DNA from: Phreatobacter stygius
GTDB taxonomy: Bacteria; Pseudomonadota; Alphaproteobacteria; Rhizobiales; Phreatobacteraceae
Length of the DNA stretch: 64,000 nucleotides
Reading direction: 5' to 3'
Assembly: GCF_005144885.1 (NCBI RefSeq)
Contig: NZ_CP039690.1
Coordinates: 1,736,001 to 1,800,000 of the forward strand
Part shown: piece by piece, positions 1 through 64,000 of the stretch
Layout of the letters: the number at the start of each line of letters is the position of its first letter
Numbering within the stretch: the stretch's first letter is position 1
Position numbers and translations under genes: made by a program
Notes under the pieces: model-generated
What the model saw: the letters and a program-made list of their open reading frames with translations, nothing else
Told to the model about the DNA's origin: nothing
Databases searched by the model: none

Positions 1-362
1 AGCCCGGAACCTTTCCGTTCTATATCGGGCTGCTGATCACGGCCGCCAGCCTGGGCACGCTGGCCCAGTCGGCGGTCCAGCGCGGCACGCTCGGCCAGGT
101 CTTCCTCACCGCCGGCCAGGTCAAGTCGATCATCCGTTTCGTCCTGCCTTTCGTCGCCTTCGTCGCCGTGTCGGTGTTTCTCGGCCTTTATGTCGCGACC
201 GCGCTCTACATGTTCGGCACGCTCGCCTTGCAGCGCCACTATCGCTGGCCGACCGCGGCGGCCATCGCTCTCGGCCTGCCGCTGTTCCTCTATCTCGTGC
301 TTGAGTGGGCCTTCCAGGTCAGCCTCATGAAAGGGCCTCTCGAGGCCGCTCTCGGACTTTGA
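1..362 (+). CDS. tctB: Tripartite tricarboxylate transporter small membrane subunit (TctB family), C-terminal part
   Basis: The reading frame is open from base 3 and stops at 360-362, so the start lies before the window. The visible 119 residues contain about three hydrophobic segments (near residues 6-25, 43-65 and 78-100 of the visible part). That fits the weakly conserved four-helix TctB/DUF1468 subunit. The main argument is position: it lies 10 bases upstream of a full TctA gene, the usual TctC-TctB-TctA order. It should act in the inner membrane with TctA and a periplasmic TctC binding protein in secondary uptake of a carboxylate. The binding protein that sets specificity is not in the window. 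The family call rests mostly on context. Confidence 0.8.
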   Translation, partial: PGTFPFYIGLLITAASLGTLAQSAVQRGTLGQVFLTAGQVKSIIRFVLPFVAFVAVSVFLGLYVATALYMFGTLALQRHYRWPTAAAIALGLPLFLYLVLEWAFQVSLMKGPLEAALGL

Positions 363-372
363 GGGGCTGGTC

Positions 373-1893
373 ATGGACGGACTGAATGCGCTGATCCACG
401 GTTTCACCGTCGCGCTCACCACCTATCATATTGCGCTGATGATCGCGGGCGTGCTGCTCGGCATCCTGGTCGGCGTGCTGCCGGGCCTTGGCGCGCCCAA
501 CGGCGTCTCGCTGCTCCTGCCGCTGACCTTCACGATGGACCCGGTCGCCGCCATCATCCTGCTCACCTCGATCTATTGGGGCGCGCTGTTCGGCGGTTCG
601 ACCACCTCGATCCTGTTCAACATTCCCGGTGAACCGTCATCGGTCGCCACCACCTTCGACGGCTACCCCATGGCCAAGCGCGGTGAGGCCACCGCGGCGC
701 TCAGCTATGCCTTCCTGTCGGCCGGTTTCGGCGCCCTTCTGGGCATCATCCTGATCACCACGCTGTCGGGTTCGGTCGCCCGCTTCGCCATGCGCTTCTC
801 CTCGCCCGAGTTCTTCGCGGTCTATTTCCTGGCCTTCGCCAGCTTCGTCGGCCTCGGCAACGCCTCGCCCCTGAAGACCATCATCTCGATCGGCATCGGC
901 TTCTCGCTCGCCGCCATGGGCATGGATTCGGTCTCCGGCAGCCTCCGGCTGACCTTCGGCCTCGATCAGCTGATCGCCGGCGTCAGCTTCCTGGTCGCGG
1001 TCATTGGCCTGTTCGGCATCGGCGAGCTGATCGTCACCGTCGAGGAAGGCACCAAGCTCAACGGCATCCGCGCCCGCGTATCGTTGCGCGACGTGCTGCG
1101 CACCGCCGCCACTCTGCCACGCTACTGGGTGGCGCTCATCCGCTCCGGCCTGGTCGGCATCTGGATGGGCATCACGCCGGGCGGGCCGACCGCCGCCTCG
1201 TTCATGAGCTACGGCCTGGCGCGCCGCTTCTCGCCCAACCGCGACAAGCTCGGCACCGGTGAACCGGAAGGCATCATCTCGCCCGAGACCGCCGACCATG
1301 CCGCCGGCACCAGCGCCATGCTGCCGATGCTGGCGCTCGGCGTGCCCGGCTCCGCCACCGCCGCCGTCATGCTCGGCGGCCTGATGATCTGGGGGCTCAA
1401 TCCCGGCCCCATGCTGTTCGTCGAGCGGCCGGACTTCGTCTGGGGCCTGATCGCCTCGATGTATCTCTCCAACATCGTCGCGGTCGTGCTGGTGCTCGCC
1501 ACCGTGCCGGCCTTCGCCGCCATCCTGCGCATTCCCTTCGCCATTGTCGGCCCGGCGATCATCGTCATCTGCTTCGTCGGCGCCTATACGGTGGCGAGCC
1601 GCCCCTTCGATCTCTGGCTGGTGCTGGCTTTCGGCGTCGTCGGTTATCTCTTCAAGAAGCTCGACTATCCGATCGCGCCGCTGGTGCTCGCCATGGTCAT
1701 CGGCGACAAGGCCGAGGATGCCTTCCGCCAGTCGCTGATCATGTCCAAGGGTTCGCTCGCCATCTTCTGGTCGAACCCGCTGGTCGCCACCCTGATGGTC
1801 GTCGGCCTGGTGCTGCTCGCCTGGCCGGTGATCGGCCGCCTCCTCGGCCAGGTCCTGGCGGCACCCCGCCCCGATCCTCAGGCTCCCCGCTGA
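373..1893 (+). CDS. tctA: Tripartite tricarboxylate transporter large permease (TctA family)
   Basis: This 506-residue polytopic protein has the usual TctA length and about 11-12 membrane segments. Two glycine/proline-rich family motifs are visible: GVLPGLGAPNGVSLLLPLTF near residue 36 and GIWMGITPGGPTAASFMSYG near residue 260. The segment GTSAMLPMLALGVPGSATAA near residue 312 repeats the internal pattern typical of the family. The protein is the transport pore of a proton- or sodium-coupled carboxylate importer that works with a periplasmic TctC protein. The gene follows tctB directly. A DapA-superfamily aldolase 99 bases downstream suggests that the imported acid is metabolised by that enzyme, but the substrate cannot be read from the sequence. 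Confidence 0.95.
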   Translation: MDGLNALIHGFTVALTTYHIALMIAGVLLGILVGVLPGLGAPNGVSLLLPLTFTMDPVAAIILLTSIYWGALFGGSTTSILFNIPGEPSSVATTFDGYPMAKRGEATAALSYAFLSAGFGALLGIILITTLSGSVARFAMRFSSPEFFAVYFLAFASFVGLGNASPLKTIISIGIGFSLAAMGMDSVSGSLRLTFGLDQLIAGVSFLVAVIGLFGIGELIVTVEEGTKLNGIRARVSLRDVLRTAATLPRYWVALIRSGLVGIWMGITPGGPTAASFMSYGLARRFSPNRDKLGTGEPEGIISPETADHAAGTSAMLPMLALGVPGSATAAVMLGGLMIWGLNPGPMLFVERPDFVWGLIASMYLSNIVAVVLVLATVPAFAAILRIPFAIVGPAIIVICFVGAYTVASRPFDLWLVLAFGVVGYLFKKLDYPIAPLVLAMVIGDKAEDAFRQSLIMSKGSLAIFWSNPLVATLMVVGLVLLAWPVIGRLLGQVLAAPRPDPQAPR

Positions 1894-1921
1894 GCCCCCA
1901 AGGCTTGTAACCTCCATCGAG

Positions 1922-1976
1922 GACCTGCATCACCGCATCGATGACGATGCGCTCGCGATCGAAGAGACCTGCATCA
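1922..1976. repeat. 11-base direct repeat flanking a small inverted repeat
   Basis: GACCTGCATCA occurs at 1922-1932 and again at 1966-1976. Between the copies is the inverted repeat CGCATCG-atga-CGATGCG (1934-1940 and 1945-1951). The block fills most of the tctA to aldolase spacer and ends 16 bases before the aldolase ATG. It may be an operator or a processing site in the operon mRNA. Function is unknown. Confidence 0.4.
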
Positions 1977-1992
1977 TTGGGAGCAGAAACGC

Positions 1993-2916
1993 ATGTCGGC
2001 CTTCCCCGTCTACAAGGGCGTCCACCCGGTCGCCCCGACCCCCTTCCTCGACAATGGCGATCTCGACCTCGACGGCATGCGCCGCGTCCTCGACTGCATG
2101 ATCGACCAGGGCGTCGACGGCATTTGCGTGCTGGCCAATTATTCCGAGCAATTCGTGCTGACCGATGCCGAACGCGACCAGCTCACCACGCTCTGTCTCG
2201 ACCATGTCGCCGGCCGCGTGCCTGTCATCGTTACGGTCAGCCATTTCTCCACCCGCATCGCCGCCGAGCGAGCCGCCAAGGCCTATAAGGCCGGCGCCAA
2301 AATGCTCATGCTGATGCCGCCCTATCACGGCGCCACCTTGCGCGCCGACGAGACCGGCATGATCGAGCATTTCGCCCGCGTCGCCGAGGCAGCCCCGATC
2401 CCGCTCATGCTGCAGGACGCACCGCTCTCCGGCGTCGCGCTGCCGGTGCCCGCGCTGGTCCGGATCGCGAAGGCTGTGCCGGCGGTGTGCTATTTCAAGA
2501 TCGAGACGGCGGGCGCCGCCGCCAAGCTCCGCGGCCTGATCGACCAGGGCGGCGCGGCCATTGTCGGGCCCTGGGACGGCGAGGAATCGATCACCCTGAT
2601 GGCCGATCTCGATGCCGGCGCCACCGCCACCATGTCGAGCGCCTTGCTGCCCGACCTGATCAGGCCGGTGGTCGAACATCACGCCGCCGGCCGGCGTGCG
2701 GAAGCGGCCGCCCACTATGCCCGCATCCTGCCGCTGATCAATTACGAGAACCGGCAATGCGGCCTGCGCGCCACCAAGACGGTGATGCAGGCCGGCAAGG
2801 TCATCGTGTCGGACCATGTCCGCCACCCGCTCGACGCGCTGCATCCGGCGACCAGGGCGGGGCTGCTGGAGCTCGCCCGCGAGGCCAACCCGCTGGCGCT
2901 GCGCTGGGGGCATTGA
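1993..2916 (+). CDS. DapA-superfamily class I aldolase / dehydratase
   Basis: This 307-residue (beta/alpha)8 protein belongs to the dihydrodipicolinate synthase / N-acetylneuraminate lyase superfamily. The N-terminal KGVHPVAPTPFLDNGDLDLD segment is typical. The Schiff-base lysine is probably K169 in CYFKIET, and MPPYHG near residue 109 carries the conserved tyrosine region. The usual GTTGE pyruvate-binding motif is replaced by ANYSEQF (about residue 48), which argues against lysine-pathway DapA and for a catabolic keto-acid or sugar-acid aldolase or dehydratase. The ATG at 1993 sits behind GGGAGCAG. Position after tctBA suggests that it acts on a compound derived from the imported carboxylate. 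The exact reaction is unknown. Confidence 0.85.
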   Translation: MSAFPVYKGVHPVAPTPFLDNGDLDLDGMRRVLDCMIDQGVDGICVLANYSEQFVLTDAERDQLTTLCLDHVAGRVPVIVTVSHFSTRIAAERAAKAYKAGAKMLMLMPPYHGATLRADETGMIEHFARVAEAAPIPLMLQDAPLSGVALPVPALVRIAKAVPAVCYFKIETAGAAAKLRGLIDQGGAAIVGPWDGEESITLMADLDAGATATMSSALLPDLIRPVVEHHAAGRRAEAAAHYARILPLINYENRQCGLRATKTVMQAGKVIVSDHVRHPLDALHPATRAGLLELAREANPLALRWGH

Positions 2917-3002
2917 GCTTAGGCGGCCGGCTCGCCATGCGGCCGAAGCCGATCTCGAAGCTAAAAACTGAACGGAGACGGTTGGCTCAGCTGGGCCTCG
3001 AA

Positions 3003-3020
3003 GGGCGGCCCTGTCCGCCC
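3003..3020. terminator. Short GC hairpin between convergent genes
   Basis: GGGCGG (3003-3008) and CCGCCC (3015-3020) form a perfect six-base stem with a six-base loop. It lies between the aldolase (plus, ends 2916) and a minus-strand gene ending at 3049. There is no T-tract, so intrinsic termination is uncertain. Confidence 0.35.
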
Positions 3021-3048
3021 GACACCGGCGACCCGTCGCGCCAAGCCG

Positions 3049-3303
3049 TCACCGGCCGGCCATTTCGTCCAGGTGGTGTTCGGCGGCGAGCAGGGATCTG
3101 ACCTGATCGGTTGCGGCTTTGACATCGGCGGAATTGCCGGTGCTCGCCGCCTGCATCAGGTCTTCGCGCGCCGCATCGAGCAACGCATTGCGGCTCGCGG
3201 TGGCAAAATGCGTCCGCAAATAATCGGCGGCTTCGCGCAAGGTCGTCAGCTGCCTGCCGGCGCCGAGCGTGACCGGCTTCGATAACTTGTCATCCCATGC
3301 CAT
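3049..3303 (-). CDS. Small DUF982-like hypothetical protein
   Basis: This 84-residue soluble protein reads MAWDDKLSKPVTLGAG, then TTLREAADYLRTHF, then a helical second half with LLDAARED and VRSLLAAE. A short strand pair (KPV plus a glycine-rich turn) followed by an AA.YL helix resembles the DUF982 family, common as small orphan proteins in Rhizobiales. Function is unknown. The gene stands alone on the minus strand with its ATG at 3301-3303. The family assignment is from memory of the pattern and is tentative; the coding call rests on G/C-ending codons and lack of a better frame. Confidence 0.6.
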   Translation of the reverse strand: MAWDDKLSKPVTLGAGRQLTTLREAADYLRTHFATASRNALLDAAREDLMQAASTGNSADVKAATDQVRSLLAAEHHLDEMAGR

Positions 3304-3446
3304 GACACAACTCCAGCTTGGGTGCTGCGATAACGAGGCGGAACGCCATCGGTTCCCGGCGGCGAAACAAAATACCCAAGGGCATTCTCGGCCACCCTTT
3401 TGAAGAGAGTCGTGACTTCCGGCCGCAAATTGCCCTTAAATGGCCG

Positions 3447-3647
3447 ATGAGCCTGAGAAGCCGTCAGATTGCGGCGAGGATCGCGGGCGCGATCGGCACC
3501 GCTGGTGCCTTGACCAGCGGCGCGGGTTTTCTGTTGTCGGCGGTCGACCTGACGGCGCCCGGCCTGGAATTGGCGGCGCGCCTCTATTTCGGCGGCCTCA
3601 CGGTCGCGGTCTTGTGCTTCAGCGCCAAACCCTTGCTGCGGGGCTGA
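3447..3647 (+). CDS. Small two-helix membrane protein, hypothetical
   Basis: Starting at the ATG at 3447 the frame gives 66 residues: a basic N-terminus (MSLRSRQIAARIAG), a hydrophobic stretch AIGTAGALTSGAGFLLSAV, a short loop, then a second hydrophobic stretch LYFGGLTVAVLCFSAKPLL. The open frame extends upstream to 3318, but that part is charged and unlike the rest, so the shorter start is preferred. It could be a small inner-membrane protein. I do not recognise a family and no partner gene is evident. Confidence 0.4.
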   Translation: MSLRSRQIAARIAGAIGTAGALTSGAGFLLSAVDLTAPGLELAARLYFGGLTVAVLCFSAKPLLRG

Positions 3648-3727
3648 CCGGTTCCCGCCCGCAACGCCCCGAAGGAACCGGAACCGCAAGGCGTGTTGAC
3701 GGGCCGGTGGACGGCCTTGGCCATGGC

Positions 3728-3767
3728 GCATCGCCGGACAGCGTGTCGATCATGGCCAGCCGTTTGA
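3728..3767 (-). pseudogene. Relic of an acyl-CoA dehydrogenase C-terminus
   Basis: This 40-base stretch matches 5811-5850, inside the intact minus-strand acyl-CoA dehydrogenase gene, at 37 of 40 positions in the same orientation. Translated on the minus strand it reads KRLAMIDTLSGDA against KRLTMIDTLFGDA in the intact gene. Similarity fades on both sides (GYSV against GHYF upstream) and no larger open frame is preserved. It looks like the surviving fragment of a duplicated or lost acyl-CoA dehydrogenase gene. Confidence 0.6.
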
Positions 3768-3814
3768 CAGAGTAGCCAGGCGCGCGCGGCACGGCCCCTT
3801 GCAAGGACACCCTT

Positions 3815-3850
3815 CTCGCAATACCTAGGGATTGACCTAAGTATTGCGAG
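3815..3850. promoter_or_regulatory. Large inverted repeat, probable ArsR-family operator/promoter
   Basis: CTCGCAATACCTAGG (3815-3829) and CCTAAGTATTGCGAG (3836-3850) form a 15-base inverted repeat with one mismatch around a six-base centre. It lies about 100 bases upstream of the ArsR-type gene at 3947. TTGACC at 3832-3837 could serve as a -35 element inside the repeat, so binding there would block transcription. Autoregulation by the downstream ArsR protein is the simplest reading. Confidence 0.65.
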
Positions 3851-3946
3851 GCCGTAGAAGCCCCGCGAACCCGCGGGGAGATCTGCCATGCCGCAACCAC
3901 CGATGTTCAGTCTCATGGCGCCTGTCGGCTCTCGGGACGGCCGGCG

Positions 3947-4324
3947 ATGACCCCCGCGCCGGCGAGCGCGGGACCTGCACAGGCGCCGCCCGCGGCGCCA
4001 GCCATGGACGGCATCTTCCGCGCCCTGTCCGACCCGACCCGCCGCAACGTCCTGGAGCGGCTGAGCCAGAAACAGGCCTCGGTGAGCGAGCTCGCCGCGC
4101 TCTATCGCATGGCGCTGCCGTCCTTTCTCGAACATCTGAAAGTGCTCGAGGGCTGCGGCCTGGTCCAGTCGCACAAGACCGGCCGGGTCCGCACCTACCA
4201 GCTCGCGCCCGACCGGCTGAAGCTCGCCGAGGACTGGCTGGGCCTGCAAAGGACGCTCTGGGAGCGCCGCCTCGACCGTCTCGACAGCTATCTCCTGACC
4301 CTGAAAGAGGAACGATCCGAATGA
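3947..4324 (+). CDS. ArsR/SmtB-family winged-helix transcriptional regulator
   Basis: This 125-residue protein has a disordered Ala/Pro-rich N-terminus (residues 1-19) followed by [20 protein letters not shown], the classic opening of the ArsR fold. The recognition-helix region is [20 protein letters not shown], then [20 protein letters not shown] as the wing. No cysteine metal-binding CxC motif is present, so it belongs to the metal-independent group that travels with SRPBCC proteins. A second in-frame ATG at 4004 would start exactly at the domain. The stop overlaps the next start (ATGA), and the palindrome at 3815-3850 is its likely operator. Confidence 0.9.
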
Positions 4325-4800
4325 CATCCCCGCTGGCCGCGCACGACCCCAGGCTCGACCTGGTTCTCCAGCGCGACGTCGACGTGCCTGTCGATCTCGT
4401 CTGGAAGGCCTGGACGACACCCGCTCAAATCCGCCAATGGTTCGTTCCCAAGCCCTGGACCATCACGGCCTGCGAGATCGACCTGCGTCCCGGCGGCGTC
4501 TTCAGCACCGTGATGCGCTCGCCCGAGGGCCAGGAATTCCCCAATATCGGCTGTTATCTGGACGTGGTCGTGAACCGGCGGCTGATCTGGACCGATGCGT
4601 TGCTGCCCGGCTATCGGCCCTCGCCCAAGCCGTTCTTCACCGGCGCGCTCGAATTGGCGCCGGCCGGGTCCGGCACCCGTTACACCGCGACCGCCATCCA
4701 CGGCGACGAGGCCGCGCGCAAGACCCACGAGGAGATGGGCTTCCACAACGGCTGGGCAACCGTGCTCGATCAGCTCGTCGCCTTCATCAAGGCGTCCTGA
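4321..4800 (+). CDS. SRPBCC / AHSA1-like domain protein
   Basis: This 159-residue single-domain protein of the START/Bet v1-like AHSA1 group shows [20 protein letters not shown] near residues 20-40, then WFVPKPWTI and [11 protein letters not shown], and ends in a long C-terminal helix ([15 protein letters not shown]). Members hold small hydrophobic ligands in a cavity; the ligand here is unknown. Its ATG overlaps the stop of the ArsR gene by four bases, so the two are translationally coupled. ArsR-SRPBCC pairs are common in proteobacteria and actinobacteria and probably form ligand-responsive modules. Confidence 0.9.
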
Positions 4801-4845
4801 CCGGCTGCCGACGGCGCCTGCGCCCCCTATCAAGGACATCCCATC

Positions 4846-5514
4846 ATGACCCGAGACCATCAGGCGGCCGACCGCGCGCTGCTGCGCGCCGGCCTCGCCG
4901 CCGGCGCCATTTTTTTCACTGTCCCCACCATCGAAATTTTCATCCGTCCCGGCTTCGACCTCGCCCGCCATGCGATCAGCATGCTGAGCCTTGGCGAAAG
5001 GGGCTGGCTGATGACCGCGACCTTCATCGTGACAGGCCTGCTCACCATTCTCTCGGCCATCGGCATGCGGCGCATCCTGGTCGGCGACCGGCTGGGAACC
5101 TGGGGCGCCGGGCTTATCGGGGTTTATGGCGCCGGCATGGTCGCCGCCGGCCTCTTTCCGGCGCAGGCCGGCATGGGTTTTCCGCCGGGCACACCCGACG
5201 ACCTGATGCCTGACATGACCACCCCGGTCGCCATCCTGCACGGCCTCGCCTTCATGGTCGGCTTTGCCGCGCTGATCGCGGCCTGCTTTGTCTTCGCCCG
5301 CCGGTTCGTGAAGATCGATGCCAGGGGCTGGGCGACCTTTTCGGCAGCGGCCGGCGTGGCGATCCCGCTGTTCATCATCATCGGCATGAGCGGCATCGTC
5401 GCTGCCGGCATCGCCATCTATTTTGGCGGCATGCTCGCCTGGTGCTGGCTGGCGGCGATCGTGCTGCGCCTGTCGCAGGAGAACCAGGGGATTTCGGCCC
5501 TGCGTGCCGGATGA
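4846..5514 (+). CDS. DUF998-family integral membrane protein
   Basis: This 222-residue protein has about six membrane helices, with AGLAAGAIFFTVPTIEIF first. The segment RPGFDLARHAISMLSLGERG between helices 1 and 2 is the characteristic DUF998 signature (H.IS.L..G..GW). The loop FPPGTPDDLMPDMTTPVAI around residues 111-130 faces the same side. Function is unknown. It lies 45 bases after the SRPBCC gene and is likely the third member of the ArsR-controlled operon, which would make the operon a membrane-stress or lipid-related response module; that is inference only. Confidence 0.85.
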   Translation: MTRDHQAADRALLRAGLAAGAIFFTVPTIEIFIRPGFDLARHAISMLSLGERGWLMTATFIVTGLLTILSAIGMRRILVGDRLGTWGAGLIGVYGAGMVAAGLFPAQAGMGFPPGTPDDLMPDMTTPVAILHGLAFMVGFAALIAACFVFARRFVKIDARGWATFSAAAGVAIPLFIIIGMSGIVAAGIAIYFGGMLAWCWLAAIVLRLSQENQGISALRAG

Positions 5515-5531
5515 CGGGCAGGGAACAAAAA

Positions 5532-5567
5532 GCTCTGATGAATCAACCCTGTCCCAGAGGGATGGGG
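5532..5567 (+). repeat. Dispersed CTGATGAATCAA element, copy 1
   Basis: GCTCTGATGAATCAACCC is followed by an imperfect GTCCC..GGGAT hairpin. Related copies lie at 5684-5743 and 22767-22802 on the other strand. All three sit between convergent genes, which suggests a terminator-like or REP-like role. Confidence 0.5.
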
Positions 5568-5683
5568 TGCCGGCTGAGCCGGCGGGCAAGGGGCGCAAGC
5601 GCTCGGAACTGATGCCGCCGCTCGTCGAGCATACCGCCAGGCTCGGAGATGGACGTCGCCTCACCCGGCAGCTGACGCTGCCA

Positions 5684-5743
5684 CCCTCTCCCTCAAGCGC
5701 GAAAGCGAAGCTTTCGTCGCGGGGGAGAGGGTTGATTCAGTGC
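5684..5743 (-). repeat. Dispersed CTGAATCAACCCTCTCCC element, copy 2, with long hairpin
   Basis: CCCTCTCCC (5684-5692) pairs with GGGAGAGGG (5723-5731). Inside is a second stem, CGCGAAAGC against GCTTTCGtCGCG around GAA. Beyond the right arm is TTGATTCAG, the reverse complement of the tail in copy 1. The long stem between two convergent genes could stop transcription from both sides. Confidence 0.55.
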
Positions 5744-5758
5744 CGCCCTTGGCGCCCC

Positions 5759-6907
5759 TCAGGCCGCGACCAGCCGGCCGAAATCGGCGACCTTGGCGAG
5801 GTGGTGGTCGGCATCGCCGAACAGCGTGTCGATCATGGTCAGCCGCTTGAAGTAATGGCCGGCCTTGTACTCCATGGTCATGCCGATGCCGCCATGGAGC
5901 TGGATCGCGCCCTGGCCGATGATCTTGGCGGAACGGCCGATCTGCACCTTGGCTGCCGACGCCATGGCCTGGCGTTCCACCGCATCGGTTTCGCCGCTGG
6001 TCATGGCCGCCAGCATGGCCATGGAGCGGGCCTGTTCAAGCGCCACGAACATTTCCGCCGCGCGGTGCTGCAGCGACTGGAAGGCGCCGATATTGACGCC
6101 GAACTGCTTGCGGGTCTTGAGGTAGTCGACGGTCAGCGTCTGCAACTCATCCATCGCACCGACAGCTTCGGCGGCAAGCGCCGCGATCGCTTCGTCGGCC
6201 ACCCGCTCGACCACGGCAAGCCCGCCTTCGGGATCGCCGATGACGCCGTCGGCGTCCACGCGCACGCCCGAGAGCGTGATCTCGGCGGCATGGGTGCCGT
6301 CCTGGGTCGCCGTGTCGCGCCGGGTCAGGCCGGCGGCATTGGCCGGCACCAGGAACAGGCCGATGCCGCCCTTGTCACGCCTGGCGCCCGCTGTCCGGGC
6401 GGTGACGATGACATGGTCGGCGGTTCCGCCATTGATCACCACGGCCTTCTCGCCGTCGAGTACGAAGGACGAGCCATCCTTTTTCGCGGTGGTCGAGACA
6501 TCGAACAGGTCGTAGCGGGAATGCCGCTCGGTGGTGCCGAGCGCCAGCGTCCGCGAGCCGTCGACCACGGCCGGGATATGGGCGGCCTTCTGCTCCGCCG
6601 AACCGGCATGGCGCAAGACGCCGCCGCCCAGCACGACGGTGGCGAGATAGGGTTCCAGCACCAGCGATTTGCCGAGCGCTTCCATCACCAGCATGGTCTC
6701 GACCGCGCCGCCGCCGAAACCGCCATCGTCTTCGGCGAAGGGCAGGCCCAGCAGGCCGAGCTCGGCGAATTTCGCCCAGATCTCGGGGCTGTAGCCGCCG
6801 GCCAAGGCTGCGTATTTCTTGCGCGTCTCGAAGTCGTAGGTATCGGCCAGCAGGCCGTCGACCGAGTCCTTCAAGAGGCGCTGTTCTTCCGTCAGATCGA
6901 AATCCAT
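5759..6907 (-). CDS. Acyl-CoA dehydrogenase, small subunit (PimD-like)
   Basis: This 382-residue FAD enzyme oxidises an acyl-CoA to the 2-enoyl-CoA. The N-terminal MDFDLTEEQRLLKDSVDGLL helix fixes the start at 6907. The middle domain includes FAEDDGGFGGGAVETM near residue 53, and the C-terminal helical domain includes LQHRAAEMFVALEQARSM and GAIQLHGGIGMTMEY. The overall pattern matches proteins annotated as pimeloyl-CoA dehydrogenase small subunit in Bradyrhizobium and Rhodopseudomonas. The larger partner gene is next upstream on the same strand, 108 bases away. Other pim genes (ligase, thiolase, bifunctional hydratase) are not adjacent, so the real substrate could be another dicarboxylyl- or alicyclic acyl-CoA. 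Confidence 0.88.
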   Translation of the reverse strand: MDFDLTEEQRLLKDSVDGLLADTYDFETRKKYAALAGGYSPEIWAKFAELGLLGLPFAEDDGGFGGGAVETMLVMEALGKSLVLEPYLATVVLGGGVLRHAGSAEQKAAHIPAVVDGSRTLALGTTERHSRYDLFDVSTTAKKDGSSFVLDGEKAVVINGGTADHVIVTARTAGARRDKGGIGLFLVPANAAGLTRRDTATQDGTHAAEITLSGVRVDADGVIGDPEGGLAVVERVADEAIAALAAEAVGAMDELQTLTVDYLKTRKQFGVNIGAFQSLQHRAAEMFVALEQARSMAMLAAMTSGETDAVERQAMASAAKVQIGRSAKIIGQGAIQLHGGIGMTMEYKAGHYFKRLTMIDTLFGDADHHLAKVADFGRLVAA

Positions 6908-7015
6908 GTCTTGCGATCCTGTTGCCCATGACGGGGCTGATGTCGGGTGATCGGCGAGGAGGCTTCGTGCCGCGGCCGGCCTGGCCCGCCGCGACCGACC
7001 CATCCTGTCAGGCGG

Positions 7016-8215
7016 TCAAAGCCCGAGGACGGCCTTGGCGATGATGTTCTTCTGGATCTCGTTCGAACCGCCATAGATCGAGACCTTGCGCACATTGAAA
7101 TAGGTCGGCGCGATGGTCTGGGCCCATTCCGGCCCGATCGGCGGTTCGTTCGAGCCGTGATCGTCTTCCGGCGCATAGGGCGCGGCATGCGGGCCGATCA
7201 CTTCCATCAGGAGTTCGGTGGTCGCCTGCTGCAGCTCGGACCCCTTGATCTTCAGCACCGAGGAGGCCGGATCCGGGCGGCCCTTCTCGCGCTTGGCTTC
7301 CGCCGCGATCACGCGCAGCTGGGTGATTTCCAGCGCCTTGAGCTCGATCTCGACCGCCGCCACCTTCTCGCGGAAGCGCTGGTCCTCGATCAGCGGCCGG
7401 CCGCCGCGCTGCTCGATCGCCGCAAGCTCCTTGATGCGCCGGATGCGCTGCTTGGAAATGCCGACCCGGGCAATGCCGGTGCGCTCGTTGCCGAGCAGGA
7501 ACTTGGCATAGTCCCAGCCCTTGTTCTCCTGGCCGACCAGGTTTTCGACCGGCACCCGGACGTCGTCGAAGAACACCTCGTTGACCTCGTGGCCGCCGTC
7601 GATGGTCTGGATCGGCTTCACCGTGATGCCCGGCGTCTTCATGTCGATCAGCAGGAACGAGATGCCGAGCTGCTGCTTGACCGTCGGGTCGGTGCGCACC
7701 AGGCAGAAGATCCAGTCGGCATATTGGCCAAGGGTCGTCCAGGTCTTCTGGCCGTTGACGATATAGTGGTCGCCGTCCTTGACCGCCTTGGTCTTGAGGG
7801 AAGCCAGATCCGATCCGGCGCCGGGCTCCGAGAAACCCTGGCACCACCAGTCGTCGAGATTGGCGATGCGCGGCAGGTAGCGCGCCTTCTGGGCGTCGTT
7901 GCCGAAGGTCGCGATGACGGGACCGACCATATTGATGCCGAAGGCGAGCGGTGGCGGCGACGGCGCCATCATCATCTCTTCCTGGAAGATATATTGCTTG
8001 ATGGCGCTCCAGCCGGTGCCGCCATGGTCTCTTGGCCAATGCGGCACGCCCCAGCCATGGGCGTTCAAGGTCTTCTGCCAGAACACGATGTCGTCATGGC
8101 TTGGATGGTGGCCAGCCGCGAGCTTCTCGCGCAGCGCCTTCGGCAGGTGCTTGTCGATGAAGGCGCGGACCTCCTTGCGGAAAGCCAGTTCTTCATCGGT
8201 GAACTTGAGTTCCAT
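7016..8215 (-). CDS. Acyl-CoA dehydrogenase, large subunit (PimC-like)
   Basis: This 399-residue acyl-CoA dehydrogenase starts MELKFTDEELAFRKEVRAFI at 8215 behind GAGGACGAG. Flavin-domain motifs include WCQGFSEPGAGSDLASLKT (about residues 123-141) and GQKTWTTLGQYADW. The C-terminus has the family signature SIYGGSNEIQKNIIAK. It pairs with the smaller subunit at 5759-6907; such heteromeric pairs are known for pimeloyl-CoA dehydrogenase and steroid acyl-CoA dehydrogenases. Both genes form a minus-strand operon whose promoter must lie in 8216-8476, shared with the divergent VapBC pair. Substrate is inferred only from resemblance. Confidence 0.9.
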   Translation of the reverse strand: MELKFTDEELAFRKEVRAFIDKHLPKALREKLAAGHHPSHDDIVFWQKTLNAHGWGVPHWPRDHGGTGWSAIKQYIFQEEMMMAPSPPPLAFGINMVGPVIATFGNDAQKARYLPRIANLDDWWCQGFSEPGAGSDLASLKTKAVKDGDHYIVNGQKTWTTLGQYADWIFCLVRTDPTVKQQLGISFLLIDMKTPGITVKPIQTIDGGHEVNEVFFDDVRVPVENLVGQENKGWDYAKFLLGNERTGIARVGISKQRIRRIKELAAIEQRGGRPLIEDQRFREKVAAVEIELKALEITQLRVIAAEAKREKGRPDPASSVLKIKGSELQQATTELLMEVIGPHAAPYAPEDDHGSNEPPIGPEWAQTIAPTYFNVRKVSIYGGSNEIQKNIIAKAVLGL

Positions 8216-8476
8216 CTCGTCCTCCCTCGGACCATCACGGCCCGGCCGCCTGCCGGCACCGGGTTGGTTGTTTCCTCGTGCCCGGGCCGACATACCCGTG
8301 CGAATGTTTGTTGGCGCATTCAACCGCCATGCGCCCGTCATGGCAACAGGAACCTGGGGTCGCTCTTTCAGCCGAGGGCCAGGGTCAACATCACCGGGAG
8401 GACCGCTGAGATCTTTGGCGAGGCCCGGAGTCATGTTATTCTTACGCCTCCTCGGTCGATAGGGAAATCGCCAGAA

Positions 8477-8689
8477 ATGACCGCTCGCGCGAGACTGTCG
8501 GCAAAATTCCAGATCAGCATTCCAAAGGAAGTCCGCACCGCCCAACAATGGCGCGCAGGCCAGGAATTCGTTTTCATTCCCAAAGGCAAGGGTGTCATGG
8601 TGATGCCCGCTCCGGAGCTTGCCGATCTGGCGGGCATCGCCCGCGGAGCCGACGACAAGGGCTATCGCGACCGAAAGGATCGCGGGTAA
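8477..8689 (+). CDS. AbrB/SpoVT-type antitoxin (VapB-like)
   Basis: This 70-residue protein begins MTARARLSAKFQISIPKEVR and continues WRAGQEFVFIPKGKGVMVM, the swapped-hairpin AbrB DNA-binding fold in which FQISIPKEVR is the key strand-turn. The C-terminal 25 residues (ADLAGIARGADDKGYRDRKD) should wrap around the toxin. Its stop codon shares a base with the toxin start (TAATG), the usual arrangement. It should neutralise the VapC ribonuclease and repress its own promoter. Confidence 0.88.
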   Translation: MTARARLSAKFQISIPKEVRTAQQWRAGQEFVFIPKGKGVMVMPAPELADLAGIARGADDKGYRDRKDRG

Positions 8690-9072
8690 TGCGGGTCGTC
8701 GATACCTCCGCCTGGATCGAATGGCTGAGGGCAAGCCCAACCGCCGCGGCATTGACGGAACATTGGCCGAATGCCGCAGACACGGTCGTACCGACGCTCG
8801 TTCAGCTCGAGCTCGCCAAATGGCTGACACGGGAGGTTTCCGAAGAAGCCGCCGATCAAGCCATCGCCTATACGATGGGATGCCTGGTCGCGCCGTTGGA
8901 AACACGCATTGCGCTGCGGGCAGCAGAGATCTGTCGCACCCATAAGCTCGCGACGGCCGACGCGATCATTTATGCGACCGCGCTCGATCTCGGTGCGGAT
9001 TGCCTCACGTGTGACAGCCATTTCGAAGGTCTCCCCGACGTCGTCTTGGTGCCGAAGGGCAAATCAGGGTGA
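8689..9072 (+). CDS. vapC: PIN-domain ribonuclease toxin (VapC-like)
   Basis: This 127-residue PIN-domain protein opens MRVVDTSAWIEWL with the first catalytic aspartate at D5. The conserved glutamate lies in VQLELAKWL near residue 43, and the C-terminal acidic cluster is in TADAIIYATALDLGADCL and TCDSHFEGL. VapC toxins cleave specific RNAs (often initiator tRNA or rRNA) using Mg2+/Mn2+ bound by these acids. All expected acidic residues are present, so the toxin looks intact. The ATG at 8689 overlaps the antitoxin stop by one base. Confidence 0.92.
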   Translation: MRVVDTSAWIEWLRASPTAAALTEHWPNAADTVVPTLVQLELAKWLTREVSEEAADQAIAYTMGCLVAPLETRIALRAAEICRTHKLATADAIIYATALDLGADCLTCDSHFEGLPDVVLVPKGKSG

Positions 9073-9258
9073 CGGCGAAGAGGACGCGGCCAACGACTCG
9101 ATACGGGGCCTGAGGCGCCGGAGGCCGCGCGTTCGCCGCAACAGGACGCCATGAACAAGAGCGCGCCTGCCCCGCGCGCAGGCCGGCCTTTCGGCCCTTG
9201 CGGTATGCGCCGTCGCGGCTAGGCTCGCGAACCCGCAAGGCGTCAGGACCATCAGACA

Positions 9259-9408
9259 ATGCGCATCATCGTCATCCGCGACATTGTCGCGCCGACCGGA
9301 TTGGCGATCGCCAATGCCCGTATCGGCTTTTCCGCCATAACCAGCGCGGTCGTCACCGCCGAGACCGATGTGATCGTCGACCGGATGAAACCGCGTCTCG
9401 CCGCCTGA
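9259..9408 (+). CDS. Possible 49-residue protein, hypothetical
   Basis: An ATG at 9259 opens 49 codons ending in TGA at 9406-9408. Nearly every codon ends in G or C, like the real genes around it, and the sequence (MRIIVIRDIVAPTGLAIANA) looks like an ordered alpha/beta peptide. It lies between vapC and the SDR gene, 44 bases upstream of the SDR start. There is no strong ribosome binding site. No family is recognised; it may be a chance frame in GC-rich DNA. Confidence 0.35.
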   Translation: MRIIVIRDIVAPTGLAIANARIGFSAITSAVVTAETDVIVDRMKPRLAA

Positions 9409-9452
9409 CCGCGGTTCAGTTCACCCATTACCAACCCCAGCCGGAGTGCATC

Positions 9453-10205
9453 ATGAGTTTTGATTTCAAAGGCAAGCGCGTCGTCATTGCCGGCGGCAGC
9501 CGCGGCATCGGCCGTTCCATTGCGCTCGGTTTTGCCGAGGCCGGCGCCGGCGTCTCGATCTGCGCCCGCGGCGCGGATGGCCTGAAGGCGACCGCCGCCG
9601 AGATCGGCCGCTTCGGCGGCGCCGTCCATTTCGCCCCTTGCGATCTCGCCAATGCCGCGTCCATTGCCGGCTATATTCCGGCCGCCGCCCAGGCGCTGGG
9701 CGGCATCGACATCCTCGTCAACAATGCCTCGGGCTTCGGCCAGGGCGATACCGAGGAAGGCTGGGAAGCCGGCATGCAGGTCGACATCATGGCGGTGGTC
9801 CGGGCGAGCCGCGCCGCCCAGCCCTTCCTCGAACAGGCCAAGGGCGCGTCGATCGTCAACATCGCGTCGATCTCGGGCTACCGGCCGTCGCTGCGCACGG
9901 CCGCCTATGCGGCGGTCAAGGCGGCGGTCATCCAGTACACCACCTCGCAGGCCGCGGCACTCTCCCGGAAGGGCATCCGGGTCAATTGCGTGGCGCCCGG
10001 CTCGGTCGAGTTTCCCGGCGGCATGTGGGAACAGCGCAAGACCACCGATCCGACGCTCTATAACCGCACCCTCGGCTCGATCCCCTTCGGCCGGATGGGC
10101 AGCCCGGAAGAGATCGCCAATGTCGTGCTGTTCCTGGCGTCGCCCCTGGCGAGCTGGGTGACCGCCCAGACCATCGTCGCCGATGGCGGCCAATTGCTCG
10201 GCTGA
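9453..10205 (+). CDS. Short-chain dehydrogenase/reductase (SDR), classical
   Basis: This 250-residue NAD(P)-dependent oxidoreductase has the cofactor motif GGSRGIG near residue 14, the structural NNAS at about residues 90-93, and a catalytic serine-tyrosine-lysine set: NIASISG followed by YAAVK. The C-terminal IVADGGQLLG is typical. The ATG at 9453 follows CCGGAG. It is monocistronic or preceded only by the doubtful small frame at 9259, and it converges on an aminotransferase. Substrate cannot be deduced; 3-oxoacyl or polyol dehydrogenation are both possible. Confidence 0.9.
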   Translation: MSFDFKGKRVVIAGGSRGIGRSIALGFAEAGAGVSICARGADGLKATAAEIGRFGGAVHFAPCDLANAASIAGYIPAAAQALGGIDILVNNASGFGQGDTEEGWEAGMQVDIMAVVRASRAAQPFLEQAKGASIVNIASISGYRPSLRTAAYAAVKAAVIQYTTSQAAALSRKGIRVNCVAPGSVEFPGGMWEQRKTTDPTLYNRTLGSIPFGRMGSPEEIANVVLFLASPLASWVTAQTIVADGGQLLG

Positions 10206-10255
10206 GCCGGCCGGCACGCCACGCCCGTCGAACCGCCATTCCCGCAGACATTGCT

Positions 10256-10274
10256 CCGGGCGCGTCGCGCCCGG
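10256..10274. terminator. Near-perfect GC palindrome between convergent genes
   Basis: CCGGGCGCGTCGCGCCCGG is a perfect inverted repeat (nine-base arms about one T), giving an eight-base stem with a three-base loop. It lies midway between the SDR (ends 10205) and the aminotransferase (ends 10318), both transcribed toward it. It is probably a bidirectional terminator, though no T-run follows. Confidence 0.55.
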
Positions 10275-10317
10275 CGCTGCCGTCATCGCCGGTCAGGCCG
10301 ACCATGCTGGGCTGCCG

Positions 10318-11703
10318 TCAGAGCGACGGGCGACCGGCCTGGAGCCAAGCATGGGTTTCGTCCAGGGCCACTTTGGCGCGTGCGAACATGTCGGCGATCT
10401 CAGCCTTGGTGATGATCAGCGGCGGACAGAAATTGACGGTATCGCCGAGCGCCCGGGTAATCAGGCCGTGCGCGAGAGCCCGTTCTCCGACATGTCCCGC
10501 GACGCCCCAGGCCATGTCGAAGCTTTCCCTGGTGGCCTTGTCCTTGACCAGTTCGAGCGCGCCGATCAGGCCCATGCCGCGGACATTGCCGACCAGCGGG
10601 TGATCCGCAAAGGCATGAAGTCCGCTTTGGAAATCGGCCATGACGGACCGAACGTGGCCGAGGATGTCGCGATCCCGATAGATGTTCAGCGTTTCGAGGG
10701 CGACGGCGGTGGCGACCGGATGCGCGCCATAGGTGAAGCCGTGGCCGAACGTGCCGATCTTTTCGCTTTCGATGCGGATGCCATCATAGATCTTGTCATT
10801 GATCATCAAGGCGGCGATCGGCTGATAGGCGGCTGAAAGCTGCTTCGCCATCGAGATCATGTCCGGCTTGATCCCGAAACTTTCACAACCGAACATGTTG
10901 CCGGTCCGGGCGAAACCGCAGATCACCTCGTCGGCGACCAGCAGGATATCGTATTTCTTCAGGACCGCCTGGATCTTCTCGTAATAGGTCGGCGGCGGCA
11001 CGATACATCCGCCGGACGCCATCAGCGGCTCGGCGAAGAACGCGGCGATCGTTTCCGGCCCTTCTTTCTGGATCAGTTGCTCCAGCGAAGCGGCGCAGCG
11101 TGTGGCGAAGGCATCCTCGCTCTCGTCCTTTTCGGCGTAGCGATAGTGCAGCGGGCAATCGGTGTGGAGGACGCGGTCGATCGGAAGGTCGAAATCCCGG
11201 TGGTTGTATGGCAGGCCGGTGAGGCTTGCCGATGCGACGGTGACACCGTGATAGGCCCGCAGCCGTGAGATGATCTTCTTCTTCTCGGGCTTGCCGATGG
11301 CATTGTGGTAATACCAGATCAGCTTCACCGCCGTATCATTGGCTTCCGATCCGGAGTTGACGAAGAAGACCTTGCTCATCGGCACCGGCGCGAGCTCGAT
11401 CAACCGCGTCGCGAGCTCGACGGCGGTCTCGTGCGATTTGCCGCTGAAGCTGTGATAGAACGGCAATGTGCTCATCTGCCGGGTCGCGGCATCGACCAGG
11501 CGCTTCTCGCTGAAGCCGAGCGACGCGCAGAACAGTCCGGCAAGCCCTTCGATATAGCGATTTCCCTCACTGTCGATGACGTAGATGCCGTCTCCACCCG
11601 CGATCATGACCGGGCCGCTTTTCTCGTGCGCGACCGCATTCGTATAGGGATGGAGCACGTGTGCGACGTCGCGCGCCTCGATGGAATTTGGCCTGATAGC
11701 CAT
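10318..11703 (-). CDS. Class III (omega) PLP-dependent aminotransferase
   Basis: This 461-residue fold-type I enzyme moves an amino group, typically from an omega-amino acid or amine to pyruvate. Visible motifs are FFVNSGSEANDTAVKLIWYY (PLP phosphate site), RAYHGVTVASASLTG, LLVADEVICGFARTG with the aspartate that contacts the PLP nitrogen, and SMAKQLSAAY with the Schiff-base lysine K287. FGHGFTYGAHPVA follows. The start at 11703 was chosen because MAIRPNSIEARD begins the conserved region. A TetR gene lies divergently 297 bases away with tandem operators between. The aminated substrate (beta-alanine, putrescine, taurine or another) is not decidable. Confidence 0.93.
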   Translation of the reverse strand: MAIRPNSIEARDVAHVLHPYTNAVAHEKSGPVMIAGGDGIYVIDSEGNRYIEGLAGLFCASLGFSEKRLVDAATRQMSTLPFYHSFSGKSHETAVELATRLIELAPVPMSKVFFVNSGSEANDTAVKLIWYYHNAIGKPEKKKIISRLRAYHGVTVASASLTGLPYNHRDFDLPIDRVLHTDCPLHYRYAEKDESEDAFATRCAASLEQLIQKEGPETIAAFFAEPLMASGGCIVPPPTYYEKIQAVLKKYDILLVADEVICGFARTGNMFGCESFGIKPDMISMAKQLSAAYQPIAALMINDKIYDGIRIESEKIGTFGHGFTYGAHPVATAVALETLNIYRDRDILGHVRSVMADFQSGLHAFADHPLVGNVRGMGLIGALELVKDKATRESFDMAWGVAGHVGERALAHGLITRALGDTVNFCPPLIITKAEIADMFARAKVALDETHAWLQAGRPSL

Positions 11704-11829
11704 GGCTCGTTCTCCGGTTATGTCACCCACGACGACATGCGCCGGTGCAGGCGATCGCTGATCGGCGCTGTGCCCGTCGCGGCTTGTCTCTTCGCCGTCT
11801 GACCGGAGCATATCCGTGGTTTCGACATT

Positions 11830-11861
11830 TGGTCAATCGACCAATTTTGGTCACATGACCA
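11830..11861. promoter_or_regulatory. Tandem TGGTC-N4-GACCA operators
   Basis: Two copies of the inverted repeat TGGTC-N4-GACCA occur at 11830-11843 and 11848-11861, with centres 18 bases apart. They sit in the divergent spacer between the aminotransferase (start 11703) and the TetR gene (start 12001). Two half-overlapping dimer sites on nearly the same DNA face fit cooperative binding by a TetR-type repressor, as in QacR-like systems. Confidence 0.75.
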
Positions 11862-12000
11862 TATTTGCGAGAAACGCCGGTCCTGGCCCTTCGACTGGCG
11901 AGAGCGCCGATTGCGACCGCGAACCGCCGCTCGCGCGCGGCGAACGGCTGTCTCCCGCACCGATTTGACAAACCCGGGGTGGCGGACAAGACAGGGCGCC

Positions 12001-12609
12001 ATGAAGAAACCGACGACGAAAAGCGATCAGACGCGCGCCCAGATCATCGATGGCGCGCTGCGCGCGATGTCCAAGACCGGCGTCATCGGCACGACCACCC
12101 GCCAGATCGCCACGGAAGCCGGCGTGCAGCTGGCGACGCTGCACTATCACTTCGACAGCAAGAGTGCGCTGCTGGTCGCGGTGCTCGAGGCCTATATCGA
12201 CGACATGGCCGCGCGGCTGCGTCGGCAGCAGGTGAAGAGCGGCGCGGATCTCGATGACGGCATCGAGCAGTTGCTGCTTGGCATATGGCGTTCGGTCATG
12301 CGGACGAAATCAATTCAGATCGTTCAATACGAGCTGACGCTCTATGCGCTACGCGAGGGCGCCGAATGGCTGGCCGAGCGCCAGTACGCGGCCTATCATC
12401 GCCTCTATCACGAACATCTCATGAGCATCACGCAGGGACCGCGCCAGCTTCCGGCCGCCGCCTGCGACGCGCTTGCACGCTTCATCCTGGCCGGTGTCGA
12501 TGGCCTCATCCTGCAGGAACTGGCCAAGCCGAGCCGAGCCCGGTCCAAGCGCGGGATCGATGCCCTCATCGCCGCGACTCAGGCTTACGCCCACCAACTC
12601 GCTCAATAA
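12001..12609 (+). CDS. TetR/AcrR-family transcriptional regulator
   Basis: This 202-residue protein has the TetR helix-turn-helix at residues 10-60: TRAQIIDGALRAMSKTGVIG, then TTTRQIATEAGVQLATLHYH and FDSKSALLVAVL. The remaining two thirds is the helical ligand-binding and dimer domain, unlike any I can name. Start chosen at 12001, just ahead of the domain, although the frame is open further upstream. It is divergent from the aminotransferase and should repress it through the paired palindromes at 11830-11861, releasing DNA when an amine or derivative binds. Confidence 0.92.
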   Translation: MKKPTTKSDQTRAQIIDGALRAMSKTGVIGTTTRQIATEAGVQLATLHYHFDSKSALLVAVLEAYIDDMAARLRRQQVKSGADLDDGIEQLLLGIWRSVMRTKSIQIVQYELTLYALREGAEWLAERQYAAYHRLYHEHLMSITQGPRQLPAAACDALARFILAGVDGLILQELAKPSRARSKRGIDALIAATQAYAHQLAQ

Positions 12610-12794
12610 GGTTTGCGCGGGCGTTTCCGGCGCGTCTCGACAGGTCCACGCGCGACGGGCGATGGCGGGTCCCGCCAGCCCTCTTGCCACCCGCCTCGAC
12701 CAAGGCTCAGATCGGCTGAGCCCCAGCGTCTTCGGCGTGAGATGGGCTGCGAGACAGGAGCGGACGGCTGACTGAAAGATATCCGGCATACGAA

Positions 12795-13715
12795 ATGATT
12801 GCGCCGGACATGGCGGCCGCGCCGGATGACGCCGCGCGTGCTTCCGGCTGGGTGTTGCGCGCCGCGACCCATCTGCTCGCCATGCCGATCGACCGGGCGA
12901 TCTCGGCCATCCTGGCGGAGTTCGGTGAACTGGCCGGGGCGGACCGCGCCTGGATGTTCGAATATGATGAAAGCCTGCTGCGGTTTCGCAACACCCATGA
13001 ATGGAGCCGCGCCGGCGTGAGCCCGCACGTCGAGGATTTGCAGGACGCGCCGGTGACGATGATCGCATGGCTGCATCGGTTCCTGGTCCAGGGGCAGGCG
13101 GTGATGATCAACGACGTCGCCGGCCTTCCGCGCACGGCCAGGTCGCTTCAGGCCGAACTGCTGCGCCAGGACGACAAGAGCGTCCTGAGTGTCCCGCTGG
13201 TCCACCAGGGCGTCTTGCGCGGCTGCATCGGCTTTGATGCGACGGCGCGGATCCGCCGGTGGGAAGGAGGGACGATCAGCGCGCTGTTTCACTGCGCCCA
13301 GTTGATTGGCCTTGCCCGCTATTCCGGCCGGAACACCTACATATCCCGTGTTCAGGCGGCCTCGGGTCCTTTCACGCCGCTGATCTATCTGAGGATGCCG
13401 GGCCGCGCCCGCGGCATTGTCCCCGAAGAGATCCTCGGCCTGCGCGCGGCACGCGACTATACCGATGTCTGGCTGGTCGACGGCTCCAAGCTGACCGATC
13501 ACCGCGCGCTGTCGGTCTGGGCCGGCATGTTGCCCACGGCGACGTTCCTGCGCATCCATCGTACCGCCATCGTCAACCTCGGCCATGTCGAGGTTCTCGA
13601 CCGCCATGCCGGCCGGCTAAGGGAACGCTGGGAGCTGCGCCTGCGCTCGCTCGACACGCTATGGGTGGTGTCTCGTCCCTACCGGGCACAACTGCGGTCA
13701 CGGCTCGGCATCTGA
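12795..13715 (+). CDS. GAF-LytTR one-component DNA-binding regulator
   Basis: This 306-residue soluble protein has two parts. Residues about 20-180 look like a GAF sensor domain (FGELAGADRAWMFEYDE, then DKSVLSVPLVHQGVLRGCIG). Residues about 195-305 are a LytTR DNA-binding domain: EEILGLRAARDYTDVWLVDG and then the hallmark ATFLRIHRTAIVNLGHVEVL. There is no membrane helix and no receiver domain, so the GAF domain probably senses a small cytosolic ligand directly. GAF-LytTR architecture is much rarer than response-regulator LytTR. The gene is 197 bases upstream of a large autotransporter on the same strand, the likely target. Confidence 0.85.
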   Translation: MIAPDMAAAPDDAARASGWVLRAATHLLAMPIDRAISAILAEFGELAGADRAWMFEYDESLLRFRNTHEWSRAGVSPHVEDLQDAPVTMIAWLHRFLVQGQAVMINDVAGLPRTARSLQAELLRQDDKSVLSVPLVHQGVLRGCIGFDATARIRRWEGGTISALFHCAQLIGLARYSGRNTYISRVQAASGPFTPLIYLRMPGRARGIVPEEILGLRAARDYTDVWLVDGSKLTDHRALSVWAGMLPTATFLRIHRTAIVNLGHVEVLDRHAGRLRERWELRLRSLDTLWVVSRPYRAQLRSRLGI

Positions 13716-13723
13716 CGGTCTCA

Positions 13724-13750
13724 CCACGCGGTACTACCTCGCCACGCGGT
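13724..13750 (+). promoter_or_regulatory. 9-base direct repeat upstream of the autotransporter
   Basis: CCACGCGGT occurs at 13724-13732 and 13742-13750, with starts 18 bases apart, immediately after the GAF-LytTR gene. LytTR proteins bind pairs of direct repeats, usually about two helical turns apart, so this is a candidate site controlling the autotransporter. The sequence does not match the published LytTR consensus closely. Confidence 0.35.
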
Positions 13751-13912
13751 CGAAAAACCGAGACATCAACCGAAAAATGTCGAAGCTCTGTCGCTTGGTC
13801 GAACCGGCATGTCGTGTTTTTCCCACGGCACTTGCGTAGATTTGTGCTCTCTCGCACACCAAGAGCCTGGCGATGCGGCCCCGCATCACAATCATTGCGC
13901 GAGCCTCCCCGA

Positions 13913-16900
13913 ATGGTTGCCCATCTCCGCCGAAACCGCCTCCTGAGCTCGACCGCCCTGGCCGGATGCCGGCCGGCCGGGCCGACAGCCCCCACGCTGT
14001 CGCTCGCCTTAGCCGGCTTGGTGACGCTGCTGGGGGCGGCGCCGGTAAGCGCCGCTGACGTGACCTGGATCGGCATTGGCAACCAGAGCTGGACCGACGG
14101 CAGCCAATGGTCGCCAGCCAACCCGCCAACGTCCGCCGACCGGGCTATTCTCAACGGCGGCGGCGGCCCCGCCGTGATCTCGACGCTGTCCGGCGTGGGG
14201 GTGGCGGGAAGCATCGAGCTACGGGACAACGCGCAGCTCATCCTCGACAACAACGCCACGCTTGGGGTCGGCACCAACATCCTGATCGGCACGATCAACA
14301 ACGCGGCGGTGTCGACACTGCGTGTCGAGGGAGGCGCCCAGACCACCACCATCGGCCTGTTTGTCGGCAATGCGACGGGCAGCAGCGGCGTCGTGGACGT
14401 CTCTGGTGCCGCCAGCGCGCTGCATGTCATCGGCCAGGCGGAGATCGGCGGCAGTGGCGCGGGCACGCTGACGATCCGCGCTGGTGGCGCGGTGAGCGTC
14501 GGCGTCGGCGGCATCGGCACGCTCAATGTCGGCACGGCGGGCGGCGGCGCGGGGACGCTCAGGATGGGCGATGCCACTGGCGTCGGCACGCTAGCCGCGT
14601 CGACGGTCGACCTGCGCAACAACGCCTCCAGCGTGGTGTTCGACGGGACCGGCAGCCAGGCCTTCGCCCCGCTGATCACCGGCAGCGGTTTCGTCGTGAA
14701 GAACGGCAGCGGCACGGTGACCCTCACCGGCGCCAACAGCTATACCGGCGGCACCACGCTGAATGCCGGCGTCCTGACTGTGGGCAATTCAGCAGCGCTC
14801 GGTCTGGGCGGTCTCACCGTCGGCGGTTCCTCGACGCTGGACAGCAATGCCAGCGTGAGTTTGGGGAACGCTATCGTGTTGAACGCCAATCTGACGATCG
14901 GCGGCAGCAATGCCTTGACCCTCAACGGCGGGATCAGCGGCGCCGGCGGGCTGTTCAAGAACGGCAGCGCCACGCTGACGCTCAATGGCGTCAACACCTT
15001 TACCGGTGGCATGGCCATCAATGGCGGCACGGTGCAGGCGGCGAGCGACGGCAATCTCGGCACTCCCGGCGGACAGATCACCTTTTCCAATACGACCATC
15101 GTTGGCGGCGCCGGCACGGGCGCCGATGCGGTTCTGCGGACGACAACCTCGTTCTCCAGCGCCAAGACCATGGCCTTCACCTCCGGCGGCGGGCGCATCG
15201 AGACGGTTGCGGGCACCACGCTGACGCTGTCGGGGGCGATCTCCACAGGCGGCAGCGCCAGCTTCTTTAAACAGGGTGACGGCACGCTGGTGCTGACCGG
15301 CGACAGTTCGGCCAATTATTTCGGCCGGACATGGGTGCATGGCGGCACGCTCAGGATCGAAGGCGGCGGCAAGCTCGGCAGTGTCGCCACCGGGGGGCAG
15401 GCCTATATCAGCAACGGCGCCACGGTTGTTGTCACCGGCAGCGGATCAGCCTGGGAGACCTTCAGCCAGATGCGGGTCGGCGAACATGGTTCGGGCACGC
15501 TCAGGATCGAGAATGGCGGCACGGTCAGGAACGGCTCGGGCGGCGGCACGGTCGGCATTGTCGGCGGCGGCGGCGCAAGCGAGGTCGTCATCACTGGGCT
15601 CGGCTCGCAATGGCTGGGCAATGGCGCGAACCTCTATGTCGGCCATTCCAATGCCGGGTCACTGACGGTGTCCGACCAGGGCGTCCTGCGGCTCGGTGCC
15701 GCCGGCAACGGCACGATCATCGCCGGCCTATCCGGCGGCGCGGCCGGTGGCACCATCAATATCGGCGCGGCGGAGGCGTCGGCCGCCGCCGCCGCCGGCA
15801 CGCTGCAGGTCGGCATCGTGGATCTCAATGCCGCAAGCCGGCTCGCGTTCAACCATACCGAGGCTGGCTACAGCTTCGCGCCGACGATCGTCGGCGCCGG
15901 CCAGGTCCGCCAGGTCAACGGCACGACGATCCTGGCCGGTGCCCATACCTATTCCGGCGGCACGGCGATTGTCGGCGGCGTGCTGCAGGTGACGAGCGAG
16001 GCCAATCTGGGCGATGTCGCCGGCGGGTTGACCATCGGCAACGGCACCTTGCGCGTCACCAGCGGATTTGCGAGCGGCCGGAACGTGGTGCTGACCGGTG
16101 CCTCCGCGACCATGGAGATCCAGGCCGGCGGGCATGTGCTGTCGGATGATATCGATGGCGCCGGCGGGCTGACCAAGACAGGCGCGGGCACGCTGACCCT
16201 GACCGGCGCGAACAGTTATGCCGGCACCACCACCATCAGCGCGGGCACGCTGCAACTCGGCACGGGCGGCACCTCGGGTTCGATCACCGGTAACGTCGTC
16301 AACAACGCCGCGCTCATCTTCAACCGCAGCGATGCCGTCACCTTCACTGGCGCCGTGTCCGGATCCGGCACGCTTCGCCATATCGGGGGCGGCCTGACCA
16401 ACCTGAGCGGAAACAGCGGCGGCTTTTCCGGGACGACCACCGTCGAGGCCGGCACGCTCGCGGTCAACGGCGCGCTCGGGGGAACGCTTGTGGTGCAGTC
16501 CGGCGCGACGCTCGGCGGCATCGGCACGGTGGGCAGCCTCGGTTCCAGCGCGACCATCGCGGCCGGCGGCGTGCATGCGCCGGGCAATTCGATCGGCACC
16601 CAGATCATCGCCGGGAACTATGTCAACCACGGCGCGCTGGTGATCGAGGGAACGCCGGCGGCGACCGACAAGCTCGTGGTCGCCGGCAGCGTCGACATAT
16701 CGGGCGCAACGCTCAACCTGGTGCTGTCGCCGGCAACCGCTGCGAGCTGGCCCGCGCTCAACGGCCCCTATATCCTGATCGACAAGCAGAGCGCCGGCGC
16801 CGTGACGGGGACGTTCGGCACCGTCACCAACAACCTGCTCTTTCTCGACCTGAGCCTGAACTATGCCGGCGGCGACGGCAACGACGTGACGCTGCAGCTG

Positions 16901-18049
16901 ACCCGCAATGATGCCAGCTTCTCGAGCCTCGCCATCACCCGCAACCAGATCGCCACCGCCGGCGCCATCGAGAGCCTGCCCAACAGCAATCCGATCTGGC
17001 AAGCGGTCGCGCTGTCGAGCGACCCGGATATCGTCCGCCGCAGCTTTGATGCGCTGTCGGGCGAGATCCATGCCTCGGCCAAGACCGCACTTGTCGAGGA
17101 CAGTCGCTTCGTCCGCGAGGCCGCCACTGACCGCCTGCGCGCGGCCTTCGGGGCGGTCGCCGCCTCCACCCTGCCGGTCATGGCTTATGCCGGAGGGGAT
17201 CCGATCCCGGTGGCGGCAACCACCGATCGCCTGGCCGTCTGGGGCCAGGCCTTCGGCGCCTGGGGACATACCAAGAGCGACGGCAATGCCGCCCGCCTCG
17301 ACCGCTCGACCGGCGGCTTCTTCCTGGGCGCCGACGCCCCCGTCTTCGACAGCTGGCGGCTCGGCGTTCTCGCCGGTTACAGCCGGACCTCGTTCAGCGC
17401 CCGGGACCGCGCGTCCAATGGGGGCAGCGACAACTACCACCTCGGCCTTTATGGCGGCACGCAGTGGGGTTCGCTCGGCTTCCGTACGGGCCTCGCCTAT
17501 ACGTGGCACGACATCTCGGCCAATCGGTCGGTCGTCTTCCCGGGCTTCAACGACAGCCTGAAGGGCAATTACCACGCCGGCACCTTCCAGGCCTTCGGCG
17601 AGTTCGGCTACCGGATCGATCTGTCACAGGTCGCGCTCGAGCCCTTCGCCAACCTGGCCTATGTCAACCTGCGCACCGACGGCTTCACCGAGCAGGGCGG
17701 CGCAGCGGCGCTCAGCGGTACTGGCCAGACGACACAGGCGACCTTCACCACGCTCGGCCTTCGCGCTGCCGCCGGCTTCGACCTGGCCAGCGTTCGGGCC
17801 ACCGTGCGCGGCACGCTCGGCTGGCGGCATGCCTTCGGCGACATCACCCCACTCGTCACCCTGGCATTTGCCGGGAGCAGCGCCTTCACGGTCGGCGGCG
17901 TGCCGATCGCCAAGAATGCCGCCGTGCTCGAGGCCGGGCTCGATCTCAATCTGTCGCCCGCGGCAACCCTTGGCCTGGCCTATTCCGGCCAGCTCGCCTC
18001 CGGCGCCCAGCAGCACGGCATGAAAGCCAACCTCGCGGTGAGGTTCTGA
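13913..18049 (+). CDS. Type Va autotransporter with PATR-repeat passenger
   Basis: This 1378-residue outer-membrane autotransporter has an N-terminal signal region (RRNRLLSSTALAG then a hydrophobic segment ending PVSAADV near residue 48). Residues about 50-1090 form a Gly/Ser/Thr-rich beta-helix passenger with at least five passenger-associated repeats of the type GTLTLTGANSYxGxTTIxxG (near residues 265, 350, 455, 665 and 760). The last 280 residues (from RLAVWGQAFGAWG) form the 12-strand beta-barrel and end in the aromatic signature NLAVRF. No protease catalytic triad is apparent. Adhesion or biofilm roles are usual for such passengers. The frame is open upstream of 13913 but lacks a signal peptide there. 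Confidence 0.93.
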   Translation: MVAHLRRNRLLSSTALAGCRPAGPTAPTLSLALAGLVTLLGAAPVSAADVTWIGIGNQSWTDGSQWSPANPPTSADRAILNGGGGPAVISTLSGVGVAGSIELRDNAQLILDNNATLGVGTNILIGTINNAAVSTLRVEGGAQTTTIGLFVGNATGSSGVVDVSGAASALHVIGQAEIGGSGAGTLTIRAGGAVSVGVGGIGTLNVGTAGGGAGTLRMGDATGVGTLAASTVDLRNNASSVVFDGTGSQAFAPLITGSGFVVKNGSGTVTLTGANSYTGGTTLNAGVLTVGNSAALGLGGLTVGGSSTLDSNASVSLGNAIVLNANLTIGGSNALTLNGGISGAGGLFKNGSATLTLNGVNTFTGGMAINGGTVQAASDGNLGTPGGQITFSNTTIVGGAGTGADAVLRTTTSFSSAKTMAFTSGGGRIETVAGTTLTLSGAISTGGSASFFKQGDGTLVLTGDSSANYFGRTWVHGGTLRIEGGGKLGSVATGGQAYISNGATVVVTGSGSAWETFSQMRVGEHGSGTLRIENGGTVRNGSGGGTVGIVGGGGASEVVITGLGSQWLGNGANLYVGHSNAGSLTVSDQGVLRLGAAGNGTIIAGLSGGAAGGTINIGAAEASAAAAAGTLQVGIVDLNAASRLAFNHTEAGYSFAPTIVGAGQVRQVNGTTILAGAHTYSGGTAIVGGVLQVTSEANLGDVAGGLTIGNGTLRVTSGFASGRNVVLTGASATMEIQAGGHVLSDDIDGAGGLTKTGAGTLTLTGANSYAGTTTISAGTLQLGTGGTSGSITGNVVNNAALIFNRSDAVTFTGAVSGSGTLRHIGGGLTNLSGNSGGFSGTTTVEAGTLAVNGALGGTLVVQSGATLGGIGTVGSLGSSATIAAGGVHAPGNSIGTQIIAGNYVNHGALVIEGTPAATDKLVVAGSVDISGATLNLVLSPATAASWPALNGPYILIDKQSAGAVTGTFGTVTNNLLFLDLSLNYAGGDGNDVTLQLTRNDASFSSLAITRNQIATAGAIESLPNSNPIWQAVALSSDPDIVRRSFDALSGEIHASAKTALVEDSRFVREAATDRLRAAFGAVAASTLPVMAYAGGDPIPVAATTDRLAVWGQAFGAWGHTKSDGNAARLDRSTGGFFLGADAPVFDSWRLGVLAGYSRTSFSARDRASNGGSDNYHLGLYGGTQWGSLGFRTGLAYTWHDISANRSVVFPGFNDSLKGNYHAGTFQAFGEFGYRIDLSQVALEPFANLAYVNLRTDGFTEQGGAAALSGTGQTTQATFTTLGLRAAAGFDLASVRATVRGTLGWRHAFGDITPLVTLAFAGSSAFTVGGVPIAKNAAVLEAGLDLNLSPAATLGLAYSGQLASGAQQHGMKANLAVRF

Positions 18050-18166
18050 AGCCTTGGCTCCGCCGGAAAACGCCAGGGCGGACTGAGCCCTTGGTCTGAT
18101 TGTCTCGGATCGGGCCGGGCGCTTTGCACACCGATTCAATCCGAAACCAACACTCCAAGAAATATA

Positions 18167-18198
18167 GGCGCTCCGAGCCCGATCGAGCCCGGAGCGCC
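18167..18198. terminator. Bidirectional hairpin terminator
   Basis: GGCGCTCCG (18167-18175) and CGGAGCGCC (18190-18198) form a perfect nine-base stem that extends to 14 pairs with two G-T or mismatch positions around GATC. It lies between the autotransporter (ends 18049) and the aldehyde dehydrogenase (minus, ends 18210). Read on the minus strand it is followed by TATATTTCTT, so it fits best as the aldehyde dehydrogenase terminator. Confidence 0.7.
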
Positions 18199-18209
18199 AT
18201 CGTCGATGA

Positions 18210-19655
18210 TCAGGCGAGCGTGTAGCTGGTCTTCACCGTGGTGTAGAATTCGCGGGCATAGGCGCCCTGCTCGCGCGGGCCGTAGCTCGAGCCCTTCCGG
18301 CCGCCGAACGGCACGTGATAGTCGACGCCCGCGGTCGGCAGGTTGACCATCACCATGCCGGCATCCGAGTTGCGCTTGTAATGGGTCGCATATTTCAGCG
18401 ACGTGGTGCAGATGCCCGAGGCGAGGCCGAAGTCGGTATCGTTGGCCACCGCCAGCGCCTCGTCATAGTTCTTCACCCTCAGCACCGCCGCCACCGGCCC
18501 GAAGATCTCCTCGCGGGCAATGCGCATGGAGTTGGAGACGCCGGTGAACAGCGCCGGCTGCAGGAAGAAGCCGGGCGTGTCGCGGTTCAGCCGCTCGCCG
18601 CCCCAATGCAGCTTGGCGCCCTCGTCGCGGCCGATGGCGATATATTTCTCGTCCTGGCCGAGCTGGCTCTCATCGACCACCGGGCCGATATGGGTACCGG
18701 CCTTCAAGGCATCGTCGACCACCAGGCCCTTCATCCGCTCGGTCAGGGCATCGACGAAACGATCGTGAATGCCCTCGGTGACGATCAGGCGCGAAGACGC
18801 CGTGCAGCGCTGGCCGGTGGAGAAGAACGAGCCGTTGGCGGCGACTTCGACCGCGACGCCGAGATCGGCATCGTCGAGCACGACCAGCGGGTTCTTGCCG
18901 CCCATTTCGAGCTGCACCTTCTTCATCGGGGTCGAGGCGACGCAGGCCGCCGCCACCCGCCGGCCGGTCGAGACCGAGCCGGTGAACGAGATCGCCGCGA
19001 CGTCAGGGTGCTCCAGCATGGCCTGGCCGACCACCGAGCCCCGGCCCATGACGATGTTGAGCACGCCCTTGGGCAGGCCGGCGCGGTTGAGGATGTCGAC
19101 CAGCGCCCAGGCCGAGCCCGGCACCAGGTCGGCCGGCTTGATCACCACGGTATTGCCATAGGCCAGCGCCGGCGCCAGCTTCCAGGCGGGGATGGCGATC
19201 GGGAAGTTCCAGGGCGTGATCAGGCCGATCACGCCGACCGGCTCGCGGGTGACCTCGATACCGACGCCCGGACGCACCGAATTGACCAGCTCGCCGTTGA
19301 GCCTCAGCGTCTCGCCGGCAAAAAAGGCCAGAATCTGGCCGGCGCGGGTCGCCTCGCCAATGCCCTCGGGCAAGGTCTTGCCCTCTTCCCGCGACAACAG
19401 CTTGCCGAGCTCTTCCTTGCGCGCCAGCACCTCGTCCGAGGCCTTCTTCAGAACCTCGTAGCGCTCCTGCGGGGTCGACCGGCTCCAGGCCGGAAACGCG
19501 GCCTTGGCGGCGGCAACCGCCGCCTTCAGATCCTCGACCGAGCCCTGGGCATATTCACCGACCACATCCTTGGTGTTGGACGGATTGAGGTTGGGCGAGG
19601 CCTTTTCGACAGCGACGAATTCGCCGGCGATGAAATTGCGGAACACTGTGGTCAT
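18210..19655 (-). CDS. NAD(P)+-dependent aldehyde dehydrogenase
   Basis: This 481-residue ALDH-superfamily enzyme oxidises an aldehyde to its acid. Motifs in order: VIGLITPWNFPIAIPAWKLA (cofactor and substrate entry), ISFTGSVSTGRRVA, LEMGGKNPLVVLDDADL with the general-base glutamate, and FFSTGQRCTASSR with the catalytic cysteine; EEIFGPV and VPFGGRKGSSYG follow. The sequence resembles alpha-ketoglutarate semialdehyde (2,5-dioxovalerate) dehydrogenases of sugar-acid pathways, which would fit the nearby uronate locus, but succinate-semialdehyde or other aldehydes remain possible. The start MTTVFRNFI at 19655 begins the conserved region. It is divergent from the LOG gene across a 264-base spacer without obvious structure. 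Confidence 0.9.
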   Translation of the reverse strand: MTTVFRNFIAGEFVAVEKASPNLNPSNTKDVVGEYAQGSVEDLKAAVAAAKAAFPAWSRSTPQERYEVLKKASDEVLARKEELGKLLSREEGKTLPEGIGEATRAGQILAFFAGETLRLNGELVNSVRPGVGIEVTREPVGVIGLITPWNFPIAIPAWKLAPALAYGNTVVIKPADLVPGSAWALVDILNRAGLPKGVLNIVMGRGSVVGQAMLEHPDVAAISFTGSVSTGRRVAAACVASTPMKKVQLEMGGKNPLVVLDDADLGVAVEVAANGSFFSTGQRCTASSRLIVTEGIHDRFVDALTERMKGLVVDDALKAGTHIGPVVDESQLGQDEKYIAIGRDEGAKLHWGGERLNRDTPGFFLQPALFTGVSNSMRIAREEIFGPVAAVLRVKNYDEALAVANDTDFGLASGICTTSLKYATHYKRNSDAGMVMVNLPTAGVDYHVPFGGRKGSSYGPREQGAYAREFYTTVKTSYTLA

Positions 19656-19919
19656 GGCGTCGCCTCTCTCAAGAGTGTGCCGACCCGGTGAGGGGATACC
19701 GGATCGCGGCCTGTGGTCGGGCCTGGGTGCCAGTCCGCACGACCAAAGCCCTGATGGGCCGGCATGGTTTGCACATTCCGCGCCGTGAAACCAGAGACCG
19801 CCGCCCGCATGGCAGGGTCGCCGGCAAGGCAAGCGAGGCTCCCGTTGCCTCGGCCTCAGTCGACCGCGGCCGCGGGCGGGTCTAGCATCACCTGCCGATC
19901 GCCCGACCGAGATCCCGAT

Positions 19920-20693
19920 ATGCATGACCCCGCCGACAATGCCGCTCAGCTCGCTTCCCCCTCCTATGTGCTGCCCGCCCTCGACCAGGACTTCCTGCTG
20001 GCCGAGCCGCAGCGCGGCGTCCGTTTCCTGCTCGAATATGAAAAAGCCGAGCAGACCTTGCGCCGCTGGGCGGTGCGCTCGACCATTGTCGTGTTCGGCA
20101 GCGCCCGGGTGCGCGAGGACGGCCCCGGCCGGCACGCCGCCTGGTATGCGGCGGCCCGCGAGTTTGGCCGGCTCGCCTCGGAGAATGGCGGCGCGCTGAG
20201 GGCAAACCAGGGCGGCCGCGACAACGTCATCGCCACCGGCGGCGGCCCCGGCCTGATGGAGGCGGCCAACCGGGGCGCGGCGGATGCCGGCGCGCCGTCC
20301 ATCGGCTTCAACATCCGCCTGCCGCAGGAACAGGGGCCGAACGCCTATTCGACCCCCGATCTGACCTTCCTGTTCCACTATTTCGCCATGCGCAAAATGC
20401 ACCTTGCCATGCGCGCCAACGCCCTGGTGGTGTTTCCCGGTGGTTTCGGCACGTTCGACGAGCTGTTCGAGGTGCTGGCGCTGATGCAGACCACCAAGAT
20501 GCATGTCATTCCAGTGGTGCTGTTCGATGAGCACTATTGGCGCTCGGTGATCAATTTCGACGCCATTGTCGAGGCTGGAATGATCACCCGGACCGAGCTC
20601 GATCTCGTGCGCTTCGCCGATACGCCCCAGGCGATCTGGGACCTGATCGCCGAGGCCGACGGCATCGCGCCGCCACCGAAGGGAACCCGTTGA
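19920..20693 (+). CDS. LOG-family (TIGR00730-like) Rossmann-fold nucleotide hydrolase
   Basis: This 257-residue protein belongs to the lysine-decarboxylase-like / LOG family, whose known members cleave nucleoside 5'-monophosphates to base and ribose 5-phosphate. Signatures visible: STIVVFGSARV near residue 57, ATGGGPGLMEAANRGA near residue 103, and the catalytic ALVVFPGGFGTFDELFE near residue 165. The first 50 residues form an extra helical cap. The ATG at 19920 is followed by MHDPADN. Its stop overlaps the start of the RNA metallo-hydrolase gene (TGATG), so the two products are probably made together and act in the same process. Confidence 0.88.
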   Translation: MHDPADNAAQLASPSYVLPALDQDFLLAEPQRGVRFLLEYEKAEQTLRRWAVRSTIVVFGSARVREDGPGRHAAWYAAAREFGRLASENGGALRANQGGRDNVIATGGGPGLMEAANRGAADAGAPSIGFNIRLPQEQGPNAYSTPDLTFLFHYFAMRKMHLAMRANALVVFPGGFGTFDELFEVLALMQTTKMHVIPVVLFDEHYWRSVINFDAIVEAGMITRTELDLVRFADTPQAIWDLIAEADGIAPPPKGTR

Positions 20694-22288
20694 TGTCGAT
20701 CCGCTTGCATGTGCTGGGCGCCGCCCGGGTGGTTACCGGCTCGTCTTATCTGTTCGAGGCCAATGGCCGCCGCATCCTGGTCGATTGCGGCATGTTCCAG
20801 GGTTCCAAGACGCTCAAGGCGCTGAACTACCGGACCTTCCCGTTCCGCCCGGCCGATCTCCACGCCGTGCTGTTGACCCATGCCCATATCGACCATGCCG
20901 GGCTTCTGCCGAAACTGACCAAGGCCGGCTATCGCGGCCCGATCCACGCCACCCGCTCGACCGTCGACCTCTGCTCGATCATGCTGCCGGATTCGGGCCA
21001 TATCCAGGAAATGGAGGTCGAGCAGCTCAACCGGCGCAAGAGCCGCCGGGGCGAGCCCAAGGTCGAGCCGATCTATACCGCCGCCGACGCAGTCGCCTGC
21101 CTCGACCAGTTCCGCTCCGTAACCTATGGCAAATGGCTGCCGCTCGGCGACGGCATCCGCGCCCGCTGGTGGAATGCCGGCCATATTCTGGGCTCCGCCT
21201 CGATCGAGCTCGAATTTGCCGCTGCCGACGCCGCCGCGGCCCCGGTCCGGGTGCTGATGTCCGGCGACCTCGGGCCCGACGCCAAGCTGTTCCACCCCGA
21301 TCCGAACGGCCCCGTCGATCTCGACCTGATCGTCTGCGAGGCAACCTATGGCGACCGCGACCGGCCGGCGACATCGGTCAGCGGCCGGCGCGCGGTTCTG
21401 GCAGCCGAAGTCAATGCCGCGGCCAAGCGCGGCGGGCCGCTGCTGATCCCCTGTTTCGCGGTCGAGCGCACCCAGGAGATCCTGGCCGACCTGCTCGCCG
21501 CCATGGAACAGGGCGAGGTGCCGGAGGCGCCGATCTTCGTCGACTCGCCACTGGCCATCAAAGCCACCGAGATCTTCCAGGCCCATGCCGGCGAACTGGA
21601 GGACAATGGCGGGCTCGAGCGCCTGGCCAATGCGCCGCAGGTGCGCTTCACGGAATCGGCCGACCAGAGCCGCTCGCTCGAGCGCCTGCGCGGCTTCCAC
21701 ATCATCATCGCGGCCAGCGGCATGTGTGATGCCGGCCGTATCCGGCATCACCTGAAGAACCATCTCTGGCGGCCGTCGACCACCGTGCTGATGGTCGGCT
21801 ACCAGGCCGAGGGCACGCTCGGCCGGATCATCCTGGACGGCGCCCGCACCGTCCAGATCCATGGCGACGCGGTCAAGGTCCAGGCGACGGTCCGGATGAT
21901 CGATGCCTATTCCGGCCATGCCGACCGCGGCGAAGTGCTGGACTGGCTGGCCGCGCGCAAGCCGGTCCGCTCAGGCGTCGTGCTGGTTCATGCCGAGGAA
22001 CGGGCGCTGGCCGCTTTCGCGCCGACGGTTGGCGAAACGATCGTCGCGCCCGACCAGGTCATGGTGCCGCATCTCGACGACACCATCGAGATCACCGCCG
22101 GCCAGGCGCGCATCCTGCCGGCGCCGGCGCGCCGGATCGAGCCGGAGCGCGTCGCCGGTCCCGACTGGCACAATGACAGCGCCGCCTTCGTGCTCGACCT
22201 GCGCGCGGCCCTCGACAAGGCGGCCGACGATCGCGCCCGCGGCGTCATCCTGCGGCGGCTGAAACGGGCGCTGGCCGGCGAGGATTGA
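20693..22288 (+). CDS. MBL-fold / beta-CASP RNA metallo-hydrolase (CPSF73-like)
   Basis: This 531-residue metallo-beta-lactamase nuclease has the zinc motif LTHAHIDHAG at about residues 61-70, further ligands in AGHILGSAS and SGDLGPD, then the beta-CASP insert (CEATYGDRDR, IPCFAVERTQE, DSPLAIKATEIF, ASGMCDAGRIRHHL). The C-terminal RMMBL motif is DAYSGHADRGEVLDWL. This is the layout of bacterial homologues of the CPSF73/Ysh1 endonuclease and of RNase J relatives, so an endo- or exoribonuclease activity is likely. It is co-translated with a LOG-family protein and followed 30 bases later by a cupin gene. The last 60 residues include a basic helix (LRRLKRALA). Confidence 0.93.
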   Translation: MSIRLHVLGAARVVTGSSYLFEANGRRILVDCGMFQGSKTLKALNYRTFPFRPADLHAVLLTHAHIDHAGLLPKLTKAGYRGPIHATRSTVDLCSIMLPDSGHIQEMEVEQLNRRKSRRGEPKVEPIYTAADAVACLDQFRSVTYGKWLPLGDGIRARWWNAGHILGSASIELEFAAADAAAAPVRVLMSGDLGPDAKLFHPDPNGPVDLDLIVCEATYGDRDRPATSVSGRRAVLAAEVNAAAKRGGPLLIPCFAVERTQEILADLLAAMEQGEVPEAPIFVDSPLAIKATEIFQAHAGELEDNGGLERLANAPQVRFTESADQSRSLERLRGFHIIIAASGMCDAGRIRHHLKNHLWRPSTTVLMVGYQAEGTLGRIILDGARTVQIHGDAVKVQATVRMIDAYSGHADRGEVLDWLAARKPVRSGVVLVHAEERALAAFAPTVGETIVAPDQVMVPHLDDTIEITAGQARILPAPARRIEPERVAGPDWHNDSAAFVLDLRAALDKAADDRARGVILRRLKRALAGED

Positions 22289-22318
22289 AACGGTTGTCCC
22301 AACCCGAAGGAGACGAAG

Positions 22319-22720
22319 ATGGAGATCAAGCGGTCTGGATCCCGCCCCTCGACCAAGCCGTCGAGCGATTATTTTACCGGCAGCGTGCGACAGGACCCCA
22401 TCATCGAAGCCCCCGCCCCGGCCAGGGTCCGCGCCCTCAACGTCACCTTCGAACCGGGCGCAAGAACCGCGTGGCATAGCCATCCGCTCGGCCAGACCCT
22501 GATCGTCACCTCCGGCTGCGGCCGGGCGCAGGTCTGGGACGGACCGATCCAGGAGATCCGCCCCGGCGATGTCATCTGGTTTCCGCCGGGCGAGAAACAC
22601 TGGCACGGCGCGGCGCCGACGACGGCGATGACCCATATCGCCATCCAGGAGGGGCTGGACGGCAAGACGGTGGATTGGCTGGAGCAGGTGTCGGAGGAGC
22701 AATACGCGATCGAGGGATGA
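22319..22720 (+). CDS. Cupin-domain protein
   Basis: This 133-residue single cupin barrel has metal-binding motif 1 [20 protein letters not shown] (two His and a Gln in place of the usual Glu pattern) and motif 2 [17 protein letters not shown], which carries the last histidine. The pattern is that of small cupins found with carboxymuconolactone-decarboxylase or mandelonitrile-lyase-like proteins; substrate is unknown. It begins ATGGAG at 22319 behind GAAGGAG and lies 30 bases after the RNA metallo-hydrolase gene, probably the third cistron of that operon. Confidence 0.88.
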
Positions 22721-22766
22721 GGTGGCGACGATGGGCCGTTGGGGATAGAAACCGCCGACCGAACGA

Positions 22767-22802
22767 CCCTCTCCCAAAGGGAGAGGATTGATTCATCAGT
22801 GC
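22767..22802 (-). repeat. Dispersed CTGATGAATCAA element, copy 3
   Basis: CCCTCTCCC-aaa-GGGAGAGG is followed by ATTGATTCATCAGTGC, the reverse complement of the copy at 5532. It lies between the convergent cupin (ends 22720) and GntR gene (ends 22852). The eight-base stem with short loop is terminator-like. Confidence 0.55.
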
Positions 22803-22851
22803 TTTCTCTTTGCCCCGGGCCGTTAGCCGAGCCCCGTGTCGAGCCCCCGCC

Positions 22852-23550
22852 TCACTCGAACAAATCGGCGAATTGCAGCTCGATGCCGGCCACCGCCCGG
22901 AGGATTTCGTTGAGGTGATGGGTCATCGCCGCGACCGCCGCCTCGGCATCGCCGGCCTCGACCGCGGCCAGGATCGCCCGGTGCTGTTCGACCAGCGGGC
23001 CCATCGTGCCGGCGCTGTGCAGGGTGAGCGCGCAGACCCGATCCATATGGGCTTTCTGCTGTTCGATGGCGCCCCACGCCGCAAGGCAGCCGGCACCTTC
23101 GGCGAGCGTCACATGGAACAGCGTGTCGAGCTTCTGGAAAGTCCGGTGATCGTCGGCCTCGACCGCCCTCGCCTGCGCCTCGATCAGCGCGCTTGCCCGA
23201 TCCCGGTAATGCGGATCGAACCGCTCGCAGGCCCGCCGGACGATCGCCAGCTCGAGCGCCTCGCGGATGAAGCGTGCGTCGAGCATGCGGCGCACCGACA
23301 GTTTCACCACGATGGTGCCGCGCTGCGGCTGGACGTCGAGCAGGCCGGCGCGCATCAGCGCGATGAAGGCCTCGCGCACCGGCTGGCGCGAGACATGGAA
23401 GCGGTCGCCGATTTCGGTTTCCGACAGCCGTTCGCCCGGCTTGATGGTCAGATCGATGATCTGGGTCCGCAATTCGCGTTCGATCCGGGCTGCAGCGCTT
23501 TCGACCGCGCGGGCCGAACCGGATTGAAGGTTTGCGAGATCGAGCATCAT
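22852..23550 (-). CDS. GntR-family regulator, FadR/FCD subfamily
   Basis: This 232-residue protein has an N-terminal winged helix (LTIKPGERLSETEIGDRFHV, then SRQPVREAFIALMRAGLLDV, then QPQRGTIVV) and a C-terminal all-helical FCD ligand domain with metal-binding positions around DTLFHVTLAEGAG and HRAILAAVEAGDAEAAV. Two adjacent ATG codons (23550 and 23547) are possible starts. It is divergent from the TRAP/kdu operon and is the likely repressor of it, released by a uronate-derived acid. FCD proteins commonly respond to hexuronates or organic acids. Confidence 0.9.
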   Translation of the reverse strand: MMLDLANLQSGSARAVESAAARIERELRTQIIDLTIKPGERLSETEIGDRFHVSRQPVREAFIALMRAGLLDVQPQRGTIVVKLSVRRMLDARFIREALELAIVRRACERFDPHYRDRASALIEAQARAVEADDHRTFQKLDTLFHVTLAEGAGCLAAWGAIEQQKAHMDRVCALTLHSAGTMGPLVEQHRAILAAVEAGDAEAAVAAMTHHLNEILRAVAGIELQFADLFE

Positions 23551-23571
23551 GGGTCCTGGGCTTGAACTTCC

Positions 23572-23583
23572 ATACAAGTGCAT
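23572..23583. promoter_or_regulatory. Candidate GntR operator
   Basis: ATACAAGTGCAT is a near-palindrome (ATACA-AG-TGCAT on one strand with one mismatch) in the 133-base spacer between the GntR gene and dctP. FCD-type regulators bind short imperfect palindromes of this kind. Only one clear copy is seen. Confidence 0.35.
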
Positions 23584-23683
23584 ACTAGGATATCCGCCGA
23601 AGCGGAAGCCATAAAACCGGGCGGCCGCTTTGCACGTTCCCCAACCCCAGAAGGGAACTTGAGGTCTCACCCGGGAGGAAACC

Positions 23684-24676
23684 ATGCTGTCACGCCGGAC
23701 ACTCGTGTCCACCGCCGCCGCCCTTCTTGCAACCCCCGCCGTCACAGGCCGGGCCTTCGCCCAGACCGTGACGCTGCGCTCGACCGACATCCATCCCGAT
23801 GGCTATCCGACCATCGAAGCGGTCAAGTTCATGGGCAGCCTGATCGAGCAGCGCACCGGCGGCCGGATCAAGATCAACGTGTTCCACTCAGCCCAGCTCG
23901 GCGGCGAAAAGGACACCATCGAGCAGACCCGTTTCGGCGTCATCGACATGAACCGCATCAACATGGCGCCGTTCAACAATCTGATCGCCGAGACCAATGT
24001 GCCCTCGCTGCCGTTCCTGTTCCGCTCGGTGGCGCATATGCGCAAGGTGATGGATGGCGAGATCGGCGACGGCATCCTGAATGCCTTCTCGGCCCATGGC
24101 CTGGTCGGCCTGGCGTTTTACGATTCAGGCGCGCGCTCGTTCTACAATTCCAAGCGACCGATCGCGACGCTGGCCGACATGAAGGGCATGAAGATCCGCG
24201 TCCAGCAGTCCGACATGTTCATCGACCTGGTCAACGCGCTCGGTGCCAATGCCACGCCGATGCCGTTCGGCGAGGTCTATACCAGCCTGCAGACCGGCGT
24301 CATCGACGGCGCCGAGAACAACTGGCCGAGCTTTGAATCGACCCGCCATTTCGAGGTGGCGAAATTCTACTCGCTGACCGAGCATTCGATGTCGCCGGAA
24401 GTGCTGGTCATGTCGAAGCGCTCGTTCGACAGGCTCTCAGCCGGCGATCGCGACATCGTCCGCGCGGCAGCCAGGGAATCGGTCGCGAAAATGCGCGAGC
24501 TCTGGGAAGCCCGCGAGAAGAGCTCGGAGGCCACCGTCCGCGGCCGCGGCGCCCAGGTCAATCCGGTCGAGAAACAGGCCTTCATCGACGCGATGAGGCC
24601 GATCTACGAGAAATATGTGAAGGACGCGGCCCTGAAGGCCATGGTCGCCAAGATCCAGGCGGTCACCTTAGCCTGA
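23684..24676 (+). CDS. TRAP transporter substrate-binding protein (DctP family)
   Basis: This 330-residue periplasmic receptor starts with a signal peptide (MLSRRTLVSTAAALLATPAV ending GRAFAQ near residue 26; the double arginine hints at Tat export). The family carboxylate-clamping arginine is in MKGMKIRVQQSDMF near residues 165-178, followed by ANATPMPFGEVYTSLQTGVI and DGAENNWPSF. The latter is the usual pattern of receptors for sugar acids such as galacturonate or glucuronate. The neighbouring kduI-kduD-kdgF genes support a uronate or unsaturated oligo-uronate ligand. A strong GGGAGGAAACC precedes the ATG. Confidence 0.93.
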   Translation: MLSRRTLVSTAAALLATPAVTGRAFAQTVTLRSTDIHPDGYPTIEAVKFMGSLIEQRTGGRIKINVFHSAQLGGEKDTIEQTRFGVIDMNRINMAPFNNLIAETNVPSLPFLFRSVAHMRKVMDGEIGDGILNAFSAHGLVGLAFYDSGARSFYNSKRPIATLADMKGMKIRVQQSDMFIDLVNALGANATPMPFGEVYTSLQTGVIDGAENNWPSFESTRHFEVAKFYSLTEHSMSPEVLVMSKRSFDRLSAGDRDIVRAAARESVAKMRELWEAREKSSEATVRGRGAQVNPVEKQAFIDAMRPIYEKYVKDAALKAMVAKIQAVTLA

Positions 24677-24741
24677 CCCGGAGCGGGCCGGCGCCCGGCG
24701 CGCCGGCCCATTTTCACCTCATCGCTTCGAACGAGGCTTTC

Positions 24742-25269
24742 ATGCGTCACACCGCAGCCGTCCTTGCGCGCGTGCTTGCACCGATTTCACGACTGGCGCT
24801 CTGGATCTCGGGCCTCGGCCTCCTGGTCATGACCGTCTTTGTCGCCTGGCAGATCTTCGGCCGCTACGTGCTCAATTCATCGCCGAGCTGGACCGAACCG
24901 GCGGCGCTCCTGCTGATGAGCTGGTTCATCCTGCTCGGCTCGGCGGTCGGCGTGCGCGACGGCACCCATATGGGTTTCGAGATCGGCCTGCATTACGCGC
25001 CGCCGGTGCTGAAGATCGTGCTGATCCAGACGACCAATCTGCTGATCGTCTTCTTCGGCCTGTTCATGGCCTGGTACGGCTACGAACTGACCGTCGAGAC
25101 CTGGGCCGCCAAGATGCCCGGCATCAACCTGCCGCAGGGCGTCGACTACATGCCGCTGGCCGGCGGCGGGCTGCTGATCGCCCTGTTCTCGTTCGAAAAG
25201 CTCGTGCGCGTCATCGCCGACCCCGACGCCGCCATCAAGGCGGTCGAAGCCCCCAAAGTGGAGATCTGA
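24742..25269 (+). CDS. TRAP transporter small permease (DctQ family)
   Basis: This 175-residue inner-membrane protein has four hydrophobic helices. The DctQ hallmark is visible as WQIFGRYVLNSSPSWTEPAA (about residues 36-55) followed by LLLMSWFILLGSAVGVRDGT and HMGFE. It pairs with the large DctM subunit to form the sodium-driven TRAP permease. It lies 65 bases after dctP and four bases before dctM. Confidence 0.93.
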   Translation: MRHTAAVLARVLAPISRLALWISGLGLLVMTVFVAWQIFGRYVLNSSPSWTEPAALLLMSWFILLGSAVGVRDGTHMGFEIGLHYAPPVLKIVLIQTTNLLIVFFGLFMAWYGYELTVETWAAKMPGINLPQGVDYMPLAGGGLLIALFSFEKLVRVIADPDAAIKAVEAPKVEI

Positions 25270-25273
25270 CGCC

Positions 25274-26554
25274 GTGGAACTCTGGATACTCTTCGGCGTC
25301 TTCGGCGGCCTTCTGCTGATCGGCACGCCCGTCTCGTTCTGCCTCGGCATCGCCTCGCTGGCCACCGTCGTCTATATGGGCCTGCCGGCGATGGTGGTGT
25401 TCCAGCAGATCAATTCCGGCATGAACGCCTTCGCCATGCTGACCATCCCCTTCTTCATCTATGCCGGCGACCTGATGATGCGCGGCGGCATCGCCGACCG
25501 CCTCATTGCCTTCGCGGCGACGCTCGTCGGCCATCTCCGCGGCGGGCTCGGCCAGGTCAACGTGCTGGCCTCGATCTTTTTCGGCGGCATTTCCGGCTCG
25601 GCGGTGGCCGATGCCTCGGCGATCGGCGGCATCATGATCCCGCAAATGGCCAAGCGCGGCTACGACAAGGACTACGCGGTGAACGTCACGGCCAATGCCG
25701 CGATCATTGCGCTCTTGGTGCCGCCCTCGCACAACATGATCATCTATTCGCTCGCCGCCGGCGGCAATATCTCGATCGCCGACCTGTTCACCGCCGGCAT
25801 CGTGCCGGCCTTGCTGCTGGCGCTCGCCCTGATGATCACCGCCTATATCGTCGCGGTCCGGCGCGGTTATCCGGCCGAACCCTTTCCCGGCGGCATGGCG
25901 ATCGCCCGCGGTTTCGTCGTCGCGGTTCCCGGCCTCCTGTTGATCGGCATCATCTTCGGCGGCGTCCGCTCCGGCGTGTTCACCGCGACCGAGAGCTCCT
26001 GCATCGCGGTGCTCTATGCGCTGCTCCTGACGCTGGTGGTCTATCGCCAGCTCGACTGGAACGAGTTCGTCGATGCGACGCTCGGCGCGGTGCGCACCAC
26101 CGCCATGGTGCTGCTGGTCATCGGCACGGCCGGCGCCTTCGGCTGGCTGATGGCCTTCCTGCAGGTGCCGGCGGCGACCATCGCCTTCATGCGCCAGCTC
26201 TCCGACAATCCGGTCGTCATTCTGCTCCTGATCAACATCGTGCTGCTGGTGCTCGGCACCTTCATGGACATGGCGCCGATGATCATCATTTGCACGCCGA
26301 TCTTCCTGCCTGTCGTGAAGGCCTTCGGCGTCGACCCGATCCATTTCGGCGTGATCCTGATCCTCAATGCCGGTATCGGGCTGAACACGCCGCCGGTCGG
26401 CTCGGTGCAGTTCGTCGCCTGCGCCATCGGCAAGGTGACGATTGCCGAGAGCATGCGGACGATCTGGCCGTTCTACGGCGCTTCCGTCGCCGTGCTGCTG
26501 TTGATCACCTATGTGCCGGCCTTCTCGCTCTGGCTGCCCAATCTGTTCCGCTGA
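25274..26554 (+). CDS. TRAP transporter large permease (DctM family)
   Basis: This 426-residue protein has about twelve membrane helices and the DctM signatures LTIPFFIYAGDLMMRGGIAD (near residue 56), GQVNVLASIFFGGISGSAVA and DASAIGGIMIPQM (near residues 90-125), and NTPPVGSVQFV close to the end. It begins with GTG at 25274, with GGAG 10 bases upstream. It should carry out sodium-coupled import of the acid delivered by the DctP receptor. It is the third gene of the uronate operon. Confidence 0.95.
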   Translation: MELWILFGVFGGLLLIGTPVSFCLGIASLATVVYMGLPAMVVFQQINSGMNAFAMLTIPFFIYAGDLMMRGGIADRLIAFAATLVGHLRGGLGQVNVLASIFFGGISGSAVADASAIGGIMIPQMAKRGYDKDYAVNVTANAAIIALLVPPSHNMIIYSLAAGGNISIADLFTAGIVPALLLALALMITAYIVAVRRGYPAEPFPGGMAIARGFVVAVPGLLLIGIIFGGVRSGVFTATESSCIAVLYALLLTLVVYRQLDWNEFVDATLGAVRTTAMVLLVIGTAGAFGWLMAFLQVPAATIAFMRQLSDNPVVILLLINIVLLVLGTFMDMAPMIIICTPIFLPVVKAFGVDPIHFGVILILNAGIGLNTPPVGSVQFVACAIGKVTIAESMRTIWPFYGASVAVLLLITYVPAFSLWLPNLFR

Positions 26555-26582
26555 TTTCAGTCTCACCGCATCGGGGATTTCG

Positions 26583-27419
26583 ATGACCATCGACATTCGT
26601 CAAGCCTCACACCCGGAAGCCGCTGCCGGCTACGACACCGCGGCGCTGCGCCGGCACTTCCTGATCGAAAGCCTGTTCCAGCCGGGCGAGGTCAAACTGA
26701 CCTATTGGCATGTCGACCGCCTGGTGGTCGGCGGCGCGACACCGGTCAGGACGCCGCTGACGCTTCAGGCGGCCAGGGCGATCGGCACCGAGACCTTCCT
26801 GGAGCGGCGCGAGCTGGGCATCTGCAATATCGGCGGTCCCGGCCGCATCAGCTGCGACGGCGAGGCCTTCAGAGTGGCGCGGCGCGACATGCTTTATGTC
26901 GCCATGGGCACCAGGGAGGTGACCTTCGAGAGCACCGACCCGGCGAACCCGGCCCGGTTCTATCTCCTGAGCACGCCGGCCCATGCCCGCCACCGGACCG
27001 TGCTGGTGCGCGAGAGTGACGCCAATGCGGTCGAGCTCGGCAGCCAGGAACAGGCCAATAGCCGGACGCTGCGCCAATATATCATTCCCGGCCGGGTTGC
27101 CTCCTGCCAGCTGGTCATGGGCCTGACCACACTGAAGTCAGGCAATATCTGGAATACCATGCCGAGCCACGTCCACGACCGGCGTTGCGAGGCCTATCTC
27201 TATTTCGATCTCTCGGCGGACGCCCGGGTGTTCCACATGATGGGCGAGCCGGCCGAGACCCGCCATCTCGTCGTTGCCAACGAACAGGCGATCCTGTCGC
27301 CGGGCTGGTCGATCCATTCCGGTTGCGGCACGTCGGCTTATTCGTTCATCTGGGCGATGGGCGGCGACAACCAGGATTTCGCCGACATGGACATGGTGCC
27401 GATGGCGGAGCTCAGGTGA
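26583..27419 (+). CDS. kduI: 5-keto-4-deoxyuronate isomerase
   Basis: This 278-residue double-cupin enzyme converts 5-keto-4-deoxyuronate (DKI) to 2,5-diketo-3-deoxygluconate in pectin and glycosaminoglycan breakdown. The KduI start (MTIDIRQASHPEAAAGYDTA, then RRHFLIESLF) is clear. The zinc ligands are in MPSHVHDRRCEAYLYF (HxH..E) and the following GWSIHSGCGTSAYSFIWAMG; the length equals that of the E. coli enzyme. Its stop overlaps the kduD start (TGATG). It is fed by KdgF, encoded just downstream. Confidence 0.96.
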   Translation: MTIDIRQASHPEAAAGYDTAALRRHFLIESLFQPGEVKLTYWHVDRLVVGGATPVRTPLTLQAARAIGTETFLERRELGICNIGGPGRISCDGEAFRVARRDMLYVAMGTREVTFESTDPANPARFYLLSTPAHARHRTVLVRESDANAVELGSQEQANSRTLRQYIIPGRVASCQLVMGLTTLKSGNIWNTMPSHVHDRRCEAYLYFDLSADARVFHMMGEPAETRHLVVANEQAILSPGWSIHSGCGTSAYSFIWAMGGDNQDFADMDMVPMAELR

Positions 27420-28176
27420 TGACCAACCCGGTCAATTTTTCGCTCGCTGGCCGCCGCGCCCTGGTCACCGGCGCCAATACCGGCCTCGGCCAGGCGATCG
27501 CCATTGCTCTTGCCGTCGCCGGCGCCGACATCGTCGCCGTCGGCCGCTCGGCCATGGCCGAGACGGCGGTGACCGCGCTCGGCAGGCGTTTCCTGGCGAT
27601 CCAGGCCGATCTTTCGCGGATCGACGTGCTCGAGCCGGTGGTGGCCGAGGCGTCGATGAATGCCGGGCCGATCGACATCCTGGTCAACAATGCCGGCATC
27701 ATCCGGCGCGCCGACGCGCTCGATTTCACCGAGGCCGACTGGGACGACGTGATGAACCTCAATCTGAAGTCGGTGTTCTTTCTCAGCCAGGCGGTGGCCC
27801 GCCGCATGGTCGCCGACCGGCGCCGCGGGCGGATCATCAACATAGCCTCCATGCTGTCGTTTCAGGGGGCATCAGAATACCGTCCTACACTGCCTCCAAG
27901 AGCGGACTGGCGGGTCTCACCCGGCTTCTGGCCTGTGAATGGGCCCCGAAGGGCATCAACGTGAATGCCATCGCGCCGGGCTATTTCGTCACCAACAACA
28001 CTGCCGCCCTGCGCGCCGATCCGGAGCGCAACGCCGCCATCCTGGCGCGCATTCCCGCCGGCAAATGGGGCGAGCCCGGCGAGCTCGGCGGCGCCGCCGT
28101 GTTCCTCGCCTCCGATGCGGCAAGTTATGTCCATGGCACCGTGCTCGCCGTCGACGGCGGCTGGCTCGCGCGCTGA
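27419..28176 (+). pseudogene. kduD: 2-deoxy-D-gluconate 3-dehydrogenase-type SDR (KduD), frameshifted
   Basis: Two adjoining frames together encode a full SDR. The first (from ATG 27419) gives ALVTGANTGLGQAIAIAL, NNAGIIRRADALDFTEADWD and IINIASMLSFQG; the second, after the G-run at 27865-27869, resumes with IRIPSYTASKSGLAG and ends LAVDGGWLAR. Total length is 758 bases, one short of 253 codons, so a single missing G explains the break; without it the protein would have 252 residues, the usual KduD size. KduD reduces 2,5-diketo-3-deoxygluconate to 2-keto-3-deoxygluconate. All catalytic residues are present across the break (S, Y, K). A sequencing error in the homopolymer, programmed slippage, or a recent real mutation are all possible. 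Confidence 0.9.
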
Positions 28177-28190
28177 TCCGGAGGCCCGAC

Positions 28191-28532
28191 ATGACCCAGG
28201 GCAGCGACATCTATCTGCACGACGCCGACGTGCCGTGGCAGGACCTCGGCGGCGGCGTCAGACGCAAGGTCCTGTGCTACGACGCCTCCGTCATGCTGGT
28301 GCGCGTGGTCTTCGAGACCGGCGCGGTGGGCGCCGCGCACCACCACCCGCATATCCAGTGCACGCTGGTGGCCAGCGGCCGGTTCGAGATGACCATCGGC
28401 GGCGCCAAGCGCATCCTGACCGCCGGGGACAGCTTCATCGTGCCGACCGACGTGGTTCATTCCGCGCTGTGCCTGGAGGCCGGCGAACTGGTCGACACTT
28501 TCGCGCCGATGCGCGCGGATTTCGCCGGCTGA
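28191..28532 (+). CDS. kdgF: Cupin protein KdgF, unsaturated uronate ring-opening factor
   Basis: This 113-residue single-cupin protein has metal ligands in AAHHHPHIQCTLVASGRFEM near residue 45 and a last histidine in VPTDVVHSAL near residue 85. KdgF-type cupins convert 4,5-unsaturated uronate monomers to the linear DKI used by KduI. The pattern and the position directly after kduI-kduD support that role rather than a generic cupin. ATG at 28191 is preceded by CCGGAGG. Confidence 0.85.
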   Translation: MTQGSDIYLHDADVPWQDLGGGVRRKVLCYDASVMLVRVVFETGAVGAAHHHPHIQCTLVASGRFEMTIGGAKRILTAGDSFIVPTDVVHSALCLEAGELVDTFAPMRADFAG

Positions 28533-28629
28533 GGCCCGCGCAAGGCAGCCTTGGGCGCGCCGCCCTGGACATCCGCCTCATCTCGGCCACTCTCGCATCT
28601 GACTTTGTCGACCGGCAGCGAGAGGAACC

Positions 28630-29520
28630 GTGGAAGCGCTCTTCATCGGACAGACCTATATCGACGTGACACTGGTCGCCGACGCCATTCCGACCGGCGA
28701 CGACAAGGCCGTTGCCAAGGATTATGCGGTGTCGTTCGGCGGCAATGCGGTGACCGCCGCCTTTGCCGCCGCCAAGCTCGGCGTGTCACCCGACCTGCTC
28801 ACCTCGCTGGCGCATGACTGGCTCGGCCGCATGTTCTCCGACATGGCGGTGCGTTATGGCGTGTTCATCCATCCGCGCCCGGTGAAGCGCTCCTCGCTGT
28901 CCTTCGTCATCCCCAACAATGGCAAGCGCGCCATCCTGCGGGCCCGCGATGACGACTACCTGCACCCCTTCCCGACCCTCAACCTCGCCGGCTGCCGCAT
29001 CCTGCATCTCGATGGCCACCAGCCGGATGCCGCCATTGCCTATGCCCGGGCTTGCCGGGAGGCCGGCATCCCGACGTCACTCGACGGCGGCGGCCTGCGC
29101 TCGAACACCCACGACCTGCTCGAATTCATCGATATCGCCGTGGTCGCCGAGCGGCTGTGCGAGCAGATGGAACTGACGCCGACGGAAATGCTGACCTATC
29201 TGCATGCGCGCGGCTGCCGGATCGGCGCGGTGACGCTCGGCGAGCGCGGTCTGATCTGGATCGACGAGAAGGCGGAGAAACGCGAGATGCCGGCGCTGCG
29301 CGTCCCGGCCAGCCGGGTGATCGACACCAACGGCGCCGGCGACATCTTCCACGGCGCCTATCTGACCTCCTACCTGGCGCATCCCGAGGCTGGCTGGGAC
29401 GAGCATTTCCGCTTCGCCCGCGCGGCATCAGCTCATTCGGTCCAGAAGCTCGGCAATGAGGCGAGCCTGCCGACCTTGGCCGACATCGCCAAGGTCCGGG
29501 CGGAATTCGAACCCACCTGA
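28630..29520 (+). CDS. PfkB-family sugar kinase, probable 2-keto-3-deoxygluconate kinase
   Basis: This 296-residue ribokinase-fold protein shows a glycine motif in VSFGGNAVTAAFAAAKLGV (residue 35 onward) and the anion-hole/catalytic motif RVIDTNGAGDIFHGAYLTSY near residues 232-251. It begins with GTG at 28630 behind GAGAGGAAC. In the kdu pathway the next step after KduD is phosphorylation of 2-keto-3-deoxygluconate, so a KdgK role is the natural inference, but the sequence alone does not fix the substrate. The last 88 bases overlap a convergent minus-strand gene. Confidence 0.85.
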   Translation: MEALFIGQTYIDVTLVADAIPTGDDKAVAKDYAVSFGGNAVTAAFAAAKLGVSPDLLTSLAHDWLGRMFSDMAVRYGVFIHPRPVKRSSLSFVIPNNGKRAILRARDDDYLHPFPTLNLAGCRILHLDGHQPDAAIAYARACREAGIPTSLDGGGLRSNTHDLLEFIDIAVVAERLCEQMELTPTEMLTYLHARGCRIGAVTLGERGLIWIDEKAEKREMPALRVPASRVIDTNGAGDIFHGAYLTSYLAHPEAGWDEHFRFARAASAHSVQKLGNEASLPTLADIAKVRAEFEPT

Positions 29521-30002
29521 TCGTTGCAGCGGGTCTGCCAGCGGCTTGGCTTGCCGGTCGTGACAAAGGCGCCGTCGCGGATCGAATAATCGCTGGTTCC
29601 ATCAACGACATTGTCGATTACCCGGATCCGGCCGTCGTCGCCCTTGGTCAAGGTGAATCGGCGGCGCTGGCCGCTGGGCGGCAGCTGGATGACGAATTCG
29701 AACCGGCCATTCGACAGGACCCGACCCGACAGGACATCCAGTTCGTCACGCTCGCTGCCGAAATCACGGGGGTGAACCAGCCGGCCGCCGCGAACCGCAT
29801 AGGTCAGGCTGCCATTATCCCGGCTCGGTGGCGCCCTGCAGTCGAGCCGCCAGGTGCCGAGGATGCCCCAGCTGCGAGCCGCGGCGATATCGTCGGCCGG
29901 ACGCGCCAGGGCCGTCCCCGGCACGGCGGGAGCTGCCGCCGCGATCAGGATCGCCAGCCACGTGGCCAGTCGATCTGCCTTGCCGTCGACACAGCTCATC
30001 AC
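29433..30002 (-). CDS. Exported hypothetical protein
   Basis: This 189-residue protein has an N-terminal signal peptide (ATWLAILIAAAAPAVPGTAL, cleavage after ALA near residue 34). The mature part has alternating short strands: GILGTWRLDCRAPPSRDNGS, GRVLSNGRFEFVIQLPPSGQ, RRFTLTKGDDGRIRVID, and a late cysteine (WQTRCN) that could pair with the one in LDCR. It looks like a small periplasmic beta-barrel or lipocalin-like fold; no family is recognised. Translation may start at GTG 30002 (GGAG eight bases upstream) or ATG 29999. The 3' end overlaps the kinase gene by 88 bases on the opposite strand, and the C-terminal 25 residues are encoded only there. Confidence 0.65.
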   Translation of the reverse strand: MMSCVDGKADRLATWLAILIAAAAPAVPGTALARPADDIAAARSWGILGTWRLDCRAPPSRDNGSLTYAVRGGRLVHPRDFGSERDELDVLSGRVLSNGRFEFVIQLPPSGQRRRFTLTKGDDGRIRVIDNVVDGTSDYSIRDGAFVTTGKPSRWQTRCNDQVGSNSARTLAMSAKVGRLASLPSFWTE

Positions 30003-30151
30003 GCGGACATCTCCTCCTGTTGCGGTCGTCGCGACCCTAGGCCGCGTCGGAAAAACCGGTCAATGACCGTTTCGACGGGAACGCGGGGTTGAACCATCGG
30101 GCGATCACCCGCACTGTGCGGCGGCATCTCAAAAGCAATGGACAGTCCCGC

Positions 30152-31252
30152 ATGACCGCCGCCCGGCGCCCGAAATCCGTCATCACACCGATTCTTGCGC
30201 TGGTCGTCGCGCTGATCGGCACCTTCGTTCCGGCTGTGATCAGCGCCATTCCAGGCACGGGTGTCGTCTGGCCGCTGGTCGAATTTGCCGTATTGGTCGC
30301 CGCGGTCTTTGCCGCCATCCACCATGCCGACGTCGTCGCCCACCGCACCGGCGAGCCCTATGGCACGCTGGTGTTGACGCTTGCCGTGACCATCATCGAG
30401 GTGGCGCTGATCGTCTCGATCATGCTGGCCGGCGACGGCAGTCCGATGCTCGCCCGCGAAACCGTCTTCGCCGTCGTCATGGTGGTCTGCAACGGGCTCG
30501 TCGGCATCTGCATCATCCTGGGCGGGTTGCGTTATGGCGAGCAGGGCTTCCGGCTGCCCGGCGCCAGCGCCTATCTGGTCGTGCTCATGCCGCTGGCGAC
30601 CCTGACACTGATCCTGCCGAACTACACGACCAGCGTGCCCGGGCCGTTCTTCAACCTGACTCAGCTGATCTATGTCAGCGTCGCGACGCTGGTGCTCTAC
30701 GGCGTGTTTCTCTATGTCCAGACGGTGCGTCACCGCGACTATTTCCTGTCGGATTCCGGCATCTCGACACCGGATGAACATGCCCAGGTGCCAAGCGACC
30801 GCGAAGTCGCCCAGAGCGTCGCCCTGCTGATCCTGGCGCTGGTCGGCGTCGTGCTGCTCGCCAAACATTTTGCCGGTTCGGTCAAGATCGCGGTCAATTT
30901 TGTCGGGGCGCCGGTCGGTGCCATCGGCCTGTTGGTCGCCATGCTGGTGCTGCTGCCGGAAAGCATCGCCGCCATCCGCTCGGCCAAGCGCAACGAGCTG
31001 CAGAAGAGCCTCAACCTGGCGCTCGGCTCGTCGCTCGCCACCATCGGCCTGACCATTCCGGCGGTCTGCCTGGTCGCCATCGTGCTCAGCCAGCCGCTCG
31101 GCCTCGGCCTCGACAACCGCGACATGGTGGTGCTGATCCTGACCTTCGGCGTCAGCCTGGTCACCTTCGGCGGCGGCCGCACCAACATCCTGCCCGGCGT
31201 GGTCCACCTGGTGCTGTTCGCGACCTATGTCTTCCTGATCTTCGCGCCCTGA
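30152..31252 (+). CDS. Calcium/cation:proton antiporter (ChaA/CAX family)
   Basis: This 366-residue inner-membrane exchanger has about eleven helices in two homologous halves. The duplicated CaCA alpha motifs are GEPYGTLVLTLAVTIIEVAL near residue 70 and ALGSSLATIGLTIPAV near residue 290, each with polar residues in mid-helix. An acidic loop separates the halves (SDSGISTPDEHAQVPSDRE). Length and motifs match E. coli ChaA and the rhizobial y4hA-type ionic transporter, which expel Ca2+, Na+ or K+ in exchange for protons. ATG 30152 is preferred over an upstream TTG at 30089 because the extra residues are basic and unlike the family. Confidence 0.9.
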   Translation: MTAARRPKSVITPILALVVALIGTFVPAVISAIPGTGVVWPLVEFAVLVAAVFAAIHHADVVAHRTGEPYGTLVLTLAVTIIEVALIVSIMLAGDGSPMLARETVFAVVMVVCNGLVGICIILGGLRYGEQGFRLPGASAYLVVLMPLATLTLILPNYTTSVPGPFFNLTQLIYVSVATLVLYGVFLYVQTVRHRDYFLSDSGISTPDEHAQVPSDREVAQSVALLILALVGVVLLAKHFAGSVKIAVNFVGAPVGAIGLLVAMLVLLPESIAAIRSAKRNELQKSLNLALGSSLATIGLTIPAVCLVAIVLSQPLGLGLDNRDMVVLILTFGVSLVTFGGGRTNILPGVVHLVLFATYVFLIFAP

Positions 31253-31268
31253 CAGACGGGCGCGCGGG

Positions 31269-34200
31269 TTATTCGGCCGCCATCGGCAGCCGCAACTGCT
31301 CGGCGGCTTCCGGCTCGGCCGGTGCTGCCTGCTTGTGCGACGGCTTGACCCGGAACCAGACCGCATAGAGCGCCGGCAGGAACAAGAGCGTCAGGATCGT
31401 CGCGCCGAACAGGCCTGCGGCAATGGTGATCGCCATCGGACCAAAGAACAGCGAACGCGCCAGCGGGATCATCGCCAGCATCGCGGCCAGCGCCGTCAGC
31501 ACCACCGGGCGGGAGCGGCGCACGGTTGCCTCGATGATCGCGTCATGCAGCGAATAGCCGCTGGCCTGGTCCTCGTCGATCTGCTGCACCAGGATGACGG
31601 TGTTGCGCATGATCATGCCGGCGAGCGCGATGAGGCCGAGCAGCGCGACGAAACCGAATGGCGCGCCGGTCAGGTTGAGCCCGAAGGACGCACCGATCAG
31701 GCCGAGCGGCGCGGTCGAGAACACCAGGAACAGCCGGGAGAACGACTGCAGCTGCAGCATCAGCACGCTCAGCATGGCGAGCAGCATGACCGGGAACAGG
31801 ATGAAGATCGAGGTATTGGCTTTGGCCGATTCCTCGACCGCGCCGCCCTGCTCGATGCGCATGCCGGCCGGCAGCGCCGCGATCAGATCCTTCAGCGCCG
31901 TCTGCACCTGGGCGCTGACGACCGGCGGCTGGATGCCGTCGCGGACGTCGGAGCGAACCGTCATGGTCAGGTCGCGGTTGCGCCGCCACAGGATCGGGTC
32001 CTCCTGTTCGAACTCGATGCGGGCGACCTGTGCCAGCGGCACCGGAACGCCGCCGCGGGCAATGATGGTCAGATCGCCGATGCGGCCGAGATCGACGCGC
32101 TCGGGACCCACCGCGCGCGCCACGATATCGACCCGCTCGGTGCGGTCGCGCACGCTGGTGACCGTCACCCCCGAGAGCAGGGTCTGCAGCGTCTGCGCCA
32201 CGTCCTGAACGTTGAGGCCGAGCGAGCGGGCACGGTCCTGGTCGACCACCAGCTTGACCGAGGGCGACTGCTCGTTCCAGTCGAGATGCGGATCACGCGT
32301 GTTCGGGTTGCCGCGCATGATGTCGCGCACCTTGATCGCCACGTCGCGCACGGCCTGCGGCTCGATGCCGATCACCCGGAACTGCACGGGGAAGCCGACC
32401 GGCGGGCCGAAATTGAACCGGTCGACGCGCACCCGCGCCTCCGACAATTTGCCGCCCGCGACTTCCGCCTCGAGCCGCGTCTTGATGCGCTCGCGGGCTT
32501 CCAGATCCTTGGATATGATGACGATCTGCGCGAAGGACTCATCCGGCAATTGCGGATTGAGACCGAGCCAGAAGCGCGGTGAACCCTGGCCGACATAGGT
32601 CGTATAGGTCGTGATGTCGGGATCGCCCTTCAACATGGCTTCCGCGCGCTTGGCGGTTTCCAGCGACGAGGTGATCGCGGTGCCCTGGGGCAGGCGCATT
32701 TCGAAGAACAGCTCGGGCCGCTCGGAGATCGGGAAGAACTGCTGCTGAACCCGCCCGAAAGCGACGACCGCGCCGACGAACACCACCAGCGTGGTCGCGA
32801 CCACGAAGAACTTGTGATCGACCGACCAGCCGACCGCCCGGCGCAGGCCCCGATACATGCGGGTGTCGTAGATCGCATGCGGATCGGAATGGTCCGGCTG
32901 CGGCGGAGCCGGCTTGCCGCGCTTGGCCGCGCGGATCACCGCGCGCTCATATTTGCGCTGTTCCAGCTTGTGGAAGTCCGGCAGCAGCTTGGAGCCGAGA
33001 TAGGGCGTGAACACCACCGCGACGAACCAGGACACCATGAGCGCCAGGCCGACGACCCAGAAGATGCCGCCGGCATATTCGCCGACGGATGAATTGGCGA
33101 GACCGACCGGCAGGAAGCCGATGGCGGTCACCAAGGTGCCGGTCAGCATGGGGAAGGCGGTCGAGGTCCAGGCATAGGCGGCGGCCGACAGGCGGTCCCA
33201 GCCCTGCTCCATCTTCACCACCATCATTTCGACCGCGATGATGGCGTCATCGACCAGGAGGCCGAGCGCGATGATCAGTGCGCCGAGCGAAATGCGATGC
33301 AGGTCGATGCCGAGCGCGAACATGGCGATGAACACCACAGCCAGCACCATCGGCACCGACAGCGCCACGACGATGCCGGTGCGCCAGCCGAGCGACAGAA
33401 AGCTGACCAGAAGGACGATGGCCAGCGCCTCGACGAACGAACGGGCGAATTCCGAAATCGCGTGTTCGACCACTTTCGGCTGATCGGCGATCTGGCCGAG
33501 CTCGATGCCGACGGGGATGTCGCGGCGGAACTCGTCGCGGGCACGGGCCAGGTCCTCACCGAGCGTGGTGATATTGGCGCCCTTCTGCATGACCACGCCG
33601 ACCAGCAGGGCCTGCTGGCCCTCCTGGCGGATCAGATAGGTCGGTGGATCGACGAAACCGCGGGTGATCGTCGCGATGTCGCCGAGCCGGAAGATCCGGC
33701 CATTGACGTCGACAGGGGTTGCCGCCACCGCGGCGACGCCGTCGAGCGCACCGGTGACCCGCAGCGGCACGCGCGCCGATCCGGTATCGATCGTGCCGGC
33801 CGGCACCACGGCGTTCTGCCGCTGCAGGCTCTCGAAAATGGCGGAAGCCGGCACGCCCAGCGTGGCCAGCTTGGCATGACTGAATTCGACGAAGATGCGC
33901 TCGTCCTGCGCGCCGTAGAGATTGACCTTGGTGACGTTCGGCACGCGCAGCAGCCGGCTCTTCAGCCGCTCGGCGATGCGCTTCAGTTCGGCATAGCTGG
34001 CGCCGTCGCCGGTCAGGGTGAACAGCACCGAATCGACGTCGCCATATTCGTCGTTGACGTTGGGCCCGATCAGACCGGCCGGCAGCTCACCCCTGAGATC
34101 GTCGAGCTTCTTGCGGGTCTGGTAGAACAAGGTCGGCACGTCGCGCGCCGGCGTATTGTCGCGGAACACCAGCTGCATCGCGGTGAAGCCGGGCTTGGTA

Positions 34201-34490
34201 TAGGTCTGCACCCGCTCGAACCAGGGCAGTTCCTGCAGCTTCTTCTCGATGCGCTCGGCGACCTGGTCCTGCATCTCGCGCGCCGTGGCGCCCGGCCAGA
34301 CGGCGGTGATGACCGCGACCTTGATGGTAAACGACGGGTCTTCGGCGCGGCCGAGCCTGAAATAGGAAAAGGCGCCGCCGGTGACCAGCGCCAGGATCAT
34401 GAACAGGACCAGCGCCGGATGGGTCACCGCCCAATACGACCAGTTGCCCTTGCTCAGGTTCGGATCATGGGCGTCGTGTGCAGCGGACAT
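31269..34490 (-). CDS. RND-family efflux pump, inner-membrane permease
   Basis: This 1073-residue resistance-nodulation-division transporter has twelve helices, with the first near residue 28 and two large periplasmic loops. The family motif around TM4 is visible: LGALIIALGLLVDDAIIAVE with the paired aspartates of the proton relay, and TLVTAIGFLPVGLANSSVG follows. The second half repeats the pattern with GMIMRNTVILVQQIDE. It is most like the HAE-1-related group with RLGRAEDPSFTIKVAV near the start. It exports small molecules with the adaptor encoded upstream; the outer-membrane channel is not in the window. It is the last gene of the tetR-adaptor-permease operon. Confidence 0.95.
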   Translation of the reverse strand: MSAAHDAHDPNLSKGNWSYWAVTHPALVLFMILALVTGGAFSYFRLGRAEDPSFTIKVAVITAVWPGATAREMQDQVAERIEKKLQELPWFERVQTYTKPGFTAMQLVFRDNTPARDVPTLFYQTRKKLDDLRGELPAGLIGPNVNDEYGDVDSVLFTLTGDGASYAELKRIAERLKSRLLRVPNVTKVNLYGAQDERIFVEFSHAKLATLGVPASAIFESLQRQNAVVPAGTIDTGSARVPLRVTGALDGVAAVAATPVDVNGRIFRLGDIATITRGFVDPPTYLIRQEGQQALLVGVVMQKGANITTLGEDLARARDEFRRDIPVGIELGQIADQPKVVEHAISEFARSFVEALAIVLLVSFLSLGWRTGIVVALSVPMVLAVVFIAMFALGIDLHRISLGALIIALGLLVDDAIIAVEMMVVKMEQGWDRLSAAAYAWTSTAFPMLTGTLVTAIGFLPVGLANSSVGEYAGGIFWVVGLALMVSWFVAVVFTPYLGSKLLPDFHKLEQRKYERAVIRAAKRGKPAPPQPDHSDPHAIYDTRMYRGLRRAVGWSVDHKFFVVATTLVVFVGAVVAFGRVQQQFFPISERPELFFEMRLPQGTAITSSLETAKRAEAMLKGDPDITTYTTYVGQGSPRFWLGLNPQLPDESFAQIVIISKDLEARERIKTRLEAEVAGGKLSEARVRVDRFNFGPPVGFPVQFRVIGIEPQAVRDVAIKVRDIMRGNPNTRDPHLDWNEQSPSVKLVVDQDRARSLGLNVQDVAQTLQTLLSGVTVTSVRDRTERVDIVARAVGPERVDLGRIGDLTIIARGGVPVPLAQVARIEFEQEDPILWRRNRDLTMTVRSDVRDGIQPPVVSAQVQTALKDLIAALPAGMRIEQGGAVEESAKANTSIFILFPVMLLAMLSVLMLQLQSFSRLFLVFSTAPLGLIGASFGLNLTGAPFGFVALLGLIALAGMIMRNTVILVQQIDEDQASGYSLHDAIIEATVRRSRPVVLTALAAMLAMIPLARSLFFGPMAITIAAGLFGATILTLLFLPALYAVWFRVKPSHKQAAPAEPEAAEQLRLPMAAE

Positions 34491-34565
34491 GGGGTCTCTC
34501 CCGCGAACTCGGGCGGTGGCTTCAAGAATGATCTGACGATGCGCTGCTAGGACCTGACGGCCGGC

Positions 34566-35663
34566 TCAGTTGCGGGTATCGACCACCCGCACCCGCTGAC
34601 CGGCATCGAGCTTGTGCACGCCGAGCGCGACAACCTTGTCGCCATCGGCGAGCCCGCCGCTGATCAGCACGTCGCGGCTGTCATAGCCTTCGACGGTGAC
34701 CGGCTTCAGTGTCAGTCCACCGGTGGCCTGATCGACCACGAAGACCGACGGACCACGCCCTTCGGAATAGAGCGCGGAGATAGGGAGGCGAGCCACGCGG
34801 GCGGACGCGGGCTCGCCGACCGTGACGGTCGCCGTCATACCAATGACGACGCCATCATCGGCGTCTTGAATGGTGAAGCGGGCCTGGAAGGTCCGCGTGG
34901 CGGTGTCGGCCGAGGCCGCGAATTCGCGCAGCTTGGCGCCATAACGCTTATCGGCATTCGACCACAGCGACACCGTGGCCTGGCCGGTGCGGACGCGCTC
35001 GATCAGCGCCTCGGGCACGGCCACGACGGCCTCGCGCTCGCCGGCCCGGGCGACCCGGATCACCGGCGTGCCCGCCGTCACCACCTGGCCGGGCTCGGCC
35101 AGCGTCGCGGTGACCAGGCCGTCGACATCCGAGATCAGCGTCGTATAGGCGAGCTGGTTGACCGCGAGGTCGAGCGCGCGCTTGGCCCGGTCGACACGAC
35201 CACGGGCATCGGCGGTGCGGGCGAGCTGCTGGTCGACCGTTGCCTGCGTCGCCCAGCCGGCACGCCTCAGATCGAGCGAACGCTTGTCCTGGGCTTCACC
35301 GGCGGTGAGATTGATCTGGGCGGCGGCGAGTTCGGCCTCGGCCTGCTCCTTCTGCAGCTGCAGGTCGGTGGGATCGAGCTTGGCCAGCGGCTGGCCGCGG
35401 GCGATCCGCTCGCCCTGTTGAACCAGACGCTCGGCGATCTTGCCGGCGACACGGAAGCCGAGATCGCTCTCGATGCGCGGACGCACGCTGCCGACGAAGC
35501 TGCGCTCGCTGGTGCGCGAGCGGAAGCGCACGGTCTCGACCACCACGGCACGGGCATCGCCTTCAGCGGCGCGGGCTTCGGTCCGGGCATTGCCGTCATT
35601 GCACGCCGCCAGGCCCAGCCCCAGCAACGAAACGGCGAGAAGGGGGAGGACGCGGTGACGCAT
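34566..35663 (-). CDS. RND efflux periplasmic adaptor (membrane fusion protein), lipoprotein
   Basis: This 365-residue adaptor begins with a lipoprotein signal (LLGLGLAAC, lipid-modified cysteine near residue 21). A beta-barrel/lipoyl half with SDLGFRVAGKIAERLVQQGE and a coiled-coil hairpin (QKEQAEAELAAAQINLTAGE through LDLAVNQLAY) follow, then the second lipoyl half ISDVDGLVTATLAEPGQVV and the barrel domains. It bridges the RND permease and an outer-membrane channel. It lies 75 bases upstream of the permease gene and 12 bases after the TetR gene, all on the minus strand. Confidence 0.95.
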   Translation of the reverse strand: MRHRVLPLLAVSLLGLGLAACNDGNARTEARAAEGDARAVVVETVRFRSRTSERSFVGSVRPRIESDLGFRVAGKIAERLVQQGERIARGQPLAKLDPTDLQLQKEQAEAELAAAQINLTAGEAQDKRSLDLRRAGWATQATVDQQLARTADARGRVDRAKRALDLAVNQLAYTTLISDVDGLVTATLAEPGQVVTAGTPVIRVARAGEREAVVAVPEALIERVRTGQATVSLWSNADKRYGAKLREFAASADTATRTFQARFTIQDADDGVVIGMTATVTVGEPASARVARLPISALYSEGRGPSVFVVDQATGGLTLKPVTVEGYDSRDVLISGGLADGDKVVALGVHKLDAGQRVRVVDTRN

Positions 35664-35675
35664 GGCGACGGTTCC

Positions 35676-36284
35676 TCAGGCTTTCAGGGCGCGAAGGGCA
35701 AAACGGGTGAGACGGCGAGCCTGCTCTTCCAGGTCGTCGATCGCGTCCATTCCGGCGCAATGGGCGATCAGGGTTGGATGAAACACGCTCACATGGGTCT
35801 GTTTGAACGACAGGGCAGCTTCGATCGGATCCTGGACGGCAAATTCACCCGCCACCATTCCCTCGCGGATAACGTCGGCGAAAATGAAGGTGAGCCCCTC
35901 GAGATAGGCTTTGATGACACCCCAGCTCTCGACCATGGCGTTCTCGACCATGTCGTGGAGCCGGCGCTCTTCGGTGAAATTGCCCTTGTTGTAACGATGG
36001 ATCGCCAGGACCATCTCGCCCAGACGATCCGCGGCGGAAATCTTCTCGGCGGCGATGGCGCGCACCTGCGCCATGCTCGCCGCCAGCATGCGCCGGGCGA
36101 TCTCTTCGCAGATCGCCGACTTCGTCGGAAAGAAGCGATAGACATTGGCCGGGCTCATGGCGAGCGCACTGGCAATGTCGGCAACCGCGGTCTTGGCATA
36201 GCCGACACGCCGGAAATGCTCCTCGGCCGCAACAAGAATGCGTTCGCGGGTCTCTTCCGGAGTGAGGCGAGCTTTGACCGTCAT
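35676..36284 (-). CDS. TetR/AcrR-family regulator of the RND pump
   Basis: This 202-residue repressor has the helix-turn-helix at residues 8-58: TRERILVAAEEHFRRVGYAK, then TAVADIASALAMSPANVYRF and FPTKSAICEEIARR. The C-terminal helical domain (about residues 65-200) should bind the inducer. It is the first gene of the efflux operon, so it likely controls itself and the pump together. The region just upstream (36285-36340) is AT-rich with an ACTGAT/ATCAGT inverted repeat, its probable operator. Confidence 0.93.
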   Translation of the reverse strand: MTVKARLTPEETRERILVAAEEHFRRVGYAKTAVADIASALAMSPANVYRFFPTKSAICEEIARRMLAASMAQVRAIAAEKISAADRLGEMVLAIHRYNKGNFTEERRLHDMVENAMVESWGVIKAYLEGLTFIFADVIREGMVAGEFAVQDPIEAALSFKQTHVSVFHPTLIAHCAGMDAIDDLEEQARRLTRFALRALKA

Positions 36285-36302
36285 GGCGCCTATTTATTGA
36301 TG

Positions 36303-36328
36303 ACTGATGATTTTGGATATTTATCAGT
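36303..36328. promoter_or_regulatory. Inverted repeat, probable TetR operator for the RND operon
   Basis: ACTGAT (36303-36308) and ATCAGT (36323-36328) form a perfect inverted repeat with a 14-base AT-rich spacer, 19 bases upstream of the tetR ATG. A second ATCAG at 36330-36334 adds a half site. The AT-rich stretch stands out in a GC-rich window and probably includes the promoter. Confidence 0.6.
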
Positions 36329-36429
36329 TATCAGCAATCGGTCAAGCCCGATCGACCGGAAGACGGCCCGGATCGGTCAAAAGAGACTGCGACAGATTGT
36401 CCGTCGGGCCTGAACGCCCCGGGATCGGG

Positions 36430-37491
36430 CTAGCGGCGGCGTGCCCGGAGCCGGCCGACGATGCCGGTCGGGAAGAAATAGACGCTGAGCACGAACAGCA
36501 CGCCGAGGAACAGGAGCCAGCGATCGGGATGCAAGAGCTTGGGCAGCAGCGGAATGCCCTCGGTCGCCGCCGCCCCGCTGGCCATCAGTTTCTGCAGGTA
36601 GTTCTGCGCGACGATGAACAGGGTCGCACCAACCACCGCCCCATACATCGTGCCCATGCCGCCGATCACCACCATCAGCAGGATGTCGAGCATGATGGCG
36701 AAGGACAGCGTGGTGTCGGGCCCGGTATAGCGCAGCCAGAATGCGCTCATGGCGCCGGCCAGCACCGCCATCGCGGCGGCCAGGCAATTGGCGACGGTGC
36801 GGTAATAGACCACGCGGTAGCCGAGCGCCTCGGCGCGCATGTCGTTCTCGCGGATCGCCTGCAACACGCGGCCGAACGGCGAATTGACCACCCTGAGCGC
36901 CGCCAGGAACAGCACCAGCGCCGAAATGAAGACGAGGTAGTAGGCAATGATGCGGCCGGTGATGTCGACGCCGAACAGCGGCGTGTCGATCAGCTTGAAG
37001 CCGGGCCGGAGCACCTCGGGTACCCGGAACGAGCGGCCGTCCTCGCCGCCGGTATATTCGGAGAACTGGGTCGCCAGGATGGTCACGGCGGAGGCGACGG
37101 CCAGCGTGATCATGGCATAAAAGATCGCACGCACGCGCAGCGACAAGAGGCCGATCAGGAAGGCCAGCACCACCGCGACGGCGAGCGCAATCAGAAGGCC
37201 GATGAGGGCAAAGCCCCAGGTCGGGCCGAAACTGTACATGGCAAGCCCGATGCCATAGCCGCCGATGCCGAAAAACATGGTGTGGGCAAATGAGACGATG
37301 CCGGTATAGCCGAGCAGCAGATCGTAGCTCGCCACCAGCACGATGAAGATGCAGATCTTGGCCGCGGTGTTGATCGCCGCCGCCCCGCTGAACAGGAACG
37401 GCGCAAAGGCGAGCCCGATCAGGATCGCCGCAAGGACGACGCTGAGGATGCGGCTTTTCGGCAGGTCGTCCGACAGGATCGCATTGATCAT
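36430..37491 (-). CDS. Branched-chain-amino-acid-type ABC importer permease (LivM family)
   Basis: This 353-residue permease has about ten helices. LivM signatures include YDLLLGYTGIVSFAHTMFFG near residue 67 and, near residue 215, FGRVLQAIRENDMRAEALGY, which contacts the ATPases. The start MINAILSDDL at 37491 lies five bases after the stop of the LivH gene, so the two are likely coupled. It forms the membrane channel with LivH. Substrate is unknown; Liv-type systems also carry aromatic and alicyclic acids, which suits the catabolic cluster beyond the promoter. Confidence 0.93.
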   Translation of the reverse strand: MINAILSDDLPKSRILSVVLAAILIGLAFAPFLFSGAAAINTAAKICIFIVLVASYDLLLGYTGIVSFAHTMFFGIGGYGIGLAMYSFGPTWGFALIGLLIALAVAVVLAFLIGLLSLRVRAIFYAMITLAVASAVTILATQFSEYTGGEDGRSFRVPEVLRPGFKLIDTPLFGVDITGRIIAYYLVFISALVLFLAALRVVNSPFGRVLQAIRENDMRAEALGYRVVYYRTVANCLAAAMAVLAGAMSAFWLRYTGPDTTLSFAIMLDILLMVVIGGMGTMYGAVVGATLFIVAQNYLQKLMASGAAATEGIPLLPKLLHPDRWLLFLGVLFVLSVYFFPTGIVGRLRARRR

Positions 37492-37496
37492 GGCGC

Positions 37497-38528
37497 TTAC
37501 CTCTTCGCGACCGGATAGAGCCCCTGCGGGCGCCACATCAAGATGCCGACCATCAGCAGGATGTTGGAGGCGAGCGCCACCTTGGGCACCAGGAAGGCGG
37601 TGTAATTGGCCATCAGCGCCACCAGGATCGCGCCGAGGAAACAGCCGCCGACCGAGCCGAGGCCGCCAATGATGATGACGATGAAGACCAGCACCATGAC
37701 GTCGCCGCCGATCGCCGCGGTCAGCGTCTCGCGGTAGAGCGCCCAGAGCACGCCGCCGAGGCCTGCCAGCGCGGAGCCTGCGACGAACACGCCGACGAAC
37801 AGCCGGCGGATGCGATAGCCGAGAGCCTCGACCATTTCGCTGTTCTCGACGCCGGCGCGGATCAGGAGGCCGATCTTGGTGCGGTTGAGCACCAGCACCA
37901 TGGTGGCGAAGACGGCGAGGCCGACGACCACCGCCAGCAGGCGGAATTTCTCGAAGGCAATGTCGCCGACGATGAAGGCGCCGCGCAGGCCGGCCGGCAG
38001 CGGCATGGCCTTCTGGTCGCCGCCCCAGATCACGTGGATCATCTGTTCGGCGACGATCAGGCCGCCCATGGTGATCAGGATCTGCTTGAGATGCTGGCCA
38101 TAGACCGGCCTGACGATGATCCGTTCGAAGGCCCAGCCGAGCAGTCCGGTGCCGATCATCGCCACGGTGACGGCGAGCCCGAGCGCGGTGAGGTTCCAGC
38201 CGAGCGAATCCACCTGCATCCAGCCCGACAGCAGCGCCAAGACGCTCATGGCGATATAGGCACCGACCGCGATGAAGGCGCCGTGGCCGAAATTCAGCAC
38301 GTCCATCAGGCCGAACACCAAGGTCAGCCCGCTGGCGATGACGAAGATCATCATGCCCATGGCGAGCGCCGCGATGGTCAGGGTCACCCAGGTGCTGGGA
38401 TTGCCGATGAACGGCAGCGCCGCGGCGGCCAGCCCGATCGGCAAGAGGATCGGCAGAAAGTCGCGGCGCACCGCCGGCAGCGTGTCAGCCGGCACATTCG
38501 TCGAGGCACCAGGTGTGGCGATCGTCAT
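37497..38528 (-). CDS. Branched-chain-amino-acid-type ABC importer permease (LivH family)
   Basis: This 343-residue permease is longer than usual LivH (about 300) because of a 40-residue N-terminal extension with an extra hydrophobic stretch (PILLPIGLAAAALPFIG). The core signature is LTLVFGLMDVLNFGHGAFIA near residue 70, followed by AFERIIVRPVYGQHLKQILI and NRTKIGLLIRAGVENSEMVE. It is encoded between the ATPase genes and LivM and forms the second half of the translocation pore. Confidence 0.93.
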   Translation of the reverse strand: MTIATPGASTNVPADTLPAVRRDFLPILLPIGLAAAALPFIGNPSTWVTLTIAALAMGMMIFVIASGLTLVFGLMDVLNFGHGAFIAVGAYIAMSVLALLSGWMQVDSLGWNLTALGLAVTVAMIGTGLLGWAFERIIVRPVYGQHLKQILITMGGLIVAEQMIHVIWGGDQKAMPLPAGLRGAFIVGDIAFEKFRLLAVVVGLAVFATMVLVLNRTKIGLLIRAGVENSEMVEALGYRIRRLFVGVFVAGSALAGLGGVLWALYRETLTAAIGGDVMVLVFIVIIIGGLGSVGGCFLGAILVALMANYTAFLVPKVALASNILLMVGILMWRPQGLYPVAKR

Positions 38529-38540
38529 GGCGCGCCCGTC

Positions 38541-39278
38541 CTATTGGTGGGTATCGAGGGAAAGCCCGAGGAGCCGCGTCTGCAGCGCCTCGTCGCCGGC
38601 GAGTTCCGCCATCGCGCCGCGATGGACGATGCGGCCGTCATCCATCACGGCCACCTGGTCCCCGAGGCTCGCGGCGAAGCGGAAATTCTGTTCGACCAGC
38701 AGGATCGTCGTCTCCCGCTTCAATTCCGCGAAGGCCAGGATCATCGCCTCGATGATCGCCGGCGCGATGCCCTTGGTCGGCTCATCGATCAGGATCAGCC
38801 GGCGCGGCTCGACAATCGCGCGGGCGATGGCCAGCATCTGCTTCTGGCCGCCTGACAATACGCCCGCCGGCAGTTCCCAGAACTTCCTGAGCGCCGGGAA
38901 CAGTCCGAAGATCCAGTCCAGGCGTGCCTTGTCGATCGGCCCGTCGCGCGCCGCCAGGACCATGTTCTCGCGCACCGAAAGATCGGAGAAGACAGCCATG
39001 GTCTCCGGCACATAGGCAATGCCCGCGCGCGCAATGTCGGGGGTCGGCAGGCCGCCGATCGGCCGGCCATCGAAATGGATGGTGCCCTGCGACGGCGCCC
39101 ACAGCCCCATGATGGTGCGCAGCGTCGTGGTCTTGCCGGCGCCGTTGCGGCCGAGCAGCACGGTCATGCCGCCGCGCGGCAGGACGAGGTCGACGCCCTG
39201 CAGGATATGATATTGGCCAATATGGGTGTGGACGCCCTTTAGCGTCATCAACGGATCAGCCGGCCGCTCGTCAGCCAT
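38541..39278 (-). CDS. ABC importer ATPase (LivF family)
   Basis: This 245-residue ATPase has Walker A GRNGAGKTT near residue 43, the signature LSGGQKQMLAIARAIV near residue 139, and Walker B RLILIDEPTKGIAP. LivF-type features include the short MTLKGVHTHIGQYHILQGVD N-terminus. It overlaps the LivG gene upstream by eight bases, so the two ATPases are translationally coupled and probably form the heterodimeric motor. Confidence 0.94.
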   Translation of the reverse strand: MADERPADPLMTLKGVHTHIGQYHILQGVDLVLPRGGMTVLLGRNGAGKTTTLRTIMGLWAPSQGTIHFDGRPIGGLPTPDIARAGIAYVPETMAVFSDLSVRENMVLAARDGPIDKARLDWIFGLFPALRKFWELPAGVLSGGQKQMLAIARAIVEPRRLILIDEPTKGIAPAIIEAMILAFAELKRETTILLVEQNFRFAASLGDQVAVMDDGRIVHRGAMAELAGDEALQTRLLGLSLDTHQ

Positions 39279-40053
39279 GGGACGCCTCCGCTGCGCGCTT
39301 CGGCGCCTGGCCGAGATAGGCTTCCTGCACCACGGGCGAGGCGATCACCTCGGCCGGTTCGCCATCGGCGACGAGGCGGCCGTTATGCAGCACGACGATC
39401 CGGTCGGCGAGCGAGCGGACCACGTCCATCTTGTGTTCGACCAGCAGGATGGTCTTGTCGCCGCGGGCCTTGAGCTTGTGGATCAGGTCGAGAATGACCG
39501 GCACCTCGTCGACCGACATGCCGGCGGTCGGCTCGTCGAACATGAAGACGTCGGGCTCCAGCGCCATCATGATCGCCACTTCGAGCTTGCGCTTGTCGCC
39601 ATGCGGCAAGGCCGCCGCCAGGGTGTCGCGCACGCCGCCGAGATTGACCTCGGCAAGGTAAAATTCCGCCTTGTCGATCCAGTCGGCATGGCTCGACCAG
39701 CGGCTGAACAGGCCGCTCGCGCCGCGTGCCTTGGCCTGGACCGCGAGCCGCACATTCTCGACCACCGACAGGTTGGGGAAGAGATTGGTGATCTGGAAGG
39801 CCCGGCCGATGCCGCGTTTGGTCCGGCCGGCGGCGCCAAGGCCGGTAATGTCGGCACCGCCGAGCAGCACGATGCCCGAGGTGGCGCTGAGCTGGCCGGA
39901 CACCAGGTTGAAATAGGTCGTCTTGCCCGCGCCGTTGGGGCCGACGATCGCGGTCAGCGTGCCTGCATGGAAGGCGCAACTGACCGTGTCGACGGCGACA
40001 TGTCCGCCGAAGCGGATGGTCAGGTCGCGCGTTTCAAGGACGGGTGTGGCCAT
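39271..40053 (-). CDS. ABC importer ATPase (LivG family)
   Basis: This 260-residue ATPase has Walker A GPNGAGKTTYF near residue 37 and Walker B PDVFMFDEPTAGMS near residue 165. The signature helix reads LPHGDKRKLEVAI instead of the LSYGQQR..LE form seen in most LivG proteins, a noticeable variant, though the glycine is kept. The typical RTKRGIGRAFQITNLFPNLS segment follows Walker A. The start MATPVLETRD at 40053 was chosen because upstream residues fall in a dispersed palindromic repeat (40108-40192) and do not resemble the family. Confidence 0.93.
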   Translation of the reverse strand: MATPVLETRDLTIRFGGHVAVDTVSCAFHAGTLTAIVGPNGAGKTTYFNLVSGQLSATSGIVLLGGADITGLGAAGRTKRGIGRAFQITNLFPNLSVVENVRLAVQAKARGASGLFSRWSSHADWIDKAEFYLAEVNLGGVRDTLAAALPHGDKRKLEVAIMMALEPDVFMFDEPTAGMSVDEVPVILDLIHKLKARGDKTILLVEHKMDVVRSLADRIVVLHNGRLVADGEPAEVIASPVVQEAYLGQAPKRAAEASHG

Positions 40054-40107
40054 GGGTGCTTCAGACAAGACTTTGGGTGTCTCAACGAGATCGAGCCTCG
40101 ACCAAGT

Positions 40108-40192
40108 CGTCATGCCCGGCCTTGTGCCGGGCATCCACGTCTCGTCGGAGCGATCGAAGGCGTGGATGGCCGGGCCAGGCCCGGCCATGACG
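40108..40192. repeat. 85-base palindromic intergenic repeat (REP-like)
   Basis: The ends CGTCATG (40108-40114) and CATGACG (40186-40192) are inverted, as are CATCCACG (40132-40139) and CGTGGATG (40161-40168). Within the arms lie two smaller hairpins, GCCCGGC-N5-GCCGGGC and GGCCGGGCC-a-GGCCCGGCC. Such cruciform elements are scattered between genes in Bradyrhizobium-like genomes. It lies between the substrate-binding protein gene and livG and could stop or attenuate transcription there, lowering ATPase and permease output relative to the receptor. Confidence 0.75.
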
Positions 40193-40205
40193 GCTGCGGC
40201 AGGCC

Positions 40206-41414
40206 TCAGCGCCGGTTGGTGATCGGCAGCGGCATGTCCGCTGCCGGAACGGTTGCGACCAGATCGAGCAGATCATTGTCGCGCGCATTCGGCCGGATCC
40301 GGAAGTGATACATGTCCTGCAGCGCCTGATGGTCTTCGCGGCGGAAGGTCATCGGCCCCTTGGGGGTCTGGAAGGTCAGGCCCTCGAGCGCCGTGATCAG
40401 CTTTTCGGTCTCGGGCGAGCCGGCCTTTTCGAGCCCCGCGACGACCGCAGCGGCGGCGGCGAAACCACCGGCGACGAAGAAGTCCGGCGGCGCGTTGAAG
40501 CGCTTCTGGTATTCCGCCTTCAGCCAGTCGTTCAGCGGGTTCCGCGGGAAGTCGTGGTAATAATAGATGCCACCCTCGGTACCCGCGAAAGCCTTCCAGG
40601 CGTTCATTGCCGGCAGGATATTGCCGCCCGGCGCCAAGGCGATATTGAACCGTTCCGGACGCATGTCGACAAACTTCGCCATCGGATGGGCGCCGGCCCA
40701 GATGAAGCCGATGATCCGCTTGCCCGGCCGGTCGCGCAGGCTGGCGAACAGCCGCTCGGCGAAGGGCGCGAAGTCGGCGGTATTGCCGGCGGCATATTCC
40801 TCCGCGACGATCCGGGCGCGCGGCCGGATGGCGGCGAGCGCCGCCTTGTAGGCGGCGACCCCGTCGCGGCCGAAAGCGGTGTCGAGGCCGAGCATGCCGA
40901 TCGACACGTCTTCATTGGCCGGTACCGAGGCGGCCGCGGCGAGCGCATCCTGGTAGGACGAGCGGCCGGTGCGGAAGATGTAGCGGTTCCAGCGCTCGCC
41001 GGTGATGCTGTCGGCCACCGCCGGTTCGACGATCAGGATCTTCTTGGCTTCTTCGGCCACCGCCAGCATGGCGAGCGCCACCGGCGAGCCGGTGGTGCCG
41101 ACGGCAATGTCCGCCTTGTCGTCGTTATAGCATTCTTCCAGCAGCGCCTTGCCGCGATCGGGCCGGAGCTGATCGTCCTTGACGATCACCTGCAGACGCA
41201 TGTTGCCGACCTGCATGGTGCCGCGGGTCAGGAATTCCAACCCCATCATGAAGCCTGCCTCGGTCTGCTTGGCATAGGCTTCCAACGGGCCGGTGCGACC
41301 GGCGATCAGGCAGATCTTGACGTCACGCACCTGGGCGCTCGCCTCGGCCGTCATGCCGGCCAGCGCACCGACGGCCAGCGTTGCCGCCGCCATCGCCAAT
41401 TTCAGTTTCCGCAT
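40206..41414 (-). CDS. ABC importer substrate-binding protein (Liv/LivJ-like, Peripla_BP_6)
   Basis: This 402-residue periplasmic receptor has a signal peptide (MRKLKLAMAAATLAVGALAG, cleavage after ASA near residue 28). The mature protein starts VRDVKICLIAGRTGPLEAYA, typical of the Liv receptor fold, with VGTTGSPVALAMLAVAEEAK (residue 99 onward) and VSIGMLGLDTAFGRDG later. GGAGG precedes the ATG at 41414. It is the first gene of the minus-strand importer operon and is divergent from the TetR-led CoA cluster. Its ligand is likely the acid degraded by that cluster; identity unknown. Confidence 0.93.
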   Translation of the reverse strand: MRKLKLAMAAATLAVGALAGMTAEASAQVRDVKICLIAGRTGPLEAYAKQTEAGFMMGLEFLTRGTMQVGNMRLQVIVKDDQLRPDRGKALLEECYNDDKADIAVGTTGSPVALAMLAVAEEAKKILIVEPAVADSITGERWNRYIFRTGRSSYQDALAAAASVPANEDVSIGMLGLDTAFGRDGVAAYKAALAAIRPRARIVAEEYAAGNTADFAPFAERLFASLRDRPGKRIIGFIWAGAHPMAKFVDMRPERFNIALAPGGNILPAMNAWKAFAGTEGGIYYYHDFPRNPLNDWLKAEYQKRFNAPPDFFVAGGFAAAAAVVAGLEKAGSPETEKLITALEGLTFQTPKGPMTFRREDHQALQDMYHFRIRPNARDNDLLDLVATVPAADMPLPITNRR

Positions 41415-41510
41415 GGGATCCTCCCTGATCCGGATCATCGAATGCTCAATGCCATCGCCCGGTCCGGATCATCATTCGATCCCGGCGCCACCGGTTGATG
41501 ACATCAAAAC

Positions 41511-41524
41511 TGACACTTGAGTCA
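41511..41524. promoter_or_regulatory. Near-perfect palindrome in the divergent promoter region
   Basis: TGACAC-TT-GAGTCA (41511-41524) is palindromic apart from one pair, with TGACAT-type half sites nearby (GATGACATC at 41497-41505, ATGTCA at 41531-41536). It lies between the Liv receptor gene (start 41414) and the TetR gene. Because it overlaps an upstream ATG at 41524, it also supports the later TetR start at 41623. Confidence 0.55.
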
Positions 41525-41622
41525 TGTTTCATGTCACGCTAGCTTCGACATCGAAACGCGTCAAGCGCGAAGGCGAGCCGATCAGCGCCGGAGCACCCGC
41601 GAAACCAGCCCTCGAGTCCGCC

Positions 41623-42243
41623 ATGTCGTCGCCCCACCCCGCAGGTCCGCTGCCCGTTCCGAAGACCAAACGCGGTGAGCGGACGCGTCAGAACATCCTC
41701 GACGCCGCCGAGCGGGAGATCGGCGTGAAGGGTTTCGCGGAAGCCTCGATCGCCGCCATCACCGCTGAAGCCGATGTCGCCCAGGGCACCTTCTATCTCT
41801 ACTTCCGCTCCAAGGAGGACGTGCTGCGCGAGCTGGTCCTGCGCATGGGGCGGAAGCTGCGCCGCCATCTCTCGCTGGCGATCGTCGACGCGACCGACCG
41901 GCTGGACGCCGAACGGCGCGGCCTTCACGCCTTCCTGGCCTTCGTCCGCGACAATCCGAACCTCTACCGGGTGGTGGCGGAATCCCAGTTCGTCGATGCC
42001 GCCATTCACCGCCGTTACTATGTCGACCTCGCCGCCACCTATACGGCGAGCCTCGCGGCCGCGGTCAGCCGCAACGAACTCTCGGCCGGTCATGCCGAGG
42101 TGCGCGCCTGGGCCCTGATGGGGGTTGCCGACATGGTCGGCCGCCGCTTCGCCATCTGGGACCAGCAAACCCCGCTCCACGATATCGCCGAAGCCGCCTA
42201 TGACTTCATCGCCCATGGCATGGGACCGCATCGCAATGGCTGA
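41623..42243 (+). CDS. TetR/AcrR-family regulator of the CoA catabolic cluster
   Basis: This 206-residue protein (from ATG 41623) has a TetR helix-turn-helix at about residues 20-70: RTRQNILDAAEREIGVKGFA, EASIAAITAEADVAQGTFYL and YFRSKEDVLRELVL. The remainder is helical and similar in layout to regulators of acyl-CoA pathways, which often bind CoA thioesters. The frame is open back to 41524, but that start would overlap the palindrome at 41511-41524. The stop overlaps the next gene by eight bases. It is expected to control both the cluster and the divergent Liv importer. Confidence 0.92.
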   Translation: MSSPHPAGPLPVPKTKRGERTRQNILDAAEREIGVKGFAEASIAAITAEADVAQGTFYLYFRSKEDVLRELVLRMGRKLRRHLSLAIVDATDRLDAERRGLHAFLAFVRDNPNLYRVVAESQFVDAAIHRRYYVDLAATYTASLAAAVSRNELSAGHAEVRAWALMGVADMVGRRFAIWDQQTPLHDIAEAAYDFIAHGMGPHRNG

Positions 42244-43009
42244 GCCCCTGGTCCGCTTCAGCATCGACGACCGCGTCGCCCGCCTCGTGCTGAACCGGCC
42301 GGAGCGGCATAACAGCCTGGTGCCGGAACTGCTTGGCGAGCTCGACACCGCGCTCGTCTCTTGCGCCGGCGCAAACCTGGCCGCCGTGGTCATCACGGGC
42401 GAGGGCCGCAGCTTCTCGACCGGCGGCGATGTCGCGGCCTTTGCCGACCGGCCGCGCGGCGAGCGGCTGCTTTATGCGGGAGCTCTTGTCGGCGCGCTCA
42501 ATGCGGTCATCCTGAAACTCCTGGACCTGCCCTGTCCTGTGGTCGCCGCGCTCGCCGGCCCGGTCACCGGCGGCTCCTGTGGCCTGGTCTTTGCGGCCGA
42601 TCTCGTCGCCATGGGCCCGCGCGCCTTCATCCAGCCCTATTATGTCGATGTCGGCTTTGGCCCCGATGGCGGCTGGACCGCCTTGCTTCCCGAGCGCATC
42701 GGATCCGCTCGGGCCGGCGCGATCCAGTTGCTCAACCGCCGGATCGGGCCCGAAGACGCCGTGGCGCTCGGGCTTGCGACCGTGGCCGTCGCCGACGCCG
42801 AGCTCGCTCCGACCATCGAGACCTGGCTTGCGACCTTGCGCACCAAGGTGCCGTCGAGCCTTCAGGCGACCCGCTCCCTGCTCTTCAGCCCCGAGCGCCG
42901 CGAGACCATCGCCCGCGGTCTCGAACGCGAGCGCCAGCGCTTCCTGGCCCTGATCGAAACGCCTGAGACCGAGGCCGGCATGGCCCGTTTCCTGTCGAGG
43001 ACCGCATGA
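42236..43009 (+). CDS. Enoyl-CoA hydratase/isomerase family protein
   Basis: This 257-residue crotonase-fold protein shows the first oxyanion loop at GEGRSFSTGGDVAAF (near residue 58) and the second at ALAGPVTGGSCGLVF near residue 105. The segment IQPYYVDVGFGPDGGWTALL carries an aspartate where classical hydratases have the second glutamate, as in PaaG-type 1,2-epoxyphenylacetyl-CoA isomerases and some C-C-bond hydrolases. Isomerase or ring-cleavage chemistry is therefore more likely than simple hydration. ATG 42236 lies within the end of the TetR gene; the stop overlaps the ligase start (ATGA). Confidence 0.9.
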   Translation: MAEPLVRFSIDDRVARLVLNRPERHNSLVPELLGELDTALVSCAGANLAAVVITGEGRSFSTGGDVAAFADRPRGERLLYAGALVGALNAVILKLLDLPCPVVAALAGPVTGGSCGLVFAADLVAMGPRAFIQPYYVDVGFGPDGGWTALLPERIGSARAGAIQLLNRRIGPEDAVALGLATVAVADAELAPTIETWLATLRTKVPSSLQATRSLLFSPERRETIARGLERERQRFLALIETPETEAGMARFLSRTA

Positions 43010-44514
43010 AGACCGTTCCCGATCTCTGCCGCCGACGGGCCGAACTGATGCCCGACGCGATCGCCTTCGAGGAGCTGGCGACCGGCCGCATCTGGACTTT
43101 CGCCGATGTCGACGATCGTGCCGAACGCGCCGCCGCCCTGTTCGAGACAATGGGGCTTGCCGAGGGCGACCGCGTCGCGGTGCTCTGCCACAACACGGCG
43201 GTGTTTTTCGAGATCCTGTTCGCCTGCGCCAAGGCCCGGCTCATCCTGGTGCCGCTCAACTGGCGCCAGACCGCGGCCGAACTCGCCCCCGTCATGATCG
43301 ACAGCGGCGCACACCTGCTGCTCGCCGACGCCGCCACCGCGGATCTCGCAGCAGCGCTCAGCTCGGACCAGATCCCGCTCCTGAGCTTCGCCGATTACGA
43401 GGAACGGCGCGACGAGATCGCCCCGCGCGCCCGTCCTGCCACACTTTGGGAAACCGACCGGCCCTGGTACCTGCTCTATACCTCGGGGACGACGGGCAAG
43501 CCGAAAGCGGTGATCCAGACCGCCGGCATGGCGATGGCGAACGCCATCAACGTGCAGCAGGCGACCGGCGCCTCGGCCACCGATCACGTGCTCAATTTCC
43601 TGCCGCTGTTTCATACCGCGGGCATCAACCTGCACAGCCTGCCGGTATTCATCGCCGGCGGCACCTCGCACATCATCCCGAAATTCGACGCCGACGCGGT
43701 CATCGCGCTGGTCGCCGAGGCCAAGCTGTCCTTGTTTTTCGGGGTGCCGGCCATCTACCAGGCGATCAGCCTGCATCCGGCCTTCGCCACCACCGATTTC
43801 TCGGCGGTGCGCCACTGGGGCTGCGGCGGCGCGCCCCTGCCGGAAAGCCTGATCCGCGCCTTCCTCGGCCGGGGCGTCGTGGTCTGCAACGGCATGGGCA
43901 TGACCGAGACCGGGCCGACGGCCTTCTTCATGGACCGCGATCACGCGGTGGCCAAGATCGGCTCGGTCGGCAAGCCGCAATTGCTCGCCGAGGTACGCCT
44001 GGTCGATATTGACGGTCACGATGTGCCGCAAGGCGCGGCCGGCGAGATCCTGTTTCGCGGGCCGGGGGTGACCCCCGGCTATTTCGGCAATCCGGAAGCA
44101 ACCGAAAAGGCCTTTGCGCCAGGCGGCTGGCTGCGCTCCGGCGATGTCGGTCGGCAAGATGCGGACGGCTATTATTTCATCGTCGACCGGATCAAGGACA
44201 TGTTCATTTCCGGTGGCGAAAACGTCTATCCGGCCGAAGTGGAGATCGTGCTGCACGCCCATCCGGCGGTGCTGGAGGCTGCCGTCCTCGGCGTCGCCGA
44301 CGCCAGATGGGGCGAGGTCGGCCATGCCGTCGTCATGCTGCGCCCAGGCGCCGAGGTCGACATCGAAACCTTGCGCCGGCATGCCCGCGAAAGGCTCGCC
44401 GCCTACAAGGTGCCCAAATACATCACCCTGGTCACGGATTTCCCGCGCACCGCCGCCGGCAAGGTGCAGAAACATGTGCTGCGCGCCACTGTCGCGACCG
44501 AGGCCAGTTCATGA
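43006..44514 (+). CDS. Acyl-CoA synthetase (class I adenylate-forming enzyme)
   Basis: This 502-residue ligase activates a carboxylic acid with ATP and CoA. Core motifs: WYLLYTSGTTGKPKAVIQTA (AMP phosphate loop, near residue 155), GMGMTETGPTAFF near residue 300, GWLRSGDVGRQDADGYY then IKDMFISGGENVYPAEVE, and the catalytic C-terminal lysine in RTAAGKVQKHVLR. Subfamily is similar to medium/long-chain or cyclohexanecarboxylate-type ligases; specificity is not readable. It probably makes the CoA thioester entering the cluster. It overlaps genes on both sides by four bases (ATGA). Confidence 0.94.
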   Translation: MKTVPDLCRRRAELMPDAIAFEELATGRIWTFADVDDRAERAAALFETMGLAEGDRVAVLCHNTAVFFEILFACAKARLILVPLNWRQTAAELAPVMIDSGAHLLLADAATADLAAALSSDQIPLLSFADYEERRDEIAPRARPATLWETDRPWYLLYTSGTTGKPKAVIQTAGMAMANAINVQQATGASATDHVLNFLPLFHTAGINLHSLPVFIAGGTSHIIPKFDADAVIALVAEAKLSLFFGVPAIYQAISLHPAFATTDFSAVRHWGCGGAPLPESLIRAFLGRGVVVCNGMGMTETGPTAFFMDRDHAVAKIGSVGKPQLLAEVRLVDIDGHDVPQGAAGEILFRGPGVTPGYFGNPEATEKAFAPGGWLRSGDVGRQDADGYYFIVDRIKDMFISGGENVYPAEVEIVLHAHPAVLEAAVLGVADARWGEVGHAVVMLRPGAEVDIETLRRHARERLAAYKVPKYITLVTDFPRTAAGKVQKHVLRATVATEASS

Positions 44515-44945
44515 GCGCTCATGCCATGATGGCCGACGCGACGATCACGGCCGGCCCGCTCTTCAGCGAAACGGTGACGCTGACGCAAGCCGATTTCGAC
44601 CTCTTCGCGCGGGTCAGCGGTGACGACAATCCGATCCATGTCGATCCTGGCTTCTCACGCGCCACCCGCTTCGGCCGCACCGTCGCGCACGGCATGCTGC
44701 TTTACACCGTGCTCTGGGGCCTGCTGCGCCGGCAATGGCCCGACGCCCGCCAGACCGGCCAGACCCTGATGTTCCCGGCCCCGGCCTTCGCCGACGAGCC
44801 GCTGGTCTTCACCGGCCGCGTCGAAGCGATCGAGGTGACCGGTGTGCGTCTGACGTTCCGGGTCATCCGCCTCGCCGACGGCGAACCCGTCTGCGAGGCC
44901 ACCGCTGCCGTCGCCATATCAGGAAGCGACCATGAAAGTCGGTGA
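44511..44945 (+). CDS. MaoC-like hot-dog-fold hydratase/dehydratase
   Basis: This 144-residue hot-dog protein has the R-specific hydratase signature: FARVSGDDNPIHVDPGFSRA (hydratase-2 motif with Asp and His, near residues 36-55) and RFGRTVAHGMLL after it. These residues form the catalytic Asp/His pair that adds water to enoyl-CoA in R stereochemistry. It overlaps the ligase stop and the next gene, which encodes a second, shorter hot-dog protein; the two could form a heterodimer. Confidence 0.9.
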   Translation: MSAHAMMADATITAGPLFSETVTLTQADFDLFARVSGDDNPIHVDPGFSRATRFGRTVAHGMLLYTVLWGLLRRQWPDARQTGQTLMFPAPAFADEPLVFTGRVEAIEVTGVRLTFRVIRLADGEPVCEATAAVAISGSDHESR

Positions 44946-45306
44946 CAGCGCCTGCCTGACCCGACGCTATCAGGTCGACGATATCGAGGCTTTCGCCGCG
45001 CTCGCCGGCGTCAGCCCCCAGGCCATCACCCATGTGCCCGAACCGCTGATCGCCGCGCTGTTTTCCTATCTCCTCGGCGTCGAGCTGCCGGGCTCCGGCA
45101 CCAACTATCTCAAGCAGGAACTGACCTTTTCCGGCAGCCCGCCGCTCGACGAGGCGGTGACCGCCACTGTCGCCGTCGTCAGATTGCGCCCCGACAAGCA
45201 TCTCTGCGATCTCTCGACCACGCTGACCGGTACCGACGGCCGTGTCCTGGCGACCGGCCGCGCGCTCGTCCTGATCAAGGACGTCGCCCGGCCGATCGAG
45301 GCCTGA
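44932..45306 (+). CDS. Second hot-dog-fold (MaoC-like) protein
   Basis: This 124-residue protein resembles a MaoC half-domain: ACLTRRYQVDDIEAFAALAG at the start, LIAALFSYLLGVELPGSGTN in the middle and ATGRALVLIKD near the end. The hydratase Asp/His motif is not intact (GVSPQAITHVPE replaces the G.D.NP.H.D pattern), so it may be a non-catalytic partner of the neighbouring MaoC protein. Its ATG lies 14 bases inside that gene. Confidence 0.8.
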   Translation: MKVGDSACLTRRYQVDDIEAFAALAGVSPQAITHVPEPLIAALFSYLLGVELPGSGTNYLKQELTFSGSPPLDEAVTATVAVVRLRPDKHLCDLSTTLTGTDGRVLATGRALVLIKDVARPIEA

Positions 45307-45309
45307 CGC

Positions 45310-46107
45310 GTGGCGGGCTTCACCCATGTTGACGATGCCGGCGGCGGCCGGCCGCTGGTCTTCCTGCACGGCTGGTCGGTCAATTCAGGCTTCTTTGCCG
45401 CCCAACAGGATCTCGTTACCCGCGGGTTTCGCGTCATCACGCCGGACCTGCCCGGCCACGGCCGCGACCGGCGTTCCGACCCGCGGCTTTCGATCGAGGA
45501 TCTCTCGGCGGCGCTGGCCGCCTATCTCGCCGCGGCCCGGCTGGATGATGCCGTGCTGATCGGCTGGTCGATGGGCGCGACCGTCGCCTTCGACCACATT
45601 GCCCGCCGTGGACCGGCCGGCCTGGCCGGACTGGTCGTGGTCGACATGACAGCCAAGGTTGCCAATGACGCGGGCTGGTCGCTCGGCCTTTCCAACGGCC
45701 AGACTCTCGCCGACACGGACGCCGCCGCCGACCGCATGGCGGCAAACTGGCCACGTTATGCGCCGAAGATCGCCGAGGCGATGTTCGCAGCCGGCGTCGA
45801 TCTGACCGGTGAGACCTATCGGAAGGCGGCCCTGGCCGTGGCGGCGAATGACGGGCCGACCATGGCGAGCCTCTGGCGCTCGCTGGTCGCAGCCGACCAC
45901 CGCGCGACGGTAACCGGGCTCGGCATTCCCGTCCTGGCGGTCGCTGGCGCCGAGAGCCGGCTCTACGCGCCCGAGGTCGCCCGCTGGATCGCCGCCAGCG
46001 CGCCGTGCTGCCAGGCGATCAGCCTCGCCGGCGCCGGCCATACGCCGCATCTCGAACAACCCCAGGCCTTCAACGCGGCGATCGCCGCCTTCGCCGATCA
46101 CCTCTGA
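45310..46107 (+). CDS. Alpha/beta hydrolase
   Basis: This 265-residue alpha/beta hydrolase has an oxyanion region LVFLHGWSVNSG near residue 17, the nucleophile elbow GWSMGATVAF (serine near residue 80) and the catalytic histidine in GAGHTPHLEQP close to the end. An aspartate expected before the histidine is probably in VAGAESRLYAPEVA (Glu instead of Asp is possible). It could act as a CoA thioesterase or as a C-C hydrolase. It starts with GTG at 45310, three bases after the previous stop, so it belongs to the same operon. Confidence 0.9.
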   Translation: MAGFTHVDDAGGGRPLVFLHGWSVNSGFFAAQQDLVTRGFRVITPDLPGHGRDRRSDPRLSIEDLSAALAAYLAAARLDDAVLIGWSMGATVAFDHIARRGPAGLAGLVVVDMTAKVANDAGWSLGLSNGQTLADTDAAADRMAANWPRYAPKIAEAMFAAGVDLTGETYRKAALAVAANDGPTMASLWRSLVAADHRATVTGLGIPVLAVAGAESRLYAPEVARWIAASAPCCQAISLAGAGHTPHLEQPQAFNAAIAAFADHL

Positions 46108-46197
46108 TCAAAACAAGCTGTCATGCCTGCTGCCCTCTTCCTGCCGGGCGTCATTCGATCCTAGTGTGACGCCCCCGAGGCGAGTGCCCAGACAGTC

Positions 46198-47391
46198 ATG
46201 ACACGTCCACAGCCATCATCAGCCCTGTCGAACCTGAAGGTCCTGGACCTGACGCGGGTGCGCGCCGGCCCGACCTGCTGCCGGGTGCTGGCCGATTTCG
46301 GCGCCGATGTGATCAAGATCGAGGCCCCGCCCGGCGTCGACCCCAACGAGGGCATGTCGGGCACGCGCCACGGCTTCGACATGCAGAACCTGCATCGCAA
46401 CAAGCGGTCGCTGACCCTCAACCTGAAGACGCCGGACGGCCTCGCTGTCTTCATGAAGCTGGTCGAGACCGCCGATATCGTGGTCGAGAACTTCCGGCCC
46501 GACGTCAAGGACCGCATGGGCATCGGCTACGAGGCGCTGAAGGCGGTCAATCCGCGCATCATCCTCGCGTCCATTTCCGGCTTCGGCCAGGACGGCCCCT
46601 ATCGCACCCGTGCCGGCTTCGACCAGGTTGCCCAGGGCATGGGCGGGCTGATGGCGATCACCGGCCATCCCGGCGAGGGTCCGATGCGCGCCGGCATCGC
46701 GGTCGCCGACAGCGCCGCCGGCCTCTATGCCGCGACCGGCATCCTGGTGGCGCTCGCCGAGCGCGAGCGCTCGGGCGAAGGCCAATGGGTGCATACCTCG
46801 CTCTTGCAGGCGCAGATCGCCATGTGCGACTTCCAGGCCGCGGTCTATACGGTCGACGGCAAGGTGCCGCCGCAGAACGGCAATGATCATCCCAATGCCA
46901 CGCCCATGGGCGTGGTGCCGACCAAGGACGGCCATATCAACGTCGCGGTTGGCGGCGAGGGCCAGTGGAAGGCCTTCTGCCGGGCCATCGCGCGCACCGA
47001 CCTGGCCAGCCATCCGGACTTCTTGTCGGCGCCCAAGCGTTTCGCCAACCGGCCGAAACTGCGTGAAATCCTCGAGGCGATCTTCCGCACCGAGGTTTCG
47101 GCCGTCTGGCTGGACAGGCTGGAGGCCGAGGGCGTGCCGGCCGGGCCGATCTACCGCATGGACGAGGTCTTCGCCGACCCGCAGGTCCAGCATCTCGAGA
47201 TGGCCGTGCCGATCAACCACCATGCGCGCGGCGACATCAGGCTGATCGCCCAGCCGGTCGTGCTGTCGCGCACGCCCGCCGGCATCGCCACGCCGATCGC
47301 GGAAGCCGGCGAACATACCGACGAGATCCTCCGCGAGGCCGGTTTCGACCAAGCGGCCATCGCCAAGCTGAAGACCGACAAGATCGTTTGA
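46198..47391 (+). CDS. CaiB/BaiF-family CoA-transferase (class III)
   Basis: This 397-residue class III CoA-transferase transfers CoA between carboxylic acids. Signatures: LKVLDLTRVRAGPTCCRVLA near the start, ADVIKIEAPPGVD, LHRNKRSLTLNLKTPDG, VVENFRPDVKDRMGIGY and the region of the active-site aspartate in RAGFDQVAQGMGGLM (near residue 142). A 90-base spacer separates it from the hydrolase gene, so a second promoter is possible. It may recycle CoA within the pathway in place of, or after, the ATP-dependent ligase. Confidence 0.94.
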   Translation: MTRPQPSSALSNLKVLDLTRVRAGPTCCRVLADFGADVIKIEAPPGVDPNEGMSGTRHGFDMQNLHRNKRSLTLNLKTPDGLAVFMKLVETADIVVENFRPDVKDRMGIGYEALKAVNPRIILASISGFGQDGPYRTRAGFDQVAQGMGGLMAITGHPGEGPMRAGIAVADSAAGLYAATGILVALAERERSGEGQWVHTSLLQAQIAMCDFQAAVYTVDGKVPPQNGNDHPNATPMGVVPTKDGHINVAVGGEGQWKAFCRAIARTDLASHPDFLSAPKRFANRPKLREILEAIFRTEVSAVWLDRLEAEGVPAGPIYRMDEVFADPQVQHLEMAVPINHHARGDIRLIAQPVVLSRTPAGIATPIAEAGEHTDEILREAGFDQAAIAKLKTDKIV

Positions 47392-47403
47392 AAGGGCATC
47401 CCG

Positions 47404-48192
47404 GTGGACCAGGCATCGATCCAATACGAAGCCGCCGGCGGCATCGCCCGGCTGACCATCGACCAGCAGGCCAAGATGAACGCCATGACCTTCGACATGT
47501 GGTCGAGCGTCCCGGCCCTGATCAAACGTGCCGAGGACGATAGGTCGGTGCGCGTCATCGTGCTGCAGGGGGCCGGCGACAAGGCCTTCTGCGCCGGCGC
47601 CGATATCTCGCAATTCGGCGCCAGGCGCACCGGCGAAGACGCGGTGAAGGCTTATGACAAGGCGGTCGCGGCCGGCATGGCGGCGGTACACGACGCGGCC
47701 AAGCCGACGGTGGCGGTGATCCGCGGCATCTGCTTCGGCGGCGGTTGCGCGCTCGCCCTGACCTGCGACCTGCGCTTCGCCACCGCCGACTCGCGCTTCC
47801 GCGTGCCGGCCGCCCGCCTCGGGCTCGGCTACGGCTTTTCCAACATGCGCATGATGGTCAACAAGCTCGGCATCGGCCCGGTCGCCGACATCATGATCTC
47901 GGCGCGCATCCTGGATGCGGCCGACGGCCAGCGGCTCGGCGTGATCAACCGCGCCTGGTCGCGCGAGGCCTTCCAGGCCGAGGTCGAAGCTTATCTCGGC
48001 ACGGTCGCCGCCAATGCGCCATTGACGCTGGCCGCGATCAAGCGCTCGCTGATCGAGCTGTCGCGGCCTGAGGCGAAGCAGGACCCGGCGGCGGTCGACG
48101 CGCTGATCGCCAAATGTTTCGACAGCACCGACTACAAGGAGGGCCAGAAGGCCTTCCTGGAAAAGCGACTGCCCAACTTCATCGGCGAGTAG
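47404..48192 (+). CDS. Enoyl-CoA hydratase/isomerase family protein, variant active site
   Basis: This 262-residue crotonase-fold protein has KAFCAGADISQFGARRTGED (oxyanion loop 1) and IRGICFGGGCALALTCDLRF (loop 2). At the usual second glutamate position the sequence is RFRVPAARLGLGYGFSNMR, with alanine replacing Glu, so ordinary hydration is doubtful; related proteins with PAARLGLGY are common but poorly characterised. Starts with GTG at 47404, 12 bases after the CoA-transferase gene. Likely an isomerase or lyase acting on a CoA thioester. Confidence 0.9.
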   Translation: MDQASIQYEAAGGIARLTIDQQAKMNAMTFDMWSSVPALIKRAEDDRSVRVIVLQGAGDKAFCAGADISQFGARRTGEDAVKAYDKAVAAGMAAVHDAAKPTVAVIRGICFGGGCALALTCDLRFATADSRFRVPAARLGLGYGFSNMRMMVNKLGIGPVADIMISARILDAADGQRLGVINRAWSREAFQAEVEAYLGTVAANAPLTLAAIKRSLIELSRPEAKQDPAAVDALIAKCFDSTDYKEGQKAFLEKRLPNFIGE

Positions 48193-48216
48193 CAGGCCCG
48201 GCAGGGAGACCGATCG

Positions 48217-48993
48217 ATGGATCTCGGATTGAGCGGCAAGACTGTCCTGGTCACCGGTGCCTCGAAGGGCATCGGCCTGGCCTGCGCGGAGGTTTTTGCG
48301 GCCGAAGGCGCGCGCGTCATCATGGTGGCGCGCGATCGGGCCAGGTTGGATGAGGCCGCGGCCGACCTGCGCACGCGCCACCAGGGCCCGATCGAAATTT
48401 TTGCCGCCGACCTGTCGAAGGGTCCGGAGCGCGACAAGCTCTGGGCGGCCCAGCCGACTATCGACATCCTCGTCAACAATGCCGGCGCCATTCCCGGCGG
48501 CGGACTGCTCGATCTCACCATGGAACAGTGGGAGGAGGCCTGGTCGCTCAAGGTGATGGGTTATATCCACCTGACCAGGCTGGCGCTCACCACGATGAAG
48601 GAACGTGGCTCCGGCGTCATCGTCAACATCATTGGCATGGCCGGCCGCTCGCCGCGCTACGGTTATCTCTGCGGCGCCACCGGCAATGCCGCGCTGATGG
48701 CCTTCACCGGCGCGGTCGGCGGCAAGTCCCAGGAATGGGGCGTCCGCGTCTTCGGCATCAATCCGGCGGCGACCCGCACCGACCGGATCGTCTCGCTGTC
48801 GAAGCAGCGCGCCCAGGCGGCCTTCGGCGACGAGAACCGCTGGGAGGAAATGCTCACCGACCTACCGTTCGGCCGGCCGATCGAGCCGGCCGAGATCGCC
48901 AATGCCGCGGCATTCCTGGCCTCTCCCGCCTGCGGTTATGTGTCCGGCGCCGTCCTCGATGTCGACGGCGGCGGCGCCTTCCGCGGCGCATGA
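48217..48993 (+). CDS. Short-chain dehydrogenase/reductase with atypical active site
   Basis: This 258-residue SDR has a normal cofactor motif (VTGASKGIGLACAEVF near residue 11) and NNAG near residue 88. The catalytic region is unusual: NIIGMAGRSPRYGYLCGATG then NAALMAFTGAVGG, where the YxxxK pair is not found at its normal place; asparagine stands directly before AAL, where lysine is expected. A group of SDRs in aromatic and alicyclic degradation clusters shares this GNAALMAFT pattern. It either uses a different catalytic set or binds NAD without standard catalysis. It ends the CoA cluster. Confidence 0.9.
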   Translation: MDLGLSGKTVLVTGASKGIGLACAEVFAAEGARVIMVARDRARLDEAAADLRTRHQGPIEIFAADLSKGPERDKLWAAQPTIDILVNNAGAIPGGGLLDLTMEQWEEAWSLKVMGYIHLTRLALTTMKERGSGVIVNIIGMAGRSPRYGYLCGATGNAALMAFTGAVGGKSQEWGVRVFGINPAATRTDRIVSLSKQRAQAAFGDENRWEEMLTDLPFGRPIEPAEIANAAAFLASPACGYVSGAVLDVDGGGAFRGA

Positions 48994-49065
48994 TGATCGA
49001 TACGCGCCGGCTTGCCTCCGGCGCGGTTCTTGGCCCTGCCTTTCCTTGTCATTCAGGACAACACT

Positions 49066-50868
49066 TTGAGCGCTCCCCGTTTCACCACCCGCCCCGAGAT
49101 CGACGGCATTTTTGGTGTCGTCACCACCACCCACTGGATCGCCTCCGCCGTCGGCATGGGCATCCTGGAGCGCGGCGGCAATGCCTTCGACGCGGGGGTC
49201 GCAGCGGCCTTCACGCTGCAGATCGTCGAGCCGCATCTGAACGGTCCGGGCGGCGACGTGCCGGTCATCCTCTATGATGTCAGGCGCCAGCAGACCGAGG
49301 TCATCTGCGGCCAGGGTCCGGCGCCGGCAGGCGCGACCATTGCCCATTACCGCTCGCTCGGCCTCGATCTCGTGCCCGGCACCGGCCTGCTCGCCACCTG
49401 CATTCCCGGCACTTTCGACACCTGGATGCTGATGCTGCGCGACTACGGCACCATGCGGCCGCGCGACGTGTTGGAGGCGGCCATCGGTTATGCCCGCCAC
49501 GGCTATCCGCTGGTCGAGCGCATCACCGAAACCATCCGGACCGTCGAGCAACTGTTCCGCGACCACTGGCCGACCTCCGCCGCGGTCTACCTGCCCGAAG
49601 GCCGGGTGCCCGAGGCCGGCGAACTGTTCGCCAATGTCCGGCTCGCCGAAACCTATGAGCGGATCCTGCGCGAATGCCAGGGCGGCACGCGCGAGCAGGA
49701 GATCGAGCGCGCCCGCCATGTCTGGTCGCAAGGTTTCGTCGCCGAGGCGATCGACACCTTCTGCCGCACCCAGGATGTCTTCGACGTCACCGGCCGGCAC
49801 CATCGCGGCGTGCTGAACGGCCACGACATGGCCCATTGGAAGGCGACCGTCGAGGCGCCGATCCATTATGATTACGGCCGCTATCGGGTGTTCAAGCCGA
49901 CCACCTGGAGCCAGGGCCTGGTCTGCCTGCAGCAATTGGCGCTGCTCAAGGGTTACGACCTCGACAAGCTCGATCCGGCCGGCCCCGACTTCGTCCACCT
50001 GGTGGTCGAGGCCGCCAAGCTCGCCTTCGCCGACCGCGAGGCCTTCTACGGCGACCCGGCCTTTGTCGACGTTCCGATCGAGACGCTGCTGTCGGAGGCC
50101 TACAATGCCGAGCGGCGCAAGCTGATCACCGAGCGCGCCTCGCTCGAGCTGCGTCCCGGCAGCATTGCCGGCGCCGGCGGCAAGGTCGAGGCGCGGGTCT
50201 CGGCCGGCAAGCGGGTGGCGGTCGGCGCGACCGGCGCCGGCGAACCGACGGTTGGCGAGATCCAGACCTTCGCCAGTGGCAATACCCGTGGCGACACGGT
50301 CCATTTCGATATCATCGACCGCTGGGGCAACATGGTGTCGTCGACGCCCTCGGGTGGCTGGCTGCAATCCTCGCCGATCATTCCGGAACTCGGCTTCTGC
50401 CTCGGCTCGCGCGCCCAGATGTTCTGGCTCGACGAGAGCCACCCGGCCGCACTCCAGCCGGGCAAGCGGCCGCGCTCGACGCTGACCCCGACCATCGCCT
50501 TCCGCGACGGCGAGCCCTATCTCGCCTGGGGCTCGCCCGGCGGCGACCAGCAGGACCAGTGGATCCCGCAAATGTTCCTGCGCCATGTCCATTCCGGCAT
50601 GAACCTGCAGGAGGCGATCGATGCGCCAGCCTGGCACACCGAACATTTCCCCGGCTCGTTCTGGCCGCGCGAGTCGCGCCCGGGCGTTGTCGTGGTCGAG
50701 AACCGGCTGCCGCGTGCCACCATCGAAGAACTCGACCGGCGCGGCCACAAGGTCGAGATCGGCGGCGACTGGTCGGAAGGCCGGCTGACCGGCGCCCGGC
50801 GCGAGGGCGTCAGGCTGAAGGCTGCCGCCAATCCGCGCGGCATGCAGGGCTATGCGGTCGGCCGATGA
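49066..50868 (+). CDS. Gamma-glutamyltransferase-family Ntn hydrolase
   Basis: This 600-residue enzyme belongs to the gamma-glutamyltranspeptidase family. The N-terminal half shows HWIASAVGMGILERGGNAFD and NGPGGDVPVILYD. Autocleavage should occur before T411 in GDTVHFDIIDRWGNMVSSTP, making a large and a small subunit, and GSPGGDQQDQWIPQM belongs to the substrate pocket. There is no signal peptide, so this is a cytoplasmic member, such as those acting on gamma-glutamyl conjugates, oxamate or cephalosporin-like amides. No ATG is available near the domain start; TTG at 49066 with AGGAC seven bases before it is preferred. Stop overlaps the next gene (ATGA). Confidence 0.9.
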   Translation: MSAPRFTTRPEIDGIFGVVTTTHWIASAVGMGILERGGNAFDAGVAAAFTLQIVEPHLNGPGGDVPVILYDVRRQQTEVICGQGPAPAGATIAHYRSLGLDLVPGTGLLATCIPGTFDTWMLMLRDYGTMRPRDVLEAAIGYARHGYPLVERITETIRTVEQLFRDHWPTSAAVYLPEGRVPEAGELFANVRLAETYERILRECQGGTREQEIERARHVWSQGFVAEAIDTFCRTQDVFDVTGRHHRGVLNGHDMAHWKATVEAPIHYDYGRYRVFKPTTWSQGLVCLQQLALLKGYDLDKLDPAGPDFVHLVVEAAKLAFADREAFYGDPAFVDVPIETLLSEAYNAERRKLITERASLELRPGSIAGAGGKVEARVSAGKRVAVGATGAGEPTVGEIQTFASGNTRGDTVHFDIIDRWGNMVSSTPSGGWLQSSPIIPELGFCLGSRAQMFWLDESHPAALQPGKRPRSTLTPTIAFRDGEPYLAWGSPGGDQQDQWIPQMFLRHVHSGMNLQEAIDAPAWHTEHFPGSFWPRESRPGVVVVENRLPRATIEELDRRGHKVEIGGDWSEGRLTGARREGVRLKAAANPRGMQGYAVGR

Positions 50869-51577
50869 CCTGGTCGATCGTCGCGCGGGATCATGAAACG
50901 GGTGCGATCGGGATCGCGGTGGCGACCCGTTTCTTCGCCGCCGGCGCGCTGGTGCCGCATATCGATCCGGACGCCGGCGCGCTGGCGACCCAGGCCCTGA
51001 CCAATCCGACCTATGGCGCGCGCGGGCTCCGCCTGTTGCGCGACGGCGCCTCGGCCGAGGACGTGGTCCGCGGGCTCACCGCGCCCGACCCTGGCGCCAG
51101 CCAGCGCCAGTTGCATGTGATGGACCGGACCGGGAGTTTTGCCGCCCATACCGGCGCCGATTGCGTCGGCTGGTGCGGCCACCTGATCGGCGACGGCTTT
51201 TCGGTCGCCGGCAACATGCTGACCGGGCCCGCGGTCATCGACGCGACCGCGGCCACGTTCCAGGCTCATGCGCTGCTGCCCTTCGCCCGCCGCCTGATCG
51301 AGGCGATGAAGGCCGGCGAGGCGGCCGGCGGCGACAAGCGCGGCCGGCAATCGGCGGCGCTCGTGATCCACACCACCGAGGACTATCCGGCGCTGTCGCT
51401 GCGCGTCGACGATCACAGCGATCCGCTGGCCGAACTGGACCGGCTCGAGCGGGTCTCGCACGAGCGCTATGTTCATTTCGCCCGGTTCTTCGCGACCAAG
51501 GCGGATCCGGTCGGCGGCATCGACCGCGACGCGATCAACGCGGCGATCGCCGAGGCCGTGGCGCGGGAGGCGGAGCG

Positions 51578-51581
<4 letters not shown>
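50865..51581 (+). CDS. DUF1028-family Ntn-hydrolase-like protein
   Basis: This 238-residue protein begins TWSIVARDHETGAIGIAVAT and has DPDAGALATQALTNPTYGAR near residue 42 and VAGNMLTGPAVIDATAATFQ near residue 115, all typical of DUF1028. The fold resembles Ntn-hydrolases and members are often encoded with peptide transporters and gamma-glutamyltransferases. Its role is undetermined; an amidohydrolase is a reasonable guess. ATGA overlaps on both sides tie it to the GGT-like enzyme and the transporter ATPase. Confidence 0.88.
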
Positions 51582-52596
<1,015 letters not shown>

Positions 52597-52600
<4 letters not shown>

Positions 52601-53658
52601 CCGTGCTGCTCGAAACCAGGGATCTCATCAAGCAATTCCCGGCCAGGACATCGGCATTCGGACGGGTGCTCAGCAAGGTCCATGCGGTCGACGGCGTCAG
52701 CCTGAGCATTGCCGCCGGCGAAACCCTGGCCCTGGTCGGCGAGAGCGGCTGCGGCAAGTCGACGGTTGGCCGGCTGGTGCTGCGCCTGATCGAGGCGACC
52801 GGCGGCCAGGTGACCTTCGACGGCGACGACCTCGCGACGCTCGGCCAGACCGCGCTGCGCGAAAAACGCCGGCATGCCCAGCTGATCTTCCAGGATCCGT
52901 TCGCTTCGCTGAACCCGCGCATGACGGTCGGCGATATCCTGGCCGAGCCCTTGATGCTGCACCGGATCGTGCCGGCCTCGGCGCGCGCCCAGCGGGTCGG
53001 CGAACTTCTGGCCGAGGTCGGCCTGCAGCCGCACCAGGCGTTGCGCTATCCGCACGAGTTTTCCGGCGGCCAGCGTCAGCGCATCGCCATTGCCCGCGCC
53101 ATCGCGGTGGAGCCGAAGCTGATCGTCTGCGACGAACCGGTCTCGGCGCTCGACGTGTCGATCCGCGCCCAGATTCTCAACCTGCTGCGCGATCTCCAGC
53201 GCCGGCGTGGCCTGGCCCTTTTGTTCATCTCGCATGATCTCGCCGTGGTCAAACATATCGCCGACCGGATCGCCGTGATGTATCTCGGCCGCATCGTCGA
53301 GACCGCGCCGACCGATACGCTGTTCGCCGAACCGCGCCACCCCTATACGCGCGCCCTGCTCTCAGCCATTCCGGTGGCCGCACCCGGCGTCGCGCGCGAC
53401 CGGCAGTTGCTGGAGGGCGACGTTCCCTCGCCGCTGAACCCACCGCCGGGCTGCCACCTCAACACCCGCTGCCCCTTCGTCATCGAGCGCTGCCGCAGCG
53501 AGCGGCCGGCCCTGATCGGCGACAGCCACGCCACCGCATGCCATCGTTGGCCCGACCTGCCGCCGGCCGGCGACATCGTGCCACGCGAGGCGATCGCCGA
53601 TCTCAGGCTCGAAAGGCTGATCGCCGCCTTTGCCCGCGAACCCGAAAGTGCCGGCTGA
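52597..53658 (+). CDS. Dipeptide/oligopeptide ABC importer ATPase (DppF family)
   Basis: This 353-residue ATPase has Walker [21 protein letters not shown] (near residue 48), signature [16 protein letters not shown] (near residue 153) and Walker [16 protein letters not shown]. The DppF-type [12 protein letters not shown] and the C-terminal [15 protein letters not shown] extension are clear. It completes the heterodimeric motor. A 65-base gap separates it from the binding-protein gene, perhaps allowing higher receptor expression. Confidence 0.95.
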
Positions 53659-53723
53659 ACCGAAACGCATGAAATTCCCAATTCACGAGCGCGAATGCGC
53701 CTGAACACCAGAGGACGGGACCG

Positions 53724-55247
53724 ATGAAAAAGCTCACCAGATGGACTGCCGCGGCACTGCTGCTCGCCGCCTCGATGACCGCTGCCGGCGCCCGGCCGAC
53801 AACCCTGCGCATCGGCCTGGCCGAAGACCCCGACGTGCTCGACCCGACGCTCGGCCGCACCTATGTCGGGCGCATCGTCTTCGCCTCGATCTGCGACAAG
53901 CTGTTCGACATCGACGACAAGCTGCAGGTCGTGCCGCAGCTGGCCCTGTCGCACGAGACCGCCGAGGATGGGCTCTCGATGCTCATCAAGCTGCGTCCGA
54001 ACGTCAAATTCCACGACGGCGAGCCGATGGATGCCGAAGCGGTCAAGTTCTCGATCGAGCGGCATATGACCATGCAGGGCTCGTTCCGCCGGCCGGAGCT
54101 CGCCTCCGTCGACAAGGTCGAGGTGGTCGATCCGCTGACCGTCCGGCTGGTGCTGAAGCAGCCGTTCTCGCCGCTGTTGTCGCAGCTCACCGACCGCGCC
54201 GGCATGATGGTCAGCCCCAAGGCCGCGCGTGAGGCCGGCGAGCGCTTCGGCACCAGGCCGGTCTGTGCCGGTCCCTACCGCCTGGTCGAGCGGGTCCAGC
54301 AGGACCGCATCGTGGTCGAGCGTTTCGCCGACTACTGGAACAAGGACCAGATCACCATCGACCGGATCGAATACCGGCCGATCAATGATTCGACCGTCCG
54401 CCTCGCCAATCTGCGCGCCGGTTCGCTCGATCTGATCGAGCGGGCGCTGGCCACCGACGTCGCCGAGATCCGCGCCAATCCGCGGCTCAGGCTGTCGACC
54501 GCCATCGACCTCGGCTACCAGGGCGTGACGCTCAACACCGGCAAGAGCGACGCGGCCAAGACCGCCTTCGGCCAGGACCCACGCGTCATGCAGGCCTTCT
54601 CGCTGGCGATCGACCGGGTGGCGATCAACCAGGTCGTGTTCAACGGCGGCGCTGCGCCCGGCAACCAGTGGATCAACCCCCAGCACCCCTATTACCAGAG
54701 CCGCTTCCCGGTTGCCGCGCGCGACATCGAGCGGGCCAAGCGCCTGTTGCGCGAGGCCGGCGTGCGTACGCCAGTGACCGTCGATTTCATGGTGCCGAAC
54801 AATCCGGAGGTTCGCCAGGTCGCCGAGGTGCTGCAGGCGATGACCGCCGAGGCCGGCTTCGACCTGAAGATCCGCGTCACCGAATTCGCCACCTCGCTGC
54901 AGGAGGCCGAACAGGGCCGCTACCAGGCCTATATGCTGAACTGGTCCGGGCGGACCGATCCCGACGGCAACCTGTTCATCTTCCACGGCTGCAATCAGCC
55001 GCAGAACTATGGCGGCTACTGCAATCGCGAGGTCGACGCCTTGATGCAGGAGGCACGCGCCAAGTCCGATCTTGCCGCCCGCAAGGCGATCTACGAGCGG
55101 GTTGCCGAGCGGCTGATGACCGAAGGATCGATCGTCTATCTCTACCATCGCCCCGTCATCATCGCCCATACCGTGAGGCTGGAAGGCTATCGCCCGATGC
55201 CCGACGGCCTGGTGCGCGTCATCGGCCTGAAACTCAGGCCGAACTGA
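53724..55247 (+). CDS. Peptide/nickel-type ABC substrate-binding protein (SBP family 5)
   Basis: This 507-residue periplasmic receptor has a signal peptide (MKKLTRWTAAALLLAASMTA, cleavage after AGA near residue 23). Family 5 motifs are RIGLAEDPDVLDPTLGRTY after it, KLRPNVKFHDGEPMDAEAVK near residue 90 and CAGPYRLVERVQQDRIVVER near residue 182. The late segment FHGCNQPQNYGGYCNREVDA (two cysteines) is reminiscent of receptors for glutathione-like or dipeptide ligands. With the GGT-like enzyme upstream, a gamma-glutamyl peptide or conjugate is a plausible ligand, but this is inference. Confidence 0.93.
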   Translation: MKKLTRWTAAALLLAASMTAAGARPTTLRIGLAEDPDVLDPTLGRTYVGRIVFASICDKLFDIDDKLQVVPQLALSHETAEDGLSMLIKLRPNVKFHDGEPMDAEAVKFSIERHMTMQGSFRRPELASVDKVEVVDPLTVRLVLKQPFSPLLSQLTDRAGMMVSPKAAREAGERFGTRPVCAGPYRLVERVQQDRIVVERFADYWNKDQITIDRIEYRPINDSTVRLANLRAGSLDLIERALATDVAEIRANPRLRLSTAIDLGYQGVTLNTGKSDAAKTAFGQDPRVMQAFSLAIDRVAINQVVFNGGAAPGNQWINPQHPYYQSRFPVAARDIERAKRLLREAGVRTPVTVDFMVPNNPEVRQVAEVLQAMTAEAGFDLKIRVTEFATSLQEAEQGRYQAYMLNWSGRTDPDGNLFIFHGCNQPQNYGGYCNREVDALMQEARAKSDLAARKAIYERVAERLMTEGSIVYLYHRPVIIAHTVRLEGYRPMPDGLVRVIGLKLRPN

Positions 55248-55260
55248 CGGGCCCCGCACC

Positions 55261-56202
55261 ATGCTGACGCTCATCGGCAAGCGGATCCTTCAGCTGATCC
55301 CGACCCTGTTCTTCGTCTCGGTGATCATTTTCCTGCTGCAGCAATTGCTGCCCGGCGACCCGGCTCTGGTGATGGCGGGCGAGGAGAAGGATCCGCTGGT
55401 GATCGAACAGATCCGCCAGCGCTACCGGCTCGACCAGCCGCTGCCGATCCAATATCTCGCCTGGATCGGCGGCGTGTTCTCCGGCGATCTCGGCGAAAGC
55501 ATGCGGCTGAAGGAACCGGTCCTGCGCCTGGTCGCGCAGAAACTGCCGGTCACCGTGCAGCTGGCGGTCATGGCCATGCTGTTCACGCTGGCCATCGGCA
55601 TTCCGGCCGGCATCGTCTCGGCGGTCAAGAAGAACACGGTGTGGGACTACGCGGTCAATGTCATCGCGCTCTGGGGCATCTCGACGCCGAATTTCTGGCT
55701 CGGCATCATGATGATCTTCCTGTTCTCGGTGCAGCTCGGCTGGCTGCCGGCTTCCGGTTATGTCTCGCCCTTCGAGGATTTCTGGGGCTCGATGGCGGCG
55801 ACCGTCATGCCGGCCTTCGTGCTCGGCAACTCCTTTGCCGGCGTGCTGATGCGCCACACCCGGGCGGCCATGCTGCAGGCGCTGGAGAGCGACTATGTCC
55901 GCACCGCCCGCGCCAAGGGGCTCGCCGAGGAGCGGGTGATCCTGAAACATGCGCTGCGCAACGCGCTGACCCCGATCATCACGCTCGGCGCGCTCGAATT
56001 CGGCACGCTCCTGTCGGGCGCGGTGCTGACCGAGCAGATCTTCTCGGTGCCGGGCTTCGGCAAGCTGATCGTCGATGCCGTGTTCAACCGCGACTATGCC
56101 GTCGTCCAGGGCGTCGTGCTGGTCACCGCCACCACCTATATCGTGCTTAATCTCCTGGCCGATATCGGTTACATCTTCGCCAACCCGCGGCTGAGGAGCT
56201 GA
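55261..56202 (+). CDS. Dipeptide/oligopeptide ABC importer permease (DppB family)
   Basis: This 313-residue permease has six helices. It begins LTLIGKRILQLIPTLFFVSV and shows LLPGDPALVMAG near residue 30, typical of DppB/GsiC. The EAA loop that contacts the ATPases is in ESDYVRTARAKGLAEERVIL near residue 210. Position between the receptor and the DppC gene matches the usual operon order. It forms half of the channel. Confidence 0.95.
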   Translation: MLTLIGKRILQLIPTLFFVSVIIFLLQQLLPGDPALVMAGEEKDPLVIEQIRQRYRLDQPLPIQYLAWIGGVFSGDLGESMRLKEPVLRLVAQKLPVTVQLAVMAMLFTLAIGIPAGIVSAVKKNTVWDYAVNVIALWGISTPNFWLGIMMIFLFSVQLGWLPASGYVSPFEDFWGSMAATVMPAFVLGNSFAGVLMRHTRAAMLQALESDYVRTARAKGLAEERVILKHALRNALTPIITLGALEFGTLLSGAVLTEQIFSVPGFGKLIVDAVFNRDYAVVQGVVLVTATTYIVLNLLADIGYIFANPRLRS

Positions 56203-56205
56203 ACC

Positions 56206-57090
56206 ATGGCGTCAAGCCAAGGCGTTCTCGCAGCCATTGCCGCGGCCGAGGTCGAAAGCCCGGCACGCCGCGCCTGGCGCCGGCTGAAAGCCCGCAAGGG
56301 CGCCATGGTGGCGCTCGGCGTGCTCGTGCTGATCATCGTGATGGCGGTTTTTGCACCCTATCTCACGCCCCACGACCCGATCCAGCAGAGCTGGCGGGCG
56401 GTGCGCCAGGCGCCGTCGGCAGCCCATTGGTTCGGCTCCGACGAGGTCGGCCGCGACATCTTCGCGCGTGTCGTCTTTGGCGCCCGCGCCTCGCTTGCCG
56501 CCGGCGTCGTCTCGGTCGCCATCGCGATCCTGGCCGGCGTACCGCTCGGCCTCGCCGCCGGCTATATCGGCGGCTGGACCGACGGGCTGATCTCGCGCTT
56601 CACCGATGCCATGCTGGCCTGTCCGTTCCTGATCCTGGCCATTGCGCTGGCGGCCTTTCTGGGGCCCTCGCTGCAGAACGCCATGATCGCCATCGGCATT
56701 ACCGCAACGCCGGTCTTCGTGCGGCTGACCCGCGGCCAGGTGCTGGCGGTCAAGACCGAGGACTATATCGAGGCGGCGCGCGCGGTGGGCAACCCGCGCT
56801 GGCGCATCGCCGTGCGCCACATCCTGCCGAACATCCTGCCGCAATTGCTGGTCCAGGCGACGCTGACGGTCGCCACCGCCATCATCGCCGAGGCCTCGTT
56901 GTCCTTCCTCGGGCTCGGCCAGCAGCCGCCGACCCCGTCCTGGGGCTCGATGCTGAACTCGGCCCAGCGTTTCCTCACCCAGGCGCCGTGGATGGCGATC
57001 TATCCGGGGCTCGCCATCTTCGTCACCGTGCTGAGCTTCAACCTGCTCGGCGACGGCCTGCGCGATGCGCTCGATCCGAAGGCGAAATAG
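56206..57090 (+). CDS. Dipeptide/oligopeptide ABC importer permease (DppC family)
   Basis: This 294-residue permease has six helices with a cytosolic N-terminal tail. Features: HDPIQQSWRAVRQAPSAAHW then FGSDEVGRDIFARVVFGARA, which is the DppC signature, and the EAA loop in YIEAARAVGNPRWRIAVRHI near residue 186, followed by PNILPQLLVQATLTVATAII. It starts three bases after the DppB stop. It ends at 57090, only six bases from the convergent tungstate receptor gene. Confidence 0.95.
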   Translation: MASSQGVLAAIAAAEVESPARRAWRRLKARKGAMVALGVLVLIIVMAVFAPYLTPHDPIQQSWRAVRQAPSAAHWFGSDEVGRDIFARVVFGARASLAAGVVSVAIAILAGVPLGLAAGYIGGWTDGLISRFTDAMLACPFLILAIALAAFLGPSLQNAMIAIGITATPVFVRLTRGQVLAVKTEDYIEAARAVGNPRWRIAVRHILPNILPQLLVQATLTVATAIIAEASLSFLGLGQQPPTPSWGSMLNSAQRFLTQAPWMAIYPGLAIFVTVLSFNLLGDGLRDALDPKAK

Positions 57091-57096
57091 CCAGCC

Positions 57097-57936
57097 TCAA
57101 GCGCCGGCATCGCCGGCGTTCGGAAAGAACAGCTGCTGTCCCTCGATCTTGTAGTCGGCGATCGCCTTCTGCCCCTCGGGCCCCAGCACCCAGTCGATGA
57201 AGGCCTGGCCGTCGGCGGCCTTCACATGTGGATGGCGCTGCGGGTTGACCAGCATGATGCCATATTGGTTGAACAGCCGGCGGTCGCCTTCGACGACGAT
57301 CGTGAGGTCGCCGCGGTTCTTGAACGACAGCCAGGTGCCGCGATCGGTCAGCACGTAACCGTTCATCGCGGAAGCCGTGTTGAGCGCCGCGCCCATGCCC
57401 TGGCCGATCTCGCGATACCAGGCCCCCCGCGCGGCCGCGAGGTCGATGCTCGCTGCCGTCCACAAGGCCAGTTCCGCCTGGTGGGTGCCGGAACGGTCGC
57501 CGCGCGACACGAAAGGCAGGGCCTTGGTCTGGATGGCGCGCAGCGCCGCGGCAATGTCGCGCGTGCCGCGCACGCCGGCCGGATCGGCCTTCGGTCCGAC
57601 CAGCACGAAATCGTTATACATGACCGGCCGGCGCGGTCCGCCGAAACCGTCGGCGACAAACTTGTCCTCGGCCGCCCGGGCATGGACGAAGACCACGTCG
57701 GCATCGCCGCGCCGGCCGGTGTCGAGCGCCTGGCCGGTGCCTTGCGAGATCACCCTGACCTCGATGCCGGTCTTCGCCTTGAACCGCGGCAGGAGGTGGT
57801 TGAACAGGCCCGAGTCGACCGTCGAGGTGGTCGAGGCGACCGTGACGAGGCGTGGCGGCGCCGCCTGGCCGACGGCGGCGCCGGCGAGCACGACGGCAGC
57901 GCCGAGACCGAGGAGAAGACGACGGGTCGTGATCAT
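57097..57936 (-). CDS. tupA: Tungstate ABC importer substrate-binding protein
   Basis: This 279-residue periplasmic oxyanion receptor has a signal peptide (MITTRRLLLGLGAAVVLAGA, cleavage after GQA near residue 25). The mature start VTVASTTSTVDSGLFNHLLP carries the TTSTxxSGL motif typical of TupA tungstate receptors rather than ModA. DADVVFVHARAAEDKFVADG and PFVSRGDRSGTHQAELALW follow. The ATG at 57936 is behind AAGGAGCC. It is the last gene of a minus-strand operon (permease, ATPase, receptor), and the local genes encode molybdopterin enzymes, both supporting W or Mo uptake. Confidence 0.92.
   Translation of the reverse strand: MITTRRLLLGLGAAVVLAGAAVGQAAPPRLVTVASTTSTVDSGLFNHLLPRFKAKTGIEVRVISQGTGQALDTGRRGDADVVFVHARAAEDKFVADGFGGPRRPVMYNDFVLVGPKADPAGVRGTRDIAAALRAIQTKALPFVSRGDRSGTHQAELALWTAASIDLAAARGAWYREIGQGMGAALNTASAMNGYVLTDRGTWLSFKNRGDLTIVVEGDRRLFNQYGIMLVNPQRHPHVKAADGQAFIDWVLGPEGQKAIADYKIEGQQLFFPNAGDAGA
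57102..57118. terminator. Hairpin at the dppC/tupA convergence
   Basis: CGCCGGC-atc-GCCGGCG is a perfect seven-base stem that lies inside the last codons of tupA and just after the dppC stop (57090). With only six bases between the two genes, it is the only candidate for a shared bidirectional terminator. Confidence 0.45.
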
Positions 57937-57962
57937 GGACGGCTCCTTGAAGCAGGGTGTGG

Positions 57963-58694
57963 TCACCACAAGAGTTCTCCGGCGATGAAGGCCCGGGCCT
58001 CCGGGGTCGACGGCGAGGCGAAGAAGGCGTCGGCCGGGCCCTGTTCGATGAGGCGGCCACGATGAAAGAACAGCACGCGATGGGCGAGCCGGCGGGCCTG
58101 ACCGAGATCATGGGTCGCCATGACCAGGGTGACGCCTTCGGCGGCAAGGGTCTCGAGCATCGCTTCGATCTGCCTGACCGCGCCGGGATCGAGCTGCGAC
58201 GACGGCTCGTCGAGAAACATGAGCTCCGGCTTCAGGGCCCAGGCCCGCGCAATGGCGAGCCGCTGCTGCTCGCCGCCCGACAGGAGCCGCGCCGGCCGGG
58301 TCGCCAGGGCAGCCAGGCCGAACCGCTCCATGGCTTGGCGCGCCAGGTCCTGGCGGGTCCGCCGGGCGACGCCGCCGGCGGCCAGGGCATGGACGATATT
58401 GGCCTCCGCCGAGCGGCGCAGCATGACCGGCTTCTGGAACACCATGGCGTGGCGCTTGGCGCTGCCGTGCCGGGCATTGGCGGGATGGGCCCAGGCGACA
58501 CGGCCGGCGCTGGGTTCCAGCAGGCCGTGGCAGAGCCGGAGCGTCAGCGACTTGCCGGAGCCGTTCGGCCCGAGGATCGCGGTGATGCCGCCGCGCGGGA
58601 CGGTGAAGCCGACATCGGCGACGAGCTGTTTGCCGCCGGCCTCGAAACCCAGGCCCTCGACCGTCAGCGGCAGGATCGACACGGTGTCACGCAT
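57963..58694 (-). CDS. tupC: Tungstate ABC importer ATPase
   Basis: This 243-residue ATPase has Walker A ILGPNGSGKSLTLRL (near residue 40), Q-loop AMVFQKPVMLRRSAEANI, signature LSGGEQQRLAIARAWA (near residue 138) and Walker B PELMFLDEPSSQLD, then THDLGQARRLAHRV. The short VFQKPVMLRRS region is characteristic of the TupC/CysA-type oxyanion importers. The gene lies between the permease and the receptor genes on the minus strand, spaced five and 26 bases from them. Confidence 0.92.
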   Translation of the reverse strand: MRDTVSILPLTVEGLGFEAGGKQLVADVGFTVPRGGITAILGPNGSGKSLTLRLCHGLLEPSAGRVAWAHPANARHGSAKRHAMVFQKPVMLRRSAEANIVHALAAGGVARRTRQDLARQAMERFGLAALATRPARLLSGGEQQRLAIARAWALKPELMFLDEPSSQLDPGAVRQIEAMLETLAAEGVTLVMATHDLGQARRLAHRVLFFHRGRLIEQGPADAFFASPSTPEARAFIAGELLW

Positions 58695-58699
58695 GGCCG

Positions 58700-59401
58700 T
58701 CACCCCGCATAACGCGCGCCGATACGGCTCGCGCCATAGGTCACCGCATTGATGGCGAGCGTCAGCCCGATCAGCACGATGCCGAGCCCGAGCGCCAGGG
58801 GCAGATCGCCTTTCGAGGTCTCCAGTGCGATCGCGGTCGTCATGGTGCGGGTGTAGCCGGCGATATTGCCGCCGACGATCAGCACGGCGCCGACCTCGGC
58901 GCTGGCCCGGCCGAAGCCGGCCAGCAGCGCGGTGGCAAGCGCGAAGCGGCCGTCCCACAGGAGCGTCGGAATGGCCCGCCAGCCGGTCATGCCGACGGAG
59001 GCGAGATGTTCGCGATATTCGCCCTGCAGGTCCTCGACGATCTGGCGGGTGATCGCCAGGATGATCGGCAGCACCAGGAGCGCCTGGGCCGCAACCATGG
59101 CGGCCGGCGAGAACAACAGCCCGAGGGGGCCGAGCGGGCCTGACCTGGACAGGATCAGGAAGATCATCAGGCCAGCGACCACCGGCGGCAGGCCCATCAG
59201 CGCGTTGACCACGACGATCACCAGCGACCGGCCGGGGAAGCGCGCCAGCGCCAGCATGGCGCCAAGCGGCAGGCCAATGACCGCCGCGACCAGCACGGCC
59301 GTCAGGGTCACGGTCAGCGACAGGCGCACGATGGCGAGGAAACCCGGATCGAGCCCGAGGATCAGGCCAAAGGCTGCGGCGAAGGCGGTGCTGACGTCCA
59401 A
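58700..59401 (-). CDS. tupB: Tungstate ABC importer permease
   Basis: This 233-residue permease has five to six helices and the TupB pattern SLTVTLTAVLVAAVIGLPLG near residue 28, MGLPPVVAGLMIFLILSRSG near residue 69, and the EAA-like loop LASVGMTGWRAIPTLLWDGR near residue 133. The apparent start is TTG at 59401, with GGAGG ten bases upstream; no ATG lies before the first helix. It is the first gene of the tupBCA operon and is divergent from the HTH-PBP regulator, sharing a 104-base spacer. Confidence 0.92.
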   Translation of the reverse strand: MDVSTAFAAAFGLILGLDPGFLAIVRLSLTVTLTAVLVAAVIGLPLGAMLALARFPGRSLVIVVVNALMGLPPVVAGLMIFLILSRSGPLGPLGLLFSPAAMVAAQALLVLPIILAITRQIVEDLQGEYREHLASVGMTGWRAIPTLLWDGRFALATALLAGFGRASAEVGAVLIVGGNIAGYTRTMTTAIALETSKGDLPLALGLGIVLIGLTLAINAVTYGASRIGARYAG

Positions 59402-59486
59402 GGGCGGCGTTCCTCCGGCTTCAAGATCCTGTTCTTTGTTGCATTGGTTATGGATCCGCCCGTATGATTTTCAACAATGGAATTCC

Positions 59487-59517
59487 TGCATGAGAACGCA
59501 GCTCTATGCATGAGAAC
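59487..59517 (+). promoter_or_regulatory. 11-base direct repeat at the regulator start codon
   Basis: TGCATGAGAAC occurs at 59487-59497 and 59507-59517. The starts are exactly 20 bases apart, and the second copy includes the ATG of the HTH-PBP gene. Two turns of DNA between copies suits a dimeric repressor. It could be the autoregulatory site and could also act on tupB. Confidence 0.5.
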
Positions 59518-60396
59518 ACCTATCTGACAACCGATGAAGCGGCGGCCTATCTCAAGCTCAAGGGGCGCAAGCTCTACGACCTCGTCGCCCAGGGCGCCGT
59601 GCCTTGCACCAAGGTGACCGGCAAATGGCTGTTTCCGCGCGCCGCCCTCGACCGTTGGCTGGCCGCCGGCCTTGCCCGTCCGGCCGGTTTCGTCGCGGAA
59701 CCGCCGCCGCCGATCGTCGGTGGCAGCCACGACCCCTTGCTCGAATGGGCGATGCGCCAGTCCGGCTCGGGGCTTGCCTTGCTGGCCGAGGGTTCGGAAA
59801 CAGGCCTCGACCGCCTGGAGCGCAATGAGGTGGCCGCCGCCGCCATCCACCTGCACGGCGCCACCGACGACGACGGCGCCAATATCACCGGTGTCGCGGC
59901 GCGCTCCGGCCTGAACGATGCCGTCGTCATCGGTTTTGCCCGGCGCGAGCAGGGCCTGGTCGTCGCGCCAGGCAATCCCCTGAAGCTCGAAGACCTCGCT
60001 GGCGCGGTCAGGGCCGGCGCACGTTTCGCCTTGCGCCAGACCGGCGCCGGCGCGCAATTGCTGCTCGCCGCCATGCTCGACCGGCTGTCGGTGCCGCCGG
60101 AGAGCCTGAACAGCGCAGCCGCCCCTTACCCGACCGGCGTCGACCTGGCGCTCGCCATTCGCTCGGGCGAGGCCGATTGCGGCATCGCGACATCGGCGGT
60201 GGCCGCCACCCACGGCCTCGGCTTCCTGCCGGTCGTCTGGGAGCGCTTCGATCTCGTGCTGCGCCGGCGGAGCTATTTCGAGCCCGGGCCGCAAAAGCTG
60301 CTGGCTTTCCTGCGCCGGCCGGACTTCGTGCGTCGCGCCGCCGATTTCGGCGGTTATGATGTCAGTGAGGCCGGCCAGGTCCGGCTCAACATGTGA
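59506..60396 (+). CDS. HTH (excisionase-type) plus periplasmic-binding-protein-like domain regulator, probable W/Mo sensor
   Basis: This 296-residue protein has an N-terminal MerR/excisionase-like DNA-binding domain: YLTTDEAAAYLKLKGRKLYD then VPCTKVTGKWLFPRAALDRW (residues 6-50). Residues about 70-290 form a PBP-like domain: IVGGSHDPLLEWAMRQSGSG at its start, GAGAQLLLAAMLDRLSVPPE in the middle and SGEADCGIATSAVAATHGLG later. The same kind of domain is fused to MoeA two genes downstream. Proteins with this layout are found beside molybdate/tungstate transporters and probably bind the oxyanion or molybdopterin. It is divergent from tupBCA and leads the operon. Confidence 0.88.
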   Translation: MHENTYLTTDEAAAYLKLKGRKLYDLVAQGAVPCTKVTGKWLFPRAALDRWLAAGLARPAGFVAEPPPPIVGGSHDPLLEWAMRQSGSGLALLAEGSETGLDRLERNEVAAAAIHLHGATDDDGANITGVAARSGLNDAVVIGFARREQGLVVAPGNPLKLEDLAGAVRAGARFALRQTGAGAQLLLAAMLDRLSVPPESLNSAAAPYPTGVDLALAIRSGEADCGIATSAVAATHGLGFLPVVWERFDLVLRRRSYFEPGPQKLLAFLRRPDFVRRAADFGGYDVSEAGQVRLNM

Positions 60397-60407
60397 AGCC
60401 GCCGCCG

Positions 60408-61463
60408 ATGTCCGAGCCGCCTCGCCTCACGCCGGTCGCCGATGCGCTGGAGCCGCTGCTGGCCGGCTCGAAGCCGCTCGACCAGGCCCGGATCGCAATC
60501 GCCGACGCGCTCGGGCTCATTGCCGCCGAACCGGCGCGGACCTCCGGGCCGGTCCCGCCACTGGCCGTCGCCTTGCGCGACGGCATTGCGGTCGCCTCGG
60601 CCGATATCGTCGGCGCCACCCCTTATGCCCCGGTCATCCTGACCGACATGCCGCCGGCGGTTCGCAGCGGCGCGACACTGCCACCGGCAACCGATGCGGT
60701 CATCCCCGCAGCGGCGGCGATCCCGGCCGGTCGCCTGGTCGAAATCGGCCAGGCCGCTTATCCGGGCGAGCAGGTCGCCACGGCCGGATCCGATCTCGCC
60801 GGCGATATCCAGATCCTCGGGCGCGGCGACCTGGTCACGCCGGAGCTGCGGCTGGCGCTGGCGACGGCCGGCATGACCGATATCGCCGTTCTCCGGGCAA
60901 GCTTCGCCATGACGCCCGGCGGCGATCCGGTGGTCCGCGACTGGCTCGCCGCGCGCCTCCGGGCGCTTGGCCTGACCGAAACCGGCGAGCCGGAGGCCGG
61001 ACTGATCGCGAGCTTCGGCGAAAGCGCCGGCGCCTTCGCCAATCGCGCGCCGATGCCGGTCGCGCGCGGCCTGGCCTTGCGCCCGGGCGACAATGCCGGC
61101 ACGGCCATGGCATCTGACGGCAGGCCGGTCATCCTCCTGCCCGAGCGCTTCGACGGCGCGATCGCGGCTTTCTACGCCTTGATCCTGCCCGTCGTCGCAC
61201 GCCTGACCGCCCGGCGGGTCAACACGCACACCTTGCCGCTCGGCGCCAAGATCGCCTCGACGATCGGCTGCACCGATGTCGCATTGCTGCACGTCGTCGA
61301 TGGGCGTTATGAACCCCTCATCGTCGGCGCGGTCACGCTGCAGGCCCTGCTCAGGGCCGATGCGGTCGCGCTGATCCCACCGGAGAGCGAGGGCGCTGCC
61401 GCCGGCACGCCGCTCGCCGCCATCCCGATCGGCAACCCGCTGATGCCCGAACCGAGCTCATGA
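60408..61463 (+). CDS. Degenerate MoeA-like molybdopterin protein
   Basis: This 351-residue protein aligns by eye with MoeA along its whole length but has lost key motifs. VALRDGIAVASADIVG matches the DGFALHAGDV region. SFGESAGAF replaces the SGGTSKGAG loop, and RGLALRPGDNAGTAMASDGR then PVILLPERFDGAIAAFYALI replaces the HGVALKPGKP...PGFPTSA region, so the phosphate- and metal-handling loops are altered. It may be a non-catalytic partner of the intact MoeA fusion, whose gene overlaps its stop (ATGA). A GTG at 60393 overlapping the previous stop is an alternative start. Confidence 0.8.
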   Translation: MSEPPRLTPVADALEPLLAGSKPLDQARIAIADALGLIAAEPARTSGPVPPLAVALRDGIAVASADIVGATPYAPVILTDMPPAVRSGATLPPATDAVIPAAAAIPAGRLVEIGQAAYPGEQVATAGSDLAGDIQILGRGDLVTPELRLALATAGMTDIAVLRASFAMTPGGDPVVRDWLAARLRALGLTETGEPEAGLIASFGESAGAFANRAPMPVARGLALRPGDNAGTAMASDGRPVILLPERFDGAIAAFYALILPVVARLTARRVNTHTLPLGAKIASTIGCTDVALLHVVDGRYEPLIVGAVTLQALLRADAVALIPPESEGAAAGTPLAAIPIGNPLMPEPSS

Positions 61464-63406
61464 CCGAACGCTCAAGCCTCGACCAGGATCAGTTCCTCAC
61501 CGTGCTGACGCGCGAGGAAGCCGTCAGCCGCTTCCGCGCGGCGCTGGCGCCAAAGCCGCTCGGGTCCGAGCTGGTGCCGCTCGATCGCCTGGTCGGCCGG
61601 GTGCTGGCCACCGACATCGCCGCGCCGGTCGATACGCCGCCCTTCGACCGCTCGGTGGTCGACGGCTTCGCCCTCCATGCCGGCGATGTCGCAACCGCCT
61701 CCGACACCGCGCCGTCCGTCCTGGCGCTCAATGGCGAGGTGATCGCCTGCGGCTTTCAGCCGAAGCTCGCGGTCCGGCCCGGCACGGCCACGCCGATCGC
61801 CACCGGCGGGCCGGTCCCGCGCGGTGCCGATGCCGTCGTCATGATCGAACAGACCGACATCGCGGCCGACGGCCGGCTGGTGGTCAAACGCGCGCTGGCG
61901 CCCGGCCAGAACATCGCCTTTGCAGGGTCCGACATCGCCCGCGGCGAAACGCTTCTGCGCCGTGGCACCACGGTCGGCGCCCGTGAGATCGGCATGTTGG
62001 CGGCCGTCGGCCTCGTCGAGGCCCAGGTCTGGCTGAAGCCGCGGGTCGCGGTGATCTCCACCGGCGACGAGCTGGTCGCCCCCGGCGAGCCGCTGCGCCC
62101 CGCCGCGATCTATGATTCCAACGGCGCCATCGTTGCCGCCGCGCTGGAGGAAAACGGCTGCGAGCCGGTGCGTTTCGGCGCCATTGCCGACGATGCCGTC
62201 CGGCTCGAGGCGGCGATGCGCGAGGCCCATGCGACATGCGACGCGGTGATCCTGTCGGGCGGCACGTCGAAGGGCGCCGGCGACCTGACCTACCGCATCG
62301 TCGGCGCGCTCGGGAGCCCCGGCATCGTTGCCCATGGCGTCGCCCTGAAACCCGGCAAGCCGCTCTGCCTCGCCGTTGCCGACGGCAAGCCGGTGGTGAT
62401 CCTGCCGGGCTTCCCGACCTCGGCCATGTTCACCTTCCACGACATCGTGGTGCCGGTGCTCAGGATCCTGGCCGGCCAACCGGAGCGCCAGGACGTCCAG
62501 CTCACCGCGCGCGTGCCGGTGCGCGTGCCCTCCGACCTCGGCCGCACCGAATTCGTCATGGTGGCGCTGTCGGCAAGTCCGGACGGTCCGGTGGCCTACC
62601 CGATCGGCAAGGGCTCAGGCTCGGTCACCGCCTTCTCCCAGGCCGACGGTTTCGTCACCATCGATGCGCTGGCCGAAGCCATGCCGGCCGAGACGGTGAC
62701 GCCGGTGACCCTGTTCACGCCGCATCTGCATGTGCCGGACCTGGTCATCATGGGCAGCCATTGCGTTGGCCTCGACGCGGTCATCGGCCGCCTGGTCGAC
62801 CACGGCTTGAGCGCCCGGTCGCTGGCGCTCGGCAGCCTCGGCGGCCTCTCGGCGCTGCGCCGGGGCGAATGCGATCTCGCTCCGATCCACCTGTTCGATC
62901 CGAAGACCGGCCTCTACAACCGGCCGTTTCTCGGCCCCGATATGAGTTTGATCGCTGGCTGGCGGCGCATGCAGGGCATCGTCCACGCCAGGACCGATAC
63001 GCGCTTTGCCGGCATCACCGACGCCAAGGCCGCGGTGGACAAGGCGCTTGCCGATCCCGATTGCCTGATGGTCAACCGCAACCAGGGCGCCGGCACGCGC
63101 ATCCTGATCGACCAGTTGCTCGAAGGACGGAAGCCACCTGGTTATTGGAACCAGCCGCGCTCGCACAACGCGGTGGCCGCGAGCGTCGCCCAGGGCCGCG
63201 CCGACTGGGGCGTGGCGATCCGCCCGGTGGCCGAGGCCAACGATCTCGGCTTCATCCCGCTCGCCGAGGAGCATTACGATTTCGCCGTCGCCGCCGAACC
63301 CGCCAAGGCGGCGGCGATCGAGGCTTTCCGCGCCGCGATCGTCGAGGCGAGAGACGCGCTCGAAGCCCTTGGCTTCGCGCCGGCCGACCGGGAACCGCAG
63401 ACATGA
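61460..63406 (+). CDS. MoeA fused to a C-terminal PBP-like domain (molybdopterin metal insertion)
   Basis: This 648-residue protein has an intact MoeA part (residues 1-410): FDRSVVDGFALHAGDV near residue 70, VISTGDELVAPGEPLRPAAI near residue 197, ILSGGTSKGAGDLTYRI near residue 265 and HGVALKPGKPLCLAVADGKP near residue 294, then PGFPTSAMFTFHD. MoeA inserts molybdate or tungstate into adenylylated molybdopterin. Residues about 430-640 are a PBP-like domain (VIMGSHCVGLDAVIGRLVDH, NRNQGAGTRILIDQLLEGRK, VAQGRADWGVAIRPVAEAND), which probably binds the oxyanion or cofactor. With tupBCA nearby, a tungsten-cofactor variant of MoeA is likely. Confidence 0.92.
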   Translation: MTERSSLDQDQFLTVLTREEAVSRFRAALAPKPLGSELVPLDRLVGRVLATDIAAPVDTPPFDRSVVDGFALHAGDVATASDTAPSVLALNGEVIACGFQPKLAVRPGTATPIATGGPVPRGADAVVMIEQTDIAADGRLVVKRALAPGQNIAFAGSDIARGETLLRRGTTVGAREIGMLAAVGLVEAQVWLKPRVAVISTGDELVAPGEPLRPAAIYDSNGAIVAAALEENGCEPVRFGAIADDAVRLEAAMREAHATCDAVILSGGTSKGAGDLTYRIVGALGSPGIVAHGVALKPGKPLCLAVADGKPVVILPGFPTSAMFTFHDIVVPVLRILAGQPERQDVQLTARVPVRVPSDLGRTEFVMVALSASPDGPVAYPIGKGSGSVTAFSQADGFVTIDALAEAMPAETVTPVTLFTPHLHVPDLVIMGSHCVGLDAVIGRLVDHGLSARSLALGSLGGLSALRRGECDLAPIHLFDPKTGLYNRPFLGPDMSLIAGWRRMQGIVHARTDTRFAGITDAKAAVDKALADPDCLMVNRNQGAGTRILIDQLLEGRKPPGYWNQPRSHNAVAASVAQGRADWGVAIRPVAEANDLGFIPLAEEHYDFAVAAEPAKAAAIEAFRAAIVEARDALEALGFAPADREPQT

Positions 63407-64000
63407 CCGATGCGACGCTCGACATCTCCGGCACTTTTCTGGTGCCCAAGGGCAAGCTGACCGCCGCCGTCACCTGGCTCGGCATGGCGAAAGCGCCGGA
63501 GCCTGCGGCGTCGCCCGGCCCGCTGCGGCTCAACCGGATCGCGGCGCCGGATCTCGCCTGGTACCGCGCCCTGTTCCGCCGGGTTGGCGAGGACTGGCTC
63601 TGGACCTCCCGCCTGATCCTGTCCGACGCGGCGCTGGCCGACATCCTCGGCAATCCGCGGGTCGAGGTCTATACGATCGAGCGCGACGGCGCCGAGATCG
63701 GCATGGTCGAGCTGGATCTCAGGGTCGAAGCCGAGGTCGAGATCGTCTATTTCGGCCTGGCCCGGGAGGCCGTCGGCCAGGGCCTCGGCCGCATGGCCAT
63801 GGCGAGCGCCCTGCAGGTGGCCTGGCGGCCCGGCATCACCAAGGTCTGGCTGCACACCTGTTCGCACGACCATCCCGGCGCGCTCAAATTCTACCGGAGC
63901 TGCGGCTTCGTGCCCTATGCCACCGGTATCGAGATCTTCGACGATCCGCGGCTCGCCGGCCTGCTGCCGCGCTCGGCCGCAGCGCATATTCCGCTTATCG
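63403..64000 (+). CDS. GNAT-family N-acetyltransferase, runs off the window
   Basis: The frame is open from ATG 63403 (overlapping the MoeA-fusion stop, ATGA) to the end of the window, 199 codons. The GNAT core is visible: YTIERDGAEIGMVELDLRVE, then YFGLAREAVGQGLGRMAMAS with the acetyl-CoA loop (GQGLGRMA), and HDHPGALKFYRSCGFVPYAT. Target of acetylation is unknown; its coupling to the MoeA genes is noteworthy because a GNAT is not a usual part of cofactor synthesis. The C-terminus is missing only by the window edge. Confidence 0.88.
   Translation, partial: MTDATLDISGTFLVPKGKLTAAVTWLGMAKAPEPAASPGPLRLNRIAAPDLAWYRALFRRVGEDWLWTSRLILSDAALADILGNPRVEVYTIERDGAEIGMVELDLRVEAEVEIVYFGLAREAVGQGLGRMAMASALQVAWRPGITKVWLHTCSHDHPGALKFYRSCGFVPYATGIEIFDDPRLAGLLPRSAAAHIPLI

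Follow-up and report, generated by a model that had tools for sequence, protein, structure and literature searches.

A candidate tungstate acquisition and cofactor-insertion module with an apparent MoeA-fold pseudoenzyme in Phreatobacter stygius

How does a cell choose tungsten over the near-identical molybdenum, and why do tungsten users carry two or three MoeA genes? A locus at the end of the 64,000-nucleotide stretch of Phreatobacter stygius DNA that we analyzed (contig NZ_CP039690.1; here called the window) bears on both questions. It sets the parts apart, with a sensor and an enzyme that carry the same ion-binding domain and a conserved, apparently dead MoeA. Tungsten formate dehydrogenases (FDHs) reduce CO2, which makes the factors that mature them interesting in practice as well. 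An initial annotation had described a tupBCA transporter diverging from genes for an HTH-PBP regulator, a degenerate MoeA (dMoeA), a MoeA-PBP fusion and a GNAT protein, and all seven genes were found in this arrangement:

57097..57969, minus strand: tupA, a substrate-binding protein of the tungstate type, which could instead begin at an internal ATG (MITTRR)
57963..58697, minus strand: tupC, ABC ATPase (ABC_tran, 98.5 bits), named by its order with tupA and tupB
58700..59401, minus strand: tupB, ABC permease (NF038017, 239.5 bits; cut-off 100)
59402..59505, no strand: intergenic stretch from which tupB and HTH-PBP diverge, a candidate operator region, partly conserved in 9 own-genus rows
59506..60396, plus strand: HTH-PBP regulator of TaoR-type architecture (HTH_17, excisionase-type, PF12728, 48.6 bits; PBP_like, PF12727, 155.6 bits)
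60393..61463, plus strand: dMoeA, apparent MoeA-fold pseudoenzyme (MoeA_N, 53.4 bits; MoCF_biosynth unmatched)
61460..63406, plus strand: MoeA-PBP fusion, PRK14498 family (NF011068, 741.5 bits; cut-off 534)
62801..63337, plus strand: PBP_like domain of MoeA-PBP, residues 448-626 (PF12727, 149.6 bits)
63403..64000, plus strand: GNAT acetyltransferase, accessory gene (Acetyltransf_1, 50.5 bits), with its stop codon a few bases past the window end

Four-base overlaps or close spacing had been proposed for the plus-strand genes. The overlaps of dMoeA with MoeA-PBP and of MoeA-PBP with GNAT held, whereas HTH-PBP overlaps dMoeA only with a GTG start at 60393; an ATG start at 60408 leaves a short gap. 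The GNAT gene, previously counted as an operon member, adjoins MoeA-PBP in just 3 of 12 genus genomes; we rejected it as a core member, and it is a local extra.

In profile searches, TupA scored 236 bits against NF041772 (cut-off 400) and TupB 153.8 bits against NF041773 (cut-off 320), and neither was placed in TupABC by these NCBIfam equivalog cut-offs. However, equivalents of the tungstate-site residues H59, R118 and T124 (H96, R156 and T162) were present in 24/24 aligned TupA sequences, as were the two motif threonines (T47 and T48). The TupA motif reads STTS and not TTTS, with S as its first letter in 21/24 sequences and the final serine in 21/24. TupBCA would bring tungstate into the cell.

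The regulator combines the domains of TaoR, exceeds the cut-off of the HTH model TIGR01764 (45.8 bits against 28.8), and is genetically tied to tungstate transport through its divergence from tupB. Its AF2 model (pLDDT 88.5) matched LysR-effector and TupA-like folds. The suggestion that one ligand-binding fold serves both a sensor and an enzyme domain was borne out, as the PBP domains of HTH-PBP and MoeA-PBP fell into one family (hhalign probability 99.7). Both also retain pocket residues of TupA: the equivalents of R118 and H59 were invariant in HTH-PBP (21/21; 24 sequences picked, less 4 that were the fusion gene itself, plus the window) and in MoeA-PBP (36/36), where R540, H477 and T546 align with R118, H59 and T124, respectively. 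The T124 equivalent was mostly absent from HTH-PBP (A in 16, T in 3 and S in 2), and other conserved positions also differed between the two domains. We infer that tungstate is the ligand of the PBP domains; nothing spoke for or against the metal-free cofactor that had been proposed as the alternative. A search for a conserved operator upstream of the HTH-PBP gene gave only weak common elements: GGAAT...TGCA elements were shared by the 9 own-genus rows, and TGCATAGGAA was found in 6/18 upstream regions, four of the six being near-identical. Of 40 additional loci, 36 have HTH-PBP and tupA arranged tail to tail, and so their upstream regions are not comparable.

MoeA-PBP passed the equivalog cut-off of its family and has an intact active site by residue comparison. 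We surveyed 13 positions of E. coli MoeA: D59, T100, R137, D142, E188, D228, K279, R350 and S371, which are MoeA mutants named in PDB titles, and D259, K275, P298 and P301, whose assignments we take to be correct. Ten (D59, T100, D142, E188, D228, D259, K279, P298, P301 and S371) were identical in 36/36 rows, while R137, K275 and R350 were replaced in all 36. The rows comprised 37 picked sequences, less two that were too short (L053 and L083), plus the window; L066, L067 and L076 had no MoeA-PBP frame under the picking rule. The canonical K282 and S303 were kept in 36/36, in contrast to the MoeA of a third gene (MoeA1), which has R and A in 19/19. This latter combination has been linked in print to tungsten preference, in a source available to us in part. 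In a phylum survey, MoeA-PBP was detected in 11/299 genomes at E 1e-100, all from the same order.

The designation of the neighboring MoeA as degenerate proved apt. It matched MoeA_N above the cut-off, but MoeA_C at just 15 bits and MoCF_biosynth (PF00994) not at all. The AF2 model (pLDDT 93.9) was nevertheless that of a complete MoeA, with 1uz5 as the best fold match (E 2.5e-27). Its alignment comprised 39 picked sequences, less L074, L082 and L083 (whose frame was another MoeA), plus the window; two of the 37 rows (L037 and L054) came from the same genome, and overlong frames were cut to the last 376 residues. E188 and the domain II residue T100 were present in 0/37 rows, and K279 and S371 in 1/37 each; all four were absent from 4/4 further plasmid sequences. 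With the MoeA domain boundaries that we take to apply to dMoeA and MoeA-PBP, the losses were not cleanly domain-wise: domain III keeps D259 in 24/37, P298 in 28/37 and P301 in 17/37, and own-genus sequences retain D59 in 4/11 and R137 in 2/11. Conserved residues specific to dMoeA include L283, K286, E333 and G334 (window protein). All dMoeA sequences formed one branch of the MoeA tree (support 100/100), whose root is unsure because long branches meet. Between the window and L054, dMoeA was 67% identical and MoeA-PBP 89%. The dN/dS of dMoeA was 0.22-0.46 in 11/11 pairs, some with a shared sequence, and pseudogene decay was held unlikely on this ground. Apparently, dMoeA is a conserved, catalytically dead MoeA copy, judging from its residues.

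The MoeA active site is built from domain II of one subunit and domains III/IV of the other. The pairing of the two genes is no chance arrangement: immediately upstream of MoeA-PBP stands dMoeA in 30/30 loci first fetched, window included, and dMoeA adjoins 43/44 MoeA-PBP genes found. Named plasmids from Methylobacterium, Microvirga and Sinorhizobium carry the pair too. This near-constant adjacency to a live MoeA-PBP suggests a working pair. It is plausible that dMoeA is the partner subunit of a MoeA-PBP heterodimer, which fits the adjacency, while the residue pattern is mixed.

The tungsten link and the expected co-occurrence with tup genes and tungsten enzymes were upheld across 297 genomes from the order, compared with p values that take no account of shared ancestry: tupA was present in 41/43 genomes with the dMoeA/MoeA-PBP pair versus 102/254 others (p 1e-12), and a MeFDH1-type FDH or AFOR_C match in 121/143 genomes with tupA versus 4/154 others (p 3e-54). 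On the same footing as regards ancestry, the pair was a weak correlate of MeFDH1-type FDH alone (22/43 versus 82/254, p 0.024), was associated with either enzyme (29/43 versus 96/254, p 4e-4), and was not enriched with AFOR_C (7/43 versus 43/254, p 1.0), although AFOR_C shares a contig with the pair in 6 of those 7 genomes. We rejected AOR as the user enzyme in the genus, where AFOR_C was found in 0/12 genomes. The best solved match of the FDH alpha subunit of the own genome was a tungsten enzyme (7e5z/7vw6, 1768 bits). MeFDH1-type FDH and AFOR_C were both missing from 10/12 genus genomes; FDH3-type FDH was present in 12/12, and in 7 lay about 10 kb or less from tupA.

Many relatives also encode MoeA1 and MobB in this island, which did not figure in the initial annotation; in the own genome their genes lie about 4.35 Mb away. 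For Methylorubrum (M.) extorquens, the accessible part of Phan and Kim (2026) reports that MeFDH1 requires both MoeA1 and MobB, and that deletion of moeA3 or moeA5 left 41±4 and 40±2 of 50±4 U/mg at 30 uM tungstate, about 20% lower tungsten FDH activity. By gene order, moeA3 and moeA5 are likely MoeA-PBP and dMoeA, respectively; that part of the study describes neither moeA5 as a pseudoenzyme nor moeA3 as a PBP fusion, and it treats FDHs other than FDH1 as molybdenum enzymes. With tungstate uptake working, E. coli, which has no such module, produced active MeFDH1 at 4-14 U/mg, whereas the native host gave 80-100 (PMC13396061, seen in part).

Taken together, we favor, at slightly better than even odds (about 0.55), a module for tungstate acquisition and cofactor insertion, most likely serving formate dehydrogenase, in which dMoeA is a non-catalytic partner of MoeA-PBP. 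HTH-PBP would sense the cytoplasmic oxyanion and may control the divergent promoters. In MoeA-PBP, the PBP domain would catch intracellular tungstate and could hand the ion to the MoeA active site. dMoeA, with its predicted MoeA fold and apparent loss of essential catalytic residues, would most likely pair with MoeA-PBP and tune or hold the dimer, and MoeA1 with MobB may act as a third enzyme of the same pathway. Several observations count against this reading: the near-silent moeA3 and moeA5 deletions and the MeFDH1 activity in E. coli, both from partly available sources; the canonical K282/S303 of MoeA-PBP; the mixed domain pattern of the dMoeA losses, with D59 and R137 mostly lost in the own genus; the scarcity of the T124 equivalent in HTH-PBP; and the possibility that FDH3-type enzymes use molybdenum, as the non-FDH1 enzymes do in the text of Phan and Kim. 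A more specific form, possible but doubtful, is that the tungsten insertase encoded by this locus in Hyphomicrobiales is an obligate MoeA-PBP/pseudo-MoeA heterodimer, in which dMoeA, no longer able to insert metal on its own, lends its domain II (D59, R137 and D142 outside the own genus) to the partner's site and the single working half-site is fed by the PBP domain. Through its own copy of that ligand domain, the TaoR-type protein would adjust expression to the same ion. If true, a metal insertase would be under pseudoenzyme control.

MoeA-PBP and dMoeA might instead buffer or scavenge intracellular tungstate for MoeA1-MobB, with no insertase activity of their own. The M. extorquens deletions and the tungsten-type pocket residues of MoeA1 agree with this, and the tungstate excess in those cultures would hide a high-affinity scavenger. 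However, ten E. coli-like catalytic positions kept in every MoeA-PBP would be needless in a mere buffer, and the Desulfovibrio MoeA-PBP gene is inferred, in the accessible text of PMC10102598, to be necessary for the tungsten cofactor of AOR; we consider the buffer unlikely. The fast evolution of dMoeA, the additional residues missing from own-genus copies and the almost silent deletion of its likely orthologue moeA5 could also mark a functionless, decaying relic riding in the operon. Such a relic is improbable in view of the constrained dN/dS, the single branch beside nearly every MoeA-PBP gene, and a confident complete fold with conserved residues of its own.

The metal and the ligand can be questioned in turn. 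A pterin or another small molecule, and not an oxyanion, would accord with the positions that differ between HTH-PBP and the fusion, with the nearest solved folds of HTH-PBP, which are mostly LysR effector domains, and with the weak profile match of the PBP domains to TupA (probability 46-50). We regard it as distinctly improbable given the invariant R118 and H59 equivalents, the position of PF12727 genes typed as stand-alone at 6 kb or less from tupA in 68/106 places (107 were typed, and one turned out to be a fusion), and the description of TaoR, in partly available sources, as a tungstoenzyme regulator. Service to molybdenum is very improbable: it draws on the sub-threshold TupA and TupB scores, the canonical pair in MoeA-PBP and the ten genus genomes in which FDH3-type FDH occurs without the other two enzymes, but the tungstate-site residues of TupA, the tracking of tupA with MeFDH1-type FDH and AFOR_C across the order, and the match of the own FDH1 to a solved tungsten enzyme all argue for tungsten.

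Parts of this tungstate module have counterparts in known systems. TaoR (Rajeev et al., 2019, as cited in the accessible parts of PMC11980592 and PMC10102598) is a regulator of a tungstoenzyme; the sensor architecture of HTH_17 plus a PBP-like domain is already published, and HTH-PBP shares it along with the tungsten-enzyme link, whereas here the gene diverges from tupB and shares an operon with the two MoeA genes. The MoeA-PBP fusion and its link to TupA are likewise published for the archaeal-type MoeA1 (PRK14498; Megrian et al., 2025), whose family model the window protein exceeds; both archaeal MoeA copies are reported to have a conserved active site, unlike the pseudo-MoeA neighbor here. 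In Desulfovibrio vulgaris, two MoeA proteins, only one of which carries PF12727 (DVU0951/DVU2990; Trotter et al., 2023, PMC10102598, seen in part), are both inferred from mutant fitness to be needed for the AOR tungsten cofactor (cofitness 0.85), but their locus tags are non-adjacent. The M. extorquens order moeA5-moeA3-mobB-moeA1 with tupBCA, from the accessible text, corresponds to dMoeA-MoeA-PBP-mobB-MoeA1 in Microvirga terrae, and in three further loci (L072, L073 and L084) dMoeA and MoeA-PBP are followed, after a gap, by a plain MoeA; mobB-moeA1 lies within the M. extorquens island and apart from it in P. stygius. Glp, a repurposed MoeA of Actinobacteria, resembles dMoeA in that the MoeA fold is kept while the active site is poorly conserved, but is tied to cell division, and dMoeA reached only 57 bits on the Glp model NF045515 (cut-off 475). 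The new element of the locus looks to be dMoeA itself, a constrained single branch with a MoeA fold from which several catalytic residues are gone throughout.

All seven genes described in the initial annotation, which had proposed a tungstate importer divergent from an operon with two MoeA genes, were present at the positions it had assigned. Their Pfam and NCBIfam names were as follows.

57097-57969, minus strand: tupA, TupA
57963-58697, minus strand: tupC, ABC ATPase
58700-59401, minus strand: tupB, TupB-like permease
59506-60396, plus strand: HTH-PBP, a TaoR-type regulator, HTH_17 and PBP_like
60393-61463, plus strand: dMoeA, the degenerate MoeA, MoeA (MoeA_N the sole domain over cut-off)
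61460-63406, plus strand: MoeA-PBP, MoeA and PBP_like
from 63403, plus strand: GNAT

TupA scored 236 bits against a cut-off of 400, and TupB 154 against 320, so that the 'tup' naming is based on motif and context. MoeA-PBP passed the PRK14498 cut-off (741.5 bits vs 534). The PBP_like domains of HTH-PBP and MoeA-PBP both belong to PF12727 (~150 bits each), and the whole genome, a single contig of 7.35 Mb, held three PF12727 matches over cut-off, namely these two (~155 bits each) and one at 41 bits.

The proposal that sensor and enzyme share one ligand-binding fold was borne out by hhalign, which aligned the two domains with a probability of 99.7 (E 5e-26); either domain against TupA gave a probability of 46-50 only. 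The aligned columns placed H115/H477 (HTH-PBP/MoeA-PBP) on H96 of TupA, R177/R540 on R156 and A183/T546 on T162, and these TupA residues are the equivalents of H59, R118 and T124, listed as tungstate-site residues in the accessible text of PMC5517513. The site His and Arg were invariant in 21/21 HTH-PBP and 36/36 MoeA-PBP sequences. The T124 equivalent was kept in 36/36 MoeA-PBP proteins and was A in 16, T in 3 and S in 2 of the HTH-PBP proteins. The remaining conserved positions were unlike (N539, R547, H569 and W583 in MoeA-PBP; N157, P158 and T210 in HTH-PBP). A structure model of HTH-PBP (pLDDT 88.5) was similar to LysR effector domains and to TupA-like 3muq. Among the matches listed, PF12727 genes taken as stand-alone lay <=6 kb from tupA in 68/106 places; 38/106 were >6 kb away or on another contig. 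Candidate elements, TGCATAGGAA and GGAAT...TGCA, recurred 5' of HTH-PBP genes in two families (window 59402-59505 and fetched loci L055, L056, L067, L068, L085 and L086).

We surveyed 297 genomes of the Hyphomicrobiales. The dMoeA query matched in 71 of them at E 1e-5, with ordinary MoeA among the weak matches. MoeA-PBP was directly preceded by dMoeA in 30/30 loci first fetched, the window included. With wider stretches and so far unexplained PF12727 frames of >=600 residues added, at least 44 MoeA-PBP genes were counted over 43 genomes among the matches listed, and a dMoeA-family gene adjoined 43 of the 44, some cut by contig ends. The sole exception among these matches was a second, divergent copy in one genome (G282:C203, L164 1083-2909; 45% to that of the window); the 1.1 kb covered upstream of this gene held no match to dMoeA. 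Within Phreatobacter, tupB, HTH-PBP, dMoeA and MoeA-PBP were consecutive in 10/12 genomes, the departures being a locus cut by a contig end (G227) and a pair far from tup (G065); beyond the genus, dMoeA was often preceded by tupA. GNAT adjoined MoeA-PBP in only 3/12 genus genomes (P. stygius, G279 and G065).

Thirteen active-site positions (E. coli MoeA numbering) were compared in 36 MoeA-PBP and 37 dMoeA sequences. Ten were E. coli-like in 36/36 MoeA-PBP proteins, R137, K275 and R350 being replaced. Loss in dMoeA is partial and does not split neatly by domain, as the retention counts (n=37) show: E188 0, T100 0, K279 1, S371 1, D228 4, P301 17, R137 23, D259 24, D59 27, P298 28 and D142 32. 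Outside the genus (n=26), D59 was kept in 23, R137 in 21, D142 in 21, D259 in 23 and P298 in 24; within it (n=11), D142 was kept in 11, D59 in 4, R137 in 2 and P301 in 0. Mean retention at columns conserved in active MoeAs was 0.65, 0.58, 0.43 and 0.37 for domains I to IV, leaning mildly towards domains I/II. The pattern was shared by four more plasmid sequences (E188, T100, K279 and S371 gone in 4/4; D59 and D259 present in 4/4, D142 in 3/4, R137 in 2/4). The dMoeA model (pLDDT 93.9) had the MoeA fold, and the dMoeA sequences formed a single branch with 100/100 support, with long branches flagged by the tree program. dN/dS was 0.22-0.46 (11 pairs) vs 0.10-0.14 for MoeA-PBP (10 pairs); dMoeA is thus under constraint, but looser than MoeA-PBP. 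Conserved residues specific to dMoeA were L283 and K286 in domain IV, and E333 and G334 near the C terminus; the PBP domain sits on MoeA domain IV, according to the available part of Megrian (2025).

The proposed link to tungsten enzymes held across the order. MeFDH1-type formate dehydrogenase (FDH; assigned by bit score) or AFOR_C enzymes, all of which we infer to contain tungsten, occurred in 121/143 tupA genomes vs 4/154 without tupA (p 3e-54, ignoring shared ancestry). Among the matches listed, tupA was present in 41/43 genomes with the dMoeA/MoeA-PBP pair vs 102/254 others (p 1e-12, likewise ignoring shared ancestry). Both enzyme types were absent from 14 pair genomes, 10 of them Phreatobacter. 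P. stygius itself encodes an FDH alpha subunit that, among solved structures, best matched the M. extorquens tungsten enzyme (1768 bits to 7e5z/7vw6). The genus FDH, found by similar score in 12/12 genomes, is paired in P. stygius with an FDH3-type beta subunit (335 bits vs a cut-off of 240). FDH3-type FDH lay within ~10 kb of tupA in 7/12 genus genomes, and its alpha subunit best matched FdhA 9vap. FDHs other than FDH1 are counted as Mo enzymes in the accessible portion of Phan and Kim (2026).

In P. stygius, this FDH clusters with mobB, MoeA1 and mobA at 6.14-6.15 Mb, ~4.35 Mb from the window (1.74-1.80 Mb). This cluster and related ones were as follows.

L105 6064-14233 (G000:C1 ~6.144-6.152 Mb), P. 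stygius: FDH3-type FDH, mobB, MoeA1, mobA
L172, Methylobacterium radiotolerans plasmid pNYY1_1: tupBCA, dMoeA, MoeA-PBP, fdh, mobB, MoeA annotated glp
Microvirga terrae plasmid: dMoeA, MoeA-PBP, mobB, glp, mobA, fdhD, tup genes, substrate-binding protein
Sinorhizobium meliloti LMB1 plasmid: tupBCA-dMoeA-MoeA-PBP, with a divergent regulator (56% like HTH-PBP)

The Microvirga substrate-binding protein bears a weak likeness to HTH-PBP (37% over 94 residues). pNYY1_1 is typed mobilizable, with selB ~5.6 kb from tupA. In relatives, tup is adjoined by mobB-moeA1 with mobA (L055) or an FdhD-like gene (L059; 137 bits, slightly below the cut-off of 140.9). Directly beyond the tupA 3' end, the window carries a peptide-type ABC transporter cluster (53724-57090, named by eye), at the place of mobA or FdhD and moeA1 in L055 and L059; it is perhaps the scar of a split island.

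Most likely, tungstate would be imported by TupBCA and sensed by the TaoR-type HTH-PBP, and MoeA-PBP would capture it with dMoeA as its partner. With plentiful tungstate, MoeA1-MobB may be enough for FDH; with scarce tungstate or molybdate excess, the pair may become important, which would square the almost silent deletions seen at 30 uM tungstate with broad conservation. The residues at positions K282/S303 argue against this mechanism: they are canonical K/S in 36/36 MoeA-PBP proteins, beside W-type R/A in 19/19 MoeA1 proteins (plain MoeA sequences were obtained from 19/41 stretches); the P. stygius copy is also R/A.

The locus is a real, conserved tungsten module. In the available portions of earlier work, MoeA-PBP has a groove running from the PBP domain to the active site and co-occurs with TupA in 86% of cases, in the same locus in 28% (Megrian, 2025); the HTH-PBP architecture is that of TaoR (Rajeev, 2019, as cited in PMC11980592 and PMC10102598); and in Desulfovibrio both the plain MoeA and the MoeA-PBP are inferred to be necessary for the tungsten cofactor (Trotter, 2023, PMC10102598). 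Within the literature covered, largely outside subscription journals, we met no description of dMoeA as a pseudoenzyme partner that is conserved. For MeFDH1, the accessible text of Phan and Kim (2026) gives MoeA1 and MobB as essential and MoeA3 and MoeA5 as dispensable; by gene order alone, MoeA5 is likely dMoeA and MoeA3 likely MoeA-PBP. E. coli makes some active MeFDH1 after tungstate uptake, as far as the available text of PMC13396061 goes, and its own MoeA can therefore suffice, at low yield. Sensor, fusion and transporter are thus of known kinds; the part that looks new is the paired pseudo-MoeA, a variant deserving experimental test.
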